Positions 1 to 64,000 of a stretch of DNA of 64,000 nt are shown in pieces. Source of the DNA: Bacillus sp. CH30_1T (GTDB lineage: Bacteria > Bacillota > Bacilli > Bacillales > Bacillaceae_B); contig NZ_VTUY01000011.1 of assembly GCF_008364765.1 (NCBI RefSeq), positions 1 through 64,000 of the forward strand, given 5' to 3'. The number at the start of each line of letters is the position of its first letter. Position 1 is the first letter of the stretch. The notes under the pieces were generated by a model. That model did no database searches. It had not been told where the DNA came from and saw nothing but the letters and a program-made list of their open reading frames with translations. The position numbers were made by a program, and so were the translations under genes.

Positions 1-196
1 AAGAATATTGTTTACCAAGAGGTTGAGCAAAACGATGAGCCTCACCATTCTTGAACCATTTCACCCAGGTCTTAATCTGAGATCGATTCTTAATCCCGAA
101 CATCTCCATTAGCTCTTGATTTGAATGTTTACCTTCTAATTTTAAACGGACAACTTCTTTCTTAACTTCTTCTGGATAGGACATTTTATTACCCAT
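1..196 (-). CDS. IS3-family transposase OrfA, N-terminal part (runs off window)
   Basis: The reverse strand reads ATG at 194-196 into 65 codons that continue past the window edge. The visible part begins MGNKMSYPEEVKKEVVRL and continues with a helix-turn-helix of the kind found in the first ORF of IS3/IS150-type elements (GIKNRSQIKTWVKWF, then HRFAQPLGKQYS). OrfA binds the element ends, and the catalytic OrfB would be made by frameshifting and should lie outside the window. A GGAGGTG ribosome binding site lies at 205-211, 8 bases before the start. Whether the element is intact cannot be judged here. Confidence 0.8.
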   Translation of the reverse strand, partial: MGNKMSYPEEVKKEVVRLKLEGKHSNQELMEMFGIKNRSQIKTWVKWFKNGEAHRFAQPLGKQYS

Positions 197-200
197 AGAA

Positions 201-248
201 AAAACACCTCCAAATGTAAATGAATTATTTACTACTTGAAGGTGTTTT
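201..248. repeat. Imperfect inverted repeat near the IS end
   Basis: AAAACACCT at 202-210 pairs with AGGTGTTTT at 240-248, and the arms stay partly complementary inward (CAA/TTG, GTAAAT/ATTTAC). The hairpin covers the OrfA ribosome binding site on the reverse strand. IS3 elements often carry such structures that limit translation of transcripts entering from outside. The outer end of the element is probably within about 10-15 bases beyond 248, but it cannot be fixed without the other end. Confidence 0.4.
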
Positions 249-465
249 ATTCAGTCTCATATTATTAGGTCTCTCTACATTGGCTTCTGGTTTTTTATTA
301 TGCATTCGTACTTGATGTTAGGTATTTATTAAAAACCCGTGATGGTATCCCAAAACCCAACTAAATCTTTCCGATCATCAATCCTTCATGTTTCGACAAA
401 ATCCTTATAGTGAAATAGTACCTGCTCCAATTTTAAAAAATCTCTTTAAAAGCTTCAAAATAGCT

Positions 466-494
466 TTGACAATTGGCGTGGAACTAGCTATACT
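466..494 (+). promoter_or_regulatory. Sigma-A promoter of metP-metS
   Basis: A perfect -35 box TTGACA (466-471) is followed by a 17-base spacer and TATACT (489-494). It lies 84 bases before the metP start on the same strand. Just downstream, at 501-516, is a 7-2-7 palindrome, AGATTATAAATAATCT, that would overlap the start of transcription and could be an operator. Confidence 0.65.
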
Positions 495-577
495 GACTTT
501 AGATTATAAATAATCTGAAAATATAAAAATTTCAAATACCTTATTATGGTAGTTGGAAAGAACTAGGGGGGACCAAC

Positions 578-2104
578 ATGGAGAAACGTGCCCAGTTTGG
601 AACACGAGCAGGATTTATTTTAGCTGCTGTCGGGTCAGCAATCGGTTTGGGAAACATATGGCGTTTTCCAGCAGTAGCGTATGAAAATGGTGGAGGAGCA
701 TTCTTTATTCCTTATTTATTCGCTCTTCTTACAGCAGGTATTCCATTATTAGTGCTTGAATTTACGTTAGGTCATAAGTACCGTGGGTCGGCACCACTAT
801 CTTATTTCCGTCTCAATAGGAAATTTGAGTGGCTTGGCTGGTGGCAAGTATTAATCGCATTTGTCATCTCTACCTATTATGCCGTCATTATCGCATGGGC
901 GATGTCGTACAGTGTATTTTCTTTCAATTTAGGTTGGGGGAAGGATACAGAGTCATTCTTATTCAACGACTATTTGAAGCTTACGGTTGATCCTGGTCAG
1001 ACAGGAAGTATCGTTCCTGGAGTATTCATTCCACTTGTACTAGTATGGGTGATTACATTAGGAATTCTTTTCAAAGGTGTAAAGAAGGGAATAGAAGTAG
1101 CGAATAAGATCTTTATTCCGGCACTAGTTATTTTATTCTTAATAATTGTTGTTCGCGCTTTAACATTGCCTGGAGCATTGGATGGTTTAGACGCTTTCTT
1201 CAAACCGGATTTCAGCAAAATAGCTGACCCTGGTGTTTGGGTAGCGGCATATGGACAAATTTTCTTCAGTTTATCCATTGCGTTTGCGATTATGATTACG
1301 TACTCCAGTTACCTTCCGAAAAAATCGGATATTACAAATAATGCATTCATCACAGGTTTCAGTAACTCAGGGTTCGAATTACTTGCAGGTATTGGGGTAT
1401 TTGCTGCTCTAGGTTTCATGGCTCATTCTCAAGGTGTAGGAGTGCAGGAAGTAGTAAGCGGTGGAGTTGGATTGGCGTTTGTGGTATTCCCGCAAATCAT
1501 TAACGAATTCCCGGCTCTTAACGGTTTATTCGGCTTCCTGTTCTTTGCTTCCCTGGTGTTAGCAGGACTATCATCACTCATCTCGATTACAGAAACGTAT
1601 GTAGCAGGGGTTTCTGAGAAGTTCGGAATTTCCCGTACGAAAGCGGTTCTATTCGGTGGAGGTCTTTCTGCGATCATCTCAATCTTATTTGCCACTCAGG
1701 GCGGATTACTCTTCCTGGATGCGGCAGATTACTTTATCAACCAGTTTGGTGTAGCATTCGTGGGATTAGTTGAAGTAGTAGTGATTGCCTGGTTCCTGCG
1801 TAAGTTAGGTGCTTTCCAATCTCACGCTAATGGAATCTCGGATATTCAGCTTGGTGCCTGGTGGAAGGTATGCTTAGGTGTCATCACACCAATCGTTCTA
1901 GGGTGGATGATGTTCGGCTTATTCAAAATGAATTTATTAAGAGAATTTGAAACTGAAACCGGGAACTATGGAGGTTACTCAGATGCCTTCATCCTTTACA
2001 GTGGATGGTTTGTTGCAGGATTCGCGATCCTTGCAGGTGTTGCCTTCTCATTCAAACGCTGGCATGCCAAAACAGAAGCTGATAGCTATAAGGAGGTAAG
2101 CTAA
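578..2104 (+). CDS. metP: Sodium-dependent NSS amino acid transporter, MetP-like large subunit
   Basis: A 508-residue protein of the neurotransmitter:sodium symporter family. It opens with the family's sodium-site region GSAIGLGNIWRFP near residues 20-32 and shows about 12 membrane segments. The family couples Na+ entry to amino acid uptake. The next gene encodes the tiny partner subunit known from the Corynebacterium MetP-MetS methionine/alanine importer, so methionine or alanine is the likely substrate, though this is inferred. The start at 578 has AGGGGGG at 565-571. The stop overlaps the ribosome binding site of metS, which points to coupled translation. Confidence 0.85.
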   Translation: MEKRAQFGTRAGFILAAVGSAIGLGNIWRFPAVAYENGGGAFFIPYLFALLTAGIPLLVLEFTLGHKYRGSAPLSYFRLNRKFEWLGWWQVLIAFVISTYYAVIIAWAMSYSVFSFNLGWGKDTESFLFNDYLKLTVDPGQTGSIVPGVFIPLVLVWVITLGILFKGVKKGIEVANKIFIPALVILFLIIVVRALTLPGALDGLDAFFKPDFSKIADPGVWVAAYGQIFFSLSIAFAIMITYSSYLPKKSDITNNAFITGFSNSGFELLAGIGVFAALGFMAHSQGVGVQEVVSGGVGLAFVVFPQIINEFPALNGLFGFLFFASLVLAGLSSLISITETYVAGVSEKFGISRTKAVLFGGGLSAIISILFATQGGLLFLDAADYFINQFGVAFVGLVEVVVIAWFLRKLGAFQSHANGISDIQLGAWWKVCLGVITPIVLGWMMFGLFKMNLLREFETETGNYGGYSDAFILYSGWFVAGFAILAGVAFSFKRWHAKTEADSYKEVS

Positions 2105-2105
2105 C

Positions 2106-2213
2106 ATGACAGGTAGCGCTATTACAATGATGGTTGTAGGAATGGTCATCATCTGGGGTGGATTAGCAGCTAGTATCATGAACGCTGTTTCCAAATCCAA
2201 AAAACAGGTATAA
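2106..2213 (+). CDS. metS: Methionine/alanine importer small subunit, MetS-like
   Basis: A 35-residue protein starting MTGSAITMMVVGMVII, with one membrane helix and a lysine-rich tail (SKSKKQV). Proteins of this length and pattern sit directly downstream of NSS transporters and are needed for MetP activity in Corynebacterium. The start is one base after the metP stop, and its AGGAGGTA ribosome binding site (2091-2098) lies inside the end of metP. The second NSS transporter in this window (46951-48279) has no such companion. Confidence 0.85.
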   Translation: MTGSAITMMVVGMVIIWGGLAASIMNAVSKSKKQV

Positions 2214-2227
2214 AGAGTAAAAAGATG

Positions 2228-2263
2228 AAGCAGACGATGGATTAAACCATTGTCTGCTTTTTT
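2228..2263 (+). terminator. Rho-independent terminator after metPS
   Basis: A stem AAGCAGAC-ATGG pairs with CCAT-GTCTGCTT around a short loop, followed by a T-run. It sits 15 bases after the metS stop and touches the 3' end of the convergent lytH gene. Confidence 0.8.
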
Positions 2264-3260
2264 AACGTTTTTTGCTTTTGATTCTATCTTGACGCTCCCA
2301 CATTCGTAAGTGAGGGTAAGGGTCAAAGGACCATTCCGTCAAACCATTATCCTTGTACATTCCGTAATGCAGATGAGGAGGGAACTTCCCTGATGTTCCA
2401 GGGGGGCCGTATCCAGAGCTCCCGACACCGCCAATAACCATTCCCGGTTCCACCACTTGACCTATATGAAGATCTTTAGAGAAACCACTAAGGTGGGCAA
2501 AATAATGATACGTATTATTAATGTCCCGAATGCCGATACGCCAGCCTCCATATCGGTTCCATCCTTTCATCTCAATGATTCCATACGATGTTGCTCTTAC
2601 AGGTACACCATAATCAGCAAAGAGGTCCGTCCCTTCGTGAATACGTCTTCCTCCCCAACCACGGGCATCACCCCAAGTGTTTCGGTAACTGTAGTTGAAT
2701 CTGAGGGGAAGGGGGAAGGCTTTCTGGTTTAAATGGATGGTCCCGTATTGTTTATAGATTTTTGCATTTCCCATGATGATACTGACCGTTTTATCACGTT
2801 TGTAATAGTCCCACAGAGCAAGCTTGAAATTATCCCGGTCAATTCCGTACCGTAATATAAAATCTGTCAAAGCAGCAAGTATATCTTCATCACTCTTCAG
2901 GCTGGCTTTTCCATCGAAGTCTCCATCCCGGCCTATCCCGTTGAATAGGGCTATCGTTTCAGGATTGTCATCTTCCTGGTTAGGATTCAGTGGGCCGATC
3001 CATTTTTCCGGCTCCATATAGATCGATATAAGTGAAGAGGGCTTTTCCCTATCTTTGCGGGCAAACCGTAGACTGCGTTCGTACTGATCAACAGCGGCAA
3101 GATAGTACCAGGGAATATGAGTCAGAGCCTCGCTTTTCTGAAATAACTCCATCCTTTTCGTGTGAATCTGTTCGTCTGTCAGCTTTTCTGCAGCAAAGGT
3201 TTGACAAGGGCTTATCAACATGCAAAAAGCCACAAAGGCTAAGACCAATCGTTTGTTCAA
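2262..3260 (-). CDS. lytH: M23 peptidase LytH, sporulation L-Ala-D-Glu endopeptidase
   Basis: A 332-residue secreted protein with an N-terminal signal peptide (about residues 1-24, ending TFAA) and a C-terminal M23 zinc peptidase domain. The zinc ligands are visible as HEGTD (H208, D212) and HLHYG (H296, H298), with FAH at about 254-256. In B. subtilis, LytH (YunA) trims muramic-acid side chains of the spore cortex in the mother cell, and the gene lies next to lipA as here. The start is TTG at 3260, preceded by GGAGGG. The gene is divergent from lipA. Confidence 0.85.
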   Translation of the reverse strand: MNKRLVLAFVAFCMLISPCQTFAAEKLTDEQIHTKRMELFQKSEALTHIPWYYLAAVDQYERSLRFARKDREKPSSLISIYMEPEKWIGPLNPNQEDDNPETIALFNGIGRDGDFDGKASLKSDEDILAALTDFILRYGIDRDNFKLALWDYYKRDKTVSIIMGNAKIYKQYGTIHLNQKAFPLPLRFNYSYRNTWGDARGWGGRRIHEGTDLFADYGVPVRATSYGIIEMKGWNRYGGWRIGIRDINNTYHYFAHLSGFSKDLHIGQVVEPGMVIGGVGSSGYGPPGTSGKFPPHLHYGMYKDNGLTEWSFDPYPHLRMWERQDRIKSKKR

Positions 3261-3489
3261 AATAATCCCTCCATTTTTAGGGGTCTACTTCTAGTTTGTA
3301 TCGTTCATCGGGATTCATAATCATCAATAAATGGTAATAGGGTATCACATGCTTGTTTTCACTTTTTTAGTATGATAAAGTGACAAAAGGAGTATATTGA
3401 TGATGGCTTTTTTTACATAAGATGAACGATTTAGAAAGCGTTTCACTCTTTGCCTAAGTCAGAATTATTTAGGATTGGAGATGAGGGGT

Positions 3490-4407
3490 ATGAGTAAGAA
3501 AGATGAACACATTCGTAAACCGGATTGGCTTAAAATTAAGCTGAATACGAATGATAACTATATGGGCTTGAAGAAAATGATGCGCGAAAACAACCTTCAC
3601 ACTGTATGTGAAGAGGCTCGTTGCCCTAATATTCATGAATGTTGGGGAACTAGAAGAACAGCTACATTCATGATTCTTGGAGATATTTGTACACGAGCAT
3701 GCCGTTTCTGCGCAGTAAAGACAGGCCTTCCAACTGAATTAGATCTGAAAGAACCAGAACGCGTTGCAGATTCTGTTCAATTAATGAACCTGAAGCACGT
3801 AGTTATTACAGCTGTTGCACGTGATGACCTGAAAGATGGTGGATCGCATGTATTTGCTGAAACGGTTCGTGCCATTCGTCGTAAGAGCCCGTTTACTTCC
3901 ATAGAAGTATTACCATCCGATATGGGTGGAGTTTTCGATAATATCAAGACATTGATGGATGCACAGCCAGACATCATGAACTACAATGTCGAAACCGTTC
4001 GTCGCTTGACTCCAAGAGTTCGTGCCCGAGCTACTTATGATCGCACATTGGAATTCCTGCGTCGTGCAAAAGAATTAAATCCGGAAATCCCAACAAAATC
4101 AAGTATCATGGTTGGTCTTGGGGAAACGAAGGAAGAAATTCTTGAAACAATGGATGATCTGCGTGCAAATCATGTTGATATTGTGACTTTAGGTCAATAC
4201 CTGCAACCATCTAAGAAGCACTTGAAGGTACAGAAATATTATCACCCTGATGAGTTTGCTGAACTACGTGAAGCAGCGATGGAAAAAGGCTTCAGTCACT
4301 GTGAAGCAGGACCACTCGTTCGTTCTTCCTACCATGCAGATGAGCAAGTTAATGCAGCTGCCAAAGCAAGACAAGCAGCCGGTGAGCAAGAAGTTCAAAA
4401 GGCATAA
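3490..4407 (+). CDS. lipA: Lipoyl synthase LipA
   Basis: A 305-residue radical SAM enzyme that inserts two sulfurs into octanoyl groups on lipoate-dependent enzymes and H protein. Both iron-sulfur clusters are visible: the auxiliary cluster cysteines C40, C45 and C51 ([12 protein letters not shown]), and the radical SAM cysteines C67, C71 and C74 (CTRACRFC). The conserved C-terminal RSSY serine ligand is also present. An in-frame TTG at 3475 would add five residues, but the ATG at 3490 has GGAG nine bases upstream and matches the family start (MxKKDEHxRKP). Confidence 0.95.
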
Positions 4408-4418
4408 TTTTCATATAT

Positions 4419-4466
4419 AAAAGGACTGACTTGAAGGAGAAGATCTCTAACAGTCAGTCCTTTTTG
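4419..4466 (+). terminator. Terminator after lipA
   Basis: AAAAGGACTGAC pairs with GTCAGTCCTTTTT across a loop of about 22 bases. It has a terminal T-run and lies 11 bases after the lipA stop. Confidence 0.8.
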
Positions 4467-4532
4467 TAGCAAAGAGTATGACATGAGACGCAAATCCTGC
4501 AAGGTATGATGCCTGTCTCTACTGTCTTCTAT

Positions 4533-5249
4533 TTAATCGACATTATTTGTGTTATCTATTCGCTTTTGGCGGTCTTTATTGATTTTGTGGACATCGTCAT
4601 CCTGCATCTCGTATTTCTCAGATGTCATTTCACCATTTGGATTTTCACCTGCGTCTACATTTCTTCCCTGAGGAGAATCCTGCAGCATAAGGTTGATGGT
4701 ATCATCAATGGCTGTGTTGGCATTACGGCTATCGCTATCCATTTTTGCCAGGTTTTCTACATTGCGCATCAGGCTCTTGTCATCGGTCACATATACATGG
4801 TACCAACGGGGAATAACCGACATGGCTGTTTTCTTTACTTGGTCGGCTACTTCAAAGCGGCCATCTTTATCCTTTTTGTCCGTTACGTATGAAATCAGCA
4901 CTTCTTCATCAGTGACAAGAGTGGAACAATCCTTGACGCCTGGAAGTGAGACACTCATTTTGCTGATTGAGTCGGCTACTTGTTCTCGATTAATGCTGTA
5001 CATATCCTTTGTGGAAATGGTTTGACCACCTGTGGGACTTTTCTGTTGGCGAACATAGCCGAAATCCTCACCGCGGTGAGCTCCTTTTTTCGTCCAACTA
5101 TTTTCGTTGTACAGGTCCTCCCGGTCATTCACGTTAATGGTATTTCCATTGTCGTGATACATTTCTTCATTGGCCGTGTCAATTCCATCACAAGCAGTTC
5201 CGATTAGTGCAATACTCAGTACAGTTGTACCCAGAATGAATTTATTCAA
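4533..5249 (-). CDS. yutC: YhcN/YlaJ-family sporulation lipoprotein, YutC-like
   Basis: A lipoprotein precursor of 238 residues. The signal peptide ends in the lipobox IGTAC, with the lipidated cysteine at residue 20. The body is hydrophilic and contains the YhcN/YlaJ-type region (ITDDKSLMRNV and VIPRWYHVYV stretches); the tail is Asp/Asn/Lys-rich. Members are found in spores of Bacillus, and the position after lipA matches B. subtilis yutC. A GTG at 5258 is possible, but the TTG at 5249 has GGGGGTG six bases upstream, while the GTG overlaps that site. The exact molecular role is unknown. Confidence 0.7.
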   Translation of the reverse strand: MNKFILGTTVLSIALIGTACDGIDTANEEMYHDNGNTINVNDREDLYNENSWTKKGAHRGEDFGYVRQQKSPTGGQTISTKDMYSINREQVADSISKMSVSLPGVKDCSTLVTDEEVLISYVTDKKDKDGRFEVADQVKKTAMSVIPRWYHVYVTDDKSLMRNVENLAKMDSDSRNANTAIDDTINLMLQDSPQGRNVDAGENPNGEMTSEKYEMQDDDVHKINKDRQKRIDNTNNVD

Positions 5250-5360
5250 GTTAAACACCCCCTATTTGATAGGGTGACCATGTCTTATGACAATTTTTCA
5301 TAGTAATTAATGGACAATCCGTTATAATTTAAGATAAGGAAATGAAAGTGGGTGGACAAG

Positions 5361-5636
5361 ATGATTTGTGTGCAGAATACATGCTACGAAATCGTTGAGG
5401 AATTTAGAGACGGATTCAACGAGGAAGCATTTAAGGAAAGATATAGCGACATCTTAAGTAAATACGACTTTATCCTTGGGGATTGGGGATATGGTCAGCT
5501 TCGCTTAAAAGGATTCTTTGATGATCATAATCAAAAAGCCTCTTTTGACACAAAGGTGAGTACACATAAGGATTACTTGTATGAATACTGTAATTTTGGC
5601 TGCGCTTATTTTCTTGTGAAAAAAGTCAATAAATAA
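5361..5636 (+). CDS. yutD: YutD family protein (DUF1027)
   Basis: A 91-residue cytoplasmic protein with the family's conserved core ILGDWGYGQLRLKGFFDD and EYCNFGCAYF. Its function is unknown; a role in cell-wall or general housekeeping has not been shown. I chose the ATG at 5361, which gives the family-typical MI start. A GTG at 5352 with AAGGA 11 bases upstream would add three residues and cannot be excluded. The gene lies between the convergent yutC and DUF3905 genes. Confidence 0.85.
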   Translation: MICVQNTCYEIVEEFRDGFNEEAFKERYSDILSKYDFILGDWGYGQLRLKGFFDDHNQKASFDTKVSTHKDYLYEYCNFGCAYFLVKKVNK

Positions 5637-5643
5637 TGGTGAT

Positions 5644-5675
5644 AAAGGAACAAACAGTCCAGTTTGTTCCTTTTG
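5644..5675 (+). terminator. Terminator after yutD
   Basis: A stem AAAGGAACAAAC pairs with GTTTGTTCCTTT around a six-base loop, followed by TTGTTATATT. Confidence 0.75.
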
Positions 5676-5680
5676 TTATA

Positions 5681-5983
5681 TTACTTATTTTCAGTATATG
5701 GAGGTTCTTCATTCACATCGGGATCTGCATGAACAGGGTGTGATCCAGGCTCCTGACGTGGGATATCCTGATGAAGTGATTTATTTTCATAGTTGAAAGC
5801 ACTGTAATATCGCTGTCCTTCTTTCCAAGGAGTGCTTTTGTTCTCAACGGGAGTATGCTTTCCTCGGGGAGAGCCATATGGCCCTTCTGGCAATGTTTCT
5901 GGCAGGACAAAGTTGCGGTATGTTTCAACGTTGGAAAAATCACTATATACTTCTTCTTCCTTGTCTCTTGGTTCTTTACTCAT
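5681..5983 (-). CDS. DUF3905-like small protein
   Basis: A 100-residue hydrophilic protein rich in Pro, Tyr and Glu, with ENKSTPWKEGQRYYSAF and HQDIPRQEPGSHP blocks. It resembles the Bacillus DUF3905 family, recalled from memory without a search. The ATG at 5983 has AAAGGTGGGAG just upstream; the longer frame to 6034 has no such site and would include a likely promoter. A CATACTA box upstream suggests expression in the forespore. Confidence 0.6.
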   Translation of the reverse strand: MSKEPRDKEEEVYSDFSNVETYRNFVLPETLPEGPYGSPRGKHTPVENKSTPWKEGQRYYSAFNYENKSLHQDIPRQEPGSHPVHADPDVNEEPPYTENK

Positions 5984-6006
5984 ATATCTCCCACCTTTCA
6001 TACTTG

Positions 6007-6036
6007 TAGTATGTGAGAGTGGGGTGGACTTCATTC
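6007..6036 (-). promoter_or_regulatory. Possible sigma-G/F promoter of the DUF3905 gene
   Basis: On the reverse strand a CATACTA -10 box (6007-6013) lies 17 bases from GAATGA (6031-6036), close to the forespore consensus (TGMATA, CATACTA). Transcription would begin near 6000, giving a short leader before the ATG at 5983. Confidence 0.3.
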
Positions 6037-6057
6037 TTAATAGTGCGCTGTTAACGA

Positions 6058-6327
6058 CTACATAATGATTTCTCCTAGGAAGTCCCTCAATTCATCGGCT
6101 TCTTCCTCCGTTAGCTTGAATACACTCTCCACATATCCAGGTTCATCAAGGTCATCCCTGCCGACGATCGCAAATCGACTGCCTTGAAGGTCTAATACTA
6201 AAGATTTCCCGTAATAGCGATCTGTTTGTGTAATTGCTAAGTCGTACCGCTGATTTTCTCCCATAAAACTCACAAAGCGTGTTTTTGTATGTTCTGTATC
6301 ATCGTATAAATAAAATCGTTCACTCAT
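6058..6327 (-). CDS. DUF3055 (SAV0927-like) cytosolic protein
   Basis: An 89-residue soluble protein. The start MSERFYLYDDTEHTKTRFVS and the segment GRDDLDEPGYVE match the small Firmicutes family DUF3055, whose function is unknown. There is no signal peptide or membrane segment, and the C-terminus is acidic (TEEEADELRDFLGEI). Upstream GAGGAGGACATCGTC gives a good ribosome binding site. It is divergent from yutE. Confidence 0.75.
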   Translation of the reverse strand: MSERFYLYDDTEHTKTRFVSFMGENQRYDLAITQTDRYYGKSLVLDLQGSRFAIVGRDDLDEPGYVESVFKLTEEEADELRDFLGEIIM

Positions 6328-6461
6328 GACGATGTCCTCCTCTTTTTTTGCTTATCTCATCATAACAAACTGAGCTGAGAAATGCAGGATGTATCTGTAT
6401 GACAGTGAGGGAAATATGTTAAAATAAAGGGGAGGATATCGTTCATAGAGAGGGGTGCACC

Positions 6462-6899
6462 ATGTATTTCGTAGATAGAGAAAAGATAGAGGAAATATTA
6501 TTGTATATGAATGAGCAGTTAAAGACTGTTAGTGAACATGACCAATGGGGCGGGACATTAGAAAAATTAGCTTTGGAGCGAATGACTCATACGATTATTG
6601 AATCTGTACTCGATGTAGGAAACAGTATGATAGACGGTTTCATTATGAGAGATCCAGGAAGCTATGAGGATATTATTGATATACTTCTGGATGAAAAGGT
6701 AATTTGTGAAAAAATGAGTGAGGATCTTAAACGACTTGTTGCAGAGCGTAAGGTTCTTGTTCAAGAGTATACAGCCATTCATCATGAGCAATTACATACG
6801 ATTTTAAACGAGGTATTCCACTCATTAGAGAAGTTTCCCCAACAGGTTCGCAGCTACCTTGAAAATGAACTGGGACCTGTGTCTGCATTTAAAAATTAA
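6462..6899 (+). CDS. yutE: YutE, DUF86 / HepT-like protein
   Basis: A 145-residue all-helical protein of the DUF86 (HepT) family; ALERMTHTIIESVLDVGNSMIDG is the family's core helix region. HepT toxins are RNases that use an R-x4-6-H motif and are silenced by a MntA nucleotidyltransferase partner. Here the matching stretch reads RKVLVQEY, so the histidine position holds glutamine, and no MntA gene is adjacent. It is therefore probably a housekeeping paralogue rather than a toxin. It ends ENELGPVSAFKN, typical of YutE. Confidence 0.8.
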   Translation: MYFVDREKIEEILLYMNEQLKTVSEHDQWGGTLEKLALERMTHTIIESVLDVGNSMIDGFIMRDPGSYEDIIDILLDEKVICEKMSEDLKRLVAERKVLVQEYTAIHHEQLHTILNEVFHSLEKFPQQVRSYLENELGPVSAFKN

Positions 6900-6910
6900 T
6901 CAGCATTTGA

Positions 6911-6941
6911 CAGCGCTTTCTTCATAGGAAGCGTTTTGTTT
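6911..6941 (+). terminator. Terminator after yutE
   Basis: CGCTTTC pairs with GGAAGCG around TTCATA, followed by TTTTGTTTTATTT. Confidence 0.6.
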
Positions 6942-7025
6942 TATTTATGGAATACATTTTACCGGAAATAGCAAAGGCAGTACCGGTATTTGGACATACT
7001 ATACACAAGCATATGGAGGTATACA

Positions 7026-7790
7026 ATGAAAGAATATAAAGGTTACTTAATTGATTTAGATGGAACAATGTATAAAGGAAAAGAGAAAATCGAAGAAGCA
7101 GGAGATTTTGTTAAACGATTACAAGAAAAGGGATTACCTTATCTGTTTGTCACCAATAATTCTTCGAGAAGACCGGAACAGGTTGCGGAAAAATTGCAGT
7201 CATTTGATATCCCTGCCACGAAGGAACAGGTATTTACTACTTCAATGGCGACAGCTCAATATATGGCGAAGAAAAAGCCAAATGGAACGGCATATGTCAT
7301 CGGTGAAGAAGGAATCCGTTCGGCACTGGAAGAGAACGGCATCACTCTTCAGGATGAGAAACCTGATTTCGTGGTAGTGGGGATTGATCGTGATATTAAT
7401 TATGAGAAGCTATCTCTCGCTTGTTTAGGTGTGAGAAATGGAGCTACCTTTATTTCAACCAATGGAGATATCGCGATTCCGACTGAAAGAGGGTTGCTTC
7501 CAGGGAACGGTTCCCTTACGTCAGTTGTCACAGTCTCCACACAAACTGAACCGGTCTTTATCGGGAAGCCTGAATCGATCATTATGGAGCAGGCGCTATC
7601 AGTATTAGGGGTGCCTAAGAAAGATACGTTAATGGTTGGGGATAATTATGATACAGATATATTAGCCGGGATAAACGCCGGACTTGATACACTGCTTGTT
7701 CATACAGGTGTAACAACCAAAGAAGCTTTGAGTTCGAAGCATATTCAGCCAACCTATACAATTGAAACGTTGGATGAATGGGATATATAA
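7026..7790 (+). CDS. yutF: HAD-superfamily phosphatase YutF (class IIA)
   Basis: A 254-residue HAD hydrolase of the NagD/p-nitrophenyl-phosphatase type. Motif I is DLDGTMYKG (nucleophile D10, acid D12), motif II includes VTNNSS, and motif IV is VGDNYDTD. These enzymes remove phosphate from small metabolites; the physiological substrate is unknown. The TTG at 6990 that extends the frame is rejected because the ATG at 7026 has GGAGGT five bases upstream and matches the family start (MKxYKGYLIDLDG). Confidence 0.9.
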   Translation: MKEYKGYLIDLDGTMYKGKEKIEEAGDFVKRLQEKGLPYLFVTNNSSRRPEQVAEKLQSFDIPATKEQVFTTSMATAQYMAKKKPNGTAYVIGEEGIRSALEENGITLQDEKPDFVVVGIDRDINYEKLSLACLGVRNGATFISTNGDIAIPTERGLLPGNGSLTSVVTVSTQTEPVFIGKPESIIMEQALSVLGVPKKDTLMVGDNYDTDILAGINAGLDTLLVHTGVTTKEALSSKHIQPTYTIETLDEWDI

Positions 7791-7793
7791 TAA

Positions 7794-7827
7794 AAAGTGG
7801 GGGCGTATTTATAGCCTCCACTTCCTC
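7794..7827 (+). terminator. Weak terminator after yutF
   Basis: AAGTGG-GGC pairs with GCC-CCACTT around a short loop. The following T-run is poor, so efficiency is doubtful. Confidence 0.4.
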
Positions 7828-7956
7828 TAAACCCTTCTTAGTACTCAAATAAAAAAATGTCTTAAATTAGTAACATATTCATAATAGACAACCCTCGTTC
7901 GTATAAGTAAAATAGAACTAGTGTTAAAAGATGTAATCAAAATACTATTTATACTT

Positions 7957-7981
7957 AAGGACCTTTGTAATGGTCTTTTTT
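7957..7981 (+). terminator. Terminator-like hairpin within intergenic region
   Basis: AAGGACC pairs with GGTCTTT (one G-T pair) around an eight-base loop and runs into a T-tract. It lies 44 bases after a candidate -10 box. Confidence 0.4.
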
Positions 7982-8367
7982 ACTACTATCTATGCCTCTA
8001 TAGATAGTGGGTGTGTATAATAATAGCAGGAACGAAAATTATACTCCTAAAGTATTATGTGTTTTTTCCTCTAACTAACTTTTCCAATACACATATTTGA
8101 GTACTCAGAAGGACTAGGAAGACAGGATTTGAAAAATAATAAGAATATAAAGATTTTTCTTGAAAAATATTACGAAATGAAGTGTAAAGGTATGCAACAA
8201 GGGTAAACATCTAAGATAGTAGGGAACTATTAGCATTGATACCTTTTCAATTTCTAACTATTCTTTACGAATGCAAGCAACTTTAAGAATGAAAGTCACT
8301 GTTTCTTAATTGATTTTCGAAACATTCCACGTCATTTCTAAAGAATTTTTAAAAGGGTAGTGAGGTA

Positions 8368-8619
8368 ATGAGTATCACAGTTACAGGACTTGTCGGAAAG
8401 AAAATAAGGCACCATAGAAGAGCAAAAGAGATCACCATACAAGAATTAAGTCACAAATGTGGATTAACGGTTAATTATATTTCGTTGATTGAAAAGGGAG
8501 AGGCGAACCCGTCCCTGAACAAGCTGAATGCCATCGTGTGTGCTTTGGACATACAGTGGGAAGACATCATGCCGACTTGCGAGGAACACGAAGACATCTA
8601 CAACCAAACGATTCTTTAA
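8368..8619 (+). CDS. Small XRE-family regulator (SinR-like DNA-binding domain)
   Basis: An 83-residue protein that is almost entirely one Cro/C1-type helix-turn-helix (about residues 10-70): GKKIRHHRRAKEITIQELS, then GLTVNYISLIEKGEANPS. SinR of B. subtilis has the same DNA-binding fold plus a C-terminal SinI-binding hook, which this protein lacks. The start has GGTAGTGAGG just upstream. Its stop codon overlaps by two bases the stop of an Sda-like gene on the other strand, suggesting the two may be functionally linked to sporulation or biofilm choice (inference). Confidence 0.7.
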   Translation: MSITVTGLVGKKIRHHRRAKEITIQELSHKCGLTVNYISLIEKGEANPSLNKLNAIVCALDIQWEDIMPTCEEHEDIYNQTIL

Positions 8620-8738
8620 TGAACTAATTTTCTCTTTTTAATTTCTTGTTCGATCAGAATGATAAATTCATTACTGAGTTTTAACTGTTTTGCTTTCTTA
8701 TAGACATCAATAAGGGATTGGTCACTTAGAATACGGAT
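8616..8738 (-). CDS. sda: Sda-like sporulation histidine kinase inhibitor with ATC start
   Basis: Too short for routine ORF calling. The reverse strand encodes 40 residues: RILSDQSLIDVYKKAKQL, then KLSNEFIILIEQEIKKRKLVH. This matches the two-helix Sda hairpin (LSDELLIESYxKA, then FIxLxxxEIxRRxL), which binds the dimerisation domain of sporulation kinases such as KinA and blocks phosphorelay activation. The codon at the family's Met position is ATC (8736-8738), seven bases after a clear GAGGTG. An in-frame TGA lies two codons further upstream, so no normal start is available. Either ATC is used, or the start was lost recently. The coding body is undamaged. Confidence 0.6.
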   Translation of the reverse strand: MRILSDQSLIDVYKKAKQLKLSNEFIILIEQEIKKRKLVH

Positions 8739-8862
8739 AGGATTTCACCTCAATTATTCTTCGTATGTAGTATGTGAAATTCTGTCGAATCTAATAAAAG
8801 TGATTGCCTTTATCTGGTGTTTGTTCATTCATTCAGAAGTCTTGTTACAACTATATTGATGT

Positions 8863-8886
8863 TAATTACAACTATAGTTGTAATTA
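8863..8886. promoter_or_regulatory. 24-bp perfect palindrome, likely operator
   Basis: A perfect 12+12 palindrome centred on ACTATAGT (core TTACAACTATAGTTGTAA). The half-site TTACAACTATA is repeated at 8845-8855, 21 bases away (two helical turns). Its right end overlaps the -10 box of a leftward promoter. The TACA...TGTA pattern resembles sites of BlaI/MecI/CopY-type repressors, but the binding protein is unknown. Confidence 0.55.
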
Positions 8887-8911
8887 TATAAAACTATTCA
8901 TCGATGTGCAA
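8883..8911 (-). promoter_or_regulatory. Sigma-A promoter directed at the Sda-like gene
   Basis: Reading leftward, TTGCAC (8906-8911) and a perfect TATAAT (8883-8888) are 17 bases apart. Transcription would begin near 8876, inside the 24-bp palindrome, and reach the Sda-like gene after a leader of about 138 bases. A CATACTA box (forespore-type -10) also lies in this leader at about 8764-8772 on the same strand. Confidence 0.6.
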
Positions 8912-9014
8912 TAATAAAGTTAGTTAAAAGGATCTATTTATATGTAGTATGTAATCTTTTAGGGAATACAGTATGATTATTTTGTTAGCGTATTTATCCA
9001 CTTCTTCTATCACT

Positions 9015-9045
9015 AAAAAATCAGACGACCCATGTCGTCTGATTT
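9015..9045 (-). terminator. Terminator after yutG
   Basis: AAATCAGACGAC pairs perfectly with GTCGTCTGATTT around CCAT. On the reverse strand it is followed by six Ts. Confidence 0.85.
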
Positions 9046-9061
9046 GGATACTTATTCAACC

Positions 9062-9562
9062 TCATTCTGCGCATTTCGCCCTGTGTGCCAAACGACTGGA
9101 AGCAGCCGCTGCAATAGCTCCGACAATATCATCCAGGAAGGTATGACACATACCAGATGATTTATCATTTAGCCTCTCCAGAATTCCAGGTTTTTGCTTG
9201 TCGATATATCCGTAGTTTGTAAATCCGATCGATCCATATACATTCACAATCGAAAAGGCCAGGATTTCATCCACACCGTATAGTCCTTCATCTACTTCAA
9301 TAATCGCTTGAAGCGGTTCTTCAAGCATCTTTTTTTCAGCCAATATATCAAGTTGAATACCTGTCAGAATCGCATTCTGTACTTCTCGCTTCGTTAACAC
9401 ACGTTCAACATTATAGACGCATTCCTTTAGTTCAAGATCAGGATGATATTTTTGTTGAAGGTACATGACCAATTGAGCGATATCTTCAATCTCCACTCCT
9501 CTTTCATGCAGCCATTTACGTGCCGTTTTCTCTAATAAATCCATTGATTCTTTATCCTTCAT
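9062..9562 (-). CDS. yutG: Phosphatidylglycerophosphatase A-family protein YutG
   Basis: A 166-residue member of the PgpA family. PgpA enzymes dephosphorylate phosphatidylglycerol phosphate, but the Bacillus YutG type is a soluble variant with an N-terminal helical region (residues 1-70), and its reaction is unproven. The conserved segment VDEGLYGVDEILAFSIVNVYGSIG and the acidic HTFLDDIVGAI near the C-terminus fit the family's metal site. The ATG at 9562 has AAAGGTG six bases upstream; the GTG at 9571 overlaps that site. Confidence 0.8.
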   Translation of the reverse strand: MKDKESMDLLEKTARKWLHERGVEIEDIAQLVMYLQQKYHPDLELKECVYNVERVLTKREVQNAILTGIQLDILAEKKMLEEPLQAIIEVDEGLYGVDEILAFSIVNVYGSIGFTNYGYIDKQKPGILERLNDKSSGMCHTFLDDIVGAIAAAASSRLAHRAKCAE

Positions 9563-9844
9563 CCTATTCACCTTTTCCTTGAAAGATTATAAAACCCCTA
9601 TTTCGATTAGACGAAGCCTTGTTTTACACATATGATTCCTATTTAAAAAATAGACATAATAATAGCTCCTACTCTCATTCTTGCCCATCTCCAGTTTCAG
9701 ATATTCATAAATGTCTTTAAAGGTTATATTCATATAATGTGTGTCCTTCAAAGTGAAGGAAAATGACAATATGAAAAGAATTTCTTTGACACAGGTCACC
9801 CTGCAAAAAAAGAAAAACGGTCACTTTAGATAGGAGAGATCAAC

Positions 9845-10846
9845 ATGTCTCAAGAAATATTAATCAATCATTTTGGATTGCATCCAGAGCGGGCATTCTT
9901 TGATGGAATGATGAATCGCTATTTGGTTGGGGGGTTAGTATATAGTATTGTCGGCGTAACGAATATGGAACAAGAAACCTTAGTGGAACTCTACAAATTG
10001 GCAGGGCACCTTAAAAGTCAGGGGGATCGCCATGTTTCAACCTTCGTCCCTAACAACGAAGGAAGATTTCTTGTTGTAGAAAAAGATAAAGACTTTGTGG
10101 TGCTGCGAAATGAAAGCATCCAATCCCCCCCGGATAAAAAGCTGGGAAGAAAGTTAAGCAAATTCCATTTCAGGGGACGGACCTTTGAAGAAAAGGTGGA
10201 GAAAATAAATCGTATGGGCCAGTGGAAGAGTCTGTGGGAAAAGCGGCTGGCCCAGTTAGAGAAAGCGTACTATCAGGTTATCCAGGATCAGCCTGCTGAT
10301 GAGTTTGAGCGTCGTTTTGTTGAGAGCTATCCATATTACAGTGCTTTGTCAGAAAACGCCATTCAGTACTTGGTAGATACGGAGCTTGATGAGGACCCGG
10401 AGCAAGAGGATGCAGGCACAATTTGCCATGAACGTTTTCTTCAATCCACATGGGGGACTGAGGTGTGCATTCATTTTCCGTTTCAGTGGGTGTTCGATCA
10501 CTGCAGCCGGGACATAGCGGAGTGGGTGAGAGAAAGATATTTCATGAGAAGCCAAACGTTTCATCCTGAGCTTCAGGAATTTATGAGAGAGTATGAATCC
10601 ATTACCCCACTTTCACCATTCTCATGGAGACTGTTGTATTCACGACTTCTGTTCCCCCTTCATTATTTCGAATGCATCGAGGAATATTATATTTCAGATT
10701 CTGAGCAGAAGAAGAAGGTAGTAGAAGAGAAGCTGGAGAACTATCTGAAAAATTCTCATCAATATGAGTCATTTCTGTCCGACTTTTATCATATGTCCGA
10801 AGTTCCGGTGAAAAAATGGGGAATTCCCCTTGTTGCATGGCTTTAA
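9845..10846 (+). CDS. yutH: Spore coat-associated protein YutH
   Basis: A 333-residue protein of the CotS/YutH group, which has a degenerate aminoglycoside-kinase-like fold. In B. subtilis YutH is a mother-cell spore coat protein. Visible marks are the central HFRGRTFEEKVEKINRMGQW region and the aromatic-rich C-terminal half (PLSPFSWRLLYSRLLFPLHYFECIEEYY). No clear catalytic Asp motif of true kinases is seen. TAGGAGAGATCAAC gives a good ribosome binding site. The coding strand contains one copy of the 10-mer GGGACGGACC (about 10175). Confidence 0.85.
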   Translation: MSQEILINHFGLHPERAFFDGMMNRYLVGGLVYSIVGVTNMEQETLVELYKLAGHLKSQGDRHVSTFVPNNEGRFLVVEKDKDFVVLRNESIQSPPDKKLGRKLSKFHFRGRTFEEKVEKINRMGQWKSLWEKRLAQLEKAYYQVIQDQPADEFERRFVESYPYYSALSENAIQYLVDTELDEDPEQEDAGTICHERFLQSTWGTEVCIHFPFQWVFDHCSRDIAEWVRERYFMRSQTFHPELQEFMREYESITPLSPFSWRLLYSRLLFPLHYFECIEEYYISDSEQKKKVVEEKLENYLKNSHQYESFLSDFYHMSEVPVKKWGIPLVAWL

Positions 10847-10937
10847 ACTATCAATGTCTTCGCAGACTTTACTCCCCCTCTATACCTTCACTTTTATGCT
10901 AAACTGAAGGAAAGTGAAGTGAAGGTAGGGGATACAT

Positions 10938-11900
10938 ATGAAGCCATCCATATACATTACGAGAAAATTGCCTGAATCAGTGATTACACCATTGCAGAGC
11001 GAATTTGAAGTCGACATGTGGGAACATGGGGATGTTCCGGTGCCAAGGGATATTCTACTCCGTAAAGCAGAGAGAGCTACTGCTTTACTTACTATGCTAT
11101 CGGACCGGATAGACAAGGAGCTATTGCAGAAATCTCCTTCTTTGAAGGTCGTGGCCAATCTTGCGGTGGGCTATGACAATATAGACCTTAAAGCGGCAAA
11201 GGAATTTGGCGTAACCATTTGCAACACGCCGGATGTCCTAACGGAAACTACGGCTGACTTAACCTTTGCTCTGTTAATGGCGACGGCAAGACGAATCGTT
11301 GAAGCGGATCGCTATATTAAAGAAGGAAAGTGGCAAAGCTGGTCACCCCTTCTTCTTTCCGGCATGGATATTCATCACAAAACCATTGGAATCGTCGGAA
11401 TGGGAAGCATCGGTGAAGCGGTAGCCAGAAGAGCCAAGGGATTCAATATGAATGTTCTTTATCATAATCGTTCCAGGAAGCACAAAGCGGAAAGAGCACT
11501 TGGAGTACAATATTCAACATTTGAAGACCTTTTAATCCAGTCGGATTTCGTTGTTGTACTTGCTCCACTGAATGCGGGAACAAAAGGAATGTTCCAGGAA
11601 GAACAATTCACTAGAATGAAAAAAACAGGAATTTTCATCAATGCAGCTCGTGGCGCGATTGTAAATGAAGAGGCATTAGAAAAAGCATTGAAGAGGGGTG
11701 ACATTGCAGGTGCCGGATTGGATGTATTCGAAGAAGAGCCGATTGATGCCGATCATCCTCTTCTTGCATTAAATCAAGTTGTCGCCATCCCCCATATCGG
11801 CAGTTCATCGAAAGAAACGCGTTATGAAATGATGGCCTTATGCGTGGAGAACATTCAGGCAGTTTTAAAAGGAGATCAACCGAAGACGGAAGTACAATGA
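10938..11900 (+). CDS. D-2-hydroxyacid dehydrogenase (glyoxylate/hydroxypyruvate reductase type)
   Basis: A 320-residue NAD(P)-dependent enzyme. The Rossmann motif GIVGMGSIGEAVARR is followed by the catalytic arginine in INAARGAIVNE, the glutamate in VFEEEPID and the histidine in IPHIGSSSKET. Enzymes of this group reduce glyoxylate, hydroxypyruvate or 2-ketogluconate; the substrate here cannot be told from sequence alone. It has its own promoter gap after yutH and its own terminator. AAGGTAGGGG precedes the ATG. Confidence 0.85.
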   Translation: MKPSIYITRKLPESVITPLQSEFEVDMWEHGDVPVPRDILLRKAERATALLTMLSDRIDKELLQKSPSLKVVANLAVGYDNIDLKAAKEFGVTICNTPDVLTETTADLTFALLMATARRIVEADRYIKEGKWQSWSPLLLSGMDIHHKTIGIVGMGSIGEAVARRAKGFNMNVLYHNRSRKHKAERALGVQYSTFEDLLIQSDFVVVLAPLNAGTKGMFQEEQFTRMKKTGIFINAARGAIVNEEALEKALKRGDIAGAGLDVFEEEPIDADHPLLALNQVVAIPHIGSSSKETRYEMMALCVENIQAVLKGDQPKTEVQ

Positions 11901-11934
11901 AAAAAGCCTAAATCCGATGAAGGATTTAGGCTTT
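11901..11934. terminator. Bidirectional terminator between dehydrogenase and yutI
   Basis: AAAGCCTAAATCC pairs with GGATTTAGGCTTT around GATGAA. It has an A-run on one side and a T-run on the other, so it can serve both convergent genes. Confidence 0.85.
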
Positions 11935-11947
11935 AACGTGAATTGAA

Positions 11948-12184
11948 TTAGAATACTTGCTCTACTTCAACGATACCTGGAACTTCTTCCACTAAAGCGC
12001 GTTCGATCCCTGCTTTTAGCGTGATTGTTGAACTTGGGCAGCTTCCACAAGCACCTAGAAGACGTAATTTAACGATTCCGTCTTCAACGTCCACTAGTTC
12101 ACAGTCTCCACCATCGCGAAGTAGGAACGGACGTAATTTATCTAATACTTCCTGAACTGGTGCAATCATTTCGTTTTCAGCCAT
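11948..12184 (-). CDS. yutI: NifU-like iron-sulfur protein YutI
   Basis: A 78-residue protein consisting only of a NifU C-terminal domain. The cluster-binding motif is CGSC in [15 protein letters not shown] (about residues 44-58). Such Nfu-type proteins carry and deliver Fe-S clusters to apo-enzymes. Nearby yutM (15764) is also an Fe-S carrier, and lipA depends on such proteins for its auxiliary cluster. AAAGGAG lies nine bases before the ATG. Confidence 0.9.
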
Positions 12185-12682
12185 AATTATCTACTCCTTT
12201 CCTTACTCTCTATTATAATGACATATTCACAAAAAATCTATCAACCTGCAAACTATTGGGAATTTCTTTTTTGGGAATGGTTTATTACGGAAATCCCACT
12301 GACTTTGAGTAACTCCAAGAAAAGTGAAATTACCATGAGTGTAGTGTAAAAACATGGACCGTTCCTTTCCGCTCCAGGCACTTCCTTTCCTCTACTTCCC
12401 GCAGGAGTCAAGTGCCTTCCGCTACAATCCACTCTGTGCTTCTAATTTTCAGGTATTTTTGAATCTCGGAAAACTTCACATTGTCGATACGACCCATATC
12501 AAGCTTCCCCAGTGTTACCCCAATAGACCTATGTCAGTCAATTCTCTTCAGGGAGAATCAGTTTTTTTACATGGGTTTGTCCTTAATAACGAAATGAAAA
12601 CTAAAATTCACATATTATCGTTCCAACCAGGCTGCTTTTTTTGTAAAATAAACAAGAGAGGGAAAACAAAGGGGAGAGGGAA
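12185..12682. other. Intergenic region with a degenerate Bacillaceae repeat
   Basis: No gene supported; an open frame from 12354 has no family match and reads through the repeat. About 12361-12440 contains the phrases CCTTTCCGCTCCAGGCACTT, CCCGCAGGAGTC and GTGCCTTCCGCT, which I recognise from a dispersed intergenic repeat common in Bacillus genomes. AGGCACTT (12376-12383) and AAGTGCCT (12410-12417) form an inverted repeat inside it. Confidence 0.5.
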
Positions 12683-13009
12683 ATGAATCGTAAACCTGTT
12701 GAGCTTTACGTATATGGGGCAGAAATACTTTGTCCAAGCTGCGTGAATTTACCATCATCGAAAGAAACGTACGAATGGCTTGAGGCTGCTGTCAGTCGAA
12801 AGTATCCAAACCAGCCCTTCGTGATTAAATATGTAGATATTCACAATCCTCCTGAAGATGAAGTCGTAAAGCAATTTGCTTCAAAAGTGATCGAAGAGGA
12901 TATGTTTTATCCGATTGTCCTGTTAGAAGGAAATATTGTCGGCGAAGGGAATCCCCGTCTAAAAACGATTTACTCTGAGCTTGAAAAGTATGGGTATAAA
13001 GCGGTTTAA
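12683..13009 (+). CDS. yuzD: YuzD family thioredoxin-like protein (DUF1462)
   Basis: A 108-residue soluble protein with a thioredoxin-like pattern: a beta strand, then CPSC (residues 17-20), a long helix, and FYPIVLLEGNIVGEG, where the proline corresponds to the cis-Pro loop. The family is restricted to Firmicutes. A disulfide or glutaredoxin-like role is plausible but unproven. It is convergent with yutJ and is preceded by AGGGGAGAGGGAA. Confidence 0.85.
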   Translation: MNRKPVELYVYGAEILCPSCVNLPSSKETYEWLEAAVSRKYPNQPFVIKYVDIHNPPEDEVVKQFASKVIEEDMFYPIVLLEGNIVGEGNPRLKTIYSELEKYGYKAV

Positions 13010-13078
13010 TTGGTGGGGATTGAAAAAGGCTTTTCTGATTGGGTTAATTTTTTTTCAATGGTTATAGAGCTGCACCCA

Positions 13079-13113
13079 AAAAAAAGAACCGCACCCAATC
13101 GCGGTTCTTTTTT
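13079..13113. terminator. Bidirectional terminator between yuzD and yutJ
   Basis: AAAAAGAACCGC pairs with GCGGTTCTTTTT around an eight-base loop, with homopolymer runs on both sides. Confidence 0.8.
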
Positions 13114-13116
13114 ACA

Positions 13117-14184
13117 TCATCCATTATGATACTTATACATCCACAACACACCGGATTTCAACAATCGAGCGACACGACCTGTAATGGAGCGCTCGTTTAC
13201 CAGGCCGAAACCATGTTTCTTTCCGAGTGAACCAAGAATTCCTTTTAGTTTGATCTTAGGTAATTCGGCAGGGAGCTCTTCGTTTTTCCAACGTTTAAGT
13301 AAAACTGTCACGATTTGTTCTGCTTGTCCCTCAGCTAGTTGAGCACTTGGAGCTTGAGGAAGACTTGCGCAGTCACCAACCACGTACACATTTTCATCCT
13401 GTGGCAGGTTATGATACTTTGTCAGAATGACGCGACCGCTAGCATCTTTTTCAACATCCATATCACGAACGACTTTACTTGGTTGAATCCCCGCCGTCCA
13501 GACGATGGCATCGCAGAAAATCTGTTCTTCATGGTTATGAAGGGTGTTTGGCTCCACTTTTGTAATATTCGAGCCATTGACAATGCCTACATCATTCTCA
13601 TCGAACCAACTGTGAACATAAGAGCTTAGACGTTCAGGGAAGGCATTGAGAATGCGGGGGCCGCGATCGAATAATTTAATTTTCAGATCAGAACGGCTTT
13701 CACGAAGCTCACTCGCAAGCTCTATGCCGCTTAAACCGGCTCCAACGATTCCTACGATGGAACCAGCCGGAAGGTTACATAGGGTTTGGTAGGTCTTACG
13801 GGACTTTTCAATCGTTTGAATGGAATACGTATGTTCATCTGCACCAGGTACATTATGATATTTATCCTCACAACCAAGTCCAATGACTAGATCATCGTAA
13901 GGCACTGGGTCTTGATCTTTCATATGGACGAGTTTGTTCTCCATATCGACTCCGGAAATATCTCCGTACACATAGGATAAACGGGCATGTTCCGGGAATG
14001 ATACGCGTACATGTTGATCTGAAATCGTACCAGCGGCTAAAGCATAGTATTCCGTCTTAAGGCAGTGGTAAGGATTTCGATCAATCAGGGTAATCGATAC
14101 ATCTTCAGGTAATTGGTTGGGTAGTAAGCGAAGAAGAACGCGCATGTTCCCATATCCTCCGCCAAGCAGCACTAATTGTTTCAT
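13117..14184 (-). CDS. yutJ: NADH dehydrogenase-like flavoprotein YutJ
   Basis: A 355-residue type II NADH dehydrogenase-like protein. It has an FAD-binding GGGYGNMRVLLRL motif at the N-terminus, a second dinucleotide site GIVGAGLSGIELASEL (about residues 143-158), and the flavin-contact motif VYVVGDCASL near residue 275. It lacks an obvious membrane anchor and is shorter than the true Ndh at 18725-19951. The electron acceptor is unknown. AAGGGG lies eight bases before the ATG. A TCCCAT-N7-ATGGGA inverted repeat sits upstream at 14250-14268. Confidence 0.85.
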   Translation of the reverse strand: MKQLVLLGGGYGNMRVLLRLLPNQLPEDVSITLIDRNPYHCLKTEYYALAAGTISDQHVRVSFPEHARLSYVYGDISGVDMENKLVHMKDQDPVPYDDLVIGLGCEDKYHNVPGADEHTYSIQTIEKSRKTYQTLCNLPAGSIVGIVGAGLSGIELASELRESRSDLKIKLFDRGPRILNAFPERLSSYVHSWFDENDVGIVNGSNITKVEPNTLHNHEEQIFCDAIVWTAGIQPSKVVRDMDVEKDASGRVILTKYHNLPQDENVYVVGDCASLPQAPSAQLAEGQAEQIVTVLLKRWKNEELPAELPKIKLKGILGSLGKKHGFGLVNERSITGRVARLLKSGVLWMYKYHNG

Positions 14185-14514
14185 GAAAAATTTCCCCTTT
14201 TTTGCACTCTACATTATGAATGAAATAGTGTGTTTGTATGTGATTTATATCCCATAAATAGTATGGGACGGGATTGAAAGGACTTTCACGTCGAAACGGG
14301 TCCTGAAAAAGTAAGCATTTTCAATATGAAGCATAATTCGCGCAATTATTACATTAGTAAACCTATTAACATTAAAAGTATATCGAAATAGTGGCGTTTT
14401 CACAACAGAAATAAGCGAAAATGTTCACAATCTGTTATACCATTACATGGAATCAAATGATTGACGATAATGAGAAAAAAAGATAGCATAACAAAGAGTA
14501 GTGAGGTGATAGAA
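14185..14514. other. Divergent intergenic region between yutJ and yuzB
   Basis: It contains the inverted repeat TCCCAT-N7-ATGGGA (14250-14268) on the yutJ side. On the yuzB side is a possible promoter, TTGACG (14461-14466) and TAGCAT (14484-14489) 17 bases apart. No further gene is seen. Confidence 0.4.
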
Positions 14515-14751
14515 TTGAAACCAATTATAGAATTTTGTATAAGCAATCTTGCTAGTGGTGCGCAAAAAGCGCTTGAGATATTAGAGAGAGACCCAAACCT
14601 TGATGTCATTGAGTATGGATGCCTGGGTTACTGCGGAAAATGCGCCCAATCCTTTTATGCTCTCGTCAATGGGGAAGTCGTAACAGGGGATACACCCGAA
14701 GAGCTGGTGGATCATATCTATCAATTTCTTGAAGATAATCCGATGTTCTAA
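14515..14751 (+). CDS. yuzB: YuzB family protein (DUF1450)
   Basis: A 78-residue protein. It begins [16 protein letters not shown] and contains the conserved [12 protein letters not shown] cysteine cluster (about residues 35-46), which could bind a metal or Fe-S cluster. The fold is probably thioredoxin-like [2Fe-2S] ferredoxin-related, which is inference. The TTG start at 14515 follows GAGGTGAT at the right distance and matches the family N-terminus; the longer frame to 14461 starts inside the promoter region. Confidence 0.85.
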
Positions 14752-14754
14752 AGA

Positions 14755-14784
14755 AAAGCTGGTCTTGTGACTGGCTTATTTTTT
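14755..14784 (+). terminator. Terminator after yuzB
   Basis: AAGCTGGTC pairs with GACTGGCTT (with G-U pairs) around TTGT and is followed by a long T-run. Confidence 0.65.
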
Positions 14785-14815
14785 TGTTTTTAACTGTGTA
14801 TGTGTTCTGAAATGT

Positions 14816-14847
14816 AAAGAAACCAGTGGATTGACCACTAGTTTCTT
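14816..14847 (-). terminator. Terminator of the DUF2225 gene
   Basis: GAAAC-AGTGG pairs with CCACT-GTTTC around ATTGA. On the reverse strand it ends in TTTCTTTAC. Confidence 0.7.
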
Positions 14848-15546
14848 TTACAAAGACTTTGCTTCTTTATAACGATTCCGTATTTCGTACCAGCTCTCTC
14901 TGGCCATTTCAACAATCTTCGGTTCGGTGGAGAGATGCTGTTTACTAATGACTTTAGATAAATAAGCGACCGACTCCTCGATTTTATCCTGTCTTCTCAA
15001 TAATTCCGCGATGATATACAGGAGTTTAGTTTCGGACATCAAAGAACCTGATACGCCATCTGTCAAATAGGCATCAATGTATTCATGAGTAGCAAGGTTA
15101 ATGAATCGTCTTTCCTGTTCTTTTTCTTGGGTCTTTCGATAAAGCCAGGCTGTCCGGAGATATAACCCTGCTATTGTCATCTTTTTCTCCTTTTTAATAA
15201 GGCCACAGTAGGCAGCTAATTTATATGTATTAATACCATCGTCATATGATCTCAGTTTTCCATAATCCTGTGGCTGCCAGTGCAGGCTGATTTTCTTTTC
15301 CAGATCTGCTTTGAGAACAGGAGGTATGTATGCTGTGAAGTCATCTGTATATGAAAATCCACACTTTGGACAAACAGAAACATTATAGAGTAAAGGGTTC
15401 ACTCCATTTGAATCATACAGGGGACAAAAGTCATTGTCGTATCCTACTACCTTCACAAAACGGGATCTGATCCTTTTCGTACTATACGAGTGTTTACACG
15501 AAAGACACTGTGTTTTTTTATCATAAAAGGGCGTCACTACCGTCAT
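14848..15546 (-). CDS. DUF2225 protein with paired CxxC motifs
   Basis: A 232-residue cytoplasmic protein. It has an N-terminal zinc-ribbon-like part with CLSC (near residue 13) and CPKC (near residue 57), followed by helical repeats resembling TPR motifs (IAGLYLRTAWLYRKTQEKEQE; LLYIIAELLRRQDKIEESVAYL). This is the domain order of DUF2225, whose function is unknown. The ATG at 15546 with AGGTGG upstream is preferred over the 32-codon longer frame. Confidence 0.8.
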   Translation of the reverse strand: MTVVTPFYDKKTQCLSCKHSYSTKRIRSRFVKVVGYDNDFCPLYDSNGVNPLLYNVSVCPKCGFSYTDDFTAYIPPVLKADLEKKISLHWQPQDYGKLRSYDDGINTYKLAAYCGLIKKEKKMTIAGLYLRTAWLYRKTQEKEQERRFINLATHEYIDAYLTDGVSGSLMSETKLLYIIAELLRRQDKIEESVAYLSKVISKQHLSTEPKIVEMARESWYEIRNRYKEAKSL

Positions 15547-15763
15547 GAATACCACCTCGTAATCGGGACTATTTTCCTCATTATACCTTGATGGAAGGAT
15601 AAAGGACCAGTGTTTTTTAATGACGATAAGTAAAAAAGTCACGGTTCATTGATATGAATAAAAAGTTTCCTTCCAATCATTCACCAAAGCCCCTTTGGTT
15701 GAGTAGTAAAATAGAAAGGAGTATACTAAGATGTAAGAAATGAAAAGGTTGGGGGTGTAATGA

Positions 15764-16126
15764 ATGAGTGAAGTAGTCATTCTGACAGAAGCCGCGGCCC
15801 TTCAGATTAAAGATATGATGAAGGAACATGAGGAAACAGATGCCATGTTGCGAGTAGCGGTTAAAGGGGGAGGCTGTAGCGGTCTTTCTTATGGAATGGG
15901 ATTTGAACATGAACTTCAAGATGGAGATACAACATTGGAACAGCATGGAATCAAGCTTGTTGTAGCCAAAAATGATGCTGCAATTTTGAACGGTACCAAA
16001 ATAGATTACAAGCAGTCCATGATGGGCGGCGGGTTTACGATTGATAATCCGAACGCCATCGCATCATGCGGATGCGGATCATCGTTCGTGACGGCGACGA
16101 ATAAAGGTACGCCGGAGAATTGCTGA
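15764..16126 (+). CDS. yutM: A-type Fe-S carrier YutM (SufA/ErpA-like)
   Basis: A 120-residue HesB/IscA-type protein. The three cluster-binding cysteines are visible: one in KGGGCSGLSYGM (about residue 38) and two in ASCGCGSSF (about residues 102-104). A-type carriers pass Fe-S clusters to targets. Genetically this fits with yutI upstream and with lipA and the ferredoxin reductase in the same region. GGGGGTGTAATGA precedes the ATG. Confidence 0.9.
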   Translation: MSEVVILTEAAALQIKDMMKEHEETDAMLRVAVKGGGCSGLSYGMGFEHELQDGDTTLEQHGIKLVVAKNDAAILNGTKIDYKQSMMGGGFTIDNPNAIASCGCGSSFVTATNKGTPENC

Positions 16127-16134
16127 TAACAAGA

Positions 16135-16170
16135 GGGACGGACCTCCATTTTGGAGGTCCGTCCCTTTTT
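16135..16170. terminator. Strong terminator with GGGACGGACC arms
   Basis: GGGACGGACCTCC pairs perfectly with GGAGGTCCGTCCC around a five-base loop, then TTTTT. It serves yutM and probably the convergent SDR gene. The arm contains the 10-mer repeated elsewhere in this window. Confidence 0.85.
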
Positions 16171-16175
16171 CATGA

Positions 16176-16820
16176 TTAATGGATATTTTTTAGCGCTTCT
16201 TCGATAGGTGTGTCACCGCTCAGGATTTCGAATATTTTGTAGTTCGTTTCTTCGATGGTCAAGGAGTCGACGAGAACTTTCGCGACATCTTCACGTGATA
16301 TGTCCCTGCTTTTGTCTTCAATGGAGGTAGAAGCTTCAATTTTTCCTTGCCCTTCATCGAATGAAAGGGAGCCGGGCCGGACGATTGTGAAATTCAGACC
16401 GCTTTCCTTCAAGTGGGCATCCGCTGCTCCTTTTGCTTTTAAGTAAAACTGTAGTGAATCCGGGCCGCTTGACGAGTTATCTGCACCCATTGAGCTAAGC
16501 ATCACAAAGCGCTCAATCCCCATCTTCTTCGCATAGTCTACCGCTTTTTTCGCACCCTCCTGATCGATGGCGAGTGTTTTATCGTCACCAGTAGATCCGC
16601 CACTTCCTGCTGCAAAAATAACGGCATTTACATTTTCAAGAGCGTAAGAAAAGTCCTGCTCCAGGTCTGCAACAATCGGTCTTGCCCCTAAGTCTTCCAT
16701 AGCCTTCGCTTGTTCTGTTTTTCGAATCATGGCTCTCACGAAATGTTGACTGCTGTTTGAAAGTTCTTTCACTATGTGTCGGCCGGTATGACCGTTTGCT
16801 CCAATAACCAGTACATTCAT
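16176..16820 (-). CDS. Atypical SDR NAD(P)H-binding oxidoreductase (YhfK/YwnB-like)
   Basis: A 214-residue Rossmann protein with the atypical SDR motif GANGHTGRHIVKEL (residues 7-20), AVIFAAGSGG, and a VMLSSMGAD segment. FTIVRPGSLS takes the place of the YxxxK active site. Such NmrA-like or flavin-reductase-like proteins bind NAD(P)H and may act as redox sensors or reductases; no substrate can be named. AAGGATGATGGATAC gives the ribosome binding site. Confidence 0.8.
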   Translation of the reverse strand: MNVLVIGANGHTGRHIVKELSNSSQHFVRAMIRKTEQAKAMEDLGARPIVADLEQDFSYALENVNAVIFAAGSGGSTGDDKTLAIDQEGAKKAVDYAKKMGIERFVMLSSMGADNSSSGPDSLQFYLKAKGAADAHLKESGLNFTIVRPGSLSFDEGQGKIEASTSIEDKSRDISREDVAKVLVDSLTIEETNYKIFEILSGDTPIEEALKNIH

Positions 16821-17051
16821 GTATCCATCATCCTTAATCTAATTTTTTTATCCTATTATTGGTCTACCCATTCACTGCTGAAATAAACAATTAGAATGGG
16901 TCAGTGTGAAAAGGATGGATGTTTAAAGCTGAGGGATGTCTGACACATTATTTCTTCGATTGGATATTCTATTTCATAAGCGTGGGAATCATTTTGCTGT
17001 TTTCATTTGGAGTGTACTCTATATGCCCACTGTTGGTTTACATTCAAATAA

Positions 17052-17090
17052 AAAAAGAGGCTCAGGTATAAATATCCTGAACCTCTCTCA
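17052..17090 (-). terminator. Terminator after yumC
   Basis: GAGGTTCAGGAT and its partner form a long stem on the reverse strand, followed by seven Ts. It lies ten bases beyond the yumC stop. Confidence 0.8.
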
Positions 17091-17099
17091 TGGTAATCT

Positions 17100-18098
17100 T
17101 TAGTCTGTAAACATGGATGTACTGTGCATCGGCTGGACTCTTGCTTTTGGATCCATATAAGCTTTGGCATTATTAACCGCTGTCGGTGCTTCGCCAAATC
17201 CGCTGGCAATGAGCTTGACTTTCCCATCATAGGTACTGATATCACCTGCTGCATAAATGCCTGGAATATTCGTTTCCATTCTCGAGTTAACGACGATTGA
17301 ATTCTTTTCGATTTCTAGTCCCCAATCTTTAATCGGACCAAGAGATGAAACAAAGCCAAAGTTAACGATCAACTCATCGAGGTCAAGAATCTCCTTCTCA
17401 TCCCCCTTTGTTTCTTCCAAAATCAGCTGATTGATTTTGTTCTCATCGACAACGAGCTCTGAAGGAACATACGGAGTCTTCAGTGCCACGGTTGAATTGT
17501 GCAAATTCTCCACACTATGTTCATGGGCTCTGAACTTATCTCTTCTATGAACGAGGTAGACCTTTTCTGCGATCGGCTCAAGCATAAGGGCCCAGTCAAC
17601 GGCAGAATCACCACCACCACAAATGACAACTTTCTTGCCTCTGAAATGTTCCAGGTTATCAACAAAGTAATGAAGATTCTTACCTTCAAATTCAGACGCA
17701 TGCTCGAGTTCCAGACGGCGAGGCTGGAAGGCACCGTTTCCTGCTGTGATGATGATCGTTCTGGAAAAATGAATCTCTTTATCGGTTGTTAGTTTAAACA
17801 TGCCATCAGCCTGTTTTTCTACACCTTCCACAGCTTGCTCAAGACAAATTGTCGTCTCAAACTTTGCCATCTGCTCTTTTAAATTATTTACAAGATCCTG
17901 GGCTTTCACCTTAGGAAAACCGGCAACATCATATATGTATTTCTCAGGATATAGAGTAGCCAGCTGGCCCCCGAGTTGTGGTAAACTTTCAATAATCTTA
18001 ACTGATGCTTTTCTCATGCCGCCATAGAACGCCGTAAACAAACCTGTAGGACCGCCGCCTATGATCGTAATATCATACACTTTTTGATCTTCCTTCAA
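17100..18098 (-). CDS. yumC: Ferredoxin/flavodoxin-NADP+ reductase YumC
   Basis: A 332-residue flavoprotein of the thioredoxin-reductase-like ferredoxin-NADP reductase type. The FAD site is [18 protein letters not shown], the NADPH site is [15 protein letters not shown], and the C-terminal flavin site is [10 protein letters not shown]. There is no CxxC redox pair, which separates it from thioredoxin reductase. It supplies reduced ferredoxin or flavodoxin from NADPH. The TTG at 18098, six bases after GGAGGG, matches the family start ([14 protein letters not shown]); the frame to 18131 includes the ribosome binding site. Confidence 0.9.
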
Positions 18099-18239
18099 CT
18101 GGATCCCTCCAACAATTAAGATGTATTTCACTTTAATTTATTCTATCACAGAGCCATCGATTCTTCACAATTATTGAAATCATTATTGGAAATAATCAGT
18201 CTTTTTGGTGAGTGGTTTTCATACTTTTGGGGGATGGAG

Positions 18240-18385
18240 ACTCATCCGTTTTTCGAGTTGTCCAGCTCCAGCGGCTAGTCCCTCGAGGTCATAAGACGAA
18301 CCAGCCAAAAAGGCAAAGAACGCCTTTCCGGCTGGTTCGTCTTATGCTTGTCGCCTCTGAACGAGCCGCCTCCGCTTTTCGTTGT
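18240..18385. repeat. Bacillaceae intergenic repeat with long hairpin
   Basis: The segment starts near TTTTTCGAGTTGTCCAGCTC and ends at GAGCCGCCTCCGCTTTTC, phrases I recognise from a dispersed repeat of Bacillus genomes. A 17-bp perfect stem (18290-18306 with 18330-18346; arm ends AGACGAACCAGCC) encloses an inner 6-bp stem, AAAGGC/GCCTTT. Outer arms GCGGCT and AGCCGC also pair. The flanks on each side differ from the neighbouring sequence in base composition. Confidence 0.65.
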
Positions 18386-18513
18386 ATTGTTTAAATATTC
18401 TTAAGTTTTCAATTTCCTATATATATCTTGAAAATGCATGGTAAAAAGAATATTATGTAATGTAGGCATAATGTTAAGAATTTATGACAATTCTCGCATA
18501 AGTATGTAGTAGT

Positions 18514-18531
18514 TCGTGAAATACGTCACAT
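18514..18531. promoter_or_regulatory. Rex-like operator upstream of ndh
   Basis: TCGTGAAATACGTCACAT matches 14 of 18 positions of the Rex consensus (TTGTGA-AATATT-TCACAA), with both GTGA/TCAC half-sites and the right 6-base spacing. Rex represses NADH dehydrogenase genes in Bacillus when NADH is low, so this placement 194 bases before the ndh start makes sense. Confidence 0.5.
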
Positions 18532-18724
18532 ACTTTCTTGTTTATCGTTTTTATTTATTTTTCATAAAATACTTTCCTCTTAAATGAAGGAAAACATCTC
18601 GTTTGATTTGTTTCAGTTTCTTGTCTATAGGGAAAAGGTAATGGCATCAGATTGAACGGGATAAAAAAGCATGATGTGGAGGACTCTAAGAGTATCCAAA
18701 GCAAATTTATCAAAAAAGGTGGAT

Positions 18725-19951
18725 GTGATTCAGTTGAGAAAGCCAAGAATCGTTGTATTAGGTGCAGGTTATGGTGGATTAATGACGGTAACTCGTCTTC
18801 AAAAGCAATTAGGTACAAATGAAGCAGAAATTATTTTAGTTAATAAAAATGATTATCACTACGAAACCACTTGGTTACACGAAGCTTCCGCAGGTACACT
18901 TCATCATGATCGTGTACGTTACAACATTAAAGATGTTGTCAACACAAGCAAAGTAAACTTCTTACAAGCTACTGTTGAAGATATTAAAGTAGAAGAAAAG
19001 AAAGTCATCACAAGTGACGGTGAAGTAGAATTCGATTACCTTGTTGTTGCATTAGGTGCAGAATCTGAGACTTTCGGTATCCAAGGTCTTCATGAGCATG
19101 CATTCATGATTTCGAACATCAACTCTGCCCGTCAAATCCGCGAGCATATTGAATTACAATTTGCTACGTATAAAAATGAAGAAGAAAAGAAAGATGACCG
19201 ACTTACAATCGTTGTAGGTGGAGCAGGATTCACTGGAATCGAATTCTTGGGTGAATTAGGGAACCGCGTTCCTGAACTTTGTCACGAATATGATATCGAT
19301 CGCAAAAAAGTTCGCATTGTGTGCGTGGAAGCTGCACCTATGATTCTTCCAGGATTCGATCCTGAACTAGTGAAATACGCGCGTGCCAAGCTTGAGAAAA
19401 AAGGTGTTGAATTCCACATCGGAACTCCACTTAAAGAAGCGAAAGCTGACAGCGTCCTAATCGCTAAAGGTGAAGATGAAGTAGAAGAAATCAAGGCTGG
19501 TACGATCGTATGGGCTGCAGGTGTACGCGGTAACTCCATCATCGAAAGAGCTGGAATCGAAAACATGCGTGCCCGTGTGAAAATCAGCAAAGATCTTCGC
19601 GCTCCAGGTCATGACAACATCTTCATCATCGGTGACTGTTCACTTATGATCAATGAAGAAACAGAACGTCCATACCCACCGACTGCACAAATCGCGATGC
19701 AGCAAGGTGAAGTATGTGCCCGCAATATTGCTTCTTTACTGCACGATAAAGATCACTTGGAAGAATTCACTCCAGACATCAAAGGAACAGTATGTTCACT
19801 GGGTGAAGACGACGCAATCGGTGTCGTTTACGGTAAGAAAATCACTGGAACAAAAGCTTCCTTCATGAAGAAGGTAGTCGATAACCGTGCGCTTTACATG
19901 GTTGGTGGACCATCCCTTGTCTTCAAAAAAGGAAAGTTCAAATTCTTTTAA
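18725..19951 (+). CDS. yumB: Type II NADH dehydrogenase (YumB/Ndh-like)
   Basis: A flavoprotein of about 408 residues that passes electrons from NADH to menaquinone without pumping protons. It has the FAD motif [13 protein letters not shown], the NADH motif [17 protein letters not shown], the flavin-contact [10 protein letters not shown], and the quinone-site pattern [12 protein letters not shown]. The C-terminus ([12 protein letters not shown]) is basic and hydrophobic, consistent with peripheral membrane binding. I chose the GTG at 18725, five bases after AAGG; the TTG at 18734 is an alternative. B. subtilis has several paralogues, so the yumB label is by sequence impression and position near yumC. 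Confidence 0.85.
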
Positions 19952-19968
19952 GCTCTAATGAATTAAAT

Positions 19969-20000
19969 GAAAAGCAGGGTGGATTCCGCTCTGCTTTTTA
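19969..20000 (+). terminator. Terminator after ndh
   Basis: AAAGCAG-G-GG pairs with CC-CTCTGCTTT around ATT, followed by a T-run. Confidence 0.75.
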
Positions 20001-20031
20001 TTGTGGGGAATTGTTACGGAGGTGTTCGAGA

Positions 20032-20514
20032 GTGAAAAGAGGGAAGGTTTGGCTTGCGGTGGCAGGACTGGTCATAGATGAGAATGGTAAATGGCTTGTG
20101 GTGAAGAAGAAATACAGCGGTTTGAAAGGAATGTGGTCCCTGCCTGCTGGTTTTGTCAATGCCGGAGAAGCAGTAGATGATGCGGTTATGAGAGAAGTAC
20201 GAGAGGAAACAGGATTACATACAAGCGTCAAAGGCATTGTAGGAGTCCGGTCAGGGGTCATCCAAAATGATGTCAGCGATAACATGCTGATTTTTCTGTT
20301 GGAATGCAAGGAAACTTATTCTATTCAAATCGAAGAAAAAGAATTGTGGGAGGTCGCGTGGAAGTCACCTCACGAATTATTGGAAGATGAAAAAACATCC
20401 GTCATGGTGCATGAGATGATTGAACAATTGGCTGTTCAAAACATATTAAGCCCGAAAGAAGGGATCGACCCAGGGGACCAATTCGCCTACACGAAGTACA
20501 CATTATTTTTATAA
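20032..20514 (+). CDS. Nudix hydrolase
   Basis: A 160-residue enzyme. The complete Nudix box GX5EX7REVREETGL lies at residues 40-62, with all catalytic glutamates (E55, E58, E59). Nudix enzymes cleave nucleoside diphosphates linked to another group; the substrate cannot be told. The GTG at 20032 follows GGAGGTG by six bases, so the seven-codon longer TTG frame is rejected. It probably forms a single-gene unit after the ndh terminator. Confidence 0.85.
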   Translation: MKRGKVWLAVAGLVIDENGKWLVVKKKYSGLKGMWSLPAGFVNAGEAVDDAVMREVREETGLHTSVKGIVGVRSGVIQNDVSDNMLIFLLECKETYSIQIEEKELWEVAWKSPHELLEDEKTSVMVHEMIEQLAVQNILSPKEGIDPGDQFAYTKYTLFL

Positions 20515-20672
20515 AATTCTGTTAATTCTAAGAAAAAGAGAGATAATGAAAGAAAAGCTAAAATGTATTCGCTTTCTTAGCGGTACATCCCCTATAATGT
20601 CCCTTTTCTTTATTGGAGATAGATGATATATTATCAGAAAATTAAGAAATTAAAGAAAAGGGAGAGAGAATT

Positions 20673-20798
20673 ATGAGAGCTACTGCAAGTACTAAAACGA
20701 AATATTGTCTTTATTGTTCAGGAAAAGGATACTTTCAGTTAGTATTGGGTGGTTCTGAAACGTGTCCGTGCTGCGGAGGCAGTGGGAAACAGAAATAA
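20673..20798 (+). CDS. yuiA: YuiA family zinc-finger-like small protein
   Basis: A 41-residue protein below usual ORF cut-offs. It reads MRATASTKTKYCLYCSGKGY, with a second CPCCGGSGK motif. The two CxxCxGxG-type motifs resemble the DnaJ zinc finger and should bind one zinc. It matches the B. subtilis yuiA family in size, motif and position before yuiB. AAGGGAGAGAGAATT is the ribosome binding site. Function unknown. Confidence 0.85.
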   Translation: MRATASTKTKYCLYCSGKGYFQLVLGGSETCPCCGGSGKQK

Positions 20799-20819
20799 AC
20801 CCTAAGAGATAGATCAAGA

Positions 20820-20886
20820 GGCAGACCTGAAGAAGGTGGATACTTCTATTAGAGGTATGGATCCTGAATTGGGTCTGTTTTTTTAG
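20820..20886 (+). terminator. Structured terminator after yuiA
   Basis: An outer stem CAGACC/GGTCTG encloses an inner stem GGATAC-TTC / GA-GTAT-GATCC and ends in eight Ts. Confidence 0.6.
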
Positions 20887-21011
20887 GGTCACCTGATAAG
20901 AAACATATGTTTATTTTGTGAATAAGCTAGAAATCTTCTTGAAAATATTGACGCTTTCATTACACTCGGGGTACACTAATCTTTAGTGTTTATGGAGGTG
21001 TAAACGGTAAA

Positions 21012-21329
21012 ATGCCTATACATGTGATGTTAATTTCAATGCTTCTATTTTTTGTTCTATTTTTCGGAATAGGCTTTCTGTTAAATATGTTATTGCGTAT
21101 GACGTGGATTATGGCCATCATCTATCCTATTGTCGTCATTTTTATTGTGGATGATGTTCGTTTTATAGATTATTTCCGAAATGCCGGCGAGTCGTTTTCT
21201 GAGTTAGGTACGAAAATCAGCCACTTGGCTGTAGCTGATCTTGTGATTTTAGGAAGTGGGCTGGCAGGAGCGATTCTTTCAGGAGTCGTGATGAGAATTT
21301 TAAGAGCAAAAGGATATCGAATGTTTTAA
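21012..21329 (+). CDS. yuiB: YuiB membrane protein
   Basis: A 105-residue membrane protein with three hydrophobic stretches (about residues 5-27, 30-48 and 76-95) and a soluble middle loop (DDVRFIDYFRNAGESFSELG). It matches the YuiB family by size and its place between yuiA and yuiC. Function unknown. GGAGGTG lies 11 bases before the ATG, a slightly long spacing. Confidence 0.8.
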   Translation: MPIHVMLISMLLFFVLFFGIGFLLNMLLRMTWIMAIIYPIVVIFIVDDVRFIDYFRNAGESFSELGTKISHLAVADLVILGSGLAGAILSGVVMRILRAKGYRMF

Positions 21330-21334
21330 AAGCA

Positions 21335-21379
21335 TCCGTTTAACCGAGGGACCTCCCCTAAGTTGAACGGTTTTTTATT
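21335..21379 (+). terminator. Terminator after yuiB
   Basis: CCGTTTAA pairs with TTGAACGG around an inner GGGA/TCCC element, followed by TTTTTTATTATG. Confidence 0.7.
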
Positions 21380-21593
21380 ATGATTTTTTTCGAAAATTGT
21401 ACATACTAGTTGAAGTAGGAAATAGGTTATATCCACTGCAATGTCGCCTATGAGCGGTGAAGTTCATCTATAGGGAACGCTTAAAGCTATAACTTGAATT
21501 ATTTCCAAATATTGAAAATATTCGATTTTTTTCTCAATTTATGCATATATATCCTCCTGGTTGGGAAGTATTAAAGGTGGGAGGAGTGAATAC

Positions 21594-22298
21594 ATGAATT
21601 TGTTTAAAACATGGACGAAGAGATTCGTTATGGTCAGTTTGTTCATCCTGGCACTGGGAACCACTTTTCAATCAGTCTCCGGAGTAGAGGCTCAAACCTT
21701 TAAAACCTGGTTGATGGACAAGGGTGACCGTGATCAAAACAGTTTGAATTATAAAGAACATCAGACAAATCGTTTAGGATTGTCATTTAAATTTCTTAAG
21801 AGGCTAGCAGGCTTTGAAACTCAGATATCCGCAAGTACACCCGTTGAACCGAGGACGTTGGAAGAGTCCGTTGATTGGGATCAGTATACCAAACATAAGG
21901 TAGTAGCCACAGGCTATACAGCCGGGATTGAATCGACCGGGAAGAATCCTGGGCACCCCCTTTACGGAATTACATATTCAGGAGTGAAAGTGAAACGTGA
22001 TTTATATTCTACGATTGCAGCCGATCTTTCCGTTTATCCTATTGGTACCATTCTTTTCATCCCCCAATATGGATATGGGGTTGTAGCCGATAAAGGGAGC
22101 GCTATTAAGGGGAATAGACTAGACCTCTATTATGAGACAGTCGATGATGTGTATAATGAATGGGGTAAACAGACACTGGATGTATATGTGATCCAGATGG
22201 GTGCAGGTAAGTTATCCGAACAGCAATTAGTAGCTCTTAATGAAAATAAATCTATGCAGGTGTTTAGACAGCAGATTTTATCGCCTAAAGAAGAATAA
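21594..22298 (+). CDS. yuiC: YuiC, 3D-domain (MltA-like) exported protein
   Basis: A 234-residue protein with an N-terminal signal or anchor ([20 protein letters not shown]). The C-terminal 3D domain contains [19 protein letters not shown] and [12 protein letters not shown], which hold the family's three conserved aspartates. The fold is that of MltA lytic transglycosylases, and related Sps proteins of Firmicutes cleave peptidoglycan in stationary phase. The ATG at 21594 after GGGAGGAG is preferred over the TTG at 21561. Confidence 0.85.
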
Positions 22299-22303
22299 TC
22301 AAG

Positions 22304-22341
22304 AAAAGCACGCAGTTCATGATGAACTACGTGCTTTTTTA
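22304..22341. terminator. Terminator between yuiC and the BtuF-like gene
   Basis: AAAAGCACG-AGTTCAT pairs with ATGAACT-CGTGCTTTT and has a T-run. It serves the convergent pair. Confidence 0.8.
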
Positions 22342-22344
22342 ACA

Positions 22345-23133
22345 TCATTGGACCTCTTTATACAATTCTGGATGAAGCATCCTGGCAAGCTTGACAGCTC
22401 CCTTTAATAGTAGAGGGGACGGCCTGCAATAGAGGGCTTCTTCCAGGACAAAAATTCGATCCTGTTGAACAGCTCTCAAGTCGTTCCATCCTGGACGCTT
22501 CTTCACGATATCAGGTTTAACCCGTTTCTGCTGAACGCCGACCCAGGCAAGACATATATAGTCGGGGTCGCGTTTTTGTACATCTTCCCAATCCGTTTGA
22601 ACACTCGCCAGATCCACATCATCAAAGAGATTCCGTGCACCAATCATCTCGCTCAACTCGGTTAACCAGTTGATCTTACCAGGGGTGAAAACAGGCTTTG
22701 GCCACCATTCCCAGTAGAGAGAGGGAGGATGTTGAACCCCGGAACTAATCGTTTTTAAGCGTTTTACGGTTTGCAGAAATTCACTCTGACGGTTCATGGC
22801 ATGTTCTTCAGATCCACACGCTTTTCCAACCGTTAAAAGATCTTCTGCTATATCAGAAAAGCTCTGAGGATTTAACGTAATATGGGGGATGTTCCGCTTA
22901 ACCAGATTTTCTATGTTTTTTTCCATTCCTGGTACACTTAATGAAGAAAACACCAAATCAGGCTCCAAGGACTCCAATTTATCCATATTAATGGAGAGAT
23001 CTGGTCCGAGCCTGGGAAGTGATTGGACCTCTTCAGGATAATCGGAGTAATCATCGACTCCTACGAGGAGTGAAGTTAATCCGAGGTAATCGATTATTTC
23101 TGTATTACTTGGACAGATTGAAACAATTCTCAT
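22345..23133 (-). CDS. BtuF-like cobalamin/corrinoid-binding protein without signal peptide
   Basis: A 262-residue periplasmic-binding-fold protein of the BtuF group: RIVSICPSNTEIIDYLG at the start, GVDDYSDYPEE, LEPDLVFSSLS and the helical backbone region. BtuF normally captures vitamin B12 outside the membrane, but this protein begins directly at the first beta strand and has no signal peptide or lipobox. No permease or ATPase genes are nearby. The ATG at 23133 follows AGGAGTGG and lies ten bases after the yuiD stop, so the two genes are probably co-transcribed. It might bind a corrinoid or related ligand inside the cell. Confidence 0.7.
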   Translation of the reverse strand: MRIVSICPSNTEIIDYLGLTSLLVGVDDYSDYPEEVQSLPRLGPDLSINMDKLESLEPDLVFSSLSVPGMEKNIENLVKRNIPHITLNPQSFSDIAEDLLTVGKACGSEEHAMNRQSEFLQTVKRLKTISSGVQHPPSLYWEWWPKPVFTPGKINWLTELSEMIGARNLFDDVDLASVQTDWEDVQKRDPDYICLAWVGVQQKRVKPDIVKKRPGWNDLRAVQQDRIFVLEEALYCRPSPLLLKGAVKLARMLHPELYKEVQ

Positions 23134-23143
23134 CTTGCCACTC

Positions 23144-23623
23144 CTATGCATAAAAGAAATAATGAAGAAGAAGGGTCAGAATAATCCCGGAAAGTCCACC
23201 AAAGAACACTTCAATGGGTTTGTGTCCGAGTAATTCCTTTAACTCCTTGCGCTTTTCCTGTTCAGGCTTGTTCTGCCAGCCTTTTGCTTCTGACATGAAC
23301 CTTTGGAAATCGACCATCAATCGATTCAGGACAATGGCTTGTTCTCCTGCCTGTCTTCTGACACCCGTTGCGTCAAACATCGTAATGATGGCAAACATGG
23401 CGGAAACTGCAAAGATTGGTGAATCCACGCCTACTTCCAAGGCTACTCCAGTAGATAATGCCGTGACGGCAGCTGAATGGGAACTCGGCATCCCGCCTGT
23501 TGAGGTGATTAATGACCAATTTAATTCCCTGGTCGCGATAAACTGTATGGGAACCTTAACAAACTGAGCAAAAAAGATTGAAAATAAAGATGCCCATAAT
23601 GGAAAATTAAAAAATACTTCCAT
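23144..23623 (-). CDS. yuiD: YuiD, divergent PAP2-family membrane protein
   Basis: A 159-residue membrane protein with about four helices. The conserved TSTGGMPSSHSAAVTALSTG contains the phosphatase-like SSH motif, and DATGVRRQAGEQA is the second family signature. The family (DUF212) is a circularly altered relative of PAP2 lipid phosphatases and its activity is unproven. The ATG at 23623 is preferred; a GTG at 23638 overlaps the AAAGGGTGG site. Confidence 0.85.
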   Translation of the reverse strand: MEVFFNFPLWASLFSIFFAQFVKVPIQFIATRELNWSLITSTGGMPSSHSAAVTALSTGVALEVGVDSPIFAVSAMFAIITMFDATGVRRQAGEQAIVLNRLMVDFQRFMSEAKGWQNKPEQEKRKELKELLGHKPIEVFFGGLSGIILTLLLHYFFYA

Positions 23624-23780
23624 GCTGTGAAATGCCACCCTTTCAATTGTTTGAATAAAAATAATGTTCTCATTATATCATACCCTATTTACCTCTTTAA
23701 TTAACTTTGTGGATCGGTTTGTTAGAAAGTCGAAATAATGGGACATTTTCGCTATAATAGAGGGTGGAGGTGTCGGATAA

Positions 23781-25286
23781 ATGAAATTTTCGATTAATCA
23801 TAATGACATAACAGCTGCTAATCAGCAGTGCCTGGTTGTTGGGGTTCACACTCAGCCAACATTTGAAGGGAAGCTTAAAGAGCTTGACCACAAGTTCGAG
23901 GGCTATCTTACACAGCTGGTAAAAGACGGGGACATATCTTCAAAAGCAAAGAAAGTAACCAAAGTACATACGTTTGGAAAGCTCAAAACAAAGAGATTAT
24001 TGTTCGTTGGTCTAGGAAAACAAAAAGAGCTTACGTTTGATTCTTTAAAAGAATCGTTAGGGGTAGCATCAAAAGCTTTAAAGCAGATGAAGGTATCTTC
24101 TTTTTCAGTGGCACTGGATACGTTTATTTCTGAAGAAATGGTAGCAACAGATGCAGCTCATGCATTTATGGAAGCCTTTACGATGTCTACATATGAGTTC
24201 CATGGCTATAAGAAGAAATCAAATCAACCGGAAGTACACGTAGAGTCGATTGAGTTCTTTACAAGCGCAGACTCTAAAGAAGTAGAGACGGCCTTACATA
24301 TCGGATCCGCCTTTGGAAACGGAGTCAATTCAGCTCGTACGCTGGTGAACACTCCTGGTAATCTATTAACCTCCACTAAATTAGCTGAATACGCGCTTGA
24401 ATTAGCGGAACGATATAACTTTGAAGTTGAAATTTTGGATAAAGAGGAAATGGAGCATCTGGGCATGGGCGCACTGCTCGCTGTAAACCAGGGATCGGTT
24501 GAACCTCCCAAAATGATCGTTCTTAAGTACAACGGGAAAGATGAGTGGAAAGATGTCATCGGTTTGGTTGGAAAAGGAATTACCTTTGATACAGGCGGTT
24601 ATTCCATTAAGCCTAAAGATGGAATCGTCGGAATGAAAACAGATATGGGTGGAGCTGCAGCGGTTCTGGGTGCCATGGAAATCATCGGCGAAATCAAACC
24701 GGAACAAAACGTCGTTGCCGTCATTCCTTCAACAGACAATATGGTGAGCGGCTCTGCATTCAAGCCAGACGATGTGATTACATCAATGAGCGGTAAAACC
24801 ATTGAAGTGTTAAATACAGACGCTGAGGGCCGTCTCGCACTTGCTGACGGTATGACCTATGCAAAGCATCAAGGAGCAAATTATTTAGTGGACGTTGCAA
24901 CTTTAACTGGTGGAGTCATTATTGCTTTGGGTGAAGACAAAACGGGGGCACTCACGAATAATGAAGCGTTCTTCGAGCAAGTGTTGGAAGCGTCAGGGGA
25001 ATCGGGTGAATATATCTGGCAGCTTCCTTATACGGAAAACGACAAGAAGCGCGTTCGTGGAAGTGATATTGCCGACTTGAACAACTCACCGGGACGAGCA
25101 GGTCATGCCATCATGGGTGGGGCATTTGTCGGAGAGTTTGCTGAAGGTCTTCCTTGGGTACACCTTGATATTGCCGGTACGGCTACTAGTAAAGGTAGCT
25201 ATGAACTCGGCCCGAAAGGCGGAACGGGTGTCATGGCAAGAACGCTTGCGCTATTAGTTGAGCGCTTTGTGCCTTTAGAAAAATAA
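23781..25286 (+). CDS. pepA: Leucyl aminopeptidase (M17)
   Basis: A 501-residue cytosolic M17 aminopeptidase that removes N-terminal residues from peptides using two metal ions. The signature [13 protein letters not shown] is present, as is [17 protein letters not shown] with the active-site lysine and [10 protein letters not shown] with metal-binding aspartate. It corresponds to B. subtilis yuiE by position between yuiD and yuiF. The N-terminal 180 residues form the usual macro-like domain. GGAGGTG precedes the ATG. Confidence 0.95.
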
Positions 25287-25302
25287 TATGATGGAATGGT
25301 GA

Positions 25303-25350
25303 GTCTTTTTTCAGTGTTTAAGCATGATGACACTGAAAGAAGGCTTTTTT
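25303..25350 (+). terminator. Terminator after pepA
   Basis: TTTTTTCAGTGT pairs with ACACTGAAAGAAGG across a loop and is followed by eight Ts. Confidence 0.7.
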
Positions 25351-25428
25351 TTGTGAGAATTCATGATTTGGAATGAATGGGTGACGAAAATGTGGTAAAT
25401 ACCGGGATTAAGTTGAGGGTGAACTGGT

Positions 25429-25550
25429 AATCCGGCCGTTTACCTTCAGAATCCCGCCGAAAAAAATCCAGCCACTTTTCTTCAGAATCCAGCCTAAAAG
25501 GAGAAAAATCAGTCGGTTTTGATCAGAATCCGGTCAATTTACATTTAATG
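25429..25550. repeat. Degenerate ~20/21-bp tandem repeat
   Basis: The word AATCC(N)G(C/T)C or a close variant begins at 25429, 25450, 25465, 25486, 25507, 25527 and (degenerate) 25547. Spacing is 21, 15, 21, 21, 20 and 20 bases, and several units end in TTCAG or ATCAG. There is no coding frame. It lies between the pepA terminator and yuiF. Confidence 0.6.
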
Positions 25551-25716
25551 GATAATCGTCTCGATCTTTCACTCCCCCTTTTACTCTGCTAAAGTGTTGA
25601 CAAACTCTCTTTATCTTGTTAAAGTTGAAATTGTGATTTTATTACTCTACCAATTTAGCGAACTAAAGTAAAAACGATATATCGTTGTATGGAGGATTTT
25701 GAGGAGGAAGGTAGTT

Positions 25717-27033
25717 ATGAACGCAGTTGTTATAGCGGTTCTTGTCATGCTTGTACTAAGCTTGGTACGAGTGAATGTTGTATTCGCCCTGATCACTGGT
25801 GCGTTAGTCGGAGGATTGACTGGTGGGCTGGGATTAAACGAGACGATATCCATATTTACTGAAGGAATCAGCGGCGGGGCAAGTATCGCCTTGAGTTATG
25901 CATTACTGGGTGGATTCGCGGTGGCGATTTCCTACACGGGAATCCCGAATCTGCTTGTTGACTGGGTACTTAAAGTAGTTGGGAAAAAAGGCGATTCTAG
26001 AAAAACAGCCCTTTCGAAAGCACTTATTGTTTTATCTATTTTATTTATGGCCTGTTTTTCACAAAATGTGATTCCGATTCATATTGCCTTTATTCCTATT
26101 TTGATTCCACCTTTACTGAAGGTGATGACAGAGTTGCGTATTGACAGACGATTAATCGCATCCGTGATTACGTTTGGTTTAACCGCTCCCTATATTCTTT
26201 TGCCAGTAGGATTCGGCTTGCAGTTTCATGAAATCATTGCTCAAAACATGGGCTCAAGCGGTATGGGAATTGCATTGGGTGATATTCCGAAAGCAATGCT
26301 AATCCCAGTAGGTGGCATGGTGATCGGGTTACTTATCGCCGTATTTGTGAGCTATCGTAAACCAAGGGAATACATTGAGCGAGAAGAAGTGATTGCAGAA
26401 GAAAAGGTCGTGTACAATAAAAGAGCGATGATTTTCGCTCTCGTTTCCATCGTAGTCGCTCTATATGTTCAGCTTCAGCTGGAATCAATGATATTCGGTG
26501 CATTAGCTGGTATTGCCGTTCTATACATCACAGGATCGGTTAAATGGAAAGAGGCTGACGGGTTACTGAATGAAGGAATGAAAATGATGGCATTCATAGG
26601 CTTTGTGATGATCACTGCATCAGGCTTTGCTGAAGTGGTTAAGGCCACTGGAGATGTCGAAACATTGGTTGAAGCGACTGCTGACGTAATCGGCGGAAAC
26701 CAGGCATTAGCTGCTCTGATCATGTTGATCGTCGGACTTCTGGTGACAATGGGCATCGGATCTTCATTCGCTACGATTCCGATCATCGCAGCCATCTTCG
26801 TACCGCTTGCCATGGAACTTGGATTCAGTCCCCTCGCAACGATTGCGATTGTCGGGACCTCTGGGGCACTTGGTGACGCAGGTTCGCCGGCATCGGACAG
26901 TACGCTAGGACCGACAGCCGGATTAAATGCGGATGGACAGCATAACCACATTTGGGACACGTGTGTACCAACATTCTTACACTACAATATTCCGCTGATA
27001 CTCTTCGGCTGGGTTGCAGCCATTATTCTATAA
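25717..27033 (+). CDS. yuiF: Na+/H+ antiporter-family (NhaC-like) transporter YuiF
   Basis: A membrane protein of about 438 residues with 10-12 helices. The first part (GALVGGLTGGLGLNETISIF) matches the N-terminal module of this family and the C-terminal half matches NhaC-type carriers, with the conserved GTSGALGDAGSPASDSTLGP loop. Members move Na+ with H+ or with amino acids; the B. subtilis relative's substrate is not settled. The ATG at 25717 after GAGGAGGAAGG is preferred over 25699. Confidence 0.8.
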   Translation: MNAVVIAVLVMLVLSLVRVNVVFALITGALVGGLTGGLGLNETISIFTEGISGGASIALSYALLGGFAVAISYTGIPNLLVDWVLKVVGKKGDSRKTALSKALIVLSILFMACFSQNVIPIHIAFIPILIPPLLKVMTELRIDRRLIASVITFGLTAPYILLPVGFGLQFHEIIAQNMGSSGMGIALGDIPKAMLIPVGGMVIGLLIAVFVSYRKPREYIEREEVIAEEKVVYNKRAMIFALVSIVVALYVQLQLESMIFGALAGIAVLYITGSVKWKEADGLLNEGMKMMAFIGFVMITASGFAEVVKATGDVETLVEATADVIGGNQALAALIMLIVGLLVTMGIGSSFATIPIIAAIFVPLAMELGFSPLATIAIVGTSGALGDAGSPASDSTLGPTAGLNADGQHNHIWDTCVPTFLHYNIPLILFGWVAAIIL

Positions 27034-27062
27034 AAAGCAAGGGACAAGTGCCCTTGAAATAA

Positions 27063-27101
27063 TGAGGACAGCAGTGTCTCCTATGACACTGCTGTTCTTT
27101 C
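27063..27101 (+). terminator. Terminator after yuiF
   Basis: GGACAGCAGTGTC pairs with GACACTGCTGTTC around TCCTAT, followed by TTTC. Confidence 0.7.
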
Positions 27102-27140
27102 GTTATGGTAACAAGGATGGAATGTTCCAAAGCCCATACA

Positions 27141-27527
27141 CTACATCCACCGGACAATCACAATCAAATGACAGCAATCCACCTGACCAAGCTTCTCATC
27201 GAAGACTAAACGCACACCATCAGGGTTAAATGAGACGACAGGCTGTACTTTTGTGTCGATGGTTTGAAGTAGTTTATGTACTTCAGGGAGGTTCGATTGC
27301 TGTGCAGCACTCATAAACTTCTTTGAATAATCTTTAGAGTTGTTAATTCGTTGCAGCACCTTTTGGGCATCATCCATCAAGCTTAACGTTTTACCTGCTG
27401 AAGACATAAACGTGTTGCTATCAACAGGAGGATAATTGCGATTATATGAAAAAACAGGTTGTGACCTTGAATAAATAGGCGGGTAGGGGCGTTGAACAGG
27501 CGGGTAAAAAGGATGGTACCGATACAT
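27141..27527 (-). CDS. yuzC: Tyr/Pro-rich small protein, YuzC-like, probably spore-associated
   Basis: A 128-residue protein with an N-terminal Tyr/Pro/Arg-rich segment (MYRYHPFYPPVQRPYPPIYS). It is followed by a helical part (MDDAQKVLQRINNSKDYSKKFMSAAQQSN) and a beta-rich end with a CC pair. The composition is typical of spore coat or crust proteins. I assign it tentatively to the YuzC family from memory. AAGGGG lies seven bases before the ATG. Confidence 0.5.
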   Translation of the reverse strand: MYRYHPFYPPVQRPYPPIYSRSQPVFSYNRNYPPVDSNTFMSSAGKTLSLMDDAQKVLQRINNSKDYSKKFMSAAQQSNLPEVHKLLQTIDTKVQPVVSFNPDGVRLVFDEKLGQVDCCHLIVIVRWM

Positions 27528-27703
27528 AACATAACCCCTTTCTTAGGAATGCTCTAAGAAAATGTATGAAAAGGAAGAGGGAATTATTCATGAAATAAAA
27601 AGGGAGATGGGGAGAGCGGGTAAGCCCTTTAGGGAAAATAAAGGATTTTCGCAACCTCTCTCGAAAAGATAGTATAGAAGAATATTATGATGAGGTGATG
27701 AAC

Positions 27704-28087
27704 ATGAATATGGAAAATACATTAATCAGTACATTAGGGATTGAGTTTGTGGAACTTGGGAAAGGGAAAGTAATTGCGACGATGCCGGTGAACGAAAACA
27801 CCAGGCAGCCATTCGGATTCCTTCATGGAGGAGCATCAGTGGCACTTGCAGAAACGGTTGCGAGTGTCGGGGCGGTGCAGTTAATTGATCTGGATAAGGA
27901 GATTTGCTTCGGTTTGGAGATCAATGCCAATCATATTAAAGCAAAGCGTGAAGGCCTTGTTACTGCCACAGGAACGGTGATGCACCAAGGGAGAACCACA
28001 ATGGTTTGGGAGATTAAGATCACAGATGAGGAAGATCAATTGATCTGTGTTTCAAGGTGTACGATGGCAGTTGTGCCAAAACGCTAA
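27704..28087 (+). CDS. yuxO: Hotdog-fold thioesterase YuxO (PaaI-like)
   Basis: A 127-residue hotdog-fold acyl-CoA thioesterase. The motif PFGFLHGGASVALAETVAS carries the HGG loop and catalytic glutamate of the PaaI/MenI type. Related enzymes hydrolyse 1,4-dihydroxy-2-naphthoyl-CoA in menaquinone synthesis or phenylacetyl-type CoAs. In B. subtilis yuxO lies beside mrpG, as it does here with one small gene between. The ATG at 27704 is six bases after GAGGTG. Confidence 0.85.
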   Translation: MNMENTLISTLGIEFVELGKGKVIATMPVNENTRQPFGFLHGGASVALAETVASVGAVQLIDLDKEICFGLEINANHIKAKREGLVTATGTVMHQGRTTMVWEIKITDEEDQLICVSRCTMAVVPKR

Positions 28088-28171
28088 ATGGAAATCTTAC
28101 ATATCCGAATGTTTAAAAAGTGAATAAATGGGAAATCAATAACTAACCATTAGATTAGGAGGCTTTATTTA

Positions 28172-28540
28172 ATGAGTTGGACAAAAAATGATTATCCTGA
28201 TTCACTGAAGAACCTGCCTGCGGATGTTCGGAACAAAGCCATTGAGATTGCAAATGCTCTTCTCGATGAAGGGTATGAAGAGGGACGGGCGATTGCGATT
28301 GCCACTGATCGGGCTCATAAGTCCGAAGAAGGAAATGCTTCGGATAAAACCGAATATCATGTCAGTCCACATGACGACGGCTGGCAGTTAAAGAAAGCAG
28401 ATGGACAACGTGCCATCCTGGTAGAAGAGACAAAGGATAAGCTGTTGTCAAAGGCGAAGGACTATGTGACGGATCATTCCGGCACGCTTGTTGTACACAA
28501 ACAGGATGGAAGCGTGGAAAATCATTTGTATCAACAATAA
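28172..28540 (+). CDS. ChaB-like plus DUF2188 small protein
   Basis: A 122-residue soluble protein with two parts. Residues 5-50 resemble the ChaB-type module (YPDSLKNLPADVRNKAIEIANALLDEG). Residues 62-120 match DUF2188 (YHVSPHDDGWQLKKADGQRA, then GTLVVHKQDGSVENH). Both are found in stress-related small proteins of unknown function. It has its own promoter gap and the ribosome binding site TTAGGAGG. Confidence 0.75.
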   Translation: MSWTKNDYPDSLKNLPADVRNKAIEIANALLDEGYEEGRAIAIATDRAHKSEEGNASDKTEYHVSPHDDGWQLKKADGQRAILVEETKDKLLSKAKDYVTDHSGTLVVHKQDGSVENHLYQQ

Positions 28541-28541
28541 G

Positions 28542-28589
28542 AAAAAGGCTTGATCACCCGAGGAAATCCTCGTATGGTCAAGCCTTTTT
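28542..28589. terminator. Terminator between DUF2188 gene and mrp operon
   Basis: AAAAAGGCTTGA-CA pairs with TGG-TCAAGCCTTTTT. It has homopolymer runs on both sides and can end both the DUF2188 gene and the convergent mrp operon. Confidence 0.85.
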
Positions 28590-28598
28590 GTATGTTTC

Positions 28599-28961
28599 TT
28601 ATTGGCTGTTTTGACGATCGTATTCTTTTTTATTCTTCAGATCATCCCGAACACTTTTATCCCAGAGCTTAACCCCGGAATTATAGGCAGCTCTTGAGAT
28701 GAGGTGTCCAGCAACTGGTGCCGTTACAAAGATGAAGACGATGGTCAGAATCAGTCTTGAATTAAAGTGTCCATGCTCCAAATAAAAGTAAAGGAATGTT
28801 GCCAAAAGAATCGACATCACGCCCAGTGTCGCACTTTTAGAAGCCGCATGATTTCTCGTATATACATCCGGGAGTCTCAGCAAACCAAAGGCAGTGACCA
28901 GGCTGAGAAACCCTCCTACTACTAAGAAAAACCCGATGAAAAATCTAATGATCTCGCTCAC
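28599..28961 (-). CDS. mrpG: Mrp Na+/H+ antiporter subunit G
   Basis: A 120-residue membrane protein with three helices; it is the last gene of the operon. The conserved GLLRLPDVYTRNHAASKSATLGV block identifies MrpG/MnhG. The GTG start at 28961 overlaps the end of mrpF by 17 bases, indicating coupled translation. MrpG is required for assembly and activity of the Mrp complex, which exchanges cytoplasmic Na+ for external H+ in the membrane. Confidence 0.95.
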   Translation of the reverse strand: MSEIIRFFIGFFLVVGGFLSLVTAFGLLRLPDVYTRNHAASKSATLGVMSILLATFLYFYLEHGHFNSRLILTIVFIFVTAPVAGHLISRAAYNSGVKLWDKSVRDDLKNKKEYDRQNSQ

Positions 28962-29229
28962 GTTCGATGATCTCCCCTTTCTCTAAGAACTTTGAAAAGG
29001 CAACGGTTCCTAAGAAAGCTAGAATCCCAAGAAGGAGAATAACTTCTAAGAAGGCGTAAGTATCGAGCATCATGGATACGAGGGCGATGATGGCAATCAG
29101 ATTGATACCGATTGCATCCAAGGCTACCACACGGTCGGGGGTGGTTGGCCCTTTCACAACCCTGTATACAAGTCCCAGCATGGATAGGGAGACGCATAGC
29201 AGTGTGATTTGGAAAATCGTGTGTAACAT
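28945..29229 (-). CDS. mrpF: Mrp antiporter subunit F
   Basis: A 94-residue membrane protein with three helices. GPTTPDRVVALDAIGIN is the family signature. The gene overlaps mrpG by 17 bases and abuts mrpE by one base. MrpF in B. subtilis is also linked to sodium-coupled cholate efflux, a role that cannot be judged here. Confidence 0.95.
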   Translation of the reverse strand: MLHTIFQITLLCVSLSMLGLVYRVVKGPTTPDRVVALDAIGINLIAIIALVSMMLDTYAFLEVILLLGILAFLGTVAFSKFLEKGEIIERERDH

Positions 29230-29705
29230 TAGCGACTCACCTCCATAATGGCTTTTTCAAAGGAATTTTTAATCTCATCAATGGCTTGATCCACATCAGG
29301 GATATCGATGGCATGGACATAAAGGATCTTATTATCATACGATACATCCATCACGAGTGTCCCGGGTGTTAAGGTAATGAGATTAGCTAATAAGGTAATC
29401 TCCCAATCTGTTTTTAAGTCTGTCGGTAAAGCAAAGATTCCCGGTTGAAAATCGAGCTTCGGTCTCAGGATCGTTTTTAAGACCGAGATGTTAGCAAGGA
29501 TCAGTTCTTTTAAAAACAGGAAGAATAAATTGATCACGGCAGCCACGCGTAATAAATAAAATCGTGAGTTGAAAAATCTTCTGAATGCAAAAATCACAAG
29601 CAATCCTAGCAAATAGCCAATAATAAATGACTGAGAAGTAAAGGATACCGAAAGAAACATCCAGACAAAGGCCAGGAAAAAGTTTAATAAAATTTGAAAT
29701 GCCAT
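29229..29705 (-). CDS. mrpE: Mrp antiporter subunit E
   Basis: A 158-residue protein with two or three N-terminal helices and a cytoplasmic C-terminal half containing NLITLTPGTLVMDVSYDNKILYVHAID, the MrpE signature. It ends one base into mrpF. MrpE is a structural subunit needed for full antiport activity. Confidence 0.95.
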   Translation of the reverse strand: MAFQILLNFFLAFVWMFLSVSFTSQSFIIGYLLGLLVIFAFRRFFNSRFYLLRVAAVINLFFLFLKELILANISVLKTILRPKLDFQPGIFALPTDLKTDWEITLLANLITLTPGTLVMDVSYDNKILYVHAIDIPDVDQAIDEIKNSFEKAIMEVSR

Positions 29706-29711
29706 TCTACA

Positions 29712-31193
29712 TTACTCCTTTAACACTGCGTCTATATAGAGATTCGGATTCACCAGTACTTCTGCTGCTTGTGAGAATAAAGGACGGACCGCCTCGGCAC
29801 CAAAGCCGTAACATACGGCTAACACGACGAGTATTGCGGAAGTCATCCATAAATAACGAGCATGACCTTTTGAAACTCCGTTGTATTCTTTCGGAGTTCC
29901 CCATATACCGTTCAGGAATATTTTGATAACAGAATACAGTACCATTAGACTTGATGCCAGAATGACACCAGCGCCTACATAGGCTTCAGCAGCAAAGCTT
30001 CCTCTTAGAATTAATAGTTTCCCTATAAACCCACTCAAAGGAGGGATACCTGCCAAGGAGAAGGTTGCCACGAGGAACGTCCAGCCGAGCCACGGGTACT
30101 CTTTAATGAGACCGCCCATTTTCTTGAGGTTGGTTGTGCCGGTTATGGCAATCATCACTCCAACCAGGAGGAATAGGGCCGCTTTAATAATCATGTCATG
30201 AACGAGATAGTAAATCGCCCCTTCTAATGCTTCAGGGTTCATGGTTGACACCCCGAACAAGATCACACCAACTGCAATGATGATGTTGTAGATGATGATC
30301 TTCTTAACATCCCAATACGCGATGGCCCCGATACAGCCAAGGACGATTGTCAGGATGGCTAACATACTCAGGATTTCATGTGTGTACCCGATGTCATGAT
30401 AGAAGAATAACGTGTACGTTCGTAAAATCGAATAGATTCCCACTTTCGTGAGCAAGGCACCGAATAAAGCAAGTACGGGTGTTGGTGGTGCGTAATACGA
30501 GCCTGGTAACCAAAAGTAAAGAGGGAAGATCGCCCCCTTAAGTCCAAAGACTAAGAGAAACATGATAGCGATCGCTGTAAGTATCCCCGGCTGATTCACC
30601 TCAGCAATCTTTCTCGAAATATCTGCCATATTCAATGTCCCTACCACGGAATACAAGTACGCCACGGCAATGACGAATAGAGCAGAGGAGATGACATTCA
30701 CGAGAATGTATTTTATTCCCTCACGCAATTGAGCCTTCGTCCCGCCTAGAACGAGCAGAACATATGAACTCATCAGCATCACTTCGAAAAAGACGAAGAG
30801 GTTAAAGATATCCCCGGTTGTAAATGCCCCGTTCACTCCCACCAATAGGAACTGAACAACAGGGTAGTAGTAGAATCGTTCTCTGTCTGCCCCTATCGAC
30901 TTAAAGGAATACAGTAAAACGACAAGTGTGATGATGCTTGTCGTCGTCACCAGTAAAGCAGAGAGCATATCAGAAACAAGTGTAATCCCAAAAGGGGCCA
31001 CCCAGCTTCCTAAGTTAATCGTTTGTATTCCATCATTGTAGATGGTGTTAATGAGTACAAGGGATGCTGCAATGGTAGCCAGAGTCGAAATGGCTGAAAT
31101 TCCACGTTGTACTTTCACATATTTGCTGACAAACATTAAGATAATCGCCGTAAATAACGGGATTAATATAGGTAGTATTAATAAGTTAGTCAT
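29712..31193 (-). CDS. mrpD: Mrp antiporter subunit D
   Basis: A 493-residue membrane protein homologous to the proton-translocating NuoM/NuoN subunits of complex I. Conserved elements include [35 protein letters not shown] with the key lysine, and the [19 protein letters not shown] block. It forms one of the two putative ion channels of the complex. It overlaps mrpC by eight bases. Confidence 0.95.
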
Positions 31194-31527
31194 TTCCTTC
31201 GTTTCCTCTCATTTGATCCATATTATCCGTTCCAAGCTCTTGATATGCCCGATAAGCAAGAACAAGGAAGAAAGCTGTCACTCCAAAGCTGATAACAATC
31301 GCTGTTAAAATCAATGCTTGTGGTAACGGATCGACATAAGATTTTGCGTGTTCTCCAAGAAGAGGTGCAGCTCCTCCTTTTAGACCACTAATGGAAAGAA
31401 GTAAAAGATGCGCGCCGTGACTCAACAATGCTGTTCCAATAATGATTCGGAGCAAGCTTTTGGATAACATTAAGTAAACGGCGATCGTAATAAGGATTCC
31501 GACAACAATGGCCATTAATATTTCCAT
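31186..31527 (-). CDS. mrpC: Mrp antiporter subunit C
   Basis: A 113-residue protein with three helices, homologous to NuoK of complex [22 protein letters not shown] is the conserved region. It starts where mrpB ends, sharing one base. Confidence 0.95.
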
Positions 31528-31955
31528 TATTCGCTCACCCCAATCGTTTGAATAATGGTCATCGTGACACCGATCACAACCAGATACACTCCCGTATCAA
31601 ATAAGACGGCTGTATGCAGGGATGTCTTCCCTAACAGCGGAAGATGGAAATAATCGTACGCATGAGTCAGGAAAGGCACATCAAACAGAAGTGCCCCCGC
31701 AGAAGTCGCTACTGCCAGGAGTAAACCGATAGCAGTAATGATTTTATAATCCACCGGCAGGATATTAACTACCGTTTTGATATCATACGCCAACAACAGT
31801 AGTACAAGCGCAGCCGAAGTCATCAAGCCTCCAATAAAGCCTCCTCCCGGGGTATAGTGCCCTGCGAAGAAAAGTCTCAGAGAAAACAGGATAATGATGA
31901 ATGCGACAACGTTCGTTACGGTTTGTAAGATGACGTCATTCGTTTTTGTTTTCAT
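31527..31955 (-). CDS. mrpB: Mrp antiporter subunit B
   Basis: A 142-residue protein with four helices. [22 protein letters not shown] is the MrpB signature, and the C-terminal segment [20 protein letters not shown] is typical. Its ATG overlaps the TGA stop of mrpA (ATGA arrangement), so translation is probably coupled. Confidence 0.95.
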
Positions 31956-34357
31956 CCTTCTTTCCCCCTTGTCAAACGCAATTTAATCATGGAGAAAATA
32001 CCAAGTGCGGCTATCGCCAACACACAAATTTCAAATAATGTATCAAATCCACGGAAGTCAACGAGTATGACGTTTACCATGTTCTTACCGCCGGCTTCTT
32101 CATACACATTCTCGATGTAATAGCTTGAAATCGAATCGAAAAGTTTTGTGCTGTATGCAGAAATTGCAAATAAGGTAACGACTAGACCCACACCTATCGC
32201 AATCAATGCATTTCCAAGCTTAAATCTCATTCGTTCTTCATGCCTGCTTAATGGAGGCAGGTGATAGAAGCAGAGTAAGAATAGAGCAACAGACACCGTC
32301 TCAATCACAAGCTGCGTCAGAGCCAAGTCTGGAGCACGGAATAATACGAAGAATAGAGAAACCGTATATCCGGCAGCTCCCAACGAAATGATGGATGTTA
32401 ATCGAGACTTTGCAAACAAGATGGTAACCGAGCTGATAACAAGTAAAAGCGCTATAGCCACCTCATAGACTCCGATCGGAGCCAATTCCTCCGTATTGAT
32501 CGCAAATGCTCCTTTGAACCACATACTAAACAACAGTACGGCAATTAAGAAGGAGAAGATATATACGAGATACGAACGGATAAAGCCTGTCATATAACCC
32601 TTCGTAAAGCTATATGCTCCTCGTTCGCTACCGATTAATCCGCCATCATAAAATGAATTCAACGTGAAACGTTCCGGTATCCAAGTGTATATCTTTCTCC
32701 ATCTTGGAAGTAAGAGATATAACAGAATTCCAAATAGGATGACTCCAAATGTCATAAACAGTTCAGGAGTGAAGCCATGCCAGAATGAAATATGAGTTTT
32801 GACTGCATGTCCTTCCTGAATGAGGCTAGGAGTAATGGAAGCTACTGCCGGAGCGATGATTCGTTCTGAAAGGATATTTGGAAAGAAACCAAAAATAATC
32901 ACAAGTGAAGCCAGGATAATTGGAGAAATCAGCATTCCAAGTGGAGCTTCATGTGGTTTCTTTTCGAGTTTCTCCGGTTGATGCTTACCAGTAAAGGTTT
33001 TAAACACAAGAATCATGCTGTAAATAAACGTGAACACACTACCGACCCAGGCAAGGATCGGGAAAATCATACCTACTGTATCCAGGTTGAATATATCCAT
33101 TTCAAGGACCCTTACCATTCCTGTAAAGAACATTTCTTTACTAAGGAAGCCATTAAATGGAGGAAGTCCTGCCATGGAGAAGGCTCCGATGATCGCAATG
33201 GTGAAGGTGATCGGCATGAAATTCATCAACCCGCCAAGCTTACGGATATCCCTGGTGCCTGTTTCATGATCAATAATTCCGACAACCATGAACAAGCTTC
33301 CTTTGAAGGTGGCGTGATTAATCAAATGGAAAACGGCAGCAAGGGTAGCAACCATATAAATATTTTCATCTAATTGACTGTAGTGAAGAGCAGCTGCGCC
33401 GACTCCCAATAAAGACATGATTAGACCAAGTTGACTTACGGTTGAAAATGCCAGTATTCCTTTGAGGTCTGTTTGTTTCACTGCATTAAAGGAACCCCAG
33501 AATAGTGTAAAGATACCGAATCCGCCAACAAGCCACAACCATACACTTGATTCAGCGAATACAGGACTCAAGCGGGCAACAAGATAAATACCGGCTTTAA
33601 CCATTGTGGCAGAATGCAGGTACGCACTGACCGGTGTCGGTGCCTCCATGGCATCCGGTAACCAAATGTGGAACGGGAATTGAGCGGACTTCGTGAAAGC
33701 CCCCAACAGGACCAGAAGTAATGCTGGAAGGAAAAGTGCTTCTGTCATTAACTGATCGGATTGCATGACTAATTCCCTGATGCTGAAGGTCCCGCTCATC
33801 AGATAGAGAAGTAAGAATCCCCCAAGCATGCTCAGTCCACCAAAGACGGTAATGAGCATGGATTTCTGGGCTCCGTATCTTGACCGCTCACGGTGATACC
33901 AGTAGCCAATCAATAAGAATGAGGAAATGGATGTGAATTCCCAGAACATATAAAGAACGATCAAGTTATCCGATAGGACAACTCCCAACATCGCCCCCAT
34001 GAACATCATTAAATATACATAAAAATTATGTAGTTGTTCTTTCTTCTTATCTAAGTAATAAATCGAGTACAGGACAACCAGTGAACCGATTCCTGTGATA
34101 AGCAGGGCGAACAGTAATCCCAGTCCGTCAACGTAGGCGATGAAGTTGATCCCGAAGGACGGCATCCACTCCAAGGTTTCCTTGACGGTATCTCCATTCT
34201 TAGTGATGGAGATGAATTGGAAAAAGTAAGTGAATAAAGCGACTGGAAGCAGTAATACGAACCAACCAGTATGTACATTCCGAAATGCCTTATAAAGAAA
34301 TGGAATGAGTATGGCAAATAAAAAAGGCGATACAATAGCCCAATGTAACAAAGTCAT
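31952..34357 (-). CDS. mrpA: Mrp antiporter subunit A
   Basis: An 801-residue protein and the first gene of the operon. The N-terminal 500 residues are NuoL-like, with the transporter core WEFTSISSFLLIGYWYH, PTPVSAYLHSATMVKAGIYL and HATFKGSLFMVVG. The C-terminal part fuses NuoJ-like and MbhD/E-like helices (RAPDLALTQLVIETVSVALFL; NVILVDFRGFDTLFEI). The length is normal for MrpA. Mrp is a main Na+ extrusion and pH homeostasis system in Bacillus and supports growth in salt and alkali. AGGGGGG lies six bases before the ATG. Confidence 0.95.
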   Translation of the reverse strand: MTLLHWAIVSPFLFAILIPFLYKAFRNVHTGWFVLLLPVALFTYFFQFISITKNGDTVKETLEWMPSFGINFIAYVDGLGLLFALLITGIGSLVVLYSIYYLDKKKEQLHNFYVYLMMFMGAMLGVVLSDNLIVLYMFWEFTSISSFLLIGYWYHRERSRYGAQKSMLITVFGGLSMLGGFLLLYLMSGTFSIRELVMQSDQLMTEALFLPALLLVLLGAFTKSAQFPFHIWLPDAMEAPTPVSAYLHSATMVKAGIYLVARLSPVFAESSVWLWLVGGFGIFTLFWGSFNAVKQTDLKGILAFSTVSQLGLIMSLLGVGAAALHYSQLDENIYMVATLAAVFHLINHATFKGSLFMVVGIIDHETGTRDIRKLGGLMNFMPITFTIAIIGAFSMAGLPPFNGFLSKEMFFTGMVRVLEMDIFNLDTVGMIFPILAWVGSVFTFIYSMILVFKTFTGKHQPEKLEKKPHEAPLGMLISPIILASLVIIFGFFPNILSERIIAPAVASITPSLIQEGHAVKTHISFWHGFTPELFMTFGVILFGILLYLLLPRWRKIYTWIPERFTLNSFYDGGLIGSERGAYSFTKGYMTGFIRSYLVYIFSFLIAVLLFSMWFKGAFAINTEELAPIGVYEVAIALLLVISSVTILFAKSRLTSIISLGAAGYTVSLFFVLFRAPDLALTQLVIETVSVALFLLCFYHLPPLSRHEERMRFKLGNALIAIGVGLVVTLFAISAYSTKLFDSISSYYIENVYEEAGGKNMVNVILVDFRGFDTLFEICVLAIAALGIFSMIKLRLTRGKEG

Positions 34358-34662
34358 ATAAAACCCCCCTCATGTAAAATACATTTATTCTAAAGCATGG
34401 TCTAATGTCTTTTCTGTTTTTTAAACATGCATCTTCTTTCAAAAACCTCGACCGAAGCTGAACCTCAAAGAGCATTATAACGTAAAAAATAGATGCTTGC
34501 ATTACTCAGGATTCCATTCGTATCAGATTGTTCATGAAGTATTAAATATGTAGATAGACGGAAAATACCATCGGAATTTTGTTGGTTTTTTTCAGGCAAT
34601 TGAACCGATTACAGAATAGTTTCGGTCAAATTGGAGAATCCTATCCATAAGGTGGTGAAGTT
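34358..34662. other. Divergent intergenic region upstream of mrpA
   Basis: A TATAAT box oriented toward mrpA lies at 34474-34479, about 117 bases before the start, but no good -35 hexamer is seen at the right spacing. No gene or operator is evident elsewhere. Confidence 0.35.
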
Positions 34663-34920
34663 ATGAAAAAGAAAACTGTAGCGGTTACGACCATATTCTT
34701 TACTTTTTTTGGCTTTGCGTGGTTAATTGAATCACAAGATCGGTTTAATAGAGGAATGATTGAAATGGAAGACCCGACCAGTATGAACACCAGGCCAGTT
34801 CAATATGGTGAAATGGAAGAAGTGGAAGAAGAAATACCGAAAGATCCCATACGACAAAGACAACCATTTGGATCGAGAGAATATATCCGTGTCGTGCCAC
34901 ATTCCAATCCTCAGCAATAA
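34663..34920 (+). CDS. Small membrane-anchored protein of unknown function
   Basis: An 85-residue protein. An N-terminal helix (TVAVTTIFFTFFGFAWLI, about residues 5-22) is followed by an acidic segment (MEEVEEEIPKDP) and a basic end. The single helix and charged tail suggest a bitopic membrane protein. I do not recognise a family. AAGGTGGTGAAGTT gives a good ribosome binding site, and the gene stands alone between mrpA and yufK. Confidence 0.55.
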   Translation: MKKKTVAVTTIFFTFFGFAWLIESQDRFNRGMIEMEDPTSMNTRPVQYGEMEEVEEEIPKDPIRQRQPFGSREYIRVVPHSNPQQ

Positions 34921-35085
34921 ATGACTGTCCTTTCTGTATTCATAGAAGGGCCGGTCTTGTTGTGCTTTCCGTGAAACAAGTGATAGGCATATAGTCATTG
35001 TTCCTTCTGTTTCTATACCCTTTTCAAGATACTCATAAACGATTATGATGAGAGTGGTCAAAGAATCGTTATGGGAGAGTTATTA

Positions 35086-35661
35086 GTGAAAAATACATAC
35101 TTAACAAGTTATTTGCCTCTTTTCTCTATATTATTATTTAGCCTTACATTTTCCGTTTATGGTGTGGAAGTATTCGTAGACATCTTTAAGAAAATTGGTG
35201 TCTATCCCGGAATGAGGGAATTTTTATCGGATATGCAATTAAAGCTCGCAATTTTGATACTATTAATGGTTGCTTTTTTTATGGTGTTTGCTGCCTTGAA
35301 GCTGATAGCGGAGACGATCAATGGTATTTCGATGTTGTTTTTCTCCATGGATTCAGATGGGAAGTTGTATAATCACGTTCGAACAGGATCGATGATTTAT
35401 TTTATCGGTGGCCTTGTATCTGTACTGAGCCTGAAATCCTTCCTGGGTTTGTTGATTATCTTTGCGTTGAGCTCGGTCGTGTATTTTGTTTATTTTGTTT
35501 ATAAAATAAGTCCGTCCCTCTCGAAAATGGGGATCTTCGGAGTCGTAGGTTTACAGGTGTTTTCATGGTCATCCTTATTTTTAACGATATTCTTTGTGTG
35601 TTTGAAATTATACAATGGCGTGATGGCGAGTTTGCCGGTTATGTCGAAGGTGAAGTTATAG
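35086..35661 (+). CDS. yufK: YufK family membrane protein (DUF5366)
   Basis: A 191-residue membrane protein with five or six helices. The central segment (LKLIAETINGISMLFFSMDSDG) and overall pattern match YufK, which lies near the mrp locus in B. subtilis too. Function unknown. The GTG at 35086 follows GGGAGAG by about seven bases; the ATG at 35071 has no ribosome binding site. Confidence 0.7.
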   Translation: MKNTYLTSYLPLFSILLFSLTFSVYGVEVFVDIFKKIGVYPGMREFLSDMQLKLAILILLMVAFFMVFAALKLIAETINGISMLFFSMDSDGKLYNHVRTGSMIYFIGGLVSVLSLKSFLGLLIIFALSSVVYFVYFVYKISPSLSKMGIFGVVGLQVFSWSSLFLTIFFVCLKLYNGVMASLPVMSKVKL

Positions 35662-35698
35662 ATCAAGAGTCTGCAGAACTTACTGCAGACTCTTGATC
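35661..35698. terminator. Perfect 16-bp hairpin over both convergent stop codons
   Basis: GATCAAGAGTCTGCAG pairs perfectly with CTGCAGACTCTTGATC around AACTTA. The stops of yufK and the PBP gene lie at its two ends. No T-run follows on either strand, so it may act as an RNA 3'-end protector or a rho-assisted stop rather than a classical terminator. Confidence 0.55.
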
Positions 35699-37544
35699 AT
35701 TCCATGATCTGTTTCCAAATCTTATGACTTGGTCGCTGTTGTTCTATTTGACTCATGTTACGGGGAATGTCATGCCCGACCCATACACCAGTAGTGAAAG
35801 TATCTGTTATTCCCATAACCCAGTAGTCATGATAGTTATTGGTGGTTCCTGTCTTAATCCCAACATAGGGCTTCGAGACGTAAGCTGCTCTCCCGGTTCC
35901 GGAAGTAGCGGCTTCGCCAAGCATTTTTCTCATTTTAGAGGTTGTATCTGCGGACCATACTGTTTTCAGATTATTCTTCCATTGATAAAGGATATTTCCT
36001 TTATTGTCTTTCACATGAATGATCGCATGACTTTCCTGGTAATTCCCATCAATGAAGGAAGTATAAGCATCCGTCATTTCAAGGGGGCTCATCCCATAGG
36101 TGAATCCCCCTACGGAGGCCGCATAGGTTTGATCCTCGCTTATCACCTTCTCAAATGAAAAAGGGGATAACGATTTGAAAGCTTCTTCAATGCCTACTTT
36201 TTCCATCAATCGCAATGACGGGGCGTTATACGATTGTGCTAAGGAATGTTGTAACGTCACGGCCCCGGGCTGGACCCCTCCATAGTTCATAGGGCAATAG
36301 CCACCGATGCAATACCGGTTCGCATTTACTTTTTCAGTTACGGAAGCCTGGTATTTCTCGATATACGGACCATATACGAGAAGTGGCTTAATAACGGATC
36401 CAGGTTGCCTGAAAGCTTGAAATGCGTGATGGAAGTTATATTTCTGGTAGTTCCTGCCCCCGGTCAAAGCCGCGATGGTCCTTGTCTTGTTGTTGATGGT
36501 GACCGTGGCCCCTTGTAACTCTTTCTGAAGATGTCCATTTAAAGCCTTCACACTTTTTTGTTGCAGCTCAGGATTCAGTCCGGTTTGAATTTGAATTCCT
36601 GAGGAGATCACTTGTTGGAAACGTTCATCGAGCTTCTGTGCCACTTTCTCCTTTTCCTCCGGAGAGGCGGCATTTGCCAGTTCCACTTTGTAGCCCTCGT
36701 GAATCGAAATCAGCTCTTTTAATTCACTTTCCACATAAAAAGCATAATCAGGATATAAATCGATCTTTTTACGAACGTTTAAGCTAATCGGTACTTTTTT
36801 CATTTTATCCGCTTCTTCTTTGGATAGCTCACCCGTACTGACGAGAATATCCAGGAGACGTTCCTGACGAACTTTCGTTTGTTCAAAATGATCGATGGGA
36901 TCATATTTTCCCGGGTTATTGGGAATCGATGCAATGAATGCCATCTCTGCCTGATTGAGTTCCGTTACACTCTTCTGGAAGTAATACTGTGACGCTGTTT
37001 CAATCCCGTAAACGCCATTACTGAAGTAAATAACATTCAGGTAAAGCTCTAATATTTCATCTTTTGATAACGATTTTTCAATTTCATGGGCATAAATTAA
37101 CTCGGTCAATTTACGATTGTACGTTTTTTCCTGCCCCAGATACAGGTTTCTTGCAAGCTGCTGTGTAATCGTGCTCCCACCCTGTTGGATGTGGGTGAAC
37201 ACCAAGTTTTTCACGACAGCCCGAAGAATCGCTCCGGCATCGAATCCGACATGTTCATAAAAATGCTGATCCTCTGATGCGACAAGAATGTCCTTCATAA
37301 AAGGGGGGATCTGTTCATCCGGAATATATAATCGGTATGGACGATTCACTTCCGAAAATACCTTCCCGTTCTGATCCAGCAGTAAACTGGTGCGATTTAG
37401 ATTTAAGTTATCGGTACTAACCGAGTGTTCTAATTCGTTTTGAAAGCTTTGTACTTTGTTCCATTCATCCGTTGTAAAAAATAATGTGGTAAAAAAGATG
37501 AACATAACACTAATTACCGTTATATAACCTGCGAAAATTCTCAT
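35697..37544 (-). CDS. Class A penicillin-binding protein (transglycosylase/transpeptidase)
   Basis: A 615-residue bifunctional peptidoglycan synthase. It has an N-terminal membrane anchor (residues 4-24). The glycosyltransferase domain carries catalytic E91 in SEDQHFYEHVG and GGSTITQQLARNLYLG. The transpeptidase domain carries S383-V-I-K386, S438-Y-N and K564-T-G. All catalytic motifs are intact. Its size and motifs resemble the smaller class A PBPs (PbpF/PbpG group), some of which act in spore germ-cell wall synthesis. The stop overlaps a hairpin shared with yufK. Which B. subtilis PBP it corresponds to is uncertain. Confidence 0.85.
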   Translation of the reverse strand: MRIFAGYITVISVMFIFFTTLFFTTDEWNKVQSFQNELEHSVSTDNLNLNRTSLLLDQNGKVFSEVNRPYRLYIPDEQIPPFMKDILVASEDQHFYEHVGFDAGAILRAVVKNLVFTHIQQGGSTITQQLARNLYLGQEKTYNRKLTELIYAHEIEKSLSKDEILELYLNVIYFSNGVYGIETASQYYFQKSVTELNQAEMAFIASIPNNPGKYDPIDHFEQTKVRQERLLDILVSTGELSKEEADKMKKVPISLNVRKKIDLYPDYAFYVESELKELISIHEGYKVELANAASPEEKEKVAQKLDERFQQVISSGIQIQTGLNPELQQKSVKALNGHLQKELQGATVTINNKTRTIAALTGGRNYQKYNFHHAFQAFRQPGSVIKPLLVYGPYIEKYQASVTEKVNANRYCIGGYCPMNYGGVQPGAVTLQHSLAQSYNAPSLRLMEKVGIEEAFKSLSPFSFEKVISEDQTYAASVGGFTYGMSPLEMTDAYTSFIDGNYQESHAIIHVKDNKGNILYQWKNNLKTVWSADTTSKMRKMLGEAATSGTGRAAYVSKPYVGIKTGTTNNYHDYWVMGITDTFTTGVWVGHDIPRNMSQIEQQRPSHKIWKQIME

Positions 37545-37560
37545 TTCTCACTCTACTTTT

Positions 37561-38781
37561 CTAGTAATCTTTCACATGGCTGGTTGTATCAGAATGACGC
37601 ATACTCCACCATAATAATCCAAAAGCGCATAAGAATAAAGCACCTGTTACATAAAAAACGGAAGAAATACCAATATATCCTGACACGATCCCTCCAAAAG
37701 CAGGTCCGACCACGTTCCCCAGAAAACGAAAGCTTTGATTATACCCGAGAACTTCCCCTTGCATACTTATGGGGGCTTCCTGGCGGATATAAGCGGTCAC
37801 ACATGGAATCATCCCGCCGATCGCGATGCCGAACAAGAACCGGAACAGGACGAGCTGCCACAGTTCTACAGCGAGTGCTTGGGGCACGATGAAAATGGAG
37901 GCCAGGATAAGGAGGATCGATAACACCTTTTCATAACCAATATTATCACCAAGCTGACCCCATCGTCGCGTCGCAAGTAAATTACCAAATCCGGTTGCAG
38001 AGAAAGCAATTCCCGCCAGAAATGCCAGATTCGTAGAAGAGGTAAGTTCATCTACATAGAGGGCGAGAAGGGGTTGAATGCTAAAGTTTGCTACCTGAAT
38101 AAGGAATGACAATAAGAGAACCGTCACTAATAATTTGTGACTGAAAATATGCTGAAGAACTTCAATACTTGAATACTTGTTTCGCTGGTTCCGTTGCTCT
38201 TTGCTCCGTTGCTCGTCAATGCCAAGTAAAACAACGGTTGCTGCTATGGCAATGGCGATGGAGGTGAAAATGAATGTGTAGGAGAAGCCTACATTGTCAG
38301 CAAGTAAACCACCGATGACTGGACCGAATAGACCTCCTGAAACAGTTCCCATTTGCAGGGTGCCAAGCGTACGTCCTGCTTCTTCCTTTGGAGTCTGGGC
38401 AGAAATAAGGGCCATCGAAGTGGGAATGAATCCTGTCACCGAACCCATGATCATACGAAGGACGAAAAGCCCCCAAACGGAATCCATAAAGCCCATTAGA
38501 AAAATCGACGTGGCAATTCCATACCCTGTAATAAGGAGGATCGGTTTATAGCCGAAGCGGTCTCCGATCCGTCCCCATAAAGGAGAAATAAAGAAAGCCG
38601 TTAAGAATGTAACCCCGAATACAAACCCTGACCAGCGTTGAACGTATTCATGACTGTACGTACCAAAGGTTTCAATATAAAGAGACAAAAACGGCAAAAC
38701 CATCGTCGCACTTGCCGCAACCAGGAAATTGGCCACAAGCATAATCGTTAAATTCTTTTTTTTGATTGAAATGGTTAACAC
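37561..38781 (-). CDS. MFS efflux transporter (MdtG/Bmr-like)
   Basis: A 406-residue major facilitator protein with 12 helices. The loop 2-3 motif GRIGDRFGYKPIL, the drug-exporter helix-5 motif (GGLFGPVIGGLLAD) and a repeat in the C-terminal half (RRWGQLGDNIGYEK) point to multidrug export. Start choice is unclear: the GTG at 38781 overlaps the AGAAGGTG site, whereas an ATT at 38772 sits six bases after it. The short gap (16 bases) to the PBP gene suggests co-transcription. Confidence 0.75.
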   Translation of the reverse strand: MLTISIKKKNLTIMLVANFLVAASATMVLPFLSLYIETFGTYSHEYVQRWSGFVFGVTFLTAFFISPLWGRIGDRFGYKPILLITGYGIATSIFLMGFMDSVWGLFVLRMIMGSVTGFIPTSMALISAQTPKEEAGRTLGTLQMGTVSGGLFGPVIGGLLADNVGFSYTFIFTSIAIAIAATVVLLGIDEQRSKEQRNQRNKYSSIEVLQHIFSHKLLVTVLLLSFLIQVANFSIQPLLALYVDELTSSTNLAFLAGIAFSATGFGNLLATRRWGQLGDNIGYEKVLSILLILASIFIVPQALAVELWQLVLFRFLFGIAIGGMIPCVTAYIRQEAPISMQGEVLGYNQSFRFLGNVVGPAFGGIVSGYIGISSVFYVTGALFLCAFGLLWWSMRHSDTTSHVKDY

Positions 38782-39026
38782 CTTCTGTATGAATTTTATT
38801 TCGTATACCTAAATATTCATTTTATTAAAGATTGGGACTCTAGTCCACCCAATAACATTTATTCACGGGTAAAACCGGGAATTAGTCATAATTTATAGGT
38901 TCATCATGATATAATGTAAGAATAAGAAGTGTGGGAAATAGGAGTAAGTTTCGATTTTATTTTTATGATGAATTTTTTTATTATAGATAAATTGGGGTCT
39001 TATTTAGATTTTGAGGAGGGAGTATA

Positions 39027-39647
39027 GTGGCGAAACCGGAACAACTTGTGTTTATAGATTTTGAGTTTTCTATGCCGGAACGACATAGAGTCCCCAAAGG
39101 TTTTTTTCCTGAGATTATTGAAGCCGGTGTCGTGGTGGTTGAGAAAGGGAAAGTGTCCAATTCGTTTTCATCTTATGTGAAACCGACTGCGTTTCCCAAA
39201 CTGACCAACCGCTGTAAACGGTTCTTATCGATTAACCAGCAGGAAGTCGATTCGGGAATCTCATTTCAATGTTTGATTGACTATTTTTCCGGGTTGAATG
39301 CAAGAGGGATCGACAAAGTAGTGACGTGGGGAAACATGGATATGAAGGTTCTGCGTGATAACTGTGCACAGTCCGGCATTCCATTTCCTTTCCAAGCTCA
39401 ATTCGTCGACTTGTCCATGGAATATAAACGATTCTTTGGTGATCAAAACCAAACCGGGCTATGGAAAGCAGTCCAGGAATACGGGAGGGAAGGAGTCGGA
39501 AAGCATCATAAAGCTTTAGATGATGCCCTCACCACCCACCATATCTACAACCTGGTCGAAAAAGACAAAAAATACCTCGATAAAGCGGAGCCAACAACCA
39601 TCGGGGAAAGAATAGACCTGTCCAAATTTTATAACCAGCTTGCATAA
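39027..39647 (+). CDS. kapD: KapD, DEDDh 3'-5' exonuclease-like sporulation inhibitor
   Basis: A 206-residue protein with the DEDDh exonuclease fold: VFIDFEFS (D and E), WGNMDMKVL (D), and KHHKALDDA (H and D) are all present. In B. subtilis KapD inhibits the KinA branch of sporulation initiation when over-produced. It is convergent with kapB, as in B. subtilis. The GTG start follows GGAGGGAGTATA. Confidence 0.9.
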   Translation: MAKPEQLVFIDFEFSMPERHRVPKGFFPEIIEAGVVVVEKGKVSNSFSSYVKPTAFPKLTNRCKRFLSINQQEVDSGISFQCLIDYFSGLNARGIDKVVTWGNMDMKVLRDNCAQSGIPFPFQAQFVDLSMEYKRFFGDQNQTGLWKAVQEYGREGVGKHHKALDDALTTHHIYNLVEKDKKYLDKAEPTTIGERIDLSKFYNQLA

Positions 39648-39651
39648 CGAC

Positions 39652-39689
39652 ATGAGGGACGGACCTAAGGAAGGTCCGTCCCTCATTTA
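39652..39689. terminator. Bidirectional terminator between kapD and kapB
   Basis: ATGAGGGACGGACCT pairs perfectly with AGGTCCGTCCCTCAT around a five-base loop. It contains the GGGACGGACC 10-mer in both arms. Confidence 0.8.
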
Positions 39690-39692
39690 TGT

Positions 39693-40091
39693 TTAAAATG
39701 TCAGGCTATACATCAGTTCGTATTCTCTTTGGATGGATTGAAGCACTTCCAGGCTCTTTCGGGCGTGAGGGGTTGGGTCTTCTTCCAGCTCTTTCTTCAG
39801 TGTAAGGTATGCAGTGACCAGTGATTCATTATAATCTGGAATGTTCCCGTCAAACGGCTTCACCATCTTTTCCGGCATATTCGCCTGCTCGCGGTGTGCA
39901 AGAGCCTTTCGTTCGTGAAACAGTGGAACGTCCACTTCCTGAGGATTGTGTAAATCTCCCTGCCGTGGATGCTTCAAGACGGAGAGAATCTTCACCACAT
40001 AGGCTCCTGGTCGTTCTCCTGTTACTTCCCCGATATACTTGCCCGTTTTATAAAAAGCTGTGACATAATCACCAATTTGTATGTTTTTCAT
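39693..40091 (-). CDS. kapB: KapB, kinase-associated protein for KinB pathway
   Basis: A 132-residue protein. It begins MKNIQIGDYVTAFYKTGKY, a beta-rich SH3-like start, with the conserved HPRQGDLHNPQEVDVPLFHERKAL core. In B. subtilis KapB is needed for KinB-dependent sporulation and is described as a lipoprotein, but no signal peptide or lipobox is seen here, so it is probably cytoplasmic. GAGGTTTTTTT precedes the start. Confidence 0.9.
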   Translation of the reverse strand: MKNIQIGDYVTAFYKTGKYIGEVTGERPGAYVVKILSVLKHPRQGDLHNPQEVDVPLFHERKALAHREQANMPEKMVKPFDGNIPDYNESLVTAYLTLKKELEEDPTPHARKSLEVLQSIQREYELMYSLTF

Positions 40092-40186
40092 AAAAAAACC
40101 TCCTCTAATACTTCAATCTTTATTATAATGAAAGCGGAATGAATGTTGAAAGAACTACTATAAAGGTAACATGTGGAGGTACATAT

Positions 40187-40927
40187 ATGAAGCGTCTGAT
40201 GATCGTGACCCTGTGTTTATTAGGTTTAGTACTTGCCTCTTGTGGACAAACAGAGAAGGAAGATACCACTAAAGATGAAACGAAACAAACAGAACAAAAC
40301 AAGAATACGGCAGAAGATTCCAAAGGAGATGACACAATGACATACCCTCAGCTTACAACAGAAGTTGCTGAAAACGAAAAATTGGTAGAAATGAAAACCT
40401 CGATGGGAACGGTTAAGATCAAGCTTTTCCCTGAACAGGCACCTAAAACCGTCGAAAACTTTATTACTCATAGTGAAAACGGCTATTATGACGGACTTAA
40501 ATTTCATCGCGTGATCAAAGACTTCATGGTCCAGGGGGGAGACCCGAATGGAAACGGTACTGGTGGGGAAAGTATTTATGGTGAATCCTTTGAAGATGAA
40601 TTCTCACCTGAATTATTCAATCTTCGTGGTGCCCTGTCCATGGCAAATGCCGGCCCGGATTCGAATGGAAGTCAATTTTTCATCGTGCAAAAGGATGACA
40701 TCGACCCACAGTTTGAAGAGCAAATGAAATCAGCTGGTTTCCCTGCAGATATCATCGAAGCTTATATGGAGAATGGTGGAACCCCTTGGCTTGATCAAAA
40801 ACATACGGTCTTTGGTCAAGTGGTTGAAGGAATGGACATCGTCGATGAAATTGCCAATGTAGAAGTAGGTGCGAATGATCTTCCAAAAGAAGATGTCGTG
40901 ATTGAAAATATTAAGGTTGTAAAATAG
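40187..40927 (+). CDS. Cyclophilin-type peptidyl-prolyl isomerase lipoprotein
   Basis: A 246-residue protein. The signal peptide ends in LASC with the lipid-bearing cysteine at residue 19, followed by a Lys/Glu/Thr linker (residues 20-60) and a cyclophilin domain. Catalytic landmarks are [16 protein letters not shown], with the active-site arginine, and NGSQFFIV. An insert containing [16 protein letters not shown] has the conserved Trp and His. It would assist folding of secreted proteins outside the membrane. The ATG at 40187 follows GGAGGT by six bases; the 16-codon longer frame is rejected. Confidence 0.9.
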
Positions 40928-40933
40928 TAGTGA

Positions 40934-40975
40934 GAGAGCTTTAAACCCTATTTGGGGTTTAGGGCTCTTTTTTTG
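40934..40975 (+). terminator. Terminator after the cyclophilin gene
   Basis: AGAGC--TAAACCC pairs with GGGTTTA-GGCTCT and is followed by seven Ts. Confidence 0.75.
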
Positions 40976-41139
40976 GATGGAGCTCTGTAAGGGTAAACGG
41001 ATATTTCCTCGGAAATTGTCGAGGCTTGTTTCATAGCCTGTTCAATAAATCGTTAAAAACGTAGCGATTTCAAGTTGGTTTGTCCTTTACAGTGTTGGTA
41101 TAATAGACGAAGAGTTTGTTTTTTTGAAAGGAGCTTACG

Positions 41140-41343
41140 ATGCTTTCTTATTATGTATTAAATTTATTTCTATACTTTCCTGAAGATAAGTCGGAATATA
41201 TCCCTGCAAGCATTACAATGGCCATCTTCTTAATAGCTGCCTTATTGACGTTCCGTTTAATTATAAAGGTTTCAAAACGTGAAGAATTGAAAACGAAGAA
41301 GATGGAAGAGGAAGCGGGGCAGCACAAAAGGGAAACAGAATAA
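41140..41343 (+). CDS. Small membrane protein with charged tail
   Basis: A 67-residue protein with one strong helix (ASITMAIFLIAALLTFRLIIKV, about residues 23-44), a hydrophobic N-terminus and a Lys/Glu-rich C-terminal tail. I do not recognise the family. AAAGGAG lies seven bases before the ATG, and the gene has its own terminator, so expression is likely. Confidence 0.6.
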   Translation: MLSYYVLNLFLYFPEDKSEYIPASITMAIFLIAALLTFRLIIKVSKREELKTKKMEEEAGQHKRETE

Positions 41344-41350
41344 AAAGAGT

Positions 41351-41386
41351 GGAACACGCTTACATGTATAGGCGTGTTTTTCTGTT
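41351..41386 (+). terminator. Terminator after the small membrane protein gene
   Basis: AACACGC pairs with GCGTGTT around a 12-base loop, followed by TTTTC. Confidence 0.7.
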
Positions 41387-41521
41387 GTGCTGATTCAACA
41401 CGACTATTATCTAAAACCGCCTCCGACCCAATAGCTTCTTTTTCAGGTGAAAAGAGGAATACTTTTTCCCTCAAACGTCAACAATGGTGGAAGAGTATGC
41501 AAAATTTGGAGGAAGTGCGCA

Positions 41522-42052
41522 ATGAAAAAATCATCACTATTATATATGATCATGATAAGTATATTACTTGGGGCATGTGCCATCGAAAACCCTAAAAAGG
41601 TCGAAGTTGAATTAAAAAATGAGAACGGGGATTCACTCGGAAATGCCATCCTTCAAGAGAAATCAGATGGAGTGGAAGTGGGCTTGGATCTGGAAGGTTT
41701 GCCGCCCGGTGAACATGGGATTCACATCCACGAAAAAGGTGTATGTGAACGACCGGATTTTGTATCTGCAGGGAATCACTTCAATCCTGATGATAAAAAA
41801 CATGGACTTCTTCATCCTGAGGGAGCACATGGAGGAGATCTTCCTAACATCATTGTCGAGGATGATGGCATTGCAAAAGTCAAGCTGATGGCAGGTGGAG
41901 TCACCTTGACGAAAGGGAAGACATCTCTTTTCACTAAAGAGGGGACTTCTTTGATCATCGATGAAAACAAAGACGATGGGATGACCCAGCCTTCAGGCGA
42001 TTCCGGTAAACGTATTGCCTGCGGGGAGATTGTGAGTGATAAGGAGAAGTAG
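41522..42052 (+). CDS. SodC/YojM-like superoxide dismutase-family lipoprotein
   Basis: A 176-residue lipoprotein (lipobox LLGAC, cysteine 19) with a Cu/Zn superoxide dismutase fold. [35 protein letters not shown] (zinc loop) and the GKRIACGE disulfide cysteine are present. The copper histidine expected in the late LVVH-type motif is replaced: the sequence reads [12 protein letters not shown]. subtilis YojM is also known to lack copper ligands, so dismutase activity is doubtful. The ATG at 41522 follows GGAGG by nine bases. Confidence 0.8.
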
Positions 42053-42147
42053 AATGAGTGTTAAGTTGTAACATAGTGTGTACCTGGTACAAGTAAATGT
42101 GAAAATAAAGCCCATTGGCAAAAACGATACTTCACCCCTACAGAACA

Positions 42148-42193
42148 AAATACGGGAAGATTAGCCGACAAAAGTCGCATCTTCCCGTTTTTC
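42148..42193. terminator. Terminator between the SOD-like gene and patB
   Basis: ACGGGAAGAT pairs with ATCTTCCCGT around an inner partial stem, with runs of T or A on both sides. Confidence 0.7.
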
Positions 42194-42196
42194 ACA

Positions 42197-43360
42197 TTAG
42201 CTTAAAGCTTTTCGCAATCTTTCCAAACCATCCATCAACGTCCCTCGTGGGCAGGCAATATTCATACGTACGAAGCCTTCCCCGCCTGGTCCGTATTTCG
42301 TTCCGGATTCCAATGCGAGTTTTCCTTTGTCCAATAGACGCTCCTTCAGCTCTTCATCAGAGAGTTCCAACTTTGTACAATCTATCCAGAGCAAATAGGT
42401 TCCTTCAGGGTCCACCAATTGGAGGTCAGGCAGGTGATCTCCAATGAATTCCTTCGTGACCCTCACGTTTTCCTGCAGGTACGCAAGTATTTCTTCCAGC
42501 CATGCTTCACCATAGCTGTAGGCTGCTTCCATTCCGACAATCCCAAACGTATTGAGAGTGAAGAAGCCCTGTTTTTTATGAATGGCGGCGATTTTTTCCC
42601 GGAGAGCCTGATTGGGAGTGATCATGGCTGAAGCCTGTAATCCTGCAAGGTTGAAGGTTTTACTTGGTGCGATGCACGTGATCGTGATATCTCTGTACGA
42701 GTCATTAAGAGATGCGAGTGGAATATGGGTATGAGTTTCATAAACCAGATCTGAATGAATTTCATCCGACACGATAACAACATTGTACTGATGGCATAAT
42801 TCAGCTATTTTCATTAGCTCTTCTTTCTTCCATACCCGACCGCTCGGATTGTGTGGATTACATAATAAGAAGAGCTTTACACCTGTTTTTAAAGATTCTT
42901 CAAACGCACCAAAGTCGATAGAATAGCTTCCCTCACCATAATCCAGTTGAGCATTTACAATTTCCCGGTCATTATCCTCCACCAGGCTGAAAAAAGGAGT
43001 ATAGACAGGGGATTGTACGAGGACTTTATCTCCTGGAACAGTAAGTGCCTGAATAATGGTCGAAATCGCCGGCACGACTCCTGAACTGTATTGGATCCAC
43101 GTTTTCTCAATGTCCCAGTCGTGACGTTTTTGGACCCATTCCTTAATGCTTGCTGCCGTTTTATCACCAACAAAGGTGTAACCAAATATCCCGTGTTTCA
43201 GCCGTTCCTGCAGGGCATCCAAAACATCTTGTGGCGGCAGGAAATCCATATCTGCCACCCACATGGGCAGAACATCGTCACTCCCAAACACCGTCTTCGT
43301 CAGGTCCCATTTTACGGAGGAAGACCCTTTTCGGTTGATGATATCTTCGAATTTACTCAT
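42197..43360 (-). CDS. patB: PatB/MalY-type cystathionine beta-lyase
   Basis: A 387-residue fold-type I PLP enzyme. PMWVADMDF at the N-terminus, NPHNPSGR, SDEIHSDLVY, and the PLP-lysine motif APSKTFNLAGLQ mark the MalY/PatB C-S lyases that release homocysteine or thiols from S-conjugates. B. subtilis PatB also acts on cysteine conjugates. The ATG at 43360 is eight bases after AAAGGGG. It follows kapB and precedes yugF, as in the B. subtilis yug region. Confidence 0.9.
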   Translation of the reverse strand: MSKFEDIINRKGSSSVKWDLTKTVFGSDDVLPMWVADMDFLPPQDVLDALQERLKHGIFGYTFVGDKTAASIKEWVQKRHDWDIEKTWIQYSSGVVPAISTIIQALTVPGDKVLVQSPVYTPFFSLVEDNDREIVNAQLDYGEGSYSIDFGAFEESLKTGVKLFLLCNPHNPSGRVWKKEELMKIAELCHQYNVVIVSDEIHSDLVYETHTHIPLASLNDSYRDITITCIAPSKTFNLAGLQASAMITPNQALREKIAAIHKKQGFFTLNTFGIVGMEAAYSYGEAWLEEILAYLQENVRVTKEFIGDHLPDLQLVDPEGTYLLWIDCTKLELSDEELKERLLDKGKLALESGTKYGPGGEGFVRMNIACPRGTLMDGLERLRKALS

Positions 43361-43476
43361 CAATTTGTCCCCTTTCTAAATATGTAATGCCTAATATAAT
43401 CATATGATGTAATCGAAAAAGATGAAAATGATTTGTTTATCCTTATAGCGGATCGTGTAGATTTAACATCTAACAT

Positions 43477-43532
43477 AAAAAAGGGACTTCTCCCTACGTT
43501 TCAGATATGAGCGTTTGGGAAAGTCCTTTTTT
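43477..43532 (-). terminator. Terminator overlapping the 3' end of yugF
   Basis: On the reverse strand AAAAAAGGACTT-CCC pairs with GGGA-AAGTCC-TTTTTT. The left arm is inside the last codons of yugF (Lys-Lys-Gly-Leu-Ser-Gln) and the T-run lies beyond the stop. Confidence 0.65.
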
Positions 43533-44402
43533 GTATAGCGACTGTGTCTGAGAATCCTCTTTAATTCCTTCAAGAGGGGCGGTTACAAATTGATGAATGT
43601 GTTCCAAGACTTCTTCAGGCTTCTCTTCAGGGACGAGATGGCCTGTTTCTTCTAAAACAACCAGCCTTGAGTTCGGGATATCCTGTTTCAGCTTATGTCC
43701 AGTGGATAAGGGGACCACTCTGTCATGTTCTCCCCAAACCAGGAGGCAAGGTGTTTGAATGTTGCGCAAATCGTTCCCCGTCAAATCTCCTTCACGATCT
43801 CGAATCATCCTCGTCAATGCCTTGAAAATATCATCTTCCAGAAATGGTTTCAGATACCCGAACATCATTTCGTCATCGATCATTTTTGAATCGTGCACAA
43901 CATTTTCAAGATTATTCCGTACCCCTGAGCGTGTAAGCCAAAGTTTTACATACAGATGGAAAAAAGGAATATGACTTAGCATCATGACAGGCCACTTCAT
44001 TTTCTTGAGATAGCCGGAACTGCACAGGAGAACGCCCTTTTCGACTAGGGAAGGTGCTTTTTTCATCACGTTCAGAGCGATCTGACCACCCATTGAATGA
44101 CCCGTTAAGTGGACATTGCTAACATTCAAGTGGTCTAATAAGGCGATAACCGTGTTGGCCAGATTATCGTAAGAATAGATGAATCGATTATTTTTCTCGC
44201 TGTTCCCAAAGGGAGGTAGATCGATGGAAATGACATTATACTTTTCTTTCAAAAGAGGCGTAAGCCGTCTAAAGCTAAAGGTTGATGATAGAAATCCATG
44301 AAGAAGGACGAAGGTTTTCGTGGCTGCAGGATGCTGATGATGTTCAAAATAAACATTGGCTCCATTCACCTGAACCACCTTTGCAAAATCCTGTTCTTGC
44401 AT
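43494..44402 (-). CDS. yugF: Alpha/beta hydrolase YugF
   Basis: A 302-residue alpha/beta-fold hydrolase. The oxyanion region is LLHGFLSS, the nucleophile elbow is GHSMGGQ, the acid is in WGEHDRVVP, and the histidine is in TGHLVPEE, so the catalytic triad is complete. No signal peptide is seen. The substrate is unknown; relatives include esterases and C-C hydrolases. GAGGAGTG lies upstream of the ATG. Confidence 0.85.
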   Translation of the reverse strand: MQEQDFAKVVQVNGANVYFEHHQHPAATKTFVLLHGFLSSTFSFRRLTPLLKEKYNVISIDLPPFGNSEKNNRFIYSYDNLANTVIALLDHLNVSNVHLTGHSMGGQIALNVMKKAPSLVEKGVLLCSSGYLKKMKWPVMMLSHIPFFHLYVKLWLTRSGVRNNLENVVHDSKMIDDEMMFGYLKPFLEDDIFKALTRMIRDREGDLTGNDLRNIQTPCLLVWGEHDRVVPLSTGHKLKQDIPNSRLVVLEETGHLVPEEKPEEVLEHIHQFVTAPLEGIKEDSQTQSLYKKGLSQTLISET

Positions 44403-44601
44403 ACTTCGTCACTCCTCTCTACTAGTTTACAGATATTTTACCCCGATTTCTGCATTTAACACCCCGATTCAAAAGTTGTCTCATATCCAATTGTAATTAT
44501 GGATGTAATGGGGAAAATAGACTTAAAGTGAGGATGCCTCTTTTCATAACAGTTACTTCTGATATAATAAAAACATTTAGTGGTGATGAGGAGGAAGCAG
44601 A

Positions 44602-45102
44602 ATGCAACTAAGAGAAATGGAGCTTGATTTAGTAAGGATTTTACAGAAAGATGCCAGGATTTCCACAGAGAATATAGCGAAAATGCTTCAAGTAACAACA
44701 GAGGAAATAGAGAATGCGATTGAAAGGCTTGAAAAAGACAATGTTCTTGTGAGATACAGTACCGTTGTGGATTGGTCCAAAGTAGAAGGTCATGAAGGGG
44801 TAACGGCGATGATCGATGTAAAAGTGGCTCCGAAAAGGGGAGTGGGATTCGATGAAGTGGCCCATCGTATTTATCGTTACAAAGAAGTGAAAAGTGTTTA
44901 TCTAATGTCTGGGGCATATGACCTTTCTGTAACGGTGGAGGGCCGAACAATGCATGAAGTTGCTACATTCGTTTCTGAAAAACTATCTACTCTGGATTCC
45001 GTTTTATCTACAACAACTCATTTTCAATTGAAGAAATACAAACATGACGGCACCATCTTTGGTGATCATGGTGAAGATAAACGAATTGTGGTGTCTCCAT
45101 GA
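44602..45102 (+). CDS. alaR: Lrp/AsnC-family regulator AlaR
   Basis: A 166-residue Lrp-type regulator with an N-terminal winged helix (residues 5-50) and a C-terminal RAM ligand-binding domain (VTAMIDVKVAP; LMSGAYDLSVTVEG). In B. subtilis AlaR (YugG) controls the alanine transaminase gene alaT. The stop overlaps the alaT start by four bases (ATGA). GAGGAGGAAGCAG precedes the ATG. Confidence 0.85.
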   Translation: MQLREMELDLVRILQKDARISTENIAKMLQVTTEEIENAIERLEKDNVLVRYSTVVDWSKVEGHEGVTAMIDVKVAPKRGVGFDEVAHRIYRYKEVKSVYLMSGAYDLSVTVEGRTMHEVATFVSEKLSTLDSVLSTTTHFQLKKYKHDGTIFGDHGEDKRIVVSP

Positions 45103-46268
45103 AAACAAAGACATCTTACATATCTCAATCTGTGAAAAACTTAAAGCCTTCCGGTATCCGGAAATTCTTTGATTTGGCAGCAAATATGGAAGGGGTCATT
45201 TCGTTAGGGGTTGGGGAACCGGATTTCATTACCTCCTGGACGGTGAGGGAAGCTGCGATTCTTTCCTTGGAGCAAGGCTATACCTCATATACAGCGAACG
45301 CAGGCCTACTGGAACTCCGGGAGAAGATTGCCGCGTATATGAAAGAGGGCTACTCCGTAGACTACGATCCTAAAGATGAGATCATTGTGACGGTCGGTGC
45401 CTCTCAAGCCCTTGATATCAGTATGCGGGCAATCATTGATCAAGGAGATGAGGTCATTGTGGTGGAACCTGGCTTCGTTTCCTATGTACCTCTTGTTCAA
45501 TTGGCAGGTGGAGTAGCTGTAACGGTCGGAACCAAGCCGGAAAATGACTTTAAAGTCACAGCCGAAGAACTCGAAGCAGCCATCACTCCGCGTACAAAAG
45601 CCGTCTTATTATGTTCTCCTAATAATCCAACGGGGACGGTCCTTGAAAGAGAGAACCTGGAAGAATTAGCAGAGGTGATTCGGAAGCATGATCTAGTTGT
45701 CCTTTCAGATGAAATATACTCTGAGCTTGCTTATGATCATCGCCACGTGTCCATTGCTTCTTTAAAGGACATGAGAAAAAGAACCCTCGTAATCAATGGA
45801 TTCTCAAAAGGGTTTGCCATGACGGGCTGGAGACTGGGGTTTATTTGTGCTCCTGAAGAAATCGCTTCATCCTTACTTAAAATTCATCAATACGCCATGA
45901 TGTGTGCGTCAACCCTTGCTCAGCATGCTGCTGTGGAGGCACTCGATAAAGGGATGGAAGATGTGATGGAAATGAAGAGAAGCTATCGTCATCGACGACA
46001 CTATTTTGTTGACTCCCTAAATGAGCTCGGATTGACCTGCCACACCCCAGGAGGAGCATTCTATGCTTTTCCTTCCATTAAAAAAACAGGAATGTCTTCA
46101 GAGGAATTTGCTGAAAAGCTTCTTTTGGAAGAAAAAGTTGCGGTTGTACCCGGTAATGTGTTCGGTAAAGGTGGAGAAGGATATATTCGTTGTTCTTATG
46201 CCTCAAGTATGGAGCAACTGCAGGAAGCCGTGAAACGGATGAAGCGGTTTGTTGAGAATCATAGTTAG
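45099..46268 (+). CDS. alaT: Class I aminotransferase AlaT (alanine transaminase)
   Basis: A 389-residue fold-type I PLP aminotransferase. LGVGEPDF, CSPNNPTGTV, LSDEIYSELAYD and NGFSKGFAMTGWRLGF, with the PLP-binding lysine, are all intact. It probably makes alanine from pyruvate, with glutamate as donor; this rests on its coupling to alaR as in B. subtilis yugGH. It is followed by a strong terminator. Confidence 0.9.
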   Translation: MKTKTSYISQSVKNLKPSGIRKFFDLAANMEGVISLGVGEPDFITSWTVREAAILSLEQGYTSYTANAGLLELREKIAAYMKEGYSVDYDPKDEIIVTVGASQALDISMRAIIDQGDEVIVVEPGFVSYVPLVQLAGGVAVTVGTKPENDFKVTAEELEAAITPRTKAVLLCSPNNPTGTVLERENLEELAEVIRKHDLVVLSDEIYSELAYDHRHVSIASLKDMRKRTLVINGFSKGFAMTGWRLGFICAPEEIASSLLKIHQYAMMCASTLAQHAAVEALDKGMEDVMEMKRSYRHRRHYFVDSLNELGLTCHTPGGAFYAFPSIKKTGMSSEEFAEKLLLEEKVAVVPGNVFGKGGEGYIRCSYASSMEQLQEAVKRMKRFVENHS

Positions 46269-46276
46269 AAAATGAA

Positions 46277-46323
46277 GGGTGCCAGGCACAAAAGAACACA
46301 TTTGTGCCTGGCACCTTTTATTT
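46277..46323 (+). terminator. Terminator with GGTGCCAGGCAC arms
   Basis: GGTGCCAGGCACAAA pairs perfectly with TTTGTGCCTGGCACC around an eight-base loop, then TTTTATTT. GGTGCC-GGCACC hairpins of this type recur in Bacillus genomes. Confidence 0.85.
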
Positions 46324-46327
46324 GGGC

Positions 46328-46357
46328 AAAAAAAATAGGACGATAAAATATCGTCCA
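46328..46357 (-). terminator. Terminator of the XRE gene
   Basis: GGACGATA pairs with TATCGTCC, and on the reverse strand is followed by TATTTTTTTT. It lies about 90 bases past the XRE stop. Confidence 0.65.
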
Positions 46358-46448
46358 ACAAATGAAAACAAAAGGGGGAATACTTAGAAAGCTTATTTTC
46401 AGTATGACCCCTTTTTTCACTATCTATACATTATTTCATAAAAAGTTT

Positions 46449-46820
46449 TTAGCTTTCGCTCTTTTCATATTTCAGTTCATACATCATTTGCATCACACGC
46501 AGGAAATCTTTTTCAGAGAATTCCTTTGCCTTACGGAGGATCAGCTTTGTTCTTTTGGGCCCCAACTCTTTGATCAGTTGCTCCATTTCAGCGTCAACCC
46601 CTGTTGGAGAATGATCTTTCACTTCCCGTTCCAACAGTTCAGAAGCAGGTATATCAAGTACAGTAGAAAGCTTTAGAATCGTTTGTGTATCGGGAATCTG
46701 AAGATCGGATTCATACTTTTCAATCGTCTTTGTGCCTAGTCTGGCCCTTAAAGCAAGCTCCTGTTGAGATAGTTTGCGCTCTTCGCGGACCCGTTTTAAA
46801 TTCTCACCAAAGTGTGACAT
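46449..46820 (-). CDS. XRE-family regulator with helical C-terminal domain
   Basis: A 123-residue protein. Residues 5-60 form a Cro/C1 helix-turn-helix (NLKRVREERKLSQQELALRARLG, then TKTIEKYESDLQIPD). The C-terminal half is helical and charged (EMEQLIKELGPKRTKLILRKAKEFSEKDF). The ligand and targets are unknown. The ATG at 46820 follows GGAGGG by eight bases; the upstream ATG at 46838 overlaps that site. Confidence 0.75.
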   Translation of the reverse strand: MSHFGENLKRVREERKLSQQELALRARLGTKTIEKYESDLQIPDTQTILKLSTVLDIPASELLEREVKDHSPTGVDAEMEQLIKELGPKRTKLILRKAKEFSEKDFLRVMQMMYELKYEKSES

Positions 46821-46919
46821 GCTTAATTCCCTCCCCATAGAATACCTTCCTTATATCTACAGTTTATCACCATATGGAAAAAAATAGCCCGCATTCTCGT
46901 GAACAAAATGTTAAAAATA

Positions 46920-46948
46920 AAAGGTCCGTCTTCAGTGACGGACCTCTC
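46920..46948 (-). terminator. Terminator of the second NSS transporter
   Basis: AGGTCCGTC pairs with GACGGACCT around TTCAGT. On the reverse strand it runs into TTTTATTTTT. Confidence 0.75.
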
Positions 46949-46950
46949 AT

Positions 46951-48279
46951 TTAAGATATGAAAACAAGTATAATGGCTACTGGTACGATGTAGCGCAAAA
47001 GAAAGATCCAGCTGTTGAACAGGGCCGGTGATATAGACGAACCAGATTGGATTTCGCTCCATACATCTTCTCGCTTTAATCGGTAGGAGACGAAAATACT
47101 AATCAATAATGCCCCGATCGGCAATCCAAAATTACTCGTAATATAATCGGCAAAGTCAAAGAAGTTCTTTCCTTGAATGAGGAAATCTCCGAATACACCA
47201 AATGAAAGGGCACTTGGAATACCTGCAAAAAATACAAGGATTCCTATTAACCATGTAAATGGCTTTCGTTTCGATTGATTCCCTTTCGACAGGGCAGCGA
47301 CTCCGATTTCAAGAATGGAGAAAGCAGAAGTCAGGGTTGCAAACAACAGTAAAATCAGGAACACTGTTAAGAAAATGCCACCAAATGCAATTTCATTAAA
47401 CACGGCTGGTAGAACTACAAAGGCAATTCCCGGTCCTTCATCCGGTTGAAAACCAAGGGCATACACAGCAGGAAAAATGACCAATCCTGCCAATAATGAA
47501 ATAAAGATATTTAACCCGGATACACTGATGGCGGATCTTGGCATGCTGTCCTCTTTTGAAAGATAGGATGCATACGTCACCATGACAGAAAGTCCAACCG
47601 TAAGTGCAAAGAACGCTTGTCCTAACGCAAGTAAAACCGTTTCCCCATTTAAATAGCTCCAGTCAGGCAATAACAGGAAGCGGACACCTTCCATCGAACC
47701 TTCCAAGGTAAGGGACCTGATCACTAAAATAATAAATAAGATAAATAATGCCGGCATCATATAACGGCTTGCCCGTTCAATCCCTTTTTGAATCCCGCCT
47801 TGTACGACAAGTATTGTAATGACAATAAAGAGGAATTGTGCAATCAGTACTTCTTTTGGATTTGCAATGATACTCTCGAATAAGATTCCGTACTCCTCTT
47901 GAGATTTCCCGATTAATGAGCCTGTCACACTCCGGGCCAAATAAGAAAGGATCCATCCGCCTACAACACTGTAAAAGGACAATATGATAAAAGAAACAAC
48001 CGTTCCTAAATATCCGATCCAATGCCAATAAGAATGAGGTGCCAATTTTTTATAGGAAGTAATGGCGTCGGCTCCCGCCCGTCTTCCGATGACAAACTCT
48101 GCCAGAAGAATGGGTGCACCGATCAAAACGGTGAAAAGGATAAAGAGTAAGAAGAAGACCCCCCCTCCATTTGCACCTGCCATATACGGGAATTTCCAAA
48201 TGGCACCGAGCCCTATAGCAGAACCGGCAGCCGCCAAAATGAATCCAATCTTAGAAGTCCATTGTTCTTTTTTGGCCAA
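46951..48279 (-). CDS. Sodium-dependent NSS transporter (second copy)
   Basis: A 442-residue member of the neurotransmitter:sodium symporter family with about 11 helices. The sodium-site segment GSAIGLGAIWKFPYMAG lies near the N-terminus, as in LeuT-type carriers. It is shorter than the one at 578-2104 and has no small MetS-like gene after its stop, so it is probably a single-subunit carrier of a different substrate. The start is TTG at 48279, nine bases after AAAGGAGG. Confidence 0.85.
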   Translation of the reverse strand: MAKKEQWTSKIGFILAAAGSAIGLGAIWKFPYMAGANGGGVFFLLFILFTVLIGAPILLAEFVIGRRAGADAITSYKKLAPHSYWHWIGYLGTVVSFIILSFYSVVGGWILSYLARSVTGSLIGKSQEEYGILFESIIANPKEVLIAQFLFIVITILVVQGGIQKGIERASRYMMPALFILFIILVIRSLTLEGSMEGVRFLLLPDWSYLNGETVLLALGQAFFALTVGLSVMVTYASYLSKEDSMPRSAISVSGLNIFISLLAGLVIFPAVYALGFQPDEGPGIAFVVLPAVFNEIAFGGIFLTVFLILLLFATLTSAFSILEIGVAALSKGNQSKRKPFTWLIGILVFFAGIPSALSFGVFGDFLIQGKNFFDFADYITSNFGLPIGALLISIFVSYRLKREDVWSEIQSGSSISPALFNSWIFLLRYIVPVAIILVFIS

Positions 48280-48625
48280 GATTAAGATCCTCCTTTCGAA
48301 AAAATAAGATTTTTCAATCGTACTATGTTTTACACCCTCTGTACACCGGATTTTTAAATTTTCAATATATATGAAATATGGGGGTGAATGCCATCAAATA
48401 AGTGTTAGGGAACAAATATGGCCACATGTATTTCCATTTATTATGTGTGAAAACGTTTGAAAACATTACAATTTACCTAATATCTAGAAAAGTAGTCAAA
48501 AACATGATGAATGGGCTGGAAATTTCTCTTCTATGTAGTATACTAATTGTAACAAAACGTTCACAAATTATTCTTTTTTTCGCCATAATTGAAAGCGTTT
48601 ACTACCGGATTGGAGGAATTTTAAT
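48280..48625. other. Divergent intergenic region with two cre-like sites
   Basis: TGAAAACGTTTGAA (near 48448) and TGAAAGCGTTTACT (48590-48603) resemble catabolite-responsive elements. A half-site TTCACAA near 48560 is seen but has no partner at Rex spacing. An open frame from 48402 has no ribosome binding site and is not credible. Confidence 0.45.
48590..48603 (+). promoter_or_regulatory. cre-like CcpA site upstream of 48626 gene
   Basis: TGAAAGCGTTTACT fits the CcpA-binding consensus TGWAANCGNTNWCA except at the last base. It ends 22 bases before the start of the small membrane protein gene, where binding would block transcription. Confidence 0.5.
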
Positions 48626-48910
48626 ATGGATGTATTTCTTGTATATCTTTTTATCGCAACGGCTACCCCGCTATTTCTTTGGATTGAACATCGTAAGTGG
48701 GCGGTTCTTCATATCCCATTTGTTATAGCCTTATGGGCAGCATTTATTTATTACGTAGCCGTTCCGGAACTTGGAGGATGGGGACATGTGACCTTGTGGA
48801 GCCTGTTTGTTGCAAACCTTGCATTCGCCCATATTGCAGCCTTCATGCTATATGCCTTGCCATTTATTCAAAAGCAACGAAAGAAGAAATCAATCACTGT
48901 AAAGAATTAG
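48626..48910 (+). CDS. Three-helix small membrane protein
   Basis: A 94-residue protein with three hydrophobic helices (about residues 3-20, 26-47 and 56-80), a Trp-rich middle (AVPELGGWGHVTLWSL) and a basic tail (KQRKKKS). I cannot name a family. GGATTGGAGGAATTTTAAT is a good ribosome binding site. The cre-like site just upstream suggests expression is tied to carbon supply. Confidence 0.6.
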   Translation: MDVFLVYLFIATATPLFLWIEHRKWAVLHIPFVIALWAAFIYYVAVPELGGWGHVTLWSLFVANLAFAHIAAFMLYALPFIQKQRKKKSITVKN

Positions 48911-48946
48911 TCTGATCCAATTAGAATTGGGTTAGGCTTTTTTTGT
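48908..48946 (+). terminator. Terminator after the 48626 gene
   Basis: AGTCTGATCCAATT pairs, with G-U pairs, with AATTGGGTTAGGCT and is followed by seven Ts. Confidence 0.7.
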
Positions 48947-48981
48947 TCTATTTTAAAAGAATGGATTCAATGGTAAATAAA

Positions 48982-49010
48982 TGAAACAAAATCCACTTTA
49001 TGATCGTTAC
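48982..49010 (+). promoter_or_regulatory. Possible ECF-type autoregulatory promoter
   Basis: TGAAAC (48982-48987) and CGTTAC (49005-49010) are 17 bases apart, close to the ECF pattern TGAAAC-N16-CGT seen for sigma-W/M/X. It precedes the sigma gene start at 49050 by 39 bases. The spacer is one base longer than usual. Confidence 0.35.
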
Positions 49011-49049
49011 ATAAATGAAAGCCATCGAAGGGAAAGGGGGAAGACGCGA

Positions 49050-49607
49050 GTGGAAAATGAGCACTTGATCGAACGTGCGAAAAAAGGAGATCTGCAGGCA
49101 TATAGCCATTTAATCACATATTATTCTCCCATCGTTGAACGGTTTGCCTATCAGATGGGGAATTCTATCGCTGATATACCAGATATCACCCAGGAAGTGT
49201 TCATTCGTGTATACAGGTTTCTAGACGGGTTCTCTTATGCGAAGTTTACAACCTGGCTTTATAAAATCACTTTAAATGTGTCGAGGGACTTTAAACGAAA
49301 AGAAAATCAGCTTACCAATCGAGTGAAAAAAATCGGGAATGAACCTACAGAAAACGTCATTACGCCTCAAGAACGTATCCTGAGGCAGGAAGAGGATCGT
49401 ATGCTCCACGAATGCATTCAAAAACTGGATGGTAAATATCAAATACCAATCATCCTCTTTTATTTTCATGAAAAGAAGTATGAAGAAATGGCTGAAATAC
49501 TGTCAATCAATTTATCTACTGTCAAAACAAGACTTTTAAGGGGGAAAAACCTCTTGAAAAAAGAACTGGAAGAGGCTGAAAAAAGGGAGGGAAGATTGAA
49601 TGGATGA
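49050..49607 (+). CDS. ECF-type RNA polymerase sigma factor
   Basis: A 185-residue sigma-70 family protein of the extracytoplasmic-function class, with only regions 2 and 4. Region 2 includes DITQEVFIRVYRFLDGF and TTWLYKITLN (about residues 45-75). Region 4 is residues 115-170, with the recognition helix region LSINLSTVKTRLLRGKNLLKKEL. It would direct polymerase to stress promoters when released from its partner. The GTG at 49050, nine bases after GGGGG, is preferred over the ATG at 48981, which would place the likely promoter inside the gene. I cannot match it to a named B. subtilis sigma. Confidence 0.8.
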   Translation: MENEHLIERAKKGDLQAYSHLITYYSPIVERFAYQMGNSIADIPDITQEVFIRVYRFLDGFSYAKFTTWLYKITLNVSRDFKRKENQLTNRVKKIGNEPTENVITPQERILRQEEDRMLHECIQKLDGKYQIPIILFYFHEKKYEEMAEILSINLSTVKTRLLRGKNLLKKELEEAEKREGRLNG

Positions 49608-50853
49608 CAAGATGCTTGAAAAACGCATGGAATTATTGAATCAATCGTATAAGAAAATTCCGGATCAGACCAATCCCTCAGACATTATACAAGCCATAAA
49701 ACAAGAAGGGAAATCCCAAAAGAAGCGAACACTTATTCATTGGCCATACGTTGCAAGTTTCATTGGTGTACTTCTGATCGGTGCGGTTCTCATCCTGCAG
49801 CTTACAATGGATGAACCAGGAAGACAGAATGGGAATCAAGCCGATTTTGCCGGTGAGTCAGACCAACGACTTCAAAGGGAAATAGAAGATGCGAAAGCTC
49901 AATATGATTTAAGGAAGACTCAAGCAATGGAGCGGCTCGGGTTCACGGAAGGCATATTTAATTCGACTGTGATCGCCCGGGATGCAGGGAGGCACCTCAC
50001 ATATATCGAGTCCATTTCAAAGCGGGACTTCACAAATGAAAGAAAAGTGGAGTGGGTCCAGAGAGCGAGTGAGGAGTTGGATCAGATATTGGCTACTCCT
50101 GATGTGATGATGAAAAATCTGAAAGCTCCTTTAACGAAGGAAGAAGCAGAAGTATGGGTGAATGATTTTATTAAAAAGGAACAAGATATCTTCCCGCTAT
50201 ATGAGGACGAGTTAAATGAGTATAGTGAATATTGGAAGCCTCATGTTGAGAATGGAGAGTTCAATATGAAGGAGTTCAACCATATGAAAAACGACTATCC
50301 CCCCAAACTATGGTTGTTACGGGATGGATTATTCAATAATGCAGTTAAGCTATCGTATAACAGTGGGACGGACCGGCTTGAAACTACATTGGATGTGGAG
50401 TACTTCAGGATGATCACGAATCGTGAAGCCTTACCGGAAGGATATGAATTGTATATGATTACCCGTTTTGATCCAGTCATTAAAGCAGGTGAATTTACAG
50501 GAACATGGAAAGAAGCAGCTGATCGCCTGATGGACTACGAAAAGATATTAAAGGAACTGCCGGATAACTCAAGGTTCAGGGAAGAAGTGAAGCATGAATA
50601 CGACCTTCTCTATCAATACTTTACAGATGGAAATGTGTATCAGCCCATCTTTGATGAAAGTGATGAATTAAAATCACATGTTGAAGAAACCTATCGATAT
50701 ATACTGAAAGAGTACCCAGATTACACAACATCCCTCCATCTGAAAGAAGTATATGAGGAGTTAAGACGCGTAAATTTCGTTAAGCCAGATCGTTGGGTTC
50801 AGACGACACCGGTCATTTTGTCTTCAGAGACAGAAGAATTATATAAAGATTAA
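49600..50853 (+). CDS. Putative membrane anti-sigma factor
   Basis: A 417-residue protein overlapping the sigma gene by eight bases. It has a cytoplasmic N-terminus of about 48 residues, one helix (PYVASFIGVLLIGAVLILQL, about 49-69) and a large outside domain of about 345 residues rich in Glu, Lys and Tyr. It lacks the HxxxCxxC zinc motif of ZAS-type anti-sigma factors. The topology and gene overlap support an anti-sigma role, but the outer domain is not one I recognise. It carries GGGACGGACC on its coding strand (about 50366). Confidence 0.65.
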   Translation: MDDKMLEKRMELLNQSYKKIPDQTNPSDIIQAIKQEGKSQKKRTLIHWPYVASFIGVLLIGAVLILQLTMDEPGRQNGNQADFAGESDQRLQREIEDAKAQYDLRKTQAMERLGFTEGIFNSTVIARDAGRHLTYIESISKRDFTNERKVEWVQRASEELDQILATPDVMMKNLKAPLTKEEAEVWVNDFIKKEQDIFPLYEDELNEYSEYWKPHVENGEFNMKEFNHMKNDYPPKLWLLRDGLFNNAVKLSYNSGTDRLETTLDVEYFRMITNREALPEGYELYMITRFDPVIKAGEFTGTWKEAADRLMDYEKILKELPDNSRFREEVKHEYDLLYQYFTDGNVYQPIFDESDELKSHVEETYRYILKEYPDYTTSLHLKEVYEELRRVNFVKPDRWVQTTPVILSSETEELYKD

Positions 50854-51062
50854 TAAAGTGTGCTAAGTTTACACTGTTTTAATAATTTTAATAATTGGGA
50901 AACATAACTAGTGAGAAAGCAATTATAGGTGAAAAGTTGAAGGGAAATGGAGCTTGTATCATAGGTTTAATAGAATAAACTTTTGCCGAATCCCGGATTC
51001 TATGATATAATCTACAATTGCGTGTAAAGACGAAAAATAATATATATACTAGGAGTGTTACC

Positions 51063-51479
51063 ATGACTACAAAATTCGAAACAGGAACTGTTGTAACAGG
51101 TAAAGTTACAGGCATTCAACCATACGGTGCGTTCGTTGCACTTGACGAAGAAACACAAGGATTAGTTCATATCTCTGAAATCACTCACGGCTTTGTTAAA
51201 GACGTTAGCGAGCACCTTTCAGTAGGCGACGAAGTAAAGGTTAAAGTACTATCAGTGGATGAAGCAGCTGGTAAAATCAGCCTTTCTATCCGTGCTACAG
51301 AGGAAGCTCCTCCAGCACCACAAGCAAAACCTGCAGCAGCGAAAAAACCTCGCCGTCAAGGTCAAGGCAGTGTAAAGCAAGCAAACGAAGAAACAACACC
51401 AGCTGGCTTTAACACTCTTAAAGACAAGCTTGAAGAGTGGATCGAGCAATCAGAACGTGAAGATCTAATCAAGAAATAA
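51063..51479 (+). CDS. yugI: General stress protein 13, S1 RNA-binding protein YugI
   Basis: A 138-residue protein with an N-terminal S1 domain (residues 5-75: GTVVTGKVTGIQPYGAFVAL; GLVHISEIT; VKVKVLSVD). It is followed by an Ala/Pro/Lys linker and a C-terminal helix (LKDKLEEWIEQSE). YugI/GSP13 is a ribosome-associated RNA-binding protein induced by stress. The ATG at 51063 follows AGGAGTG; the frame to 51018 is too long. Confidence 0.9.
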   Translation: MTTKFETGTVVTGKVTGIQPYGAFVALDEETQGLVHISEITHGFVKDVSEHLSVGDEVKVKVLSVDEAAGKISLSIRATEEAPPAPQAKPAAAKKPRRQGQGSVKQANEETTPAGFNTLKDKLEEWIEQSEREDLIKK

Positions 51480-51491
51480 TACAATTATTAA

Positions 51492-51527
51492 GAAGACTGC
51501 CTTTCTTTAAGGGCGGTCTTTTTTTGA
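51492..51527 (+). terminator. Terminator after yugI
   Basis: AAGAC-GCC pairs with GGC-GTCTT around a short loop and is followed by seven Ts. Confidence 0.8.
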
Positions 51528-51611
51528 TTCTTTTCGTTAAGTTTATTGCTACTTTTTTCCTAAAAAATTATCGTGAATTAACGAAAAATAAAGAATTTTT
51601 TAACAATACAC

Positions 51612-51659
51612 TTGTCCGTACCTCATAAATGACCTATAATAACAATGAAAGCGCTTAAT
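51612..51659 (+). promoter_or_regulatory. Promoter with overlapping cre site of the aldehyde dehydrogenase
   Basis: TTGTCC (51612-51617) and a perfect TATAAT (51635-51640) are 17 bases apart. The cre-like TGAAAGCGCTTAAT (51646-51659) covers the expected transcription start, the usual place for CcpA repression by preferred sugars. Confidence 0.6.
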
Positions 51660-51694
51660 TAACAGAAAAATACATAAATACAGGAGGATCTTAG

Positions 51695-53215
51695 ATGCTT
51701 TATAATAATCCGAATACTGAAGGTTCATTGGTACAATTTAAAGACAAGTATGAGAACTTTATTGGTGGAGAATATGTGCCGCCAGCAAGTGGAGAATACT
51801 TTGAAAATGTATCACCTGTAACAGGGAAAGTTTTCACGAAAATTGCCCGTTCAAACAAAGAGGATGTCGAAAAGGCATTAGATGCAGCACATGCAGCGAA
51901 AGACGCATGGGGTAAAACCTCTGCTACGGAAAGATCTATTATTTTAAATAAAATCGCGGATCGTATGGAAGAAAACTTAGAAATGCTTGCTGTAGCCGAA
52001 ACATGGGATAATGGTAAGCCGATTCGTGAAACATTAGCGGCAGACTTACCCCTTGCGATTGACCACTTCCGTTATTTCGCCGGATGTATCAGAGGCCAGG
52101 AAGGATCTCTTGGTGAGATTGATAATGATACGGTCTCATATCATTTCCATGAGCCTATCGGGGTTGTAGCCCAAATCATTCCTTGGAACTTCCCGATTCT
52201 GATGGGTGTATGGAAGATTGCCCCTGCCCTTGCTGCAGGAAACTGTGTTGTCTTGAAGCCGGCTGAGCAAACACCTGCTTCCATCATGGTCCTGATTGAA
52301 CTGATTGAAGACCTGCTGCCTAAAGGTGTACTGAATGTAGTACAAGGATTTGGAGTAGAAGCAGGGAAACCACTTGCGCAAAGTAAGCGTGTTGGTAAGG
52401 TTGCCTTCACAGGTGAAACGACAACAGGTCGCCTGATCATGCAATATGCTTCTCAAAACATTATCCCTGTTACATTGGAGCTTGGTGGTAAATCACCTAA
52501 TATCTTCTTTGAAGATGTAATGGATCAGGAGGATGATTTCCTGGATAAAGCAGTTGAAGGTTTCGTGATGTTTGCACTTAATCAAGGAGAAGTGTGTACA
52601 TGTCCTTCAAGAGCGCTAATCCAAGAATCGATCTACGATAAGTTCATGGAGCGTGCGATCGAACGCGTGAAACAAATCAAACAGGGGAACCCGTTAGATA
52701 CAGATACAATGCTGGGTGCCCAAGCTTCTCAAGAACAATTGGATAAGATTCTATCCTATATTGAAATTGGAAAAGAAGAAGGAGCGGAATTACTCATCGG
52801 TGGTGAGCGAAATTCACTGGATGGGGATCAGGAAGCCGGTTTCTATGTGAAGCCGACCGTCTTCAAAGGCAACAACAAAATGCGTATTTTCCAAGAAGAA
52901 ATCTTTGGCCCTGTTGTTTCCGTTACAACATTCAAAACGAAAGAAGAAGCCCTTGAAATTGCTAATGATACTCTTTATGGACTTGGAGCAGGTGTATGGA
53001 CGCGTGACATGAACACGGCTTACCGTTTCGGTAGAGAGGTTCAAGCAGGACGCGTATGGACTAACTGTTATCACCAATACCCGGCACATGCGGCATTCGG
53101 TGGATACAAAATGTCCGGTATCGGTCGTGAAAATCATAAAATGATGTTATCACACTATCAACAAACGAAGAATTTACTAGTCAGCTATAGTCCTAAAGCG
53201 TTAGGATTCTTCTAA
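51695..53215 (+). CDS. Aldehyde dehydrogenase (acetaldehyde/ExaC-AldB type)
   Basis: A 506-residue NAD(P)-dependent aldehyde dehydrogenase. [22 protein letters not shown], the glutamate motif LELGGKSP, and the catalytic cysteine in [11 protein letters not shown] are intact. The paired cysteines CTC are typical of the acetaldehyde dehydrogenase subgroup that travels with a DUF779 protein, which follows here. It should oxidise acetaldehyde or similar short aldehydes to acids, possibly downstream of the butanol/alcohol dehydrogenase at the window edge. CAGGAGGATCTTAG is the ribosome binding site. Confidence 0.9.
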
Positions 53216-53216
53216 A

Positions 53217-53549
53217 ATGGAACAGCGACTAGAGGCAACAGAACAAGCCCTTCAACTGATTGAAACGTTAAGAGGCAAGCACGGTGCCCTCCTGTTTCAT
53301 CAGTCAGGAGGATGTTGTGATGGCAGTTCTCCTATGTGTTTAAGTCAGGATGATTTGATCATCGGTGACAGTGATGTATTAGTAGGTACTGTAGCCGACT
53401 GTCCTTTTTATATGAACGAACAACAATATGAGTATTGGAAGCATTTCCGGATCATATTGGATGTAAAAGAAGGAAGGGGAGGAGTGTTCTCTTTGGAATC
53501 TACTGAAGGCGTCCGCTTTATCACGGATTCTAAATTGATCAAATCATAA
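53217..53549 (+). CDS. DUF779 protein, aldehyde dehydrogenase partner
   Basis: A 110-residue soluble protein with the conserved HQSGGCCDGSSPMC segment (about residues 28-41) and FYMNEQQYEYWKH. DUF779 proteins are encoded beside acetaldehyde dehydrogenases in many bacteria; the exact role is unknown, and the cysteine cluster may bind metal. It starts one base after the upstream stop and has only a weak ribosome binding site, so translation is probably coupled. Confidence 0.85.
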   Translation: MEQRLEATEQALQLIETLRGKHGALLFHQSGGCCDGSSPMCLSQDDLIIGDSDVLVGTVADCPFYMNEQQYEYWKHFRIILDVKEGRGGVFSLESTEGVRFITDSKLIKS

Positions 53550-53594
53550 ACGTGAAGGTTTTGGTTCTACTCTTCCAAACTCGATAATATTTTT

Positions 53595-53630
53595 AGAGAC
53601 AACTTATTGTATAGGTTGTCTCTTTTCTTA
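53595..53630 (+). terminator. Terminator after DUF779 gene
   Basis: AGAGACAAC pairs with GTTGTCTCT around an 11-base loop and is followed by TTTC. Confidence 0.75.
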
Positions 53631-53663
53631 TGCCTGATTTTATTATTTTTAATGATTACTAAT

Positions 53664-53678
53664 TTAAAATAATTATAA
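53664..53678. promoter_or_regulatory. PerR box 1 upstream of katA
   Basis: TTAAAATAATTATAA matches 14 of 15 positions of the PerR consensus TTATAATNATTATAA. It lies just upstream of the -35 box. Confidence 0.65.
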
Positions 53679-53685
53679 TTTGTGA

Positions 53686-53713
53686 TTGACTTTCATTCTC
53701 AAATAGTTAAAAT
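53686..53713 (+). promoter_or_regulatory. katA promoter
   Basis: TTGACT (53686-53691) and TAAAAT (53708-53713) are 16 bases apart, between the two PerR-like boxes. Confidence 0.55.
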
Positions 53714-53728
53714 AAAATTATAATCACT

Positions 53729-53743
53729 TAATAATAATTATAA
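53729..53743. promoter_or_regulatory. PerR box 2 upstream of katA
   Basis: TAATAATAATTATAA matches 14 of 15 positions of the PerR consensus. It lies about 15 bases after the -10 box, so bound PerR would block elongation or initiation; peroxide would relieve this. Confidence 0.65.
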
Positions 53744-53760
53744 TTTAAGGAGTGTTTTTA

Positions 53761-55221
53761 GTGGATAACAGAAAACTTACAACGAATCAAGGCTCCCCGA
53801 TCGGCGATAACCAGAACTCGATTACAGCTGGAGAAAGAGGACCTGCACTGCTTGAAGATTATCAGCTAATTGAGAAATTGGCTCACTTCGATCGAGAACG
53901 AGTTCCTGAAAGAGTCGTTCACGCCAGAGGAGCGGGAGCGCATGGTACATTCATTACAAAAAACAGCATGAAAAAATATACAAAAGCCGCACTTTTTCAA
54001 GAAGCTGGCAAAGAAACACCTGTATTTGCCCGTTTTTCCACTGTCGTCCATGGACAGCATTCTCCTGAAACCTTACGGGATCCCCGTGGATTTGCCGTGA
54101 AATTTTATACAGAAGAAGGAAACTGGGATTTTGTGGGGAATAACCTTCCTGTCTTCTTTATTCGTGATGCTATGAAGTTCCCGGATATGGTTCATTCTTT
54201 AAAGCCGAATCCACAAACGAATATCCAAGAACCTGAGAGATATTGGGATTTCATGTCCTTGACTCCGGAATCTACCAATATGCTCCTGCATCTCTATACG
54301 GATGAAGGGATTCCAGCTAACTATAGACAAATGCGCGGATCCAGTGTGCATGCCTATAAATGGGTGAATGATGCGGGGAATACCGTGTATGTGAAGTTGA
54401 GCTGGAAACCAAAGCAAGGCATTGAGAATCTATCTTCAGAAAAAGCAGCAGAAATCCAAGGGAAAGATTTTAACCATGCAAGTCGTGATCTCTATGAATC
54501 GATTGAGAAAGGTGAATTCCCGGAATGGGATCTGTATGTTCAGGTACTGGATCCCATGGACATGGATACCTTTGATTTCGATCCTCTTGATGCAACGAAG
54601 GATTGGGCGGAGGATGACATTCCATCTCACTTTGTCGGTACGATGATTTTAAATGAAAATCCAGAAAACATCTTTGCGGAAACGGAATCAGTGGGCTTCA
54701 ATCCTGGAGTGCTGGTGAACGGAATGCTTCCGTCCGAAGATAAGTTGTTACAAGGAAGATTATTCTCTTATTCAGACACACAACGTTATCGAATCGGCGC
54801 CAACTACATGCAACTCCCGATCAACTGTCCATTTGCTCAAGTGGCGAATAACCAGAGGGACGGACATATGCCATTCAAGCAGCAGACGGGCTCAGTGAAC
54901 TATGAGCCGAACAGCTTCGATGATACACCGAAAGAAGTGGGGGGATATACGGAAATACATCAGCCGATGACGGGTGAAAGAGGAAGACAGAAAATCCGGA
55001 AGACAGATGATTTCGGTCAGGCTGGACGCATTTACAGAAGCTACCCGGATGAAGTGAAAGAGCAAGTAGTGAAAAATATTTCCAGTGAACTATCACAAAT
55101 TAACAAAAGAATTGCATTGCGCGCAGTGTGTAATTTCTTCCGGGCGGATGTAGAGCTCGGTAAGAGGTTGGCGGAACGTATTGGGGTGGATTTGACCCCT
55201 TATTTGCAGCATATGGAATAA
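53761..55221 (+). CDS. katA: Vegetative catalase KatA
   Basis: A 486-residue haem catalase of the small-subunit clade. The distal histidine is in RVVHARGAGAHG, the distal asparagine is in FVGNNLPVFFIRD, and the haem-ligand tyrosine is in RLFSYSDTQRYRIGANY. It breaks hydrogen peroxide to water and oxygen in the cytoplasm. The GTG at 53761 is chosen because AAGGAGTG lies before it; the GTG at 53752 overlaps that site. Two PerR-type boxes upstream indicate peroxide induction. Confidence 0.95.
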   Translation: MDNRKLTTNQGSPIGDNQNSITAGERGPALLEDYQLIEKLAHFDRERVPERVVHARGAGAHGTFITKNSMKKYTKAALFQEAGKETPVFARFSTVVHGQHSPETLRDPRGFAVKFYTEEGNWDFVGNNLPVFFIRDAMKFPDMVHSLKPNPQTNIQEPERYWDFMSLTPESTNMLLHLYTDEGIPANYRQMRGSSVHAYKWVNDAGNTVYVKLSWKPKQGIENLSSEKAAEIQGKDFNHASRDLYESIEKGEFPEWDLYVQVLDPMDMDTFDFDPLDATKDWAEDDIPSHFVGTMILNENPENIFAETESVGFNPGVLVNGMLPSEDKLLQGRLFSYSDTQRYRIGANYMQLPINCPFAQVANNQRDGHMPFKQQTGSVNYEPNSFDDTPKEVGGYTEIHQPMTGERGRQKIRKTDDFGQAGRIYRSYPDEVKEQVVKNISSELSQINKRIALRAVCNFFRADVELGKRLAERIGVDLTPYLQHME

Positions 55222-55370
55222 GTATGGATGATTGAGTACTGGTCTTTTTGTCGGTGAAGATGCACTGATGAAGGGGCTGGTGCTCTTTTATGTTTTGGGG
55301 AATTTTAGTGGGGTGTGAAGATTTAATGAAGAGGGAGAAGAAGGATTCTAAACATTGAATAGTCTTCAAC

Positions 55371-55450
55371 AATATTTATCTGCCATATTCAGGTTTTATC
55401 TGCCGTATTCAAAATTTACGTGCCATTTATAATTTTTATCTGCCATTTTC
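55371..55450. repeat. Four-unit 20-bp tandem repeat
   Basis: Four consecutive units of exactly 20 bases start at 55371, 55391, 55411 and 55431. The first is AATATTTATCTGCCATATTC, and the shared core is TTTA(T/C)(C/G)TGCC(A/G)T. The phase is perfect while individual bases have drifted. Confidence 0.75.
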
Positions 55451-55504
55451 CAAAAAAACGACAAAAATCACATACCGAAACAACCCCAATCACCCAAAAA
55501 AACA

Positions 55505-55536
55505 AAAAGCCACTCCCCAAAAAAGAGAAGTGACCA
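55505..55536 (-). terminator. Terminator after rocR
   Basis: On the reverse strand GTCACTTCTC pairs, with G-U pairs, with GGGGAGTGGC around TTTTTT, followed by TTTTTG. Confidence 0.6.
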
Positions 55537-55542
55537 CCACCA

Positions 55543-56925
55543 TCAAAACGAATTCCGTTCGATCCCGTACTTCCGAATCCGATACTGCAAATTCTGCCGG
55601 CTCATTCCAAGGGACTTCGCCGTTTTGGTGATATTAAAGTCATGGTATTTCAAAGATTTTTGAATATAATAGGTTTCGGCTTCTTCTATGAAAAGCTCCA
55701 GTGGTTTGATCTCTGTTCCGGATTGGTAGAGGAACTCCGATTCATCCTGGTTTTCTTCTCCGCCAGATGTGTGGTGGATGCGTTGCCTGAAACCAAATGG
55801 AAGATGATTGAAACCGATCTCCATTTCAAAGCCAACGAGATTAAACGCTCCCTCGATGACATGCTCAAGTTCCCTCACATTGCCTGGCCAGTCATACTGC
55901 TGAAAAATATCCCATACTTCATCCGAAATCCCCTTAATACTCATGGCAAAATGGTGGTTGAATTGGTCAATGAAATAGTTCACAATCTCCGGTAAATCTT
56001 CTTTTCTCGAACGGAGAGAGGGGATGAAGATTGAAACAATGCTCAGCCTGTAATAGAGGTCCTTTAATAACCGTCCTTCTGCGATGGCGTCGATGGGATC
56101 CTCGTTCACCGTGGCCATCACCCGTACATCGTATGGAAGGTCCGTCCCTCGGGAAAAGAATTTTAATAGCTTCTCTTGGAGGGAAGGGGTTAAGGAGTTG
56201 ATTTCATCGAGCAGGAGCGTTCCTCCCTGGGCTTGTTGGAAGAGGGATGGTCGGTGATCTTCCGGGTTGCTGCCTTCCCGCTCCTCATGAAACAGGATTT
56301 CTTCAAGCATATCATCACGTAATGATGAACAATTCTGGGTGATGAAGGGACGGTTGGCACGGGCGCTGTCGTTATGGATGCTTTGTGCGAAAAGTTCCTT
56401 GCCAGTCCCGATTTCACCACAGATCAACACAGGGGAAGAAGTCCTGGTCGCCCGCTTTCCGGTTTCGATAGCGTCCTTAAGACTGTGATGCTGACCGATG
56501 ATGCTATCAAAGGTATATAAGCTGCTCGGACGTTTATGTATATGATCTCTCATCACTTTTTCGAGCTTGGTGATGTCCCTGGCAATTTCAATCGCTCCAA
56601 TCAACACCTCATCATGAAAAATAGGGAAAGTATCGTTCATCGTCGTGATTTCGATACCGTTTATATTAAAGTAAGTTTGCTTCACATTGAGGGTTGGTTC
56701 CTTTGTGTTTAGAACTTTAAGAAGGGTACTTTCCTCTTCAGAGTGAAATTGGAAAACATCCAACAAATTTTTATCCAGGACGTCCTCAATTTCCATGCCT
56801 TCGATTTCACGCATTTTACGATTGTAGATGATGGTTCTCCCGGTAGAATCGATGACATGAACGCCTGATTCAAGATGTTCAGCGACTTTTTCGTACATAT
56901 ACAAACGTTTTTCGGATTCCAGCAT
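55543..56925 (-). CDS. rocR: RocR-like AAA+ regulator lacking the GAFTGA loop
   Basis: A 460-residue regulator with the RocR layout: a PAS sensor (residues 10-120), an AAA+ domain (140-365) and a Fis-type helix-turn-helix (430-452). Walker A (GEIGTGK, 170-176), Walker B (LLLDE, 237-241), the YYRL arginine and sensor II GNVREL are intact. The sigma-54-contacting GAFTGA motif should lie at about 212-222, but the sequence reads FHEEREGSNPED. The pre-sensor-1 loop (255-266) is also shorter than in B. subtilis RocR. Known RocR responds to ornithine/citrulline and activates roc genes with sigma-L. This one probably still controls the divergent roc genes, but by another mechanism. Confidence 0.8.
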   Translation of the reverse strand: MLESEKRLYMYEKVAEHLESGVHVIDSTGRTIIYNRKMREIEGMEIEDVLDKNLLDVFQFHSEEESTLLKVLNTKEPTLNVKQTYFNINGIEITTMNDTFPIFHDEVLIGAIEIARDITKLEKVMRDHIHKRPSSLYTFDSIIGQHHSLKDAIETGKRATRTSSPVLICGEIGTGKELFAQSIHNDSARANRPFITQNCSSLRDDMLEEILFHEEREGSNPEDHRPSLFQQAQGGTLLLDEINSLTPSLQEKLLKFFSRGTDLPYDVRVMATVNEDPIDAIAEGRLLKDLYYRLSIVSIFIPSLRSRKEDLPEIVNYFIDQFNHHFAMSIKGISDEVWDIFQQYDWPGNVRELEHVIEGAFNLVGFEMEIGFNHLPFGFRQRIHHTSGGEENQDESEFLYQSGTEIKPLELFIEEAETYYIQKSLKYHDFNITKTAKSLGMSRQNLQYRIRKYGIERNSF

Positions 56926-57087
56926 GCTGTCTCTCTCCTCTTCATTTTTGTTAGATCTTACTGCAAAACGTATCGTCTATAGTCTTCTTTTTGTGCAAAT
57001 TTTCCATCATTTTGTTGTTTGTTTTATGACTTAGTAGCAAAGGAATTCGCAAAAAGAGTGGAATTATAAAAAATTATAAAAAAACTC

Positions 57088-57116
57088 TTGAAAAACGCAA
57101 CTATCTTTTGCATTAT
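57088..57116 (+). promoter_or_regulatory. Candidate sigma-A-like promoter of rocA
   Basis: TTGAAA (57088-57093) and CATTAT (57111-57116) are 17 bases apart. The -10 box matches only 4 of 6 positions, so the promoter would be weak without help. Confidence 0.35.
57095..57113. promoter_or_regulatory. RocR-type operator, copy 1
   Basis: ACGCAACTATCTTTTGCAT is an inverted repeat (ACGCAA-N7-TTGCAT). It lies between the candidate -35 and -10 boxes of rocA. The TGCAA/TTGCA pattern resembles RocR activating sequences in B. subtilis as I remember them. Confidence 0.55.
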
Positions 57117-57138
57117 TATAAGTGTAAGGGTTTTCTAA

Positions 57139-57157
57139 ATGCAAATATTTTTTGCAT
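57139..57157. promoter_or_regulatory. RocR-type operator, copy 2
   Basis: ATGCAAATATTTTTTGCAT is a perfect inverted repeat of ATGCAA with the same N7 spacer as copy 1. The centres are 44 bases apart, about four helical turns, so the two sites face the same side of the DNA. Confidence 0.6.
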
Positions 57158-57224
57158 ACCTGTTAACTAACCTCGTCACTAGAGGATGAATAAAAAATCT
57201 TTGTTTAAAGGGGGAAGTGCCCAA

Positions 57225-58769
57225 ATGATTCCTTACAAACACGAACCGTTTACAGATTTCTCAGAGAAAGAGAATCAGAAAGAATTTAATGAAGGTCTAA
57301 AGGTAGTAGAAAGTTACTTAGGTCAAGACTATCCATTAGTGATTGGCGGAGAGCGGGTAACAACTGATGATAAACTGGTTTCTGTAAACCCAGCAAACAA
57401 AGAAGAGATCATCGGACGTGTATCAAAAGCAAATCAGGATTTAGCTGAAAAAGCGATGAATGTTGCCTTTGATACATTCCAAACTTGGCGTAAAGTGAAG
57501 CCTGAAACTCGCGCAGATATCCTTTTCCGCGCTTCCGCTATTGTTCGTCGTCGTAAGCATGAGTTCTCTGCTTTATTAACCAAAGAAGCAGGTAAACCAT
57601 GGAATGAAGCAGATGCTGATACAGCAGAAGCAATCGACTTTATGGAGTATTATGCTCGTCAAATGCTTCGTTTGAAAGATGGGTTCCCTGTTGAAAGCCG
57701 TCCAGGTGAATATAATCAATTCAACTACATTCCATTAGGAGTCGGAGTTGTCATCTCACCTTGGAATTTTGCCTTTGCGATCATGGCTGGTACAGCAGTA
57801 GCAGCAATCGTTACGGGTAACACGGTTCTTCTTAAACCAGCTTCAACGACTGCTGTTGTGGCAGCGAAATTCATTGAAGTATTAGAAGAAGCAGGTCTTC
57901 CGAAAGGGGTAATCAACTACGTTCCTGGAAGTGGGGCTGAAGTTGGTGATTACCTGGTTGATCATCCAAAGACACGTTTTATTTCATTCACAGGTTCTCG
58001 TGACGTTGGTATCCGTATCTACGAAAGAGCAGCAAAAGTGAACCCGGGTCAAAAATGGCTGAAACGCGTTATCGCTGAAATGGGCGGTAAGGATACAATC
58101 GTTGTGGATAGTGAAGGAGATCTTGAATTAGCGGCTAAATCAATCGTTGCTTCTGCATTCGGATTCTCCGGACAAAAATGTTCTGCTTGTTCACGTGCCG
58201 TGGTTGTAGAAGATGTTTACGATCAAGTACTTGAGCGTGCAGTGGAATTAACGAAAGAATTAACAGTTGGAGATCCTACAGACCGTGATAACTTCATGGG
58301 TCCTGTGATCGACCAGGCGTCATTCGATAAAATCATGAGCTATATTGAAATCGGTAAAGAAGAAGGTAAGTTAATGATTGGTGGAGAAGGGGATAATTCA
58401 AAAGGCTTCTTCGTAAAACCAACGATCTTTGCTGATCTTGATGCGAATGCTCGCTTGATGCAAGAAGAAATCTTCGGACCGGTTGTCGCATTCTCGAAAG
58501 CAAAAGACTTTGATCATGCACTTGAGATCGCGAATAACACAGACTACGGTTTAACAGGTGCAGTCATCACCAATAACCGTGCGAAGATCGAACAGGCTCG
58601 TGAAGATTTCCATGTTGGGAACCTTTACTTCAATAGAGGCTGTACAGGAGCAATCGTTGGCTACCAACCATTTGGTGGATTCAACATGTCGGGTACCGAC
58701 TCCAAAGCGGGCGGACCGGATTATCTTCTGCTTCACCTTCAAGCAAAAACAACATCAGAAACACTTTAA
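57225..58769 (+). CDS. rocA: 1-pyrroline-5-carboxylate dehydrogenase RocA
   Basis: A 514-residue aldehyde dehydrogenase-family enzyme that oxidises P5C (glutamate semialdehyde) to glutamate. AHEPFTDF-like start (YKHEPFTDF), [12 protein letters not shown] with the glutamate, and [12 protein letters not shown] with the catalytic cysteine match RocA, as does the length (515 in B. subtilis). [17 protein letters not shown] is a RocA-specific block. The ATG at 57225 lies ten bases after AAGGGGG; the ATG at 57186 is less likely. It receives P5C from RocD, encoded next. Confidence 0.95.
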
Positions 58770-58855
58770 GGGTATGAAAACGGGAAGGAGCCTTTGTTGA
58801 CAGGGGCTCCATCCTTGTAGATAACATTTTTTTCATTACGTAAGGAGGAATCTAT

Positions 58856-60049
58856 ATGACAGTAAGTACTTATTCGATTATTGAACAAACAGAAAAATAT
58901 GGTGCAAAAAATTATCACCCACTTCCAATCGTTATTTCAGAAGCGGAGGGTGTATGGGTTAAAGATCCAGAAGGCAATAAGTATATGGATATGCTTAGCG
59001 CTTATTCAGCAGTCAACCAGGGACATCGCCATCCAAAAATCATCCAGGCGTTAAAAGATCAAGCAGACCGTGTGACACTGACGTCACGTGCGTTCCACAA
59101 CGACCAATTAGCCCCTTGGTATGAGAAGATTTGTAAGATGGCTGGTAAAGACATGGCTCTTCCAATGAATACAGGTGCCGAGGCAGTGGAAACGGCGATC
59201 AAGACAGCTCGCCGCTGGGCGTATGATGTGAAGGGGGTTGCTGAAAATAGTGCGGAAATCATCGCGTGTAACGGGAACTTCCACGGAAGAACGATGACAG
59301 CTGTTTCCCTATCTTCAGAAGAAGAATACAAGCGTGGTTTCGGACCGATGCTTCCAGGAATCAACTTGATTCCATACGGTGATCTGGAGGCGTTAAAAGA
59401 AGCCATCACTCCAAATACAGCCGCTTTCCTTATCGAACCAATCCAGGGGGAAGCAGGGATCGTATTTCCTCCTAAAGGATTCATGAAAGCAGCACACGAA
59501 TTATGTAAAGAAAACAACGTTCTATTCATTGCAGACGAAATTCAGGCAGGGCTTGCCCGCTCAGGGAAGATGTTTGCATGTGAGTGGGAAGATGTTGATC
59601 CTGACATGTACATTTTAGGAAAAGCACTTGGAGGCGGAGTGTTCCCGATTTCATGTGTTGTGGCCAATGAAGAAGTATTAGGCGTATTCAACCCTGGCTC
59701 CCACGGTTCTACTTTCGGAGGGAATCCAATGGCATGTGCGGTTTCTGTCGCATCACTGGATGTATTGATCGATGAAAACCTGGCAGAGCGTTCTCTTCAA
59801 ATGGGAGAATACTTTATGAGTAAACTTCGTGAGATAGATAATCCTATGATTAAGGAAGTTCGTGGTAGCGGATTATTTATCGGAGTGGAACTGAAAGAAC
59901 CAGCCCGTAAATACTGTGAACAACTGAAAGAAGAAGGGCTGCTTTGTAAAGAAACACATGATACAGTCATTCGTTTTGCTCCACCACTTGTCATCTCACA
60001 AGAAGACCTGGATTGGGCAATCGAAAGAATCAAAAAAGTATTGTCTTAA
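58856..60049 (+). CDS. rocD: Ornithine aminotransferase RocD
   Basis: A 397-residue class III aminotransferase. [40 protein letters not shown] and the PLP-lysine motif [13 protein letters not shown] identify ornithine-oxo-acid transaminase. It moves the delta-amino group of ornithine to 2-oxoglutarate, giving glutamate semialdehyde/P5C for RocA. A GGAGCC/GGGCTCC hairpin in the 86-base gap after rocA has no T-run and may be a processing or attenuation element. AAGGAGG precedes the ATG. Confidence 0.95.
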
Positions 60050-60200
60050 TTCCAGCTGGAGTTAAAAGTTTTTTTCTTAAATCGACTGGAATAGGCATGA
60101 AAATAAAAATTATTTCTTTCCCCAGTCAATGGTTAAAGATACGGTAATATGTTACAATTACAACGTTTCAGATCACATAATAAAGAGGCGAATGTTTACA

Positions 60201-61445
60201 ATGGGAGAAAACCTTAATCTGTTTACTTCTACACAGCATGTCATCAATGATGCTTTATCCAAGCTAGGGTATACGGAAGAAATGTATGAACTTCTGAAAG
60301 AGCCGATTCGTATGTTGACCGTTCGTATCCCGGTTCGAATGGACGATGGCAGTATCAAAGTATTTACGGGCTACCGTGCACAACATAACGACGCAGTCGG
60401 ACCTACCAAGGGTGGAGTACGATTCCATCCTGAAGTGGATGAAGAGGAAGTAAAGGCTTTATCCATGTGGATGAGCTTGAAATGCGGTATTGTTGATTTA
60501 CCATACGGTGGAGGAAAAGGCGGGATCATCTGTGATCCAAGAACGATGTCTTTCACTGAACTGGAAAAGCTAAGCCGCGGCTATGTTCGTGCCATCAGTC
60601 AAATTGTTGGCCCTACAAAGGATATACCGGCACCAGATGTATACACAAACTCACAGATCATGGCTTGGATGATGGATGAATACAGCCGTCTTCGTGAAAA
60701 TGATTCACCAGGATTCATTACAGGAAAACCGATTGTTCTTGGTGGTTCCCAAGGTCGTGAAAAGGCAACAGCTCAAGGTGTTACAATCTGTATTGACCAA
60801 GCTGCAAAGAAACGTGGCATCGACATCAAAGGTGCACGCGTCGTCATCCAAGGTTTTGGAAATGCCGGCAGTTTCTTAGCAAAGTTCATGCACGATGCCG
60901 GTGCAAAGGTCATCGCCATATCCGATGCCCATGGTGCCCTTCATGATCCGGCTGGTTTGGATATTGATTATCTGTTAGATCGTCGAGATAGCTTCGGTAC
61001 AGTAACGACTCTATTTGAAAACACGATTTCAAATAAGGAATTATTGGAGCTTGAGTGTGACATTCTTGTTCCGGCAGCGATTTCAAACCAAATCACTGAA
61101 GAGAATGTCTATGATATTAAAGCATCCATTGTGGTAGAAGCTGCAAACGGTCCGACTACCTTTGAAGCAACTCGAATTCTTTCTGAAAGAGGAATCCTGC
61201 TTGTACCAGACGTACTAGCAAGTGCTGGTGGAGTAACGGTTTCATATTTCGAATGGGTTCAGAATAATCAGGGGTATTATTGGACGGAAGAAGAAGTAAA
61301 CGAGAAGCTTCATGCTAAACTTGTCGAAGCTTTCAACAATGTATATGAAACATCTCAGAATCGTCGAGTGAATATGCGACTCGCCGCATACATGGTCGGC
61401 GCACGCAAAATGGCTGAAGCCTCTAGATTCAGAGGTTGGGTGTAA
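60201..61445 (+). CDS. rocG: Catabolic glutamate dehydrogenase (RocG/GudB type)
   Basis: A 414-residue NAD-dependent glutamate dehydrogenase. KGGVRFHPEV, LPYGGGKGGI with the catalytic lysine, PAPDVYTNSQIMAWM and the Rossmann motif GFGNAGSF are intact. It deaminates glutamate to 2-oxoglutarate, completing ornithine catabolism with rocA and rocD. The ATG at 60201 best fits the family start; an ATG at 60192 is only three bases after AGAGG. RocG and GudB cannot be told apart here; position beside rocD favours RocG. Confidence 0.85.
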   Translation: MGENLNLFTSTQHVINDALSKLGYTEEMYELLKEPIRMLTVRIPVRMDDGSIKVFTGYRAQHNDAVGPTKGGVRFHPEVDEEEVKALSMWMSLKCGIVDLPYGGGKGGIICDPRTMSFTELEKLSRGYVRAISQIVGPTKDIPAPDVYTNSQIMAWMMDEYSRLRENDSPGFITGKPIVLGGSQGREKATAQGVTICIDQAAKKRGIDIKGARVVIQGFGNAGSFLAKFMHDAGAKVIAISDAHGALHDPAGLDIDYLLDRRDSFGTVTTLFENTISNKELLELECDILVPAAISNQITEENVYDIKASIVVEAANGPTTFEATRILSERGILLVPDVLASAGGVTVSYFEWVQNNQGYYWTEEEVNEKLHAKLVEAFNNVYETSQNRRVNMRLAAYMVGARKMAEASRFRGWV

Positions 61446-61458
61446 CGATCGCATAAAA

Positions 61459-61500
61459 TAAGAACGTATTCTCAATATATTGGGGATACGTTCTTTTTTC
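61459..61500 (+). terminator. Terminator after glutamate dehydrogenase gene
   Basis: AAGAACGTAT-C pairs with G-ATACGTTCTT around an A+T loop, followed by TTTTTT. Confidence 0.8.
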
Positions 61501-61654
61501 GGTTTGTAAAGGAATTTTCTAGTTGGTATCGAAATGATTAGAGAGCATCGATTCTGGGTAAAATCATTGAAATTGACATCGGATGAGAATCATCATACGA
61601 TATTTAGGTTCTTATGTTTAAACTATTAAACATTAACGTTTTGGAGGGATTCAT

Positions 61655-63058
61655 GTGTCAACTGAAATGATTATAGAGGAAGCTTCTCTTGAAGCGGTTG
61701 AATCAACACTTCAACATCATAAGCATTTTTTTAAGTCCGGGGTTACGCGGCCACTACAATATAGAAAAGACTTGTTAGAGAAGTTCTCAGCAGTCATAAA
61801 AAATCATGAAGCAGAAATCATCGATGCGTTGAAAAAAGATTTAAATAAATCCGAAATGGAAACGTATGCGACAGAAATCGGAATCCTGCTTGAAGAAATT
61901 CGATTCGTTCTGAAGAATATCGACGAATGGGCAGAACCTAAAAAGGTAAAAACGGCGAAAACACATATTGGCTCGAAAGCCTATACTGTCCCGGAGCCTT
62001 ATGGGGTTACACTGATCATCGCACCTTGGAATTACCCGATCCAACTTGCACTGGCCCCTGTCATTGGAGCGATAGCAGCCGGGAATACAGCCATCATTAA
62101 ACCGTCAGAACTAACTCCTTCTACATCTGCTTTATTAGCGGAAATGATCAATATTCATTTTGACCCAAGACAGCTTTTCGTGATTGAAGGAGGAGTGGAG
62201 ACGACACAGCATCTCCTGAAACAGCCATTCGATTATATTTTCTTTACCGGGAGCGTTCCAGTCGGAAAAGTAGTGATGGAATCAGCGGCAAAGCAGTTGA
62301 TTCCTGTCACTCTTGAATTGGGCGGGAAAAGTCCGTGTATCGTGGATGAAACGGCTGAAATTCCTCTGGCTGCAAAGCGTATCGCATTCGGGAAAGTAAC
62401 GAATGCCGGACAAACGTGTATTGCACCTGACTACCTATTTATTCATAAAAGCAAGAAAGATGAATTTATCACTGAATTTAAAAAAACGGTCATTGAATTT
62501 TATGGAACAGAACCATTAAAGAGTGAAAAATTTGGTCGGATTGTAAATGAGCGTCATTTCAATCGTTTAACAAGCTACTTGGAAGAGGGAGAAATCCTCT
62601 TAGGGGGAAATGTGGATTCTGGGAGCTTAAAAATAGAACCGACTTTAATGAAGCCGAGAGACTTTACTGTACCGGTGATGCAGGATGAGATATTCGGCCC
62701 GGTTTTCCCAGTCATAGAATATGAGGAGCTTGATGAAGTCATTGATTTTGTAACAGAGCGGCCGAAACCGTTGGCCCTTTATTTGTTTACTAGCAATCCA
62801 ATTACAGAAGAGAGAATCAACAAATCGATTTCCTATGGTGGCGGTTGTGTAAATGATACACTTATGCACATCGTTACACCATATCTTCCTTTTGGAGGAG
62901 TAGGGGAGAGTGGGATTGGGAATTACCATGGAGAATCAAGCTTCTCAACCTTCTCACATTACAAAAGCATCTTAAAACAGACGACGAAGTTTGACTTAAG
63001 CTTCCGTTATCCAAGTGGAAGATTTGGTATGCAGATCATTAAGAAGTTATTGAAATAA
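61655..63058 (+). CDS. ywdH: Aldehyde dehydrogenase, class 3 (YwdH-like)
   Basis: A 467-residue aldehyde dehydrogenase of the short class 3 type. [32 protein letters not shown] and the catalytic cysteine in NAGQTCIAPDY are intact. The C-terminal basic/hydrophobic end (FGMQIIKKLLK) may attach it to the membrane, as in fatty aldehyde dehydrogenases. It has its own terminator and follows the glutamate dehydrogenase by 209 bases, so it need not share the roc pathway. The GTG start follows GGAGGG. Confidence 0.85.
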   Translation: MSTEMIIEEASLEAVESTLQHHKHFFKSGVTRPLQYRKDLLEKFSAVIKNHEAEIIDALKKDLNKSEMETYATEIGILLEEIRFVLKNIDEWAEPKKVKTAKTHIGSKAYTVPEPYGVTLIIAPWNYPIQLALAPVIGAIAAGNTAIIKPSELTPSTSALLAEMINIHFDPRQLFVIEGGVETTQHLLKQPFDYIFFTGSVPVGKVVMESAAKQLIPVTLELGGKSPCIVDETAEIPLAAKRIAFGKVTNAGQTCIAPDYLFIHKSKKDEFITEFKKTVIEFYGTEPLKSEKFGRIVNERHFNRLTSYLEEGEILLGGNVDSGSLKIEPTLMKPRDFTVPVMQDEIFGPVFPVIEYEELDEVIDFVTERPKPLALYLFTSNPITEERINKSISYGGGCVNDTLMHIVTPYLPFGGVGESGIGNYHGESSFSTFSHYKSILKQTTKFDLSFRYPSGRFGMQIIKKLLK

Positions 63059-63096
63059 GAAAGGTGACCCAGAGGATGGGTCACCTTTGACTTTTT
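63058..63096 (+). terminator. Terminator after ywdH-like gene
   Basis: AAAGGTGACCCA pairs perfectly with TGGGTCACCTTT around GAGGA, with TTTTT nearby. Confidence 0.8.
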
Positions 63097-63150
63097 AAGC
63101 GAGGGATTGAAGTGTAATCCTCGTTAATTTTGATGCTGCTTGAGCATCAT

Positions 63151-63384
63151 TTATCTTGTTGGTTCAGTATGAGGTTCTCTTTCAAGCTCTTCAGTTGGTT
63201 TGAATAACAGTCCAAGATTAATTAGACCGGCAATACCAACTAAACCGTATATGATACGGGATAGAGCGGCATCTTGACCACCAAAGATGGCTGCAACAAG
63301 ATCGAATTGAAAGAAGCCGATAAGTCCCCAGTTCACAGCACCAATAATGGTAAGAACCAAAGCAATACGTTGAATTGTACTCAT
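63151..63384 (-). CDS. yuzA: YuzA, DUF378 membrane protein
   Basis: A 77-residue protein with two membrane helices and the DUF378 core IGAVNWGLIGFFQFDLVAAIFGG, then RIIYGLVGIAGL. The tail is acidic and hydrophilic. Function unknown. In B. subtilis yuzA lies in the yug region near yugJ, as here. AAGGAGGAAAACAAC is the ribosome binding site. Confidence 0.9.
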   Translation of the reverse strand: MSTIQRIALVLTIIGAVNWGLIGFFQFDLVAAIFGGQDAALSRIIYGLVGIAGLINLGLLFKPTEELEREPHTEPTR

Positions 63385-63470
63385 GTTGTTTTCCTCCTTA
63401 TTGAATGGCTCATCTATAAGTTTCCCATTGCGCTTATTCCTATTCAGTTTGACTGCTACAAAATTTCCTT

Positions 63471-63487
63471 ATGCAAGTTCTTTGCAT
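63471..63487. promoter_or_regulatory. ATGCAA-N5-TTGCAT inverted repeat
   Basis: ATGCAAGTTCTTTGCAT has the same half-sites as the rocA operators but a 5-base spacer. It lies between yuzA and yugJ, about 2 kb downstream of the glutamate dehydrogenase gene. Confidence 0.3.
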
Positions 63488-63583
63488 TTTGGGGATGATA
63501 TATTCGATAATAGGAAATGTGTTGTAGACATTTTGGGTAACGAAATAGTTCGGCCCTTATAAAATACAAGGAGGTAACAAATA

Positions 63584-64000
63584 ATGAATGAATTTACTTT
63601 TTATAATCCAACCAAATTGATTTTTGGAAAAGGGCAAGTAGAACAACTGAAAGAATTGGTACCTCAATATGGTAAAAAAGTGCTTGTCGTGTATGGTGGC
63701 GGAAGCATTAAGCGTAATGGGTTATACGATCAGGTAATGTCAGTATTGAAAGATATTGATCGCGAAGTATTCGAACTTTCCGGAGTAGAACCGAATCCAC
63801 GTCTTTCCACAGTCAGACGAGGTGTAGAGATAAGTAAAGAAAATAATATTGAATTTATTTTAGCTGTCGGTGGAGGAAGTGTCATCGACTGTACAAAAGC
63901 AATTGCTGCTGGTGCAAAATATGATGGTGATGCATGGGATCTCGTAACGAAGAAAGCTTTTGCAAAAGAAGCTCTTCCATTCGGAACAGTCCTGACTCTT
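63584..64000 (+). CDS. Iron-dependent alcohol (butanol) dehydrogenase YugJ/YugK, N-terminal part
   Basis: The first 139 codons of an iron-containing alcohol dehydrogenase, cut by the window edge. [21 protein letters not shown] and the cofactor-binding segment [15 protein letters not shown] are typical of NADH-dependent butanol dehydrogenases. AAGGAGGTAACAAATA precedes the ATG. B. subtilis has two such genes here (yugJ, yugK), and which this is cannot be decided from the visible part. Confidence 0.85.

Follow-up and report, generated by a model that had tools for sequence, protein, structure and literature searches.

The RocR-like regulator encoded at positions 55543..56925 (minus strand) of the window, i.e., the whole 64,000-nucleotide stretch of DNA analyzed here, appears to have left sigma-54, an explanation that we consider the best overall and hold with moderate confidence. 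Its control of the adjacent rocA operon is very probably independent of sigma-54 and exerted at a sigma-A-type promoter, and we lean toward the full model in which RocR would repress this promoter, with the sign of control deduced from the positions of the predicted binding sites. The promoter type, the pair of operators and its geometry, the clade-wide loss of the GAFTGA loop and the degree of decay are read from sequence.

The regulator and its target operon

The encoded protein (460 aa) combines a PAS domain, an AAA+ domain without GAFTGA and a Fis-type helix-turn-helix (HTH); the domain search identified PAS, Sigma54_activat (PF00158), the AAA lid and the Fis-type HTH. The motifs that are kept include Walker A (GEIGTGKE), Walker B (LLLDE), the sensor-I asparagine and WPGNVRE. 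In the alignment to orthologues, the loop 1 segment at the position of GAFTGA reads FHEEREGSNPED (degenerate loop, codons of residues 212–230 at 56236..56292, minus strand), and loop 2 lacks 8 residues relative to the GAFTGA-bearing orthologues. The 8-residue deletion is present in all 25 core sequences (L012–L036), is larger in L037–L039 and is absent from L042–L045 and L047. The first-pass annotation had described a RocR-like regulator with a Fis-type DNA-binding end, no GAFTGA and a short second loop; the domain search and the gene neighbors agree with the former part, and the alignment with the latter. The ATPase motifs, which it considered intact, are so only in part: both Walker motifs and the sensor residues are in place, but the LRKDLYYRL signature has leucine instead of its first arginine (EGRLLKDLYYRL). 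This residue, which we take to be an arginine finger (R293 of NtrC1, R162 of PspF), is leucine in 28 of the 28 sequences L012–L039 and arginine in all 42 orthologues with a sigma-54 promoter; the second arginine of the signature is retained in the window RocR, as are both Walker motifs.

By its fold, RocR is a bEBP that lacks GAFTGA. The AlphaFold model (mean pLDDT 82.5, with loop residues 215–223 below 50) has its top PDB match in 1ojl, a sigma-54 activator structure; an AAA+ fold is predicted both for the window RocR and for a relative from family f39 without Walker B, and these models are silent on the sign of control. Against the TyrR equivalog model, the protein scores 179.6 bits at a cut-off of 576 and hence is not a member. 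A FastTree phylogeny with outgroup paralogues places it among GAFTGA-bearing, roc-linked regulators, separate from the paralogues. Judging from its roc neighbors, this tree and the shared operators, the window gene belongs to the RocR orthologue group. In a contig scan, the window RocR matched a Rossellomorea aquimaris record across its full length at 95% identity, and the genus was therefore taken as Rossellomorea.

In the window, rocR is divergent from rocA-rocD-gdh, all three on the plus strand, and rocA or rocD adjoins rocR in 36 of 36 loci of the genus. The first gene of the operon, rocA (57226..58769; NCBIfam PRK03137/TIGR01237), encodes L-glutamate gamma-semialdehyde dehydrogenase; its open reading frame opens at 57186, and the likelier start is the ATG at 57226 (MIPYKHEPF), which follows the ribosome-binding-site-like GGGGGAAG. 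It is followed by rocD for ornithine aminotransferase (58856..60049; NCBIfam PRK04073) and by a gene for a RocG/GudB-like glutamate dehydrogenase (60129..61445; Pfam PF00208/PF02812, NCBIfam matches below the curated cut-offs), for which the start at 60129 is probably too far upstream and the MGENLNLF start is likelier. The gene content next to rocR varies within the genus: rocD, not rocA, adjoins rocR in 18 of the 25 core loci (L013–L017, L019, L021, L023–L028, L030, L031, L034–L036). A 3' remnant of rocA is found between the promoter and rocD in L013, L014 and L015, so that rocA seems to have been excised from the operon.

The predicted rocA promoter and its predicted operators

The conserved element upstream of rocA consists of TTGAAN-17-CATTAT and two RocR-type palindromes, the first lying in the spacer and the other about 44 bp farther downstream. 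In the window, the predicted sigma-A promoter of the operon comprises, on the plus strand, the -35 hexamer TTGAAA (57088..57093; columns 98–100% conserved) and the -10 hexamer CATTAT (57111..57116), separated by 17 bp as in 58 of the 59 element loci, and is preceded by an A/T-rich tract just 5' of the -35 hexamer (57066..57085, plus strand; columns partly conserved) that might function like an UP element. The hexamers match those of sigma-A at 9 of 12 positions, and a promoter scan returned 2 promoter-like sites versus 1.0 expected, i.e., no enrichment over shuffles. No -24/-12 promoter was found in the rocR-rocA intergenic region of the window, where the best score on the sigma-54 matrix is 2.9, compared to 13.7–24.1 in the positive group. 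A search of 397 genomes of the order with the core pattern of the element (up to 2 mismatches) yielded matches in 36 genomes from 8 of the 135 genera, and the reversed control gave 0 matches; in each of the 36, a GAFTGA-less RocR homologue is located beside the element.

Predicted operator 1 (CGCAACTATCTTTTGCA, 57096..57112, plus strand) lies inside the -35/-10 spacer, and predicted operator 2 (TGCAAATATTTTTTGCA, 57140..57156, plus strand) lies 43–44 bp from it in 57 of 59 loci, a clear second operator being missing in L173 and L252. Counted from the first base of CATTAT, the centers are at -7 in 59/59 loci (CATTAT and the operator 1 half-sites are parts of the search pattern, and their conservation is by construction) and at +36/37 in 57/59. 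With the start placed 12 bp beyond the position where the -10 hexamer begins, the predicted operators would be centered at about -19 and +26, and both positions, overlapping the core promoter or just downstream of it, would fit repression. Operators beyond this pair, upstream of the -35 hexamer, number only 7 in the 59 element loci (at -59, -60 and -94) and are not conserved. In the sigma-54 group, RocR-type palindromes are located upstream of the -12 element, between -264 and -52, in 35 of 42 loci, with at least two in 26 and, by the same rule, none in 7. Operators paired at 42–44 bp occur in 57 of 59 element loci and 22 of 42 sigma-54 loci, and in none of 50 dinucleotide shuffles per region; GAFTGA-bearing, roc-linked relatives from the order thus have the palindrome pair of the window RocR as well.

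Between the operators is a conserved block, TGTAAGGGTTTTC (57123..57135, plus strand; columns mostly 95–100% conserved), which resembles a CcpA cre box. The block is lost in L241 and, in the sigma-54 locus L052, is present just upstream of the -24 element; it is possibly a cre box retained through the promoter switch. Rfam gave no match to a known RNA element in 55000–58500. The genome has five exact TGCAA-N7-TTGCA sites, of which operator 2 alone precedes a roc gene. On these exact sites, a wider regulon of RocR was considered and rejected: three of the other sites are within coding sequence, and the fifth (L210) falls at the long start of an open reading frame amid ribosomal-protein genes, where a RocR target is thought unlikely. 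A looser operator scan of the Rossellomorea genomes G002 and G018 gave 20 sites in each, near the control level of 14 and 19.

Loss of SigL as an explanation was discarded, SigL being encoded in the same genome. The five other strong bEBPs all have a GAFTGA-type loop, and each is accompanied by a perfect TTGGCA-N6-TTGCW within ~0.6 kb of the AAA+ domain. The perfect sigma-54 sites listed in the genome number 12, with the nearest ~19 kb away from rocR; we used only perfect sites because the counts at one mismatch (94 and 94) are near those in the controls (84 and 81). Judging from sequence, sigma-54 is still in use in this genome.

Promoter type and loop state across the order

Among 150 loci read, 6 duplicates and 5 low-scoring paralogues were dropped; of the resulting 139, the 101 with a divergent roc-type gene form the main count. 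The element pattern was loosened once, after inspection of the misses and before the final classification of the 139 loci. All 55 loop-less loci with a roc-type neighbor have the element and none has a sigma-54 site; of the 46 loop-bearing ones, 42 have a sigma-54 site, two (L040, L041) have the element and two (L238, L260) have neither promoter type within 400 bp. The 38 loci outside the main count include 27 loop-bearing ones with neither promoter, five loop-bearing ones with a sigma-54 site, two that are loop-less with the element (L174, L175), three that are loop-less with neither (L053, L248, L279), and L278, where the loop reads GAFTEA and a sigma-54 site is present. The sigma-54 matrix was derived from the 16 Bacillus thuringiensis sites given in PMC4428206, of which 13 score 14.3–23.8 and three, which are weak, 7.7–10.3. 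The best scores in the sigma-54 group are 13.7 (L259), 14.9, 15.6 and upward to 24.1, and those in the loop-less loci 12.1 (L027), 11.6 (L186) and then 7.2, so the margin between the groups is narrow at its edge; the L027 and L186 scores exceed those of the three weak training sites, and their sites do not recur as the best elsewhere among the loop-less loci.

In an IQ-TREE phylogeny of 53 rows chosen from the 139, with the loop columns removed, the two promoter types are split by a single branch with support of 100/98. Because one branch divides them, the association reflects one promoter switch, not many independent events. The change of promoter type at rocA/rocD is well supported by these sequence comparisons.

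Within Rossellomorea, GAFTGA is missing in 34 of 36 genomes; the other two, G002 and G018, have GAFTGS, which we counted as a working loop because it is also present in orthologues with a sigma-54 promoter (L214, L217, L228, L232, L245). Upon aligning homologues of relatives, as the first-pass annotation had proposed, the loss turns out to be clade-wide, with loop-less RocR in seven family groups of the order, one of them that of the 34 genomes of the genus; since the promoter element is beside loop-less RocR in all seven groups, the loss is not confined to one gene or genus. Retention of GAFTGA in close relatives, which was to betray an assembly error, amounts to the two GAFTGS genomes against 34 without the loop. 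An error in sequencing or assembly, a spurious frameshift or a dead gene has a practically negligible probability: no evidence in its favor was found, and against it stand the same loss in 34/36 genus genomes and six other family groups, the open frames and the low pN/pS.

In Rossellomorea RocR (91 pairs from 14 sequences), uncorrected pN/pS is 0.046 in PAS, 0.076 in the AAA+ core, 0.096 in the lid and 0.037 in the HTH; in the loop (residues 213–226), it is 0.365, versus 0.014 in 12 pairs of GAFTGA-bearing RocR. Outside the loop, rocR is under strong purifying selection (pN/pS 0.04–0.10) and therefore is no pseudogene. Loss of the loop had been ascribed to selection for a new mode of action. 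The sigma-54-free part of this idea is favored by the promoter, but relaxed constraint after the promoter switch fits better than selection for loss, because of the contrast in loop pN/pS and the existence of two relatives with the new promoter and an intact loop.

These relatives, L040 and L041 (both Rossellomorea), have the new promoter together with a normal AAA+ domain, with mean identity to GAFTGA-bearing RocR of 77% (86% in the loop), and cluster with the loop-less L042–L047, except for L046 (IQ-TREE support 95/93). In their two genomes, G002 and G018, a perfect sigma-54 promoter precedes an NhaC/ArcD-like antiporter gene directly downstream of rocR (L313:3200-4668 and L312:3044-4513, respectively). 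The antiporter belongs to the NhaC family and matches the ArcD arginine/ornithine antiporter model below the cut-off, which makes it a candidate arginine/ornithine transporter; the RocR-type sites at its promoter are degenerate, and we infer that it may be controlled by RocR. Sigma-54 sites were also searched in ~5 kb on each side of 50 loci, 36 from genomes of the genus (with L045 cut by a contig end) and 14 from other families. In the other 34 genus genomes, the only perfect sigma-54 pattern within these flanks is TTGGCAAGAAGATTGCT in L338 (L033 of the shorter set); it does not have the usual YR bases, and the match probably arose by chance. Among the 14 other-family loci, imperfect sites within ~5 kb of the element loci L349 and L352 (scores 16.7 and 17.5) make further sigma-54 targets possible there.

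Because L040 and L041 combine the new promoter, an intact loop and a neighboring sigma-54 promoter, the simplest reading is that loss of the loop followed the switch of the rocA promoter and probably took place where no sigma-54 target was left. The loop states require 2 changes on the tree, yet a single loss is not rejected (AU p 0.286), and several independent losses were accordingly set aside.

Identity of the AAA+ core to GAFTGA-bearing RocR falls from 77% (L040/L041) to 65%, and is 44% in L037–L039, 39% in family f41 and 35% in f39, while that of the HTH (49–53%) and PAS (45–55%) stays level. Of the 59 element loci, 58 retain Walker A, 40 the DE of Walker B, 36 the second arginine and 14 the first; all four features are found in each of the 42 sigma-54 loci. 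The 19 element loci with an altered Walker B include members of families f30, f38, f39 and f41. As judged from the sequences, graded stages appear to be alive today: L040/L041 (promoter switched, ATPase intact), the window RocR (loop lost) and members of f30, f38, f39 and f41 (Walker B altered). A separate case is presented by L279 and L053 (family f13), where a GAFTGA-less RocR-like protein falls within the element clade on the FastTree phylogeny; in L279, the regulator is divergent from an amino-acid permease-like open reading frame with TTGAAA-17-CATAAT upstream and the element absent, an arrangement that may represent further rewiring.

Proposed mechanism, alternatives and known systems

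We propose that, in the ancestor of the clade, the SigL (-24/-12) promoter of rocA/rocD with upstream RocR sites would have given way to a sigma-A promoter within the RocR site pair. RocR would still sit on two palindromes about four helical turns apart, one filling the spacer between the -35 and -10 hexamers and the other a short way past the start. In the absence of ornithine, citrulline or arginine, it would bridge both operators and shut the rocA promoter, and an inducer acting via the PAS domain would cause it to release the promoter. Once free of sigma-54, the protein would have lost the GAFTGA loop, then loop 2 and the arginine-finger residues and, in some families, Walker B, with PAS and HTH staying conserved during this decay. 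Occupancy of the sites by RocR, the use of sigma-A, repression, the effect of the inducer and the role left for ATP are what we infer here. That an activator was inverted into a repressor by moving the promoter, not the regulator, with the repressor progressively losing its ATPase, seems to us an evenly balanced proposition. The first-pass annotation had envisaged either a repressor or a sigma-A activator of ornithine catabolism; the sigma-54-free, sigma-A-type rocA promoter agrees with what these roles have in common, and the positions of the sites favor the repressor. Site position argues for repression but is no proof: in L040/L041, a single inducer would need to bring about activation at one gene and derepression at another. 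The pN/pS of 0.076 in the AAA+ core also speaks against the repressor model, a mere scaffold having no obvious need for such strong constraint.

Inducer-bound RocR on the two operators might instead distort or loop the core promoter and aid its opening in a TyrR- or MerR-like fashion, so that the ancestral sign would be kept at a sigma-A promoter. Such activation, which we regard as unlikely, would act with one sign on both rocA and the antiporter gene in L040/L041 and is compatible with the moderate hexamers (9/12), and the GAFTGA-less NtrC of Caulobacter is described as activating as well as repressing at sigma-70 promoters (PMC12421884). However, fewer than ~55 bp, with no palindrome, separate rocR from the element in L032 and L040, there is no conserved operator upstream of -35, and the near-invariant -35 hexamer and the A/T-rich tract are as expected for a self-sufficient promoter. 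The spacer has a normal length of 17 bp, unlike the 19–20 bp spacers of MerR promoters.

It is improbable that the element is run by another regulator, with RocR a decaying bystander: the decay of the AAA+ domain in several families and the block TGTAAGGGTTTTC, which is not a RocR-type site, are consistent with this possibility, but PAS and HTH are under strong purifying selection (pN/pS 0.046 and 0.037), the palindromes match those found ahead of sigma-54 roc promoters in both sequence and spacing, and a RocR homologue adjoins the element in all 36 genomes with a core-pattern match. Very improbable, by our estimate, is continued action of RocR together with SigL through its divergent loop, at a cryptic promoter such as GGG-TTTTCTAAAT-GC at operator 2. 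The GG-N10-GC spacing is indeed present there, the genome has SigL, and 4 of 16 sigma-54-controlled B. thuringiensis promoters are reported to be only minimally conserved (PMC4428206). Nevertheless, the operator 2 site scores 0.9 on the sigma-54 matrix, against 14.3–23.8 (13/16) or 7.7–10.3 for the training sites, its spacing is broken in L182 and L184 and its GG in L185, and the loop is hypervariable or deleted in relatives.

The proposed sigma-54-independent repressor can be compared with several known systems. Known RocR proteins are reported to bind enhancer-like sites and to activate SigL promoters in response to ornithine, citrulline or arginine (PMC9245794, PMC4813224, PMC4348106). Given that rocR is reported to be negatively autoregulated (PMC4813224), the lowering of another promoter by RocR may not be new in itself. 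B. thuringiensis RocR is among the bEBPs reported with GAFTGA, its target promoter being TTGGTACGTATTTTGCA (PMC4428206). The window system resembles RocR of Bacillus subtilis and B. thuringiensis in that a PAS-bearing bEBP is encoded beside arginine/ornithine genes, but differs in lacking the loop, the -24/-12 promoter and the upstream sites. TyrR, DhaR and HupR, which combine the bEBP fold with a defective GAFTGA and are reported to be sigma-70 dependent (PMC3162934), likewise have no working GAFTGA but belong to other orthologous groups, whereas Caulobacter NtrC, also a bEBP lacking GAFTGA, is a response regulator, not a PAS protein, and has another regulon in another phylum. A laboratory parallel for the appearance of a SigA-type promoter before roc genes is the ProcD-P1 allele of B. 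subtilis, where a point mutation activates a cryptic SigA-type promoter before rocDEF, otherwise SigL/RocR-dependent; it differs from our case in being a laboratory mutation, and the cited part of that report does not mention RocR operators on the new promoter (PMC9245794). GAFTGA-less bEBPs acting with sigma-70 are thus already known (TyrR, DhaR, HupR, Caulobacter NtrC), and what appears to be new here is a RocR of this kind. No report of a sigma-54-independent RocR was found among the matches listed in the open-access literature.

If the repressor model is true, control of rocA would be opposite in sign to that in B. subtilis. The genus offers a built-in control, in that its two loop-keeping species also have a sigma-54 promoter next to rocR. 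The presence of a PF00158 domain alone is unsafe ground for annotating such genes as sigma-54-dependent. To our knowledge, what has been described of the conversion of a sigma-54 activator into an ordinary sigma-70 regulator is mostly its end points, TyrR being an example. The roc locus shows, in one orthologous gene and its adjoining target promoter, graded stages across families, in the apparent order of promoter, loop and, last, ATPase.
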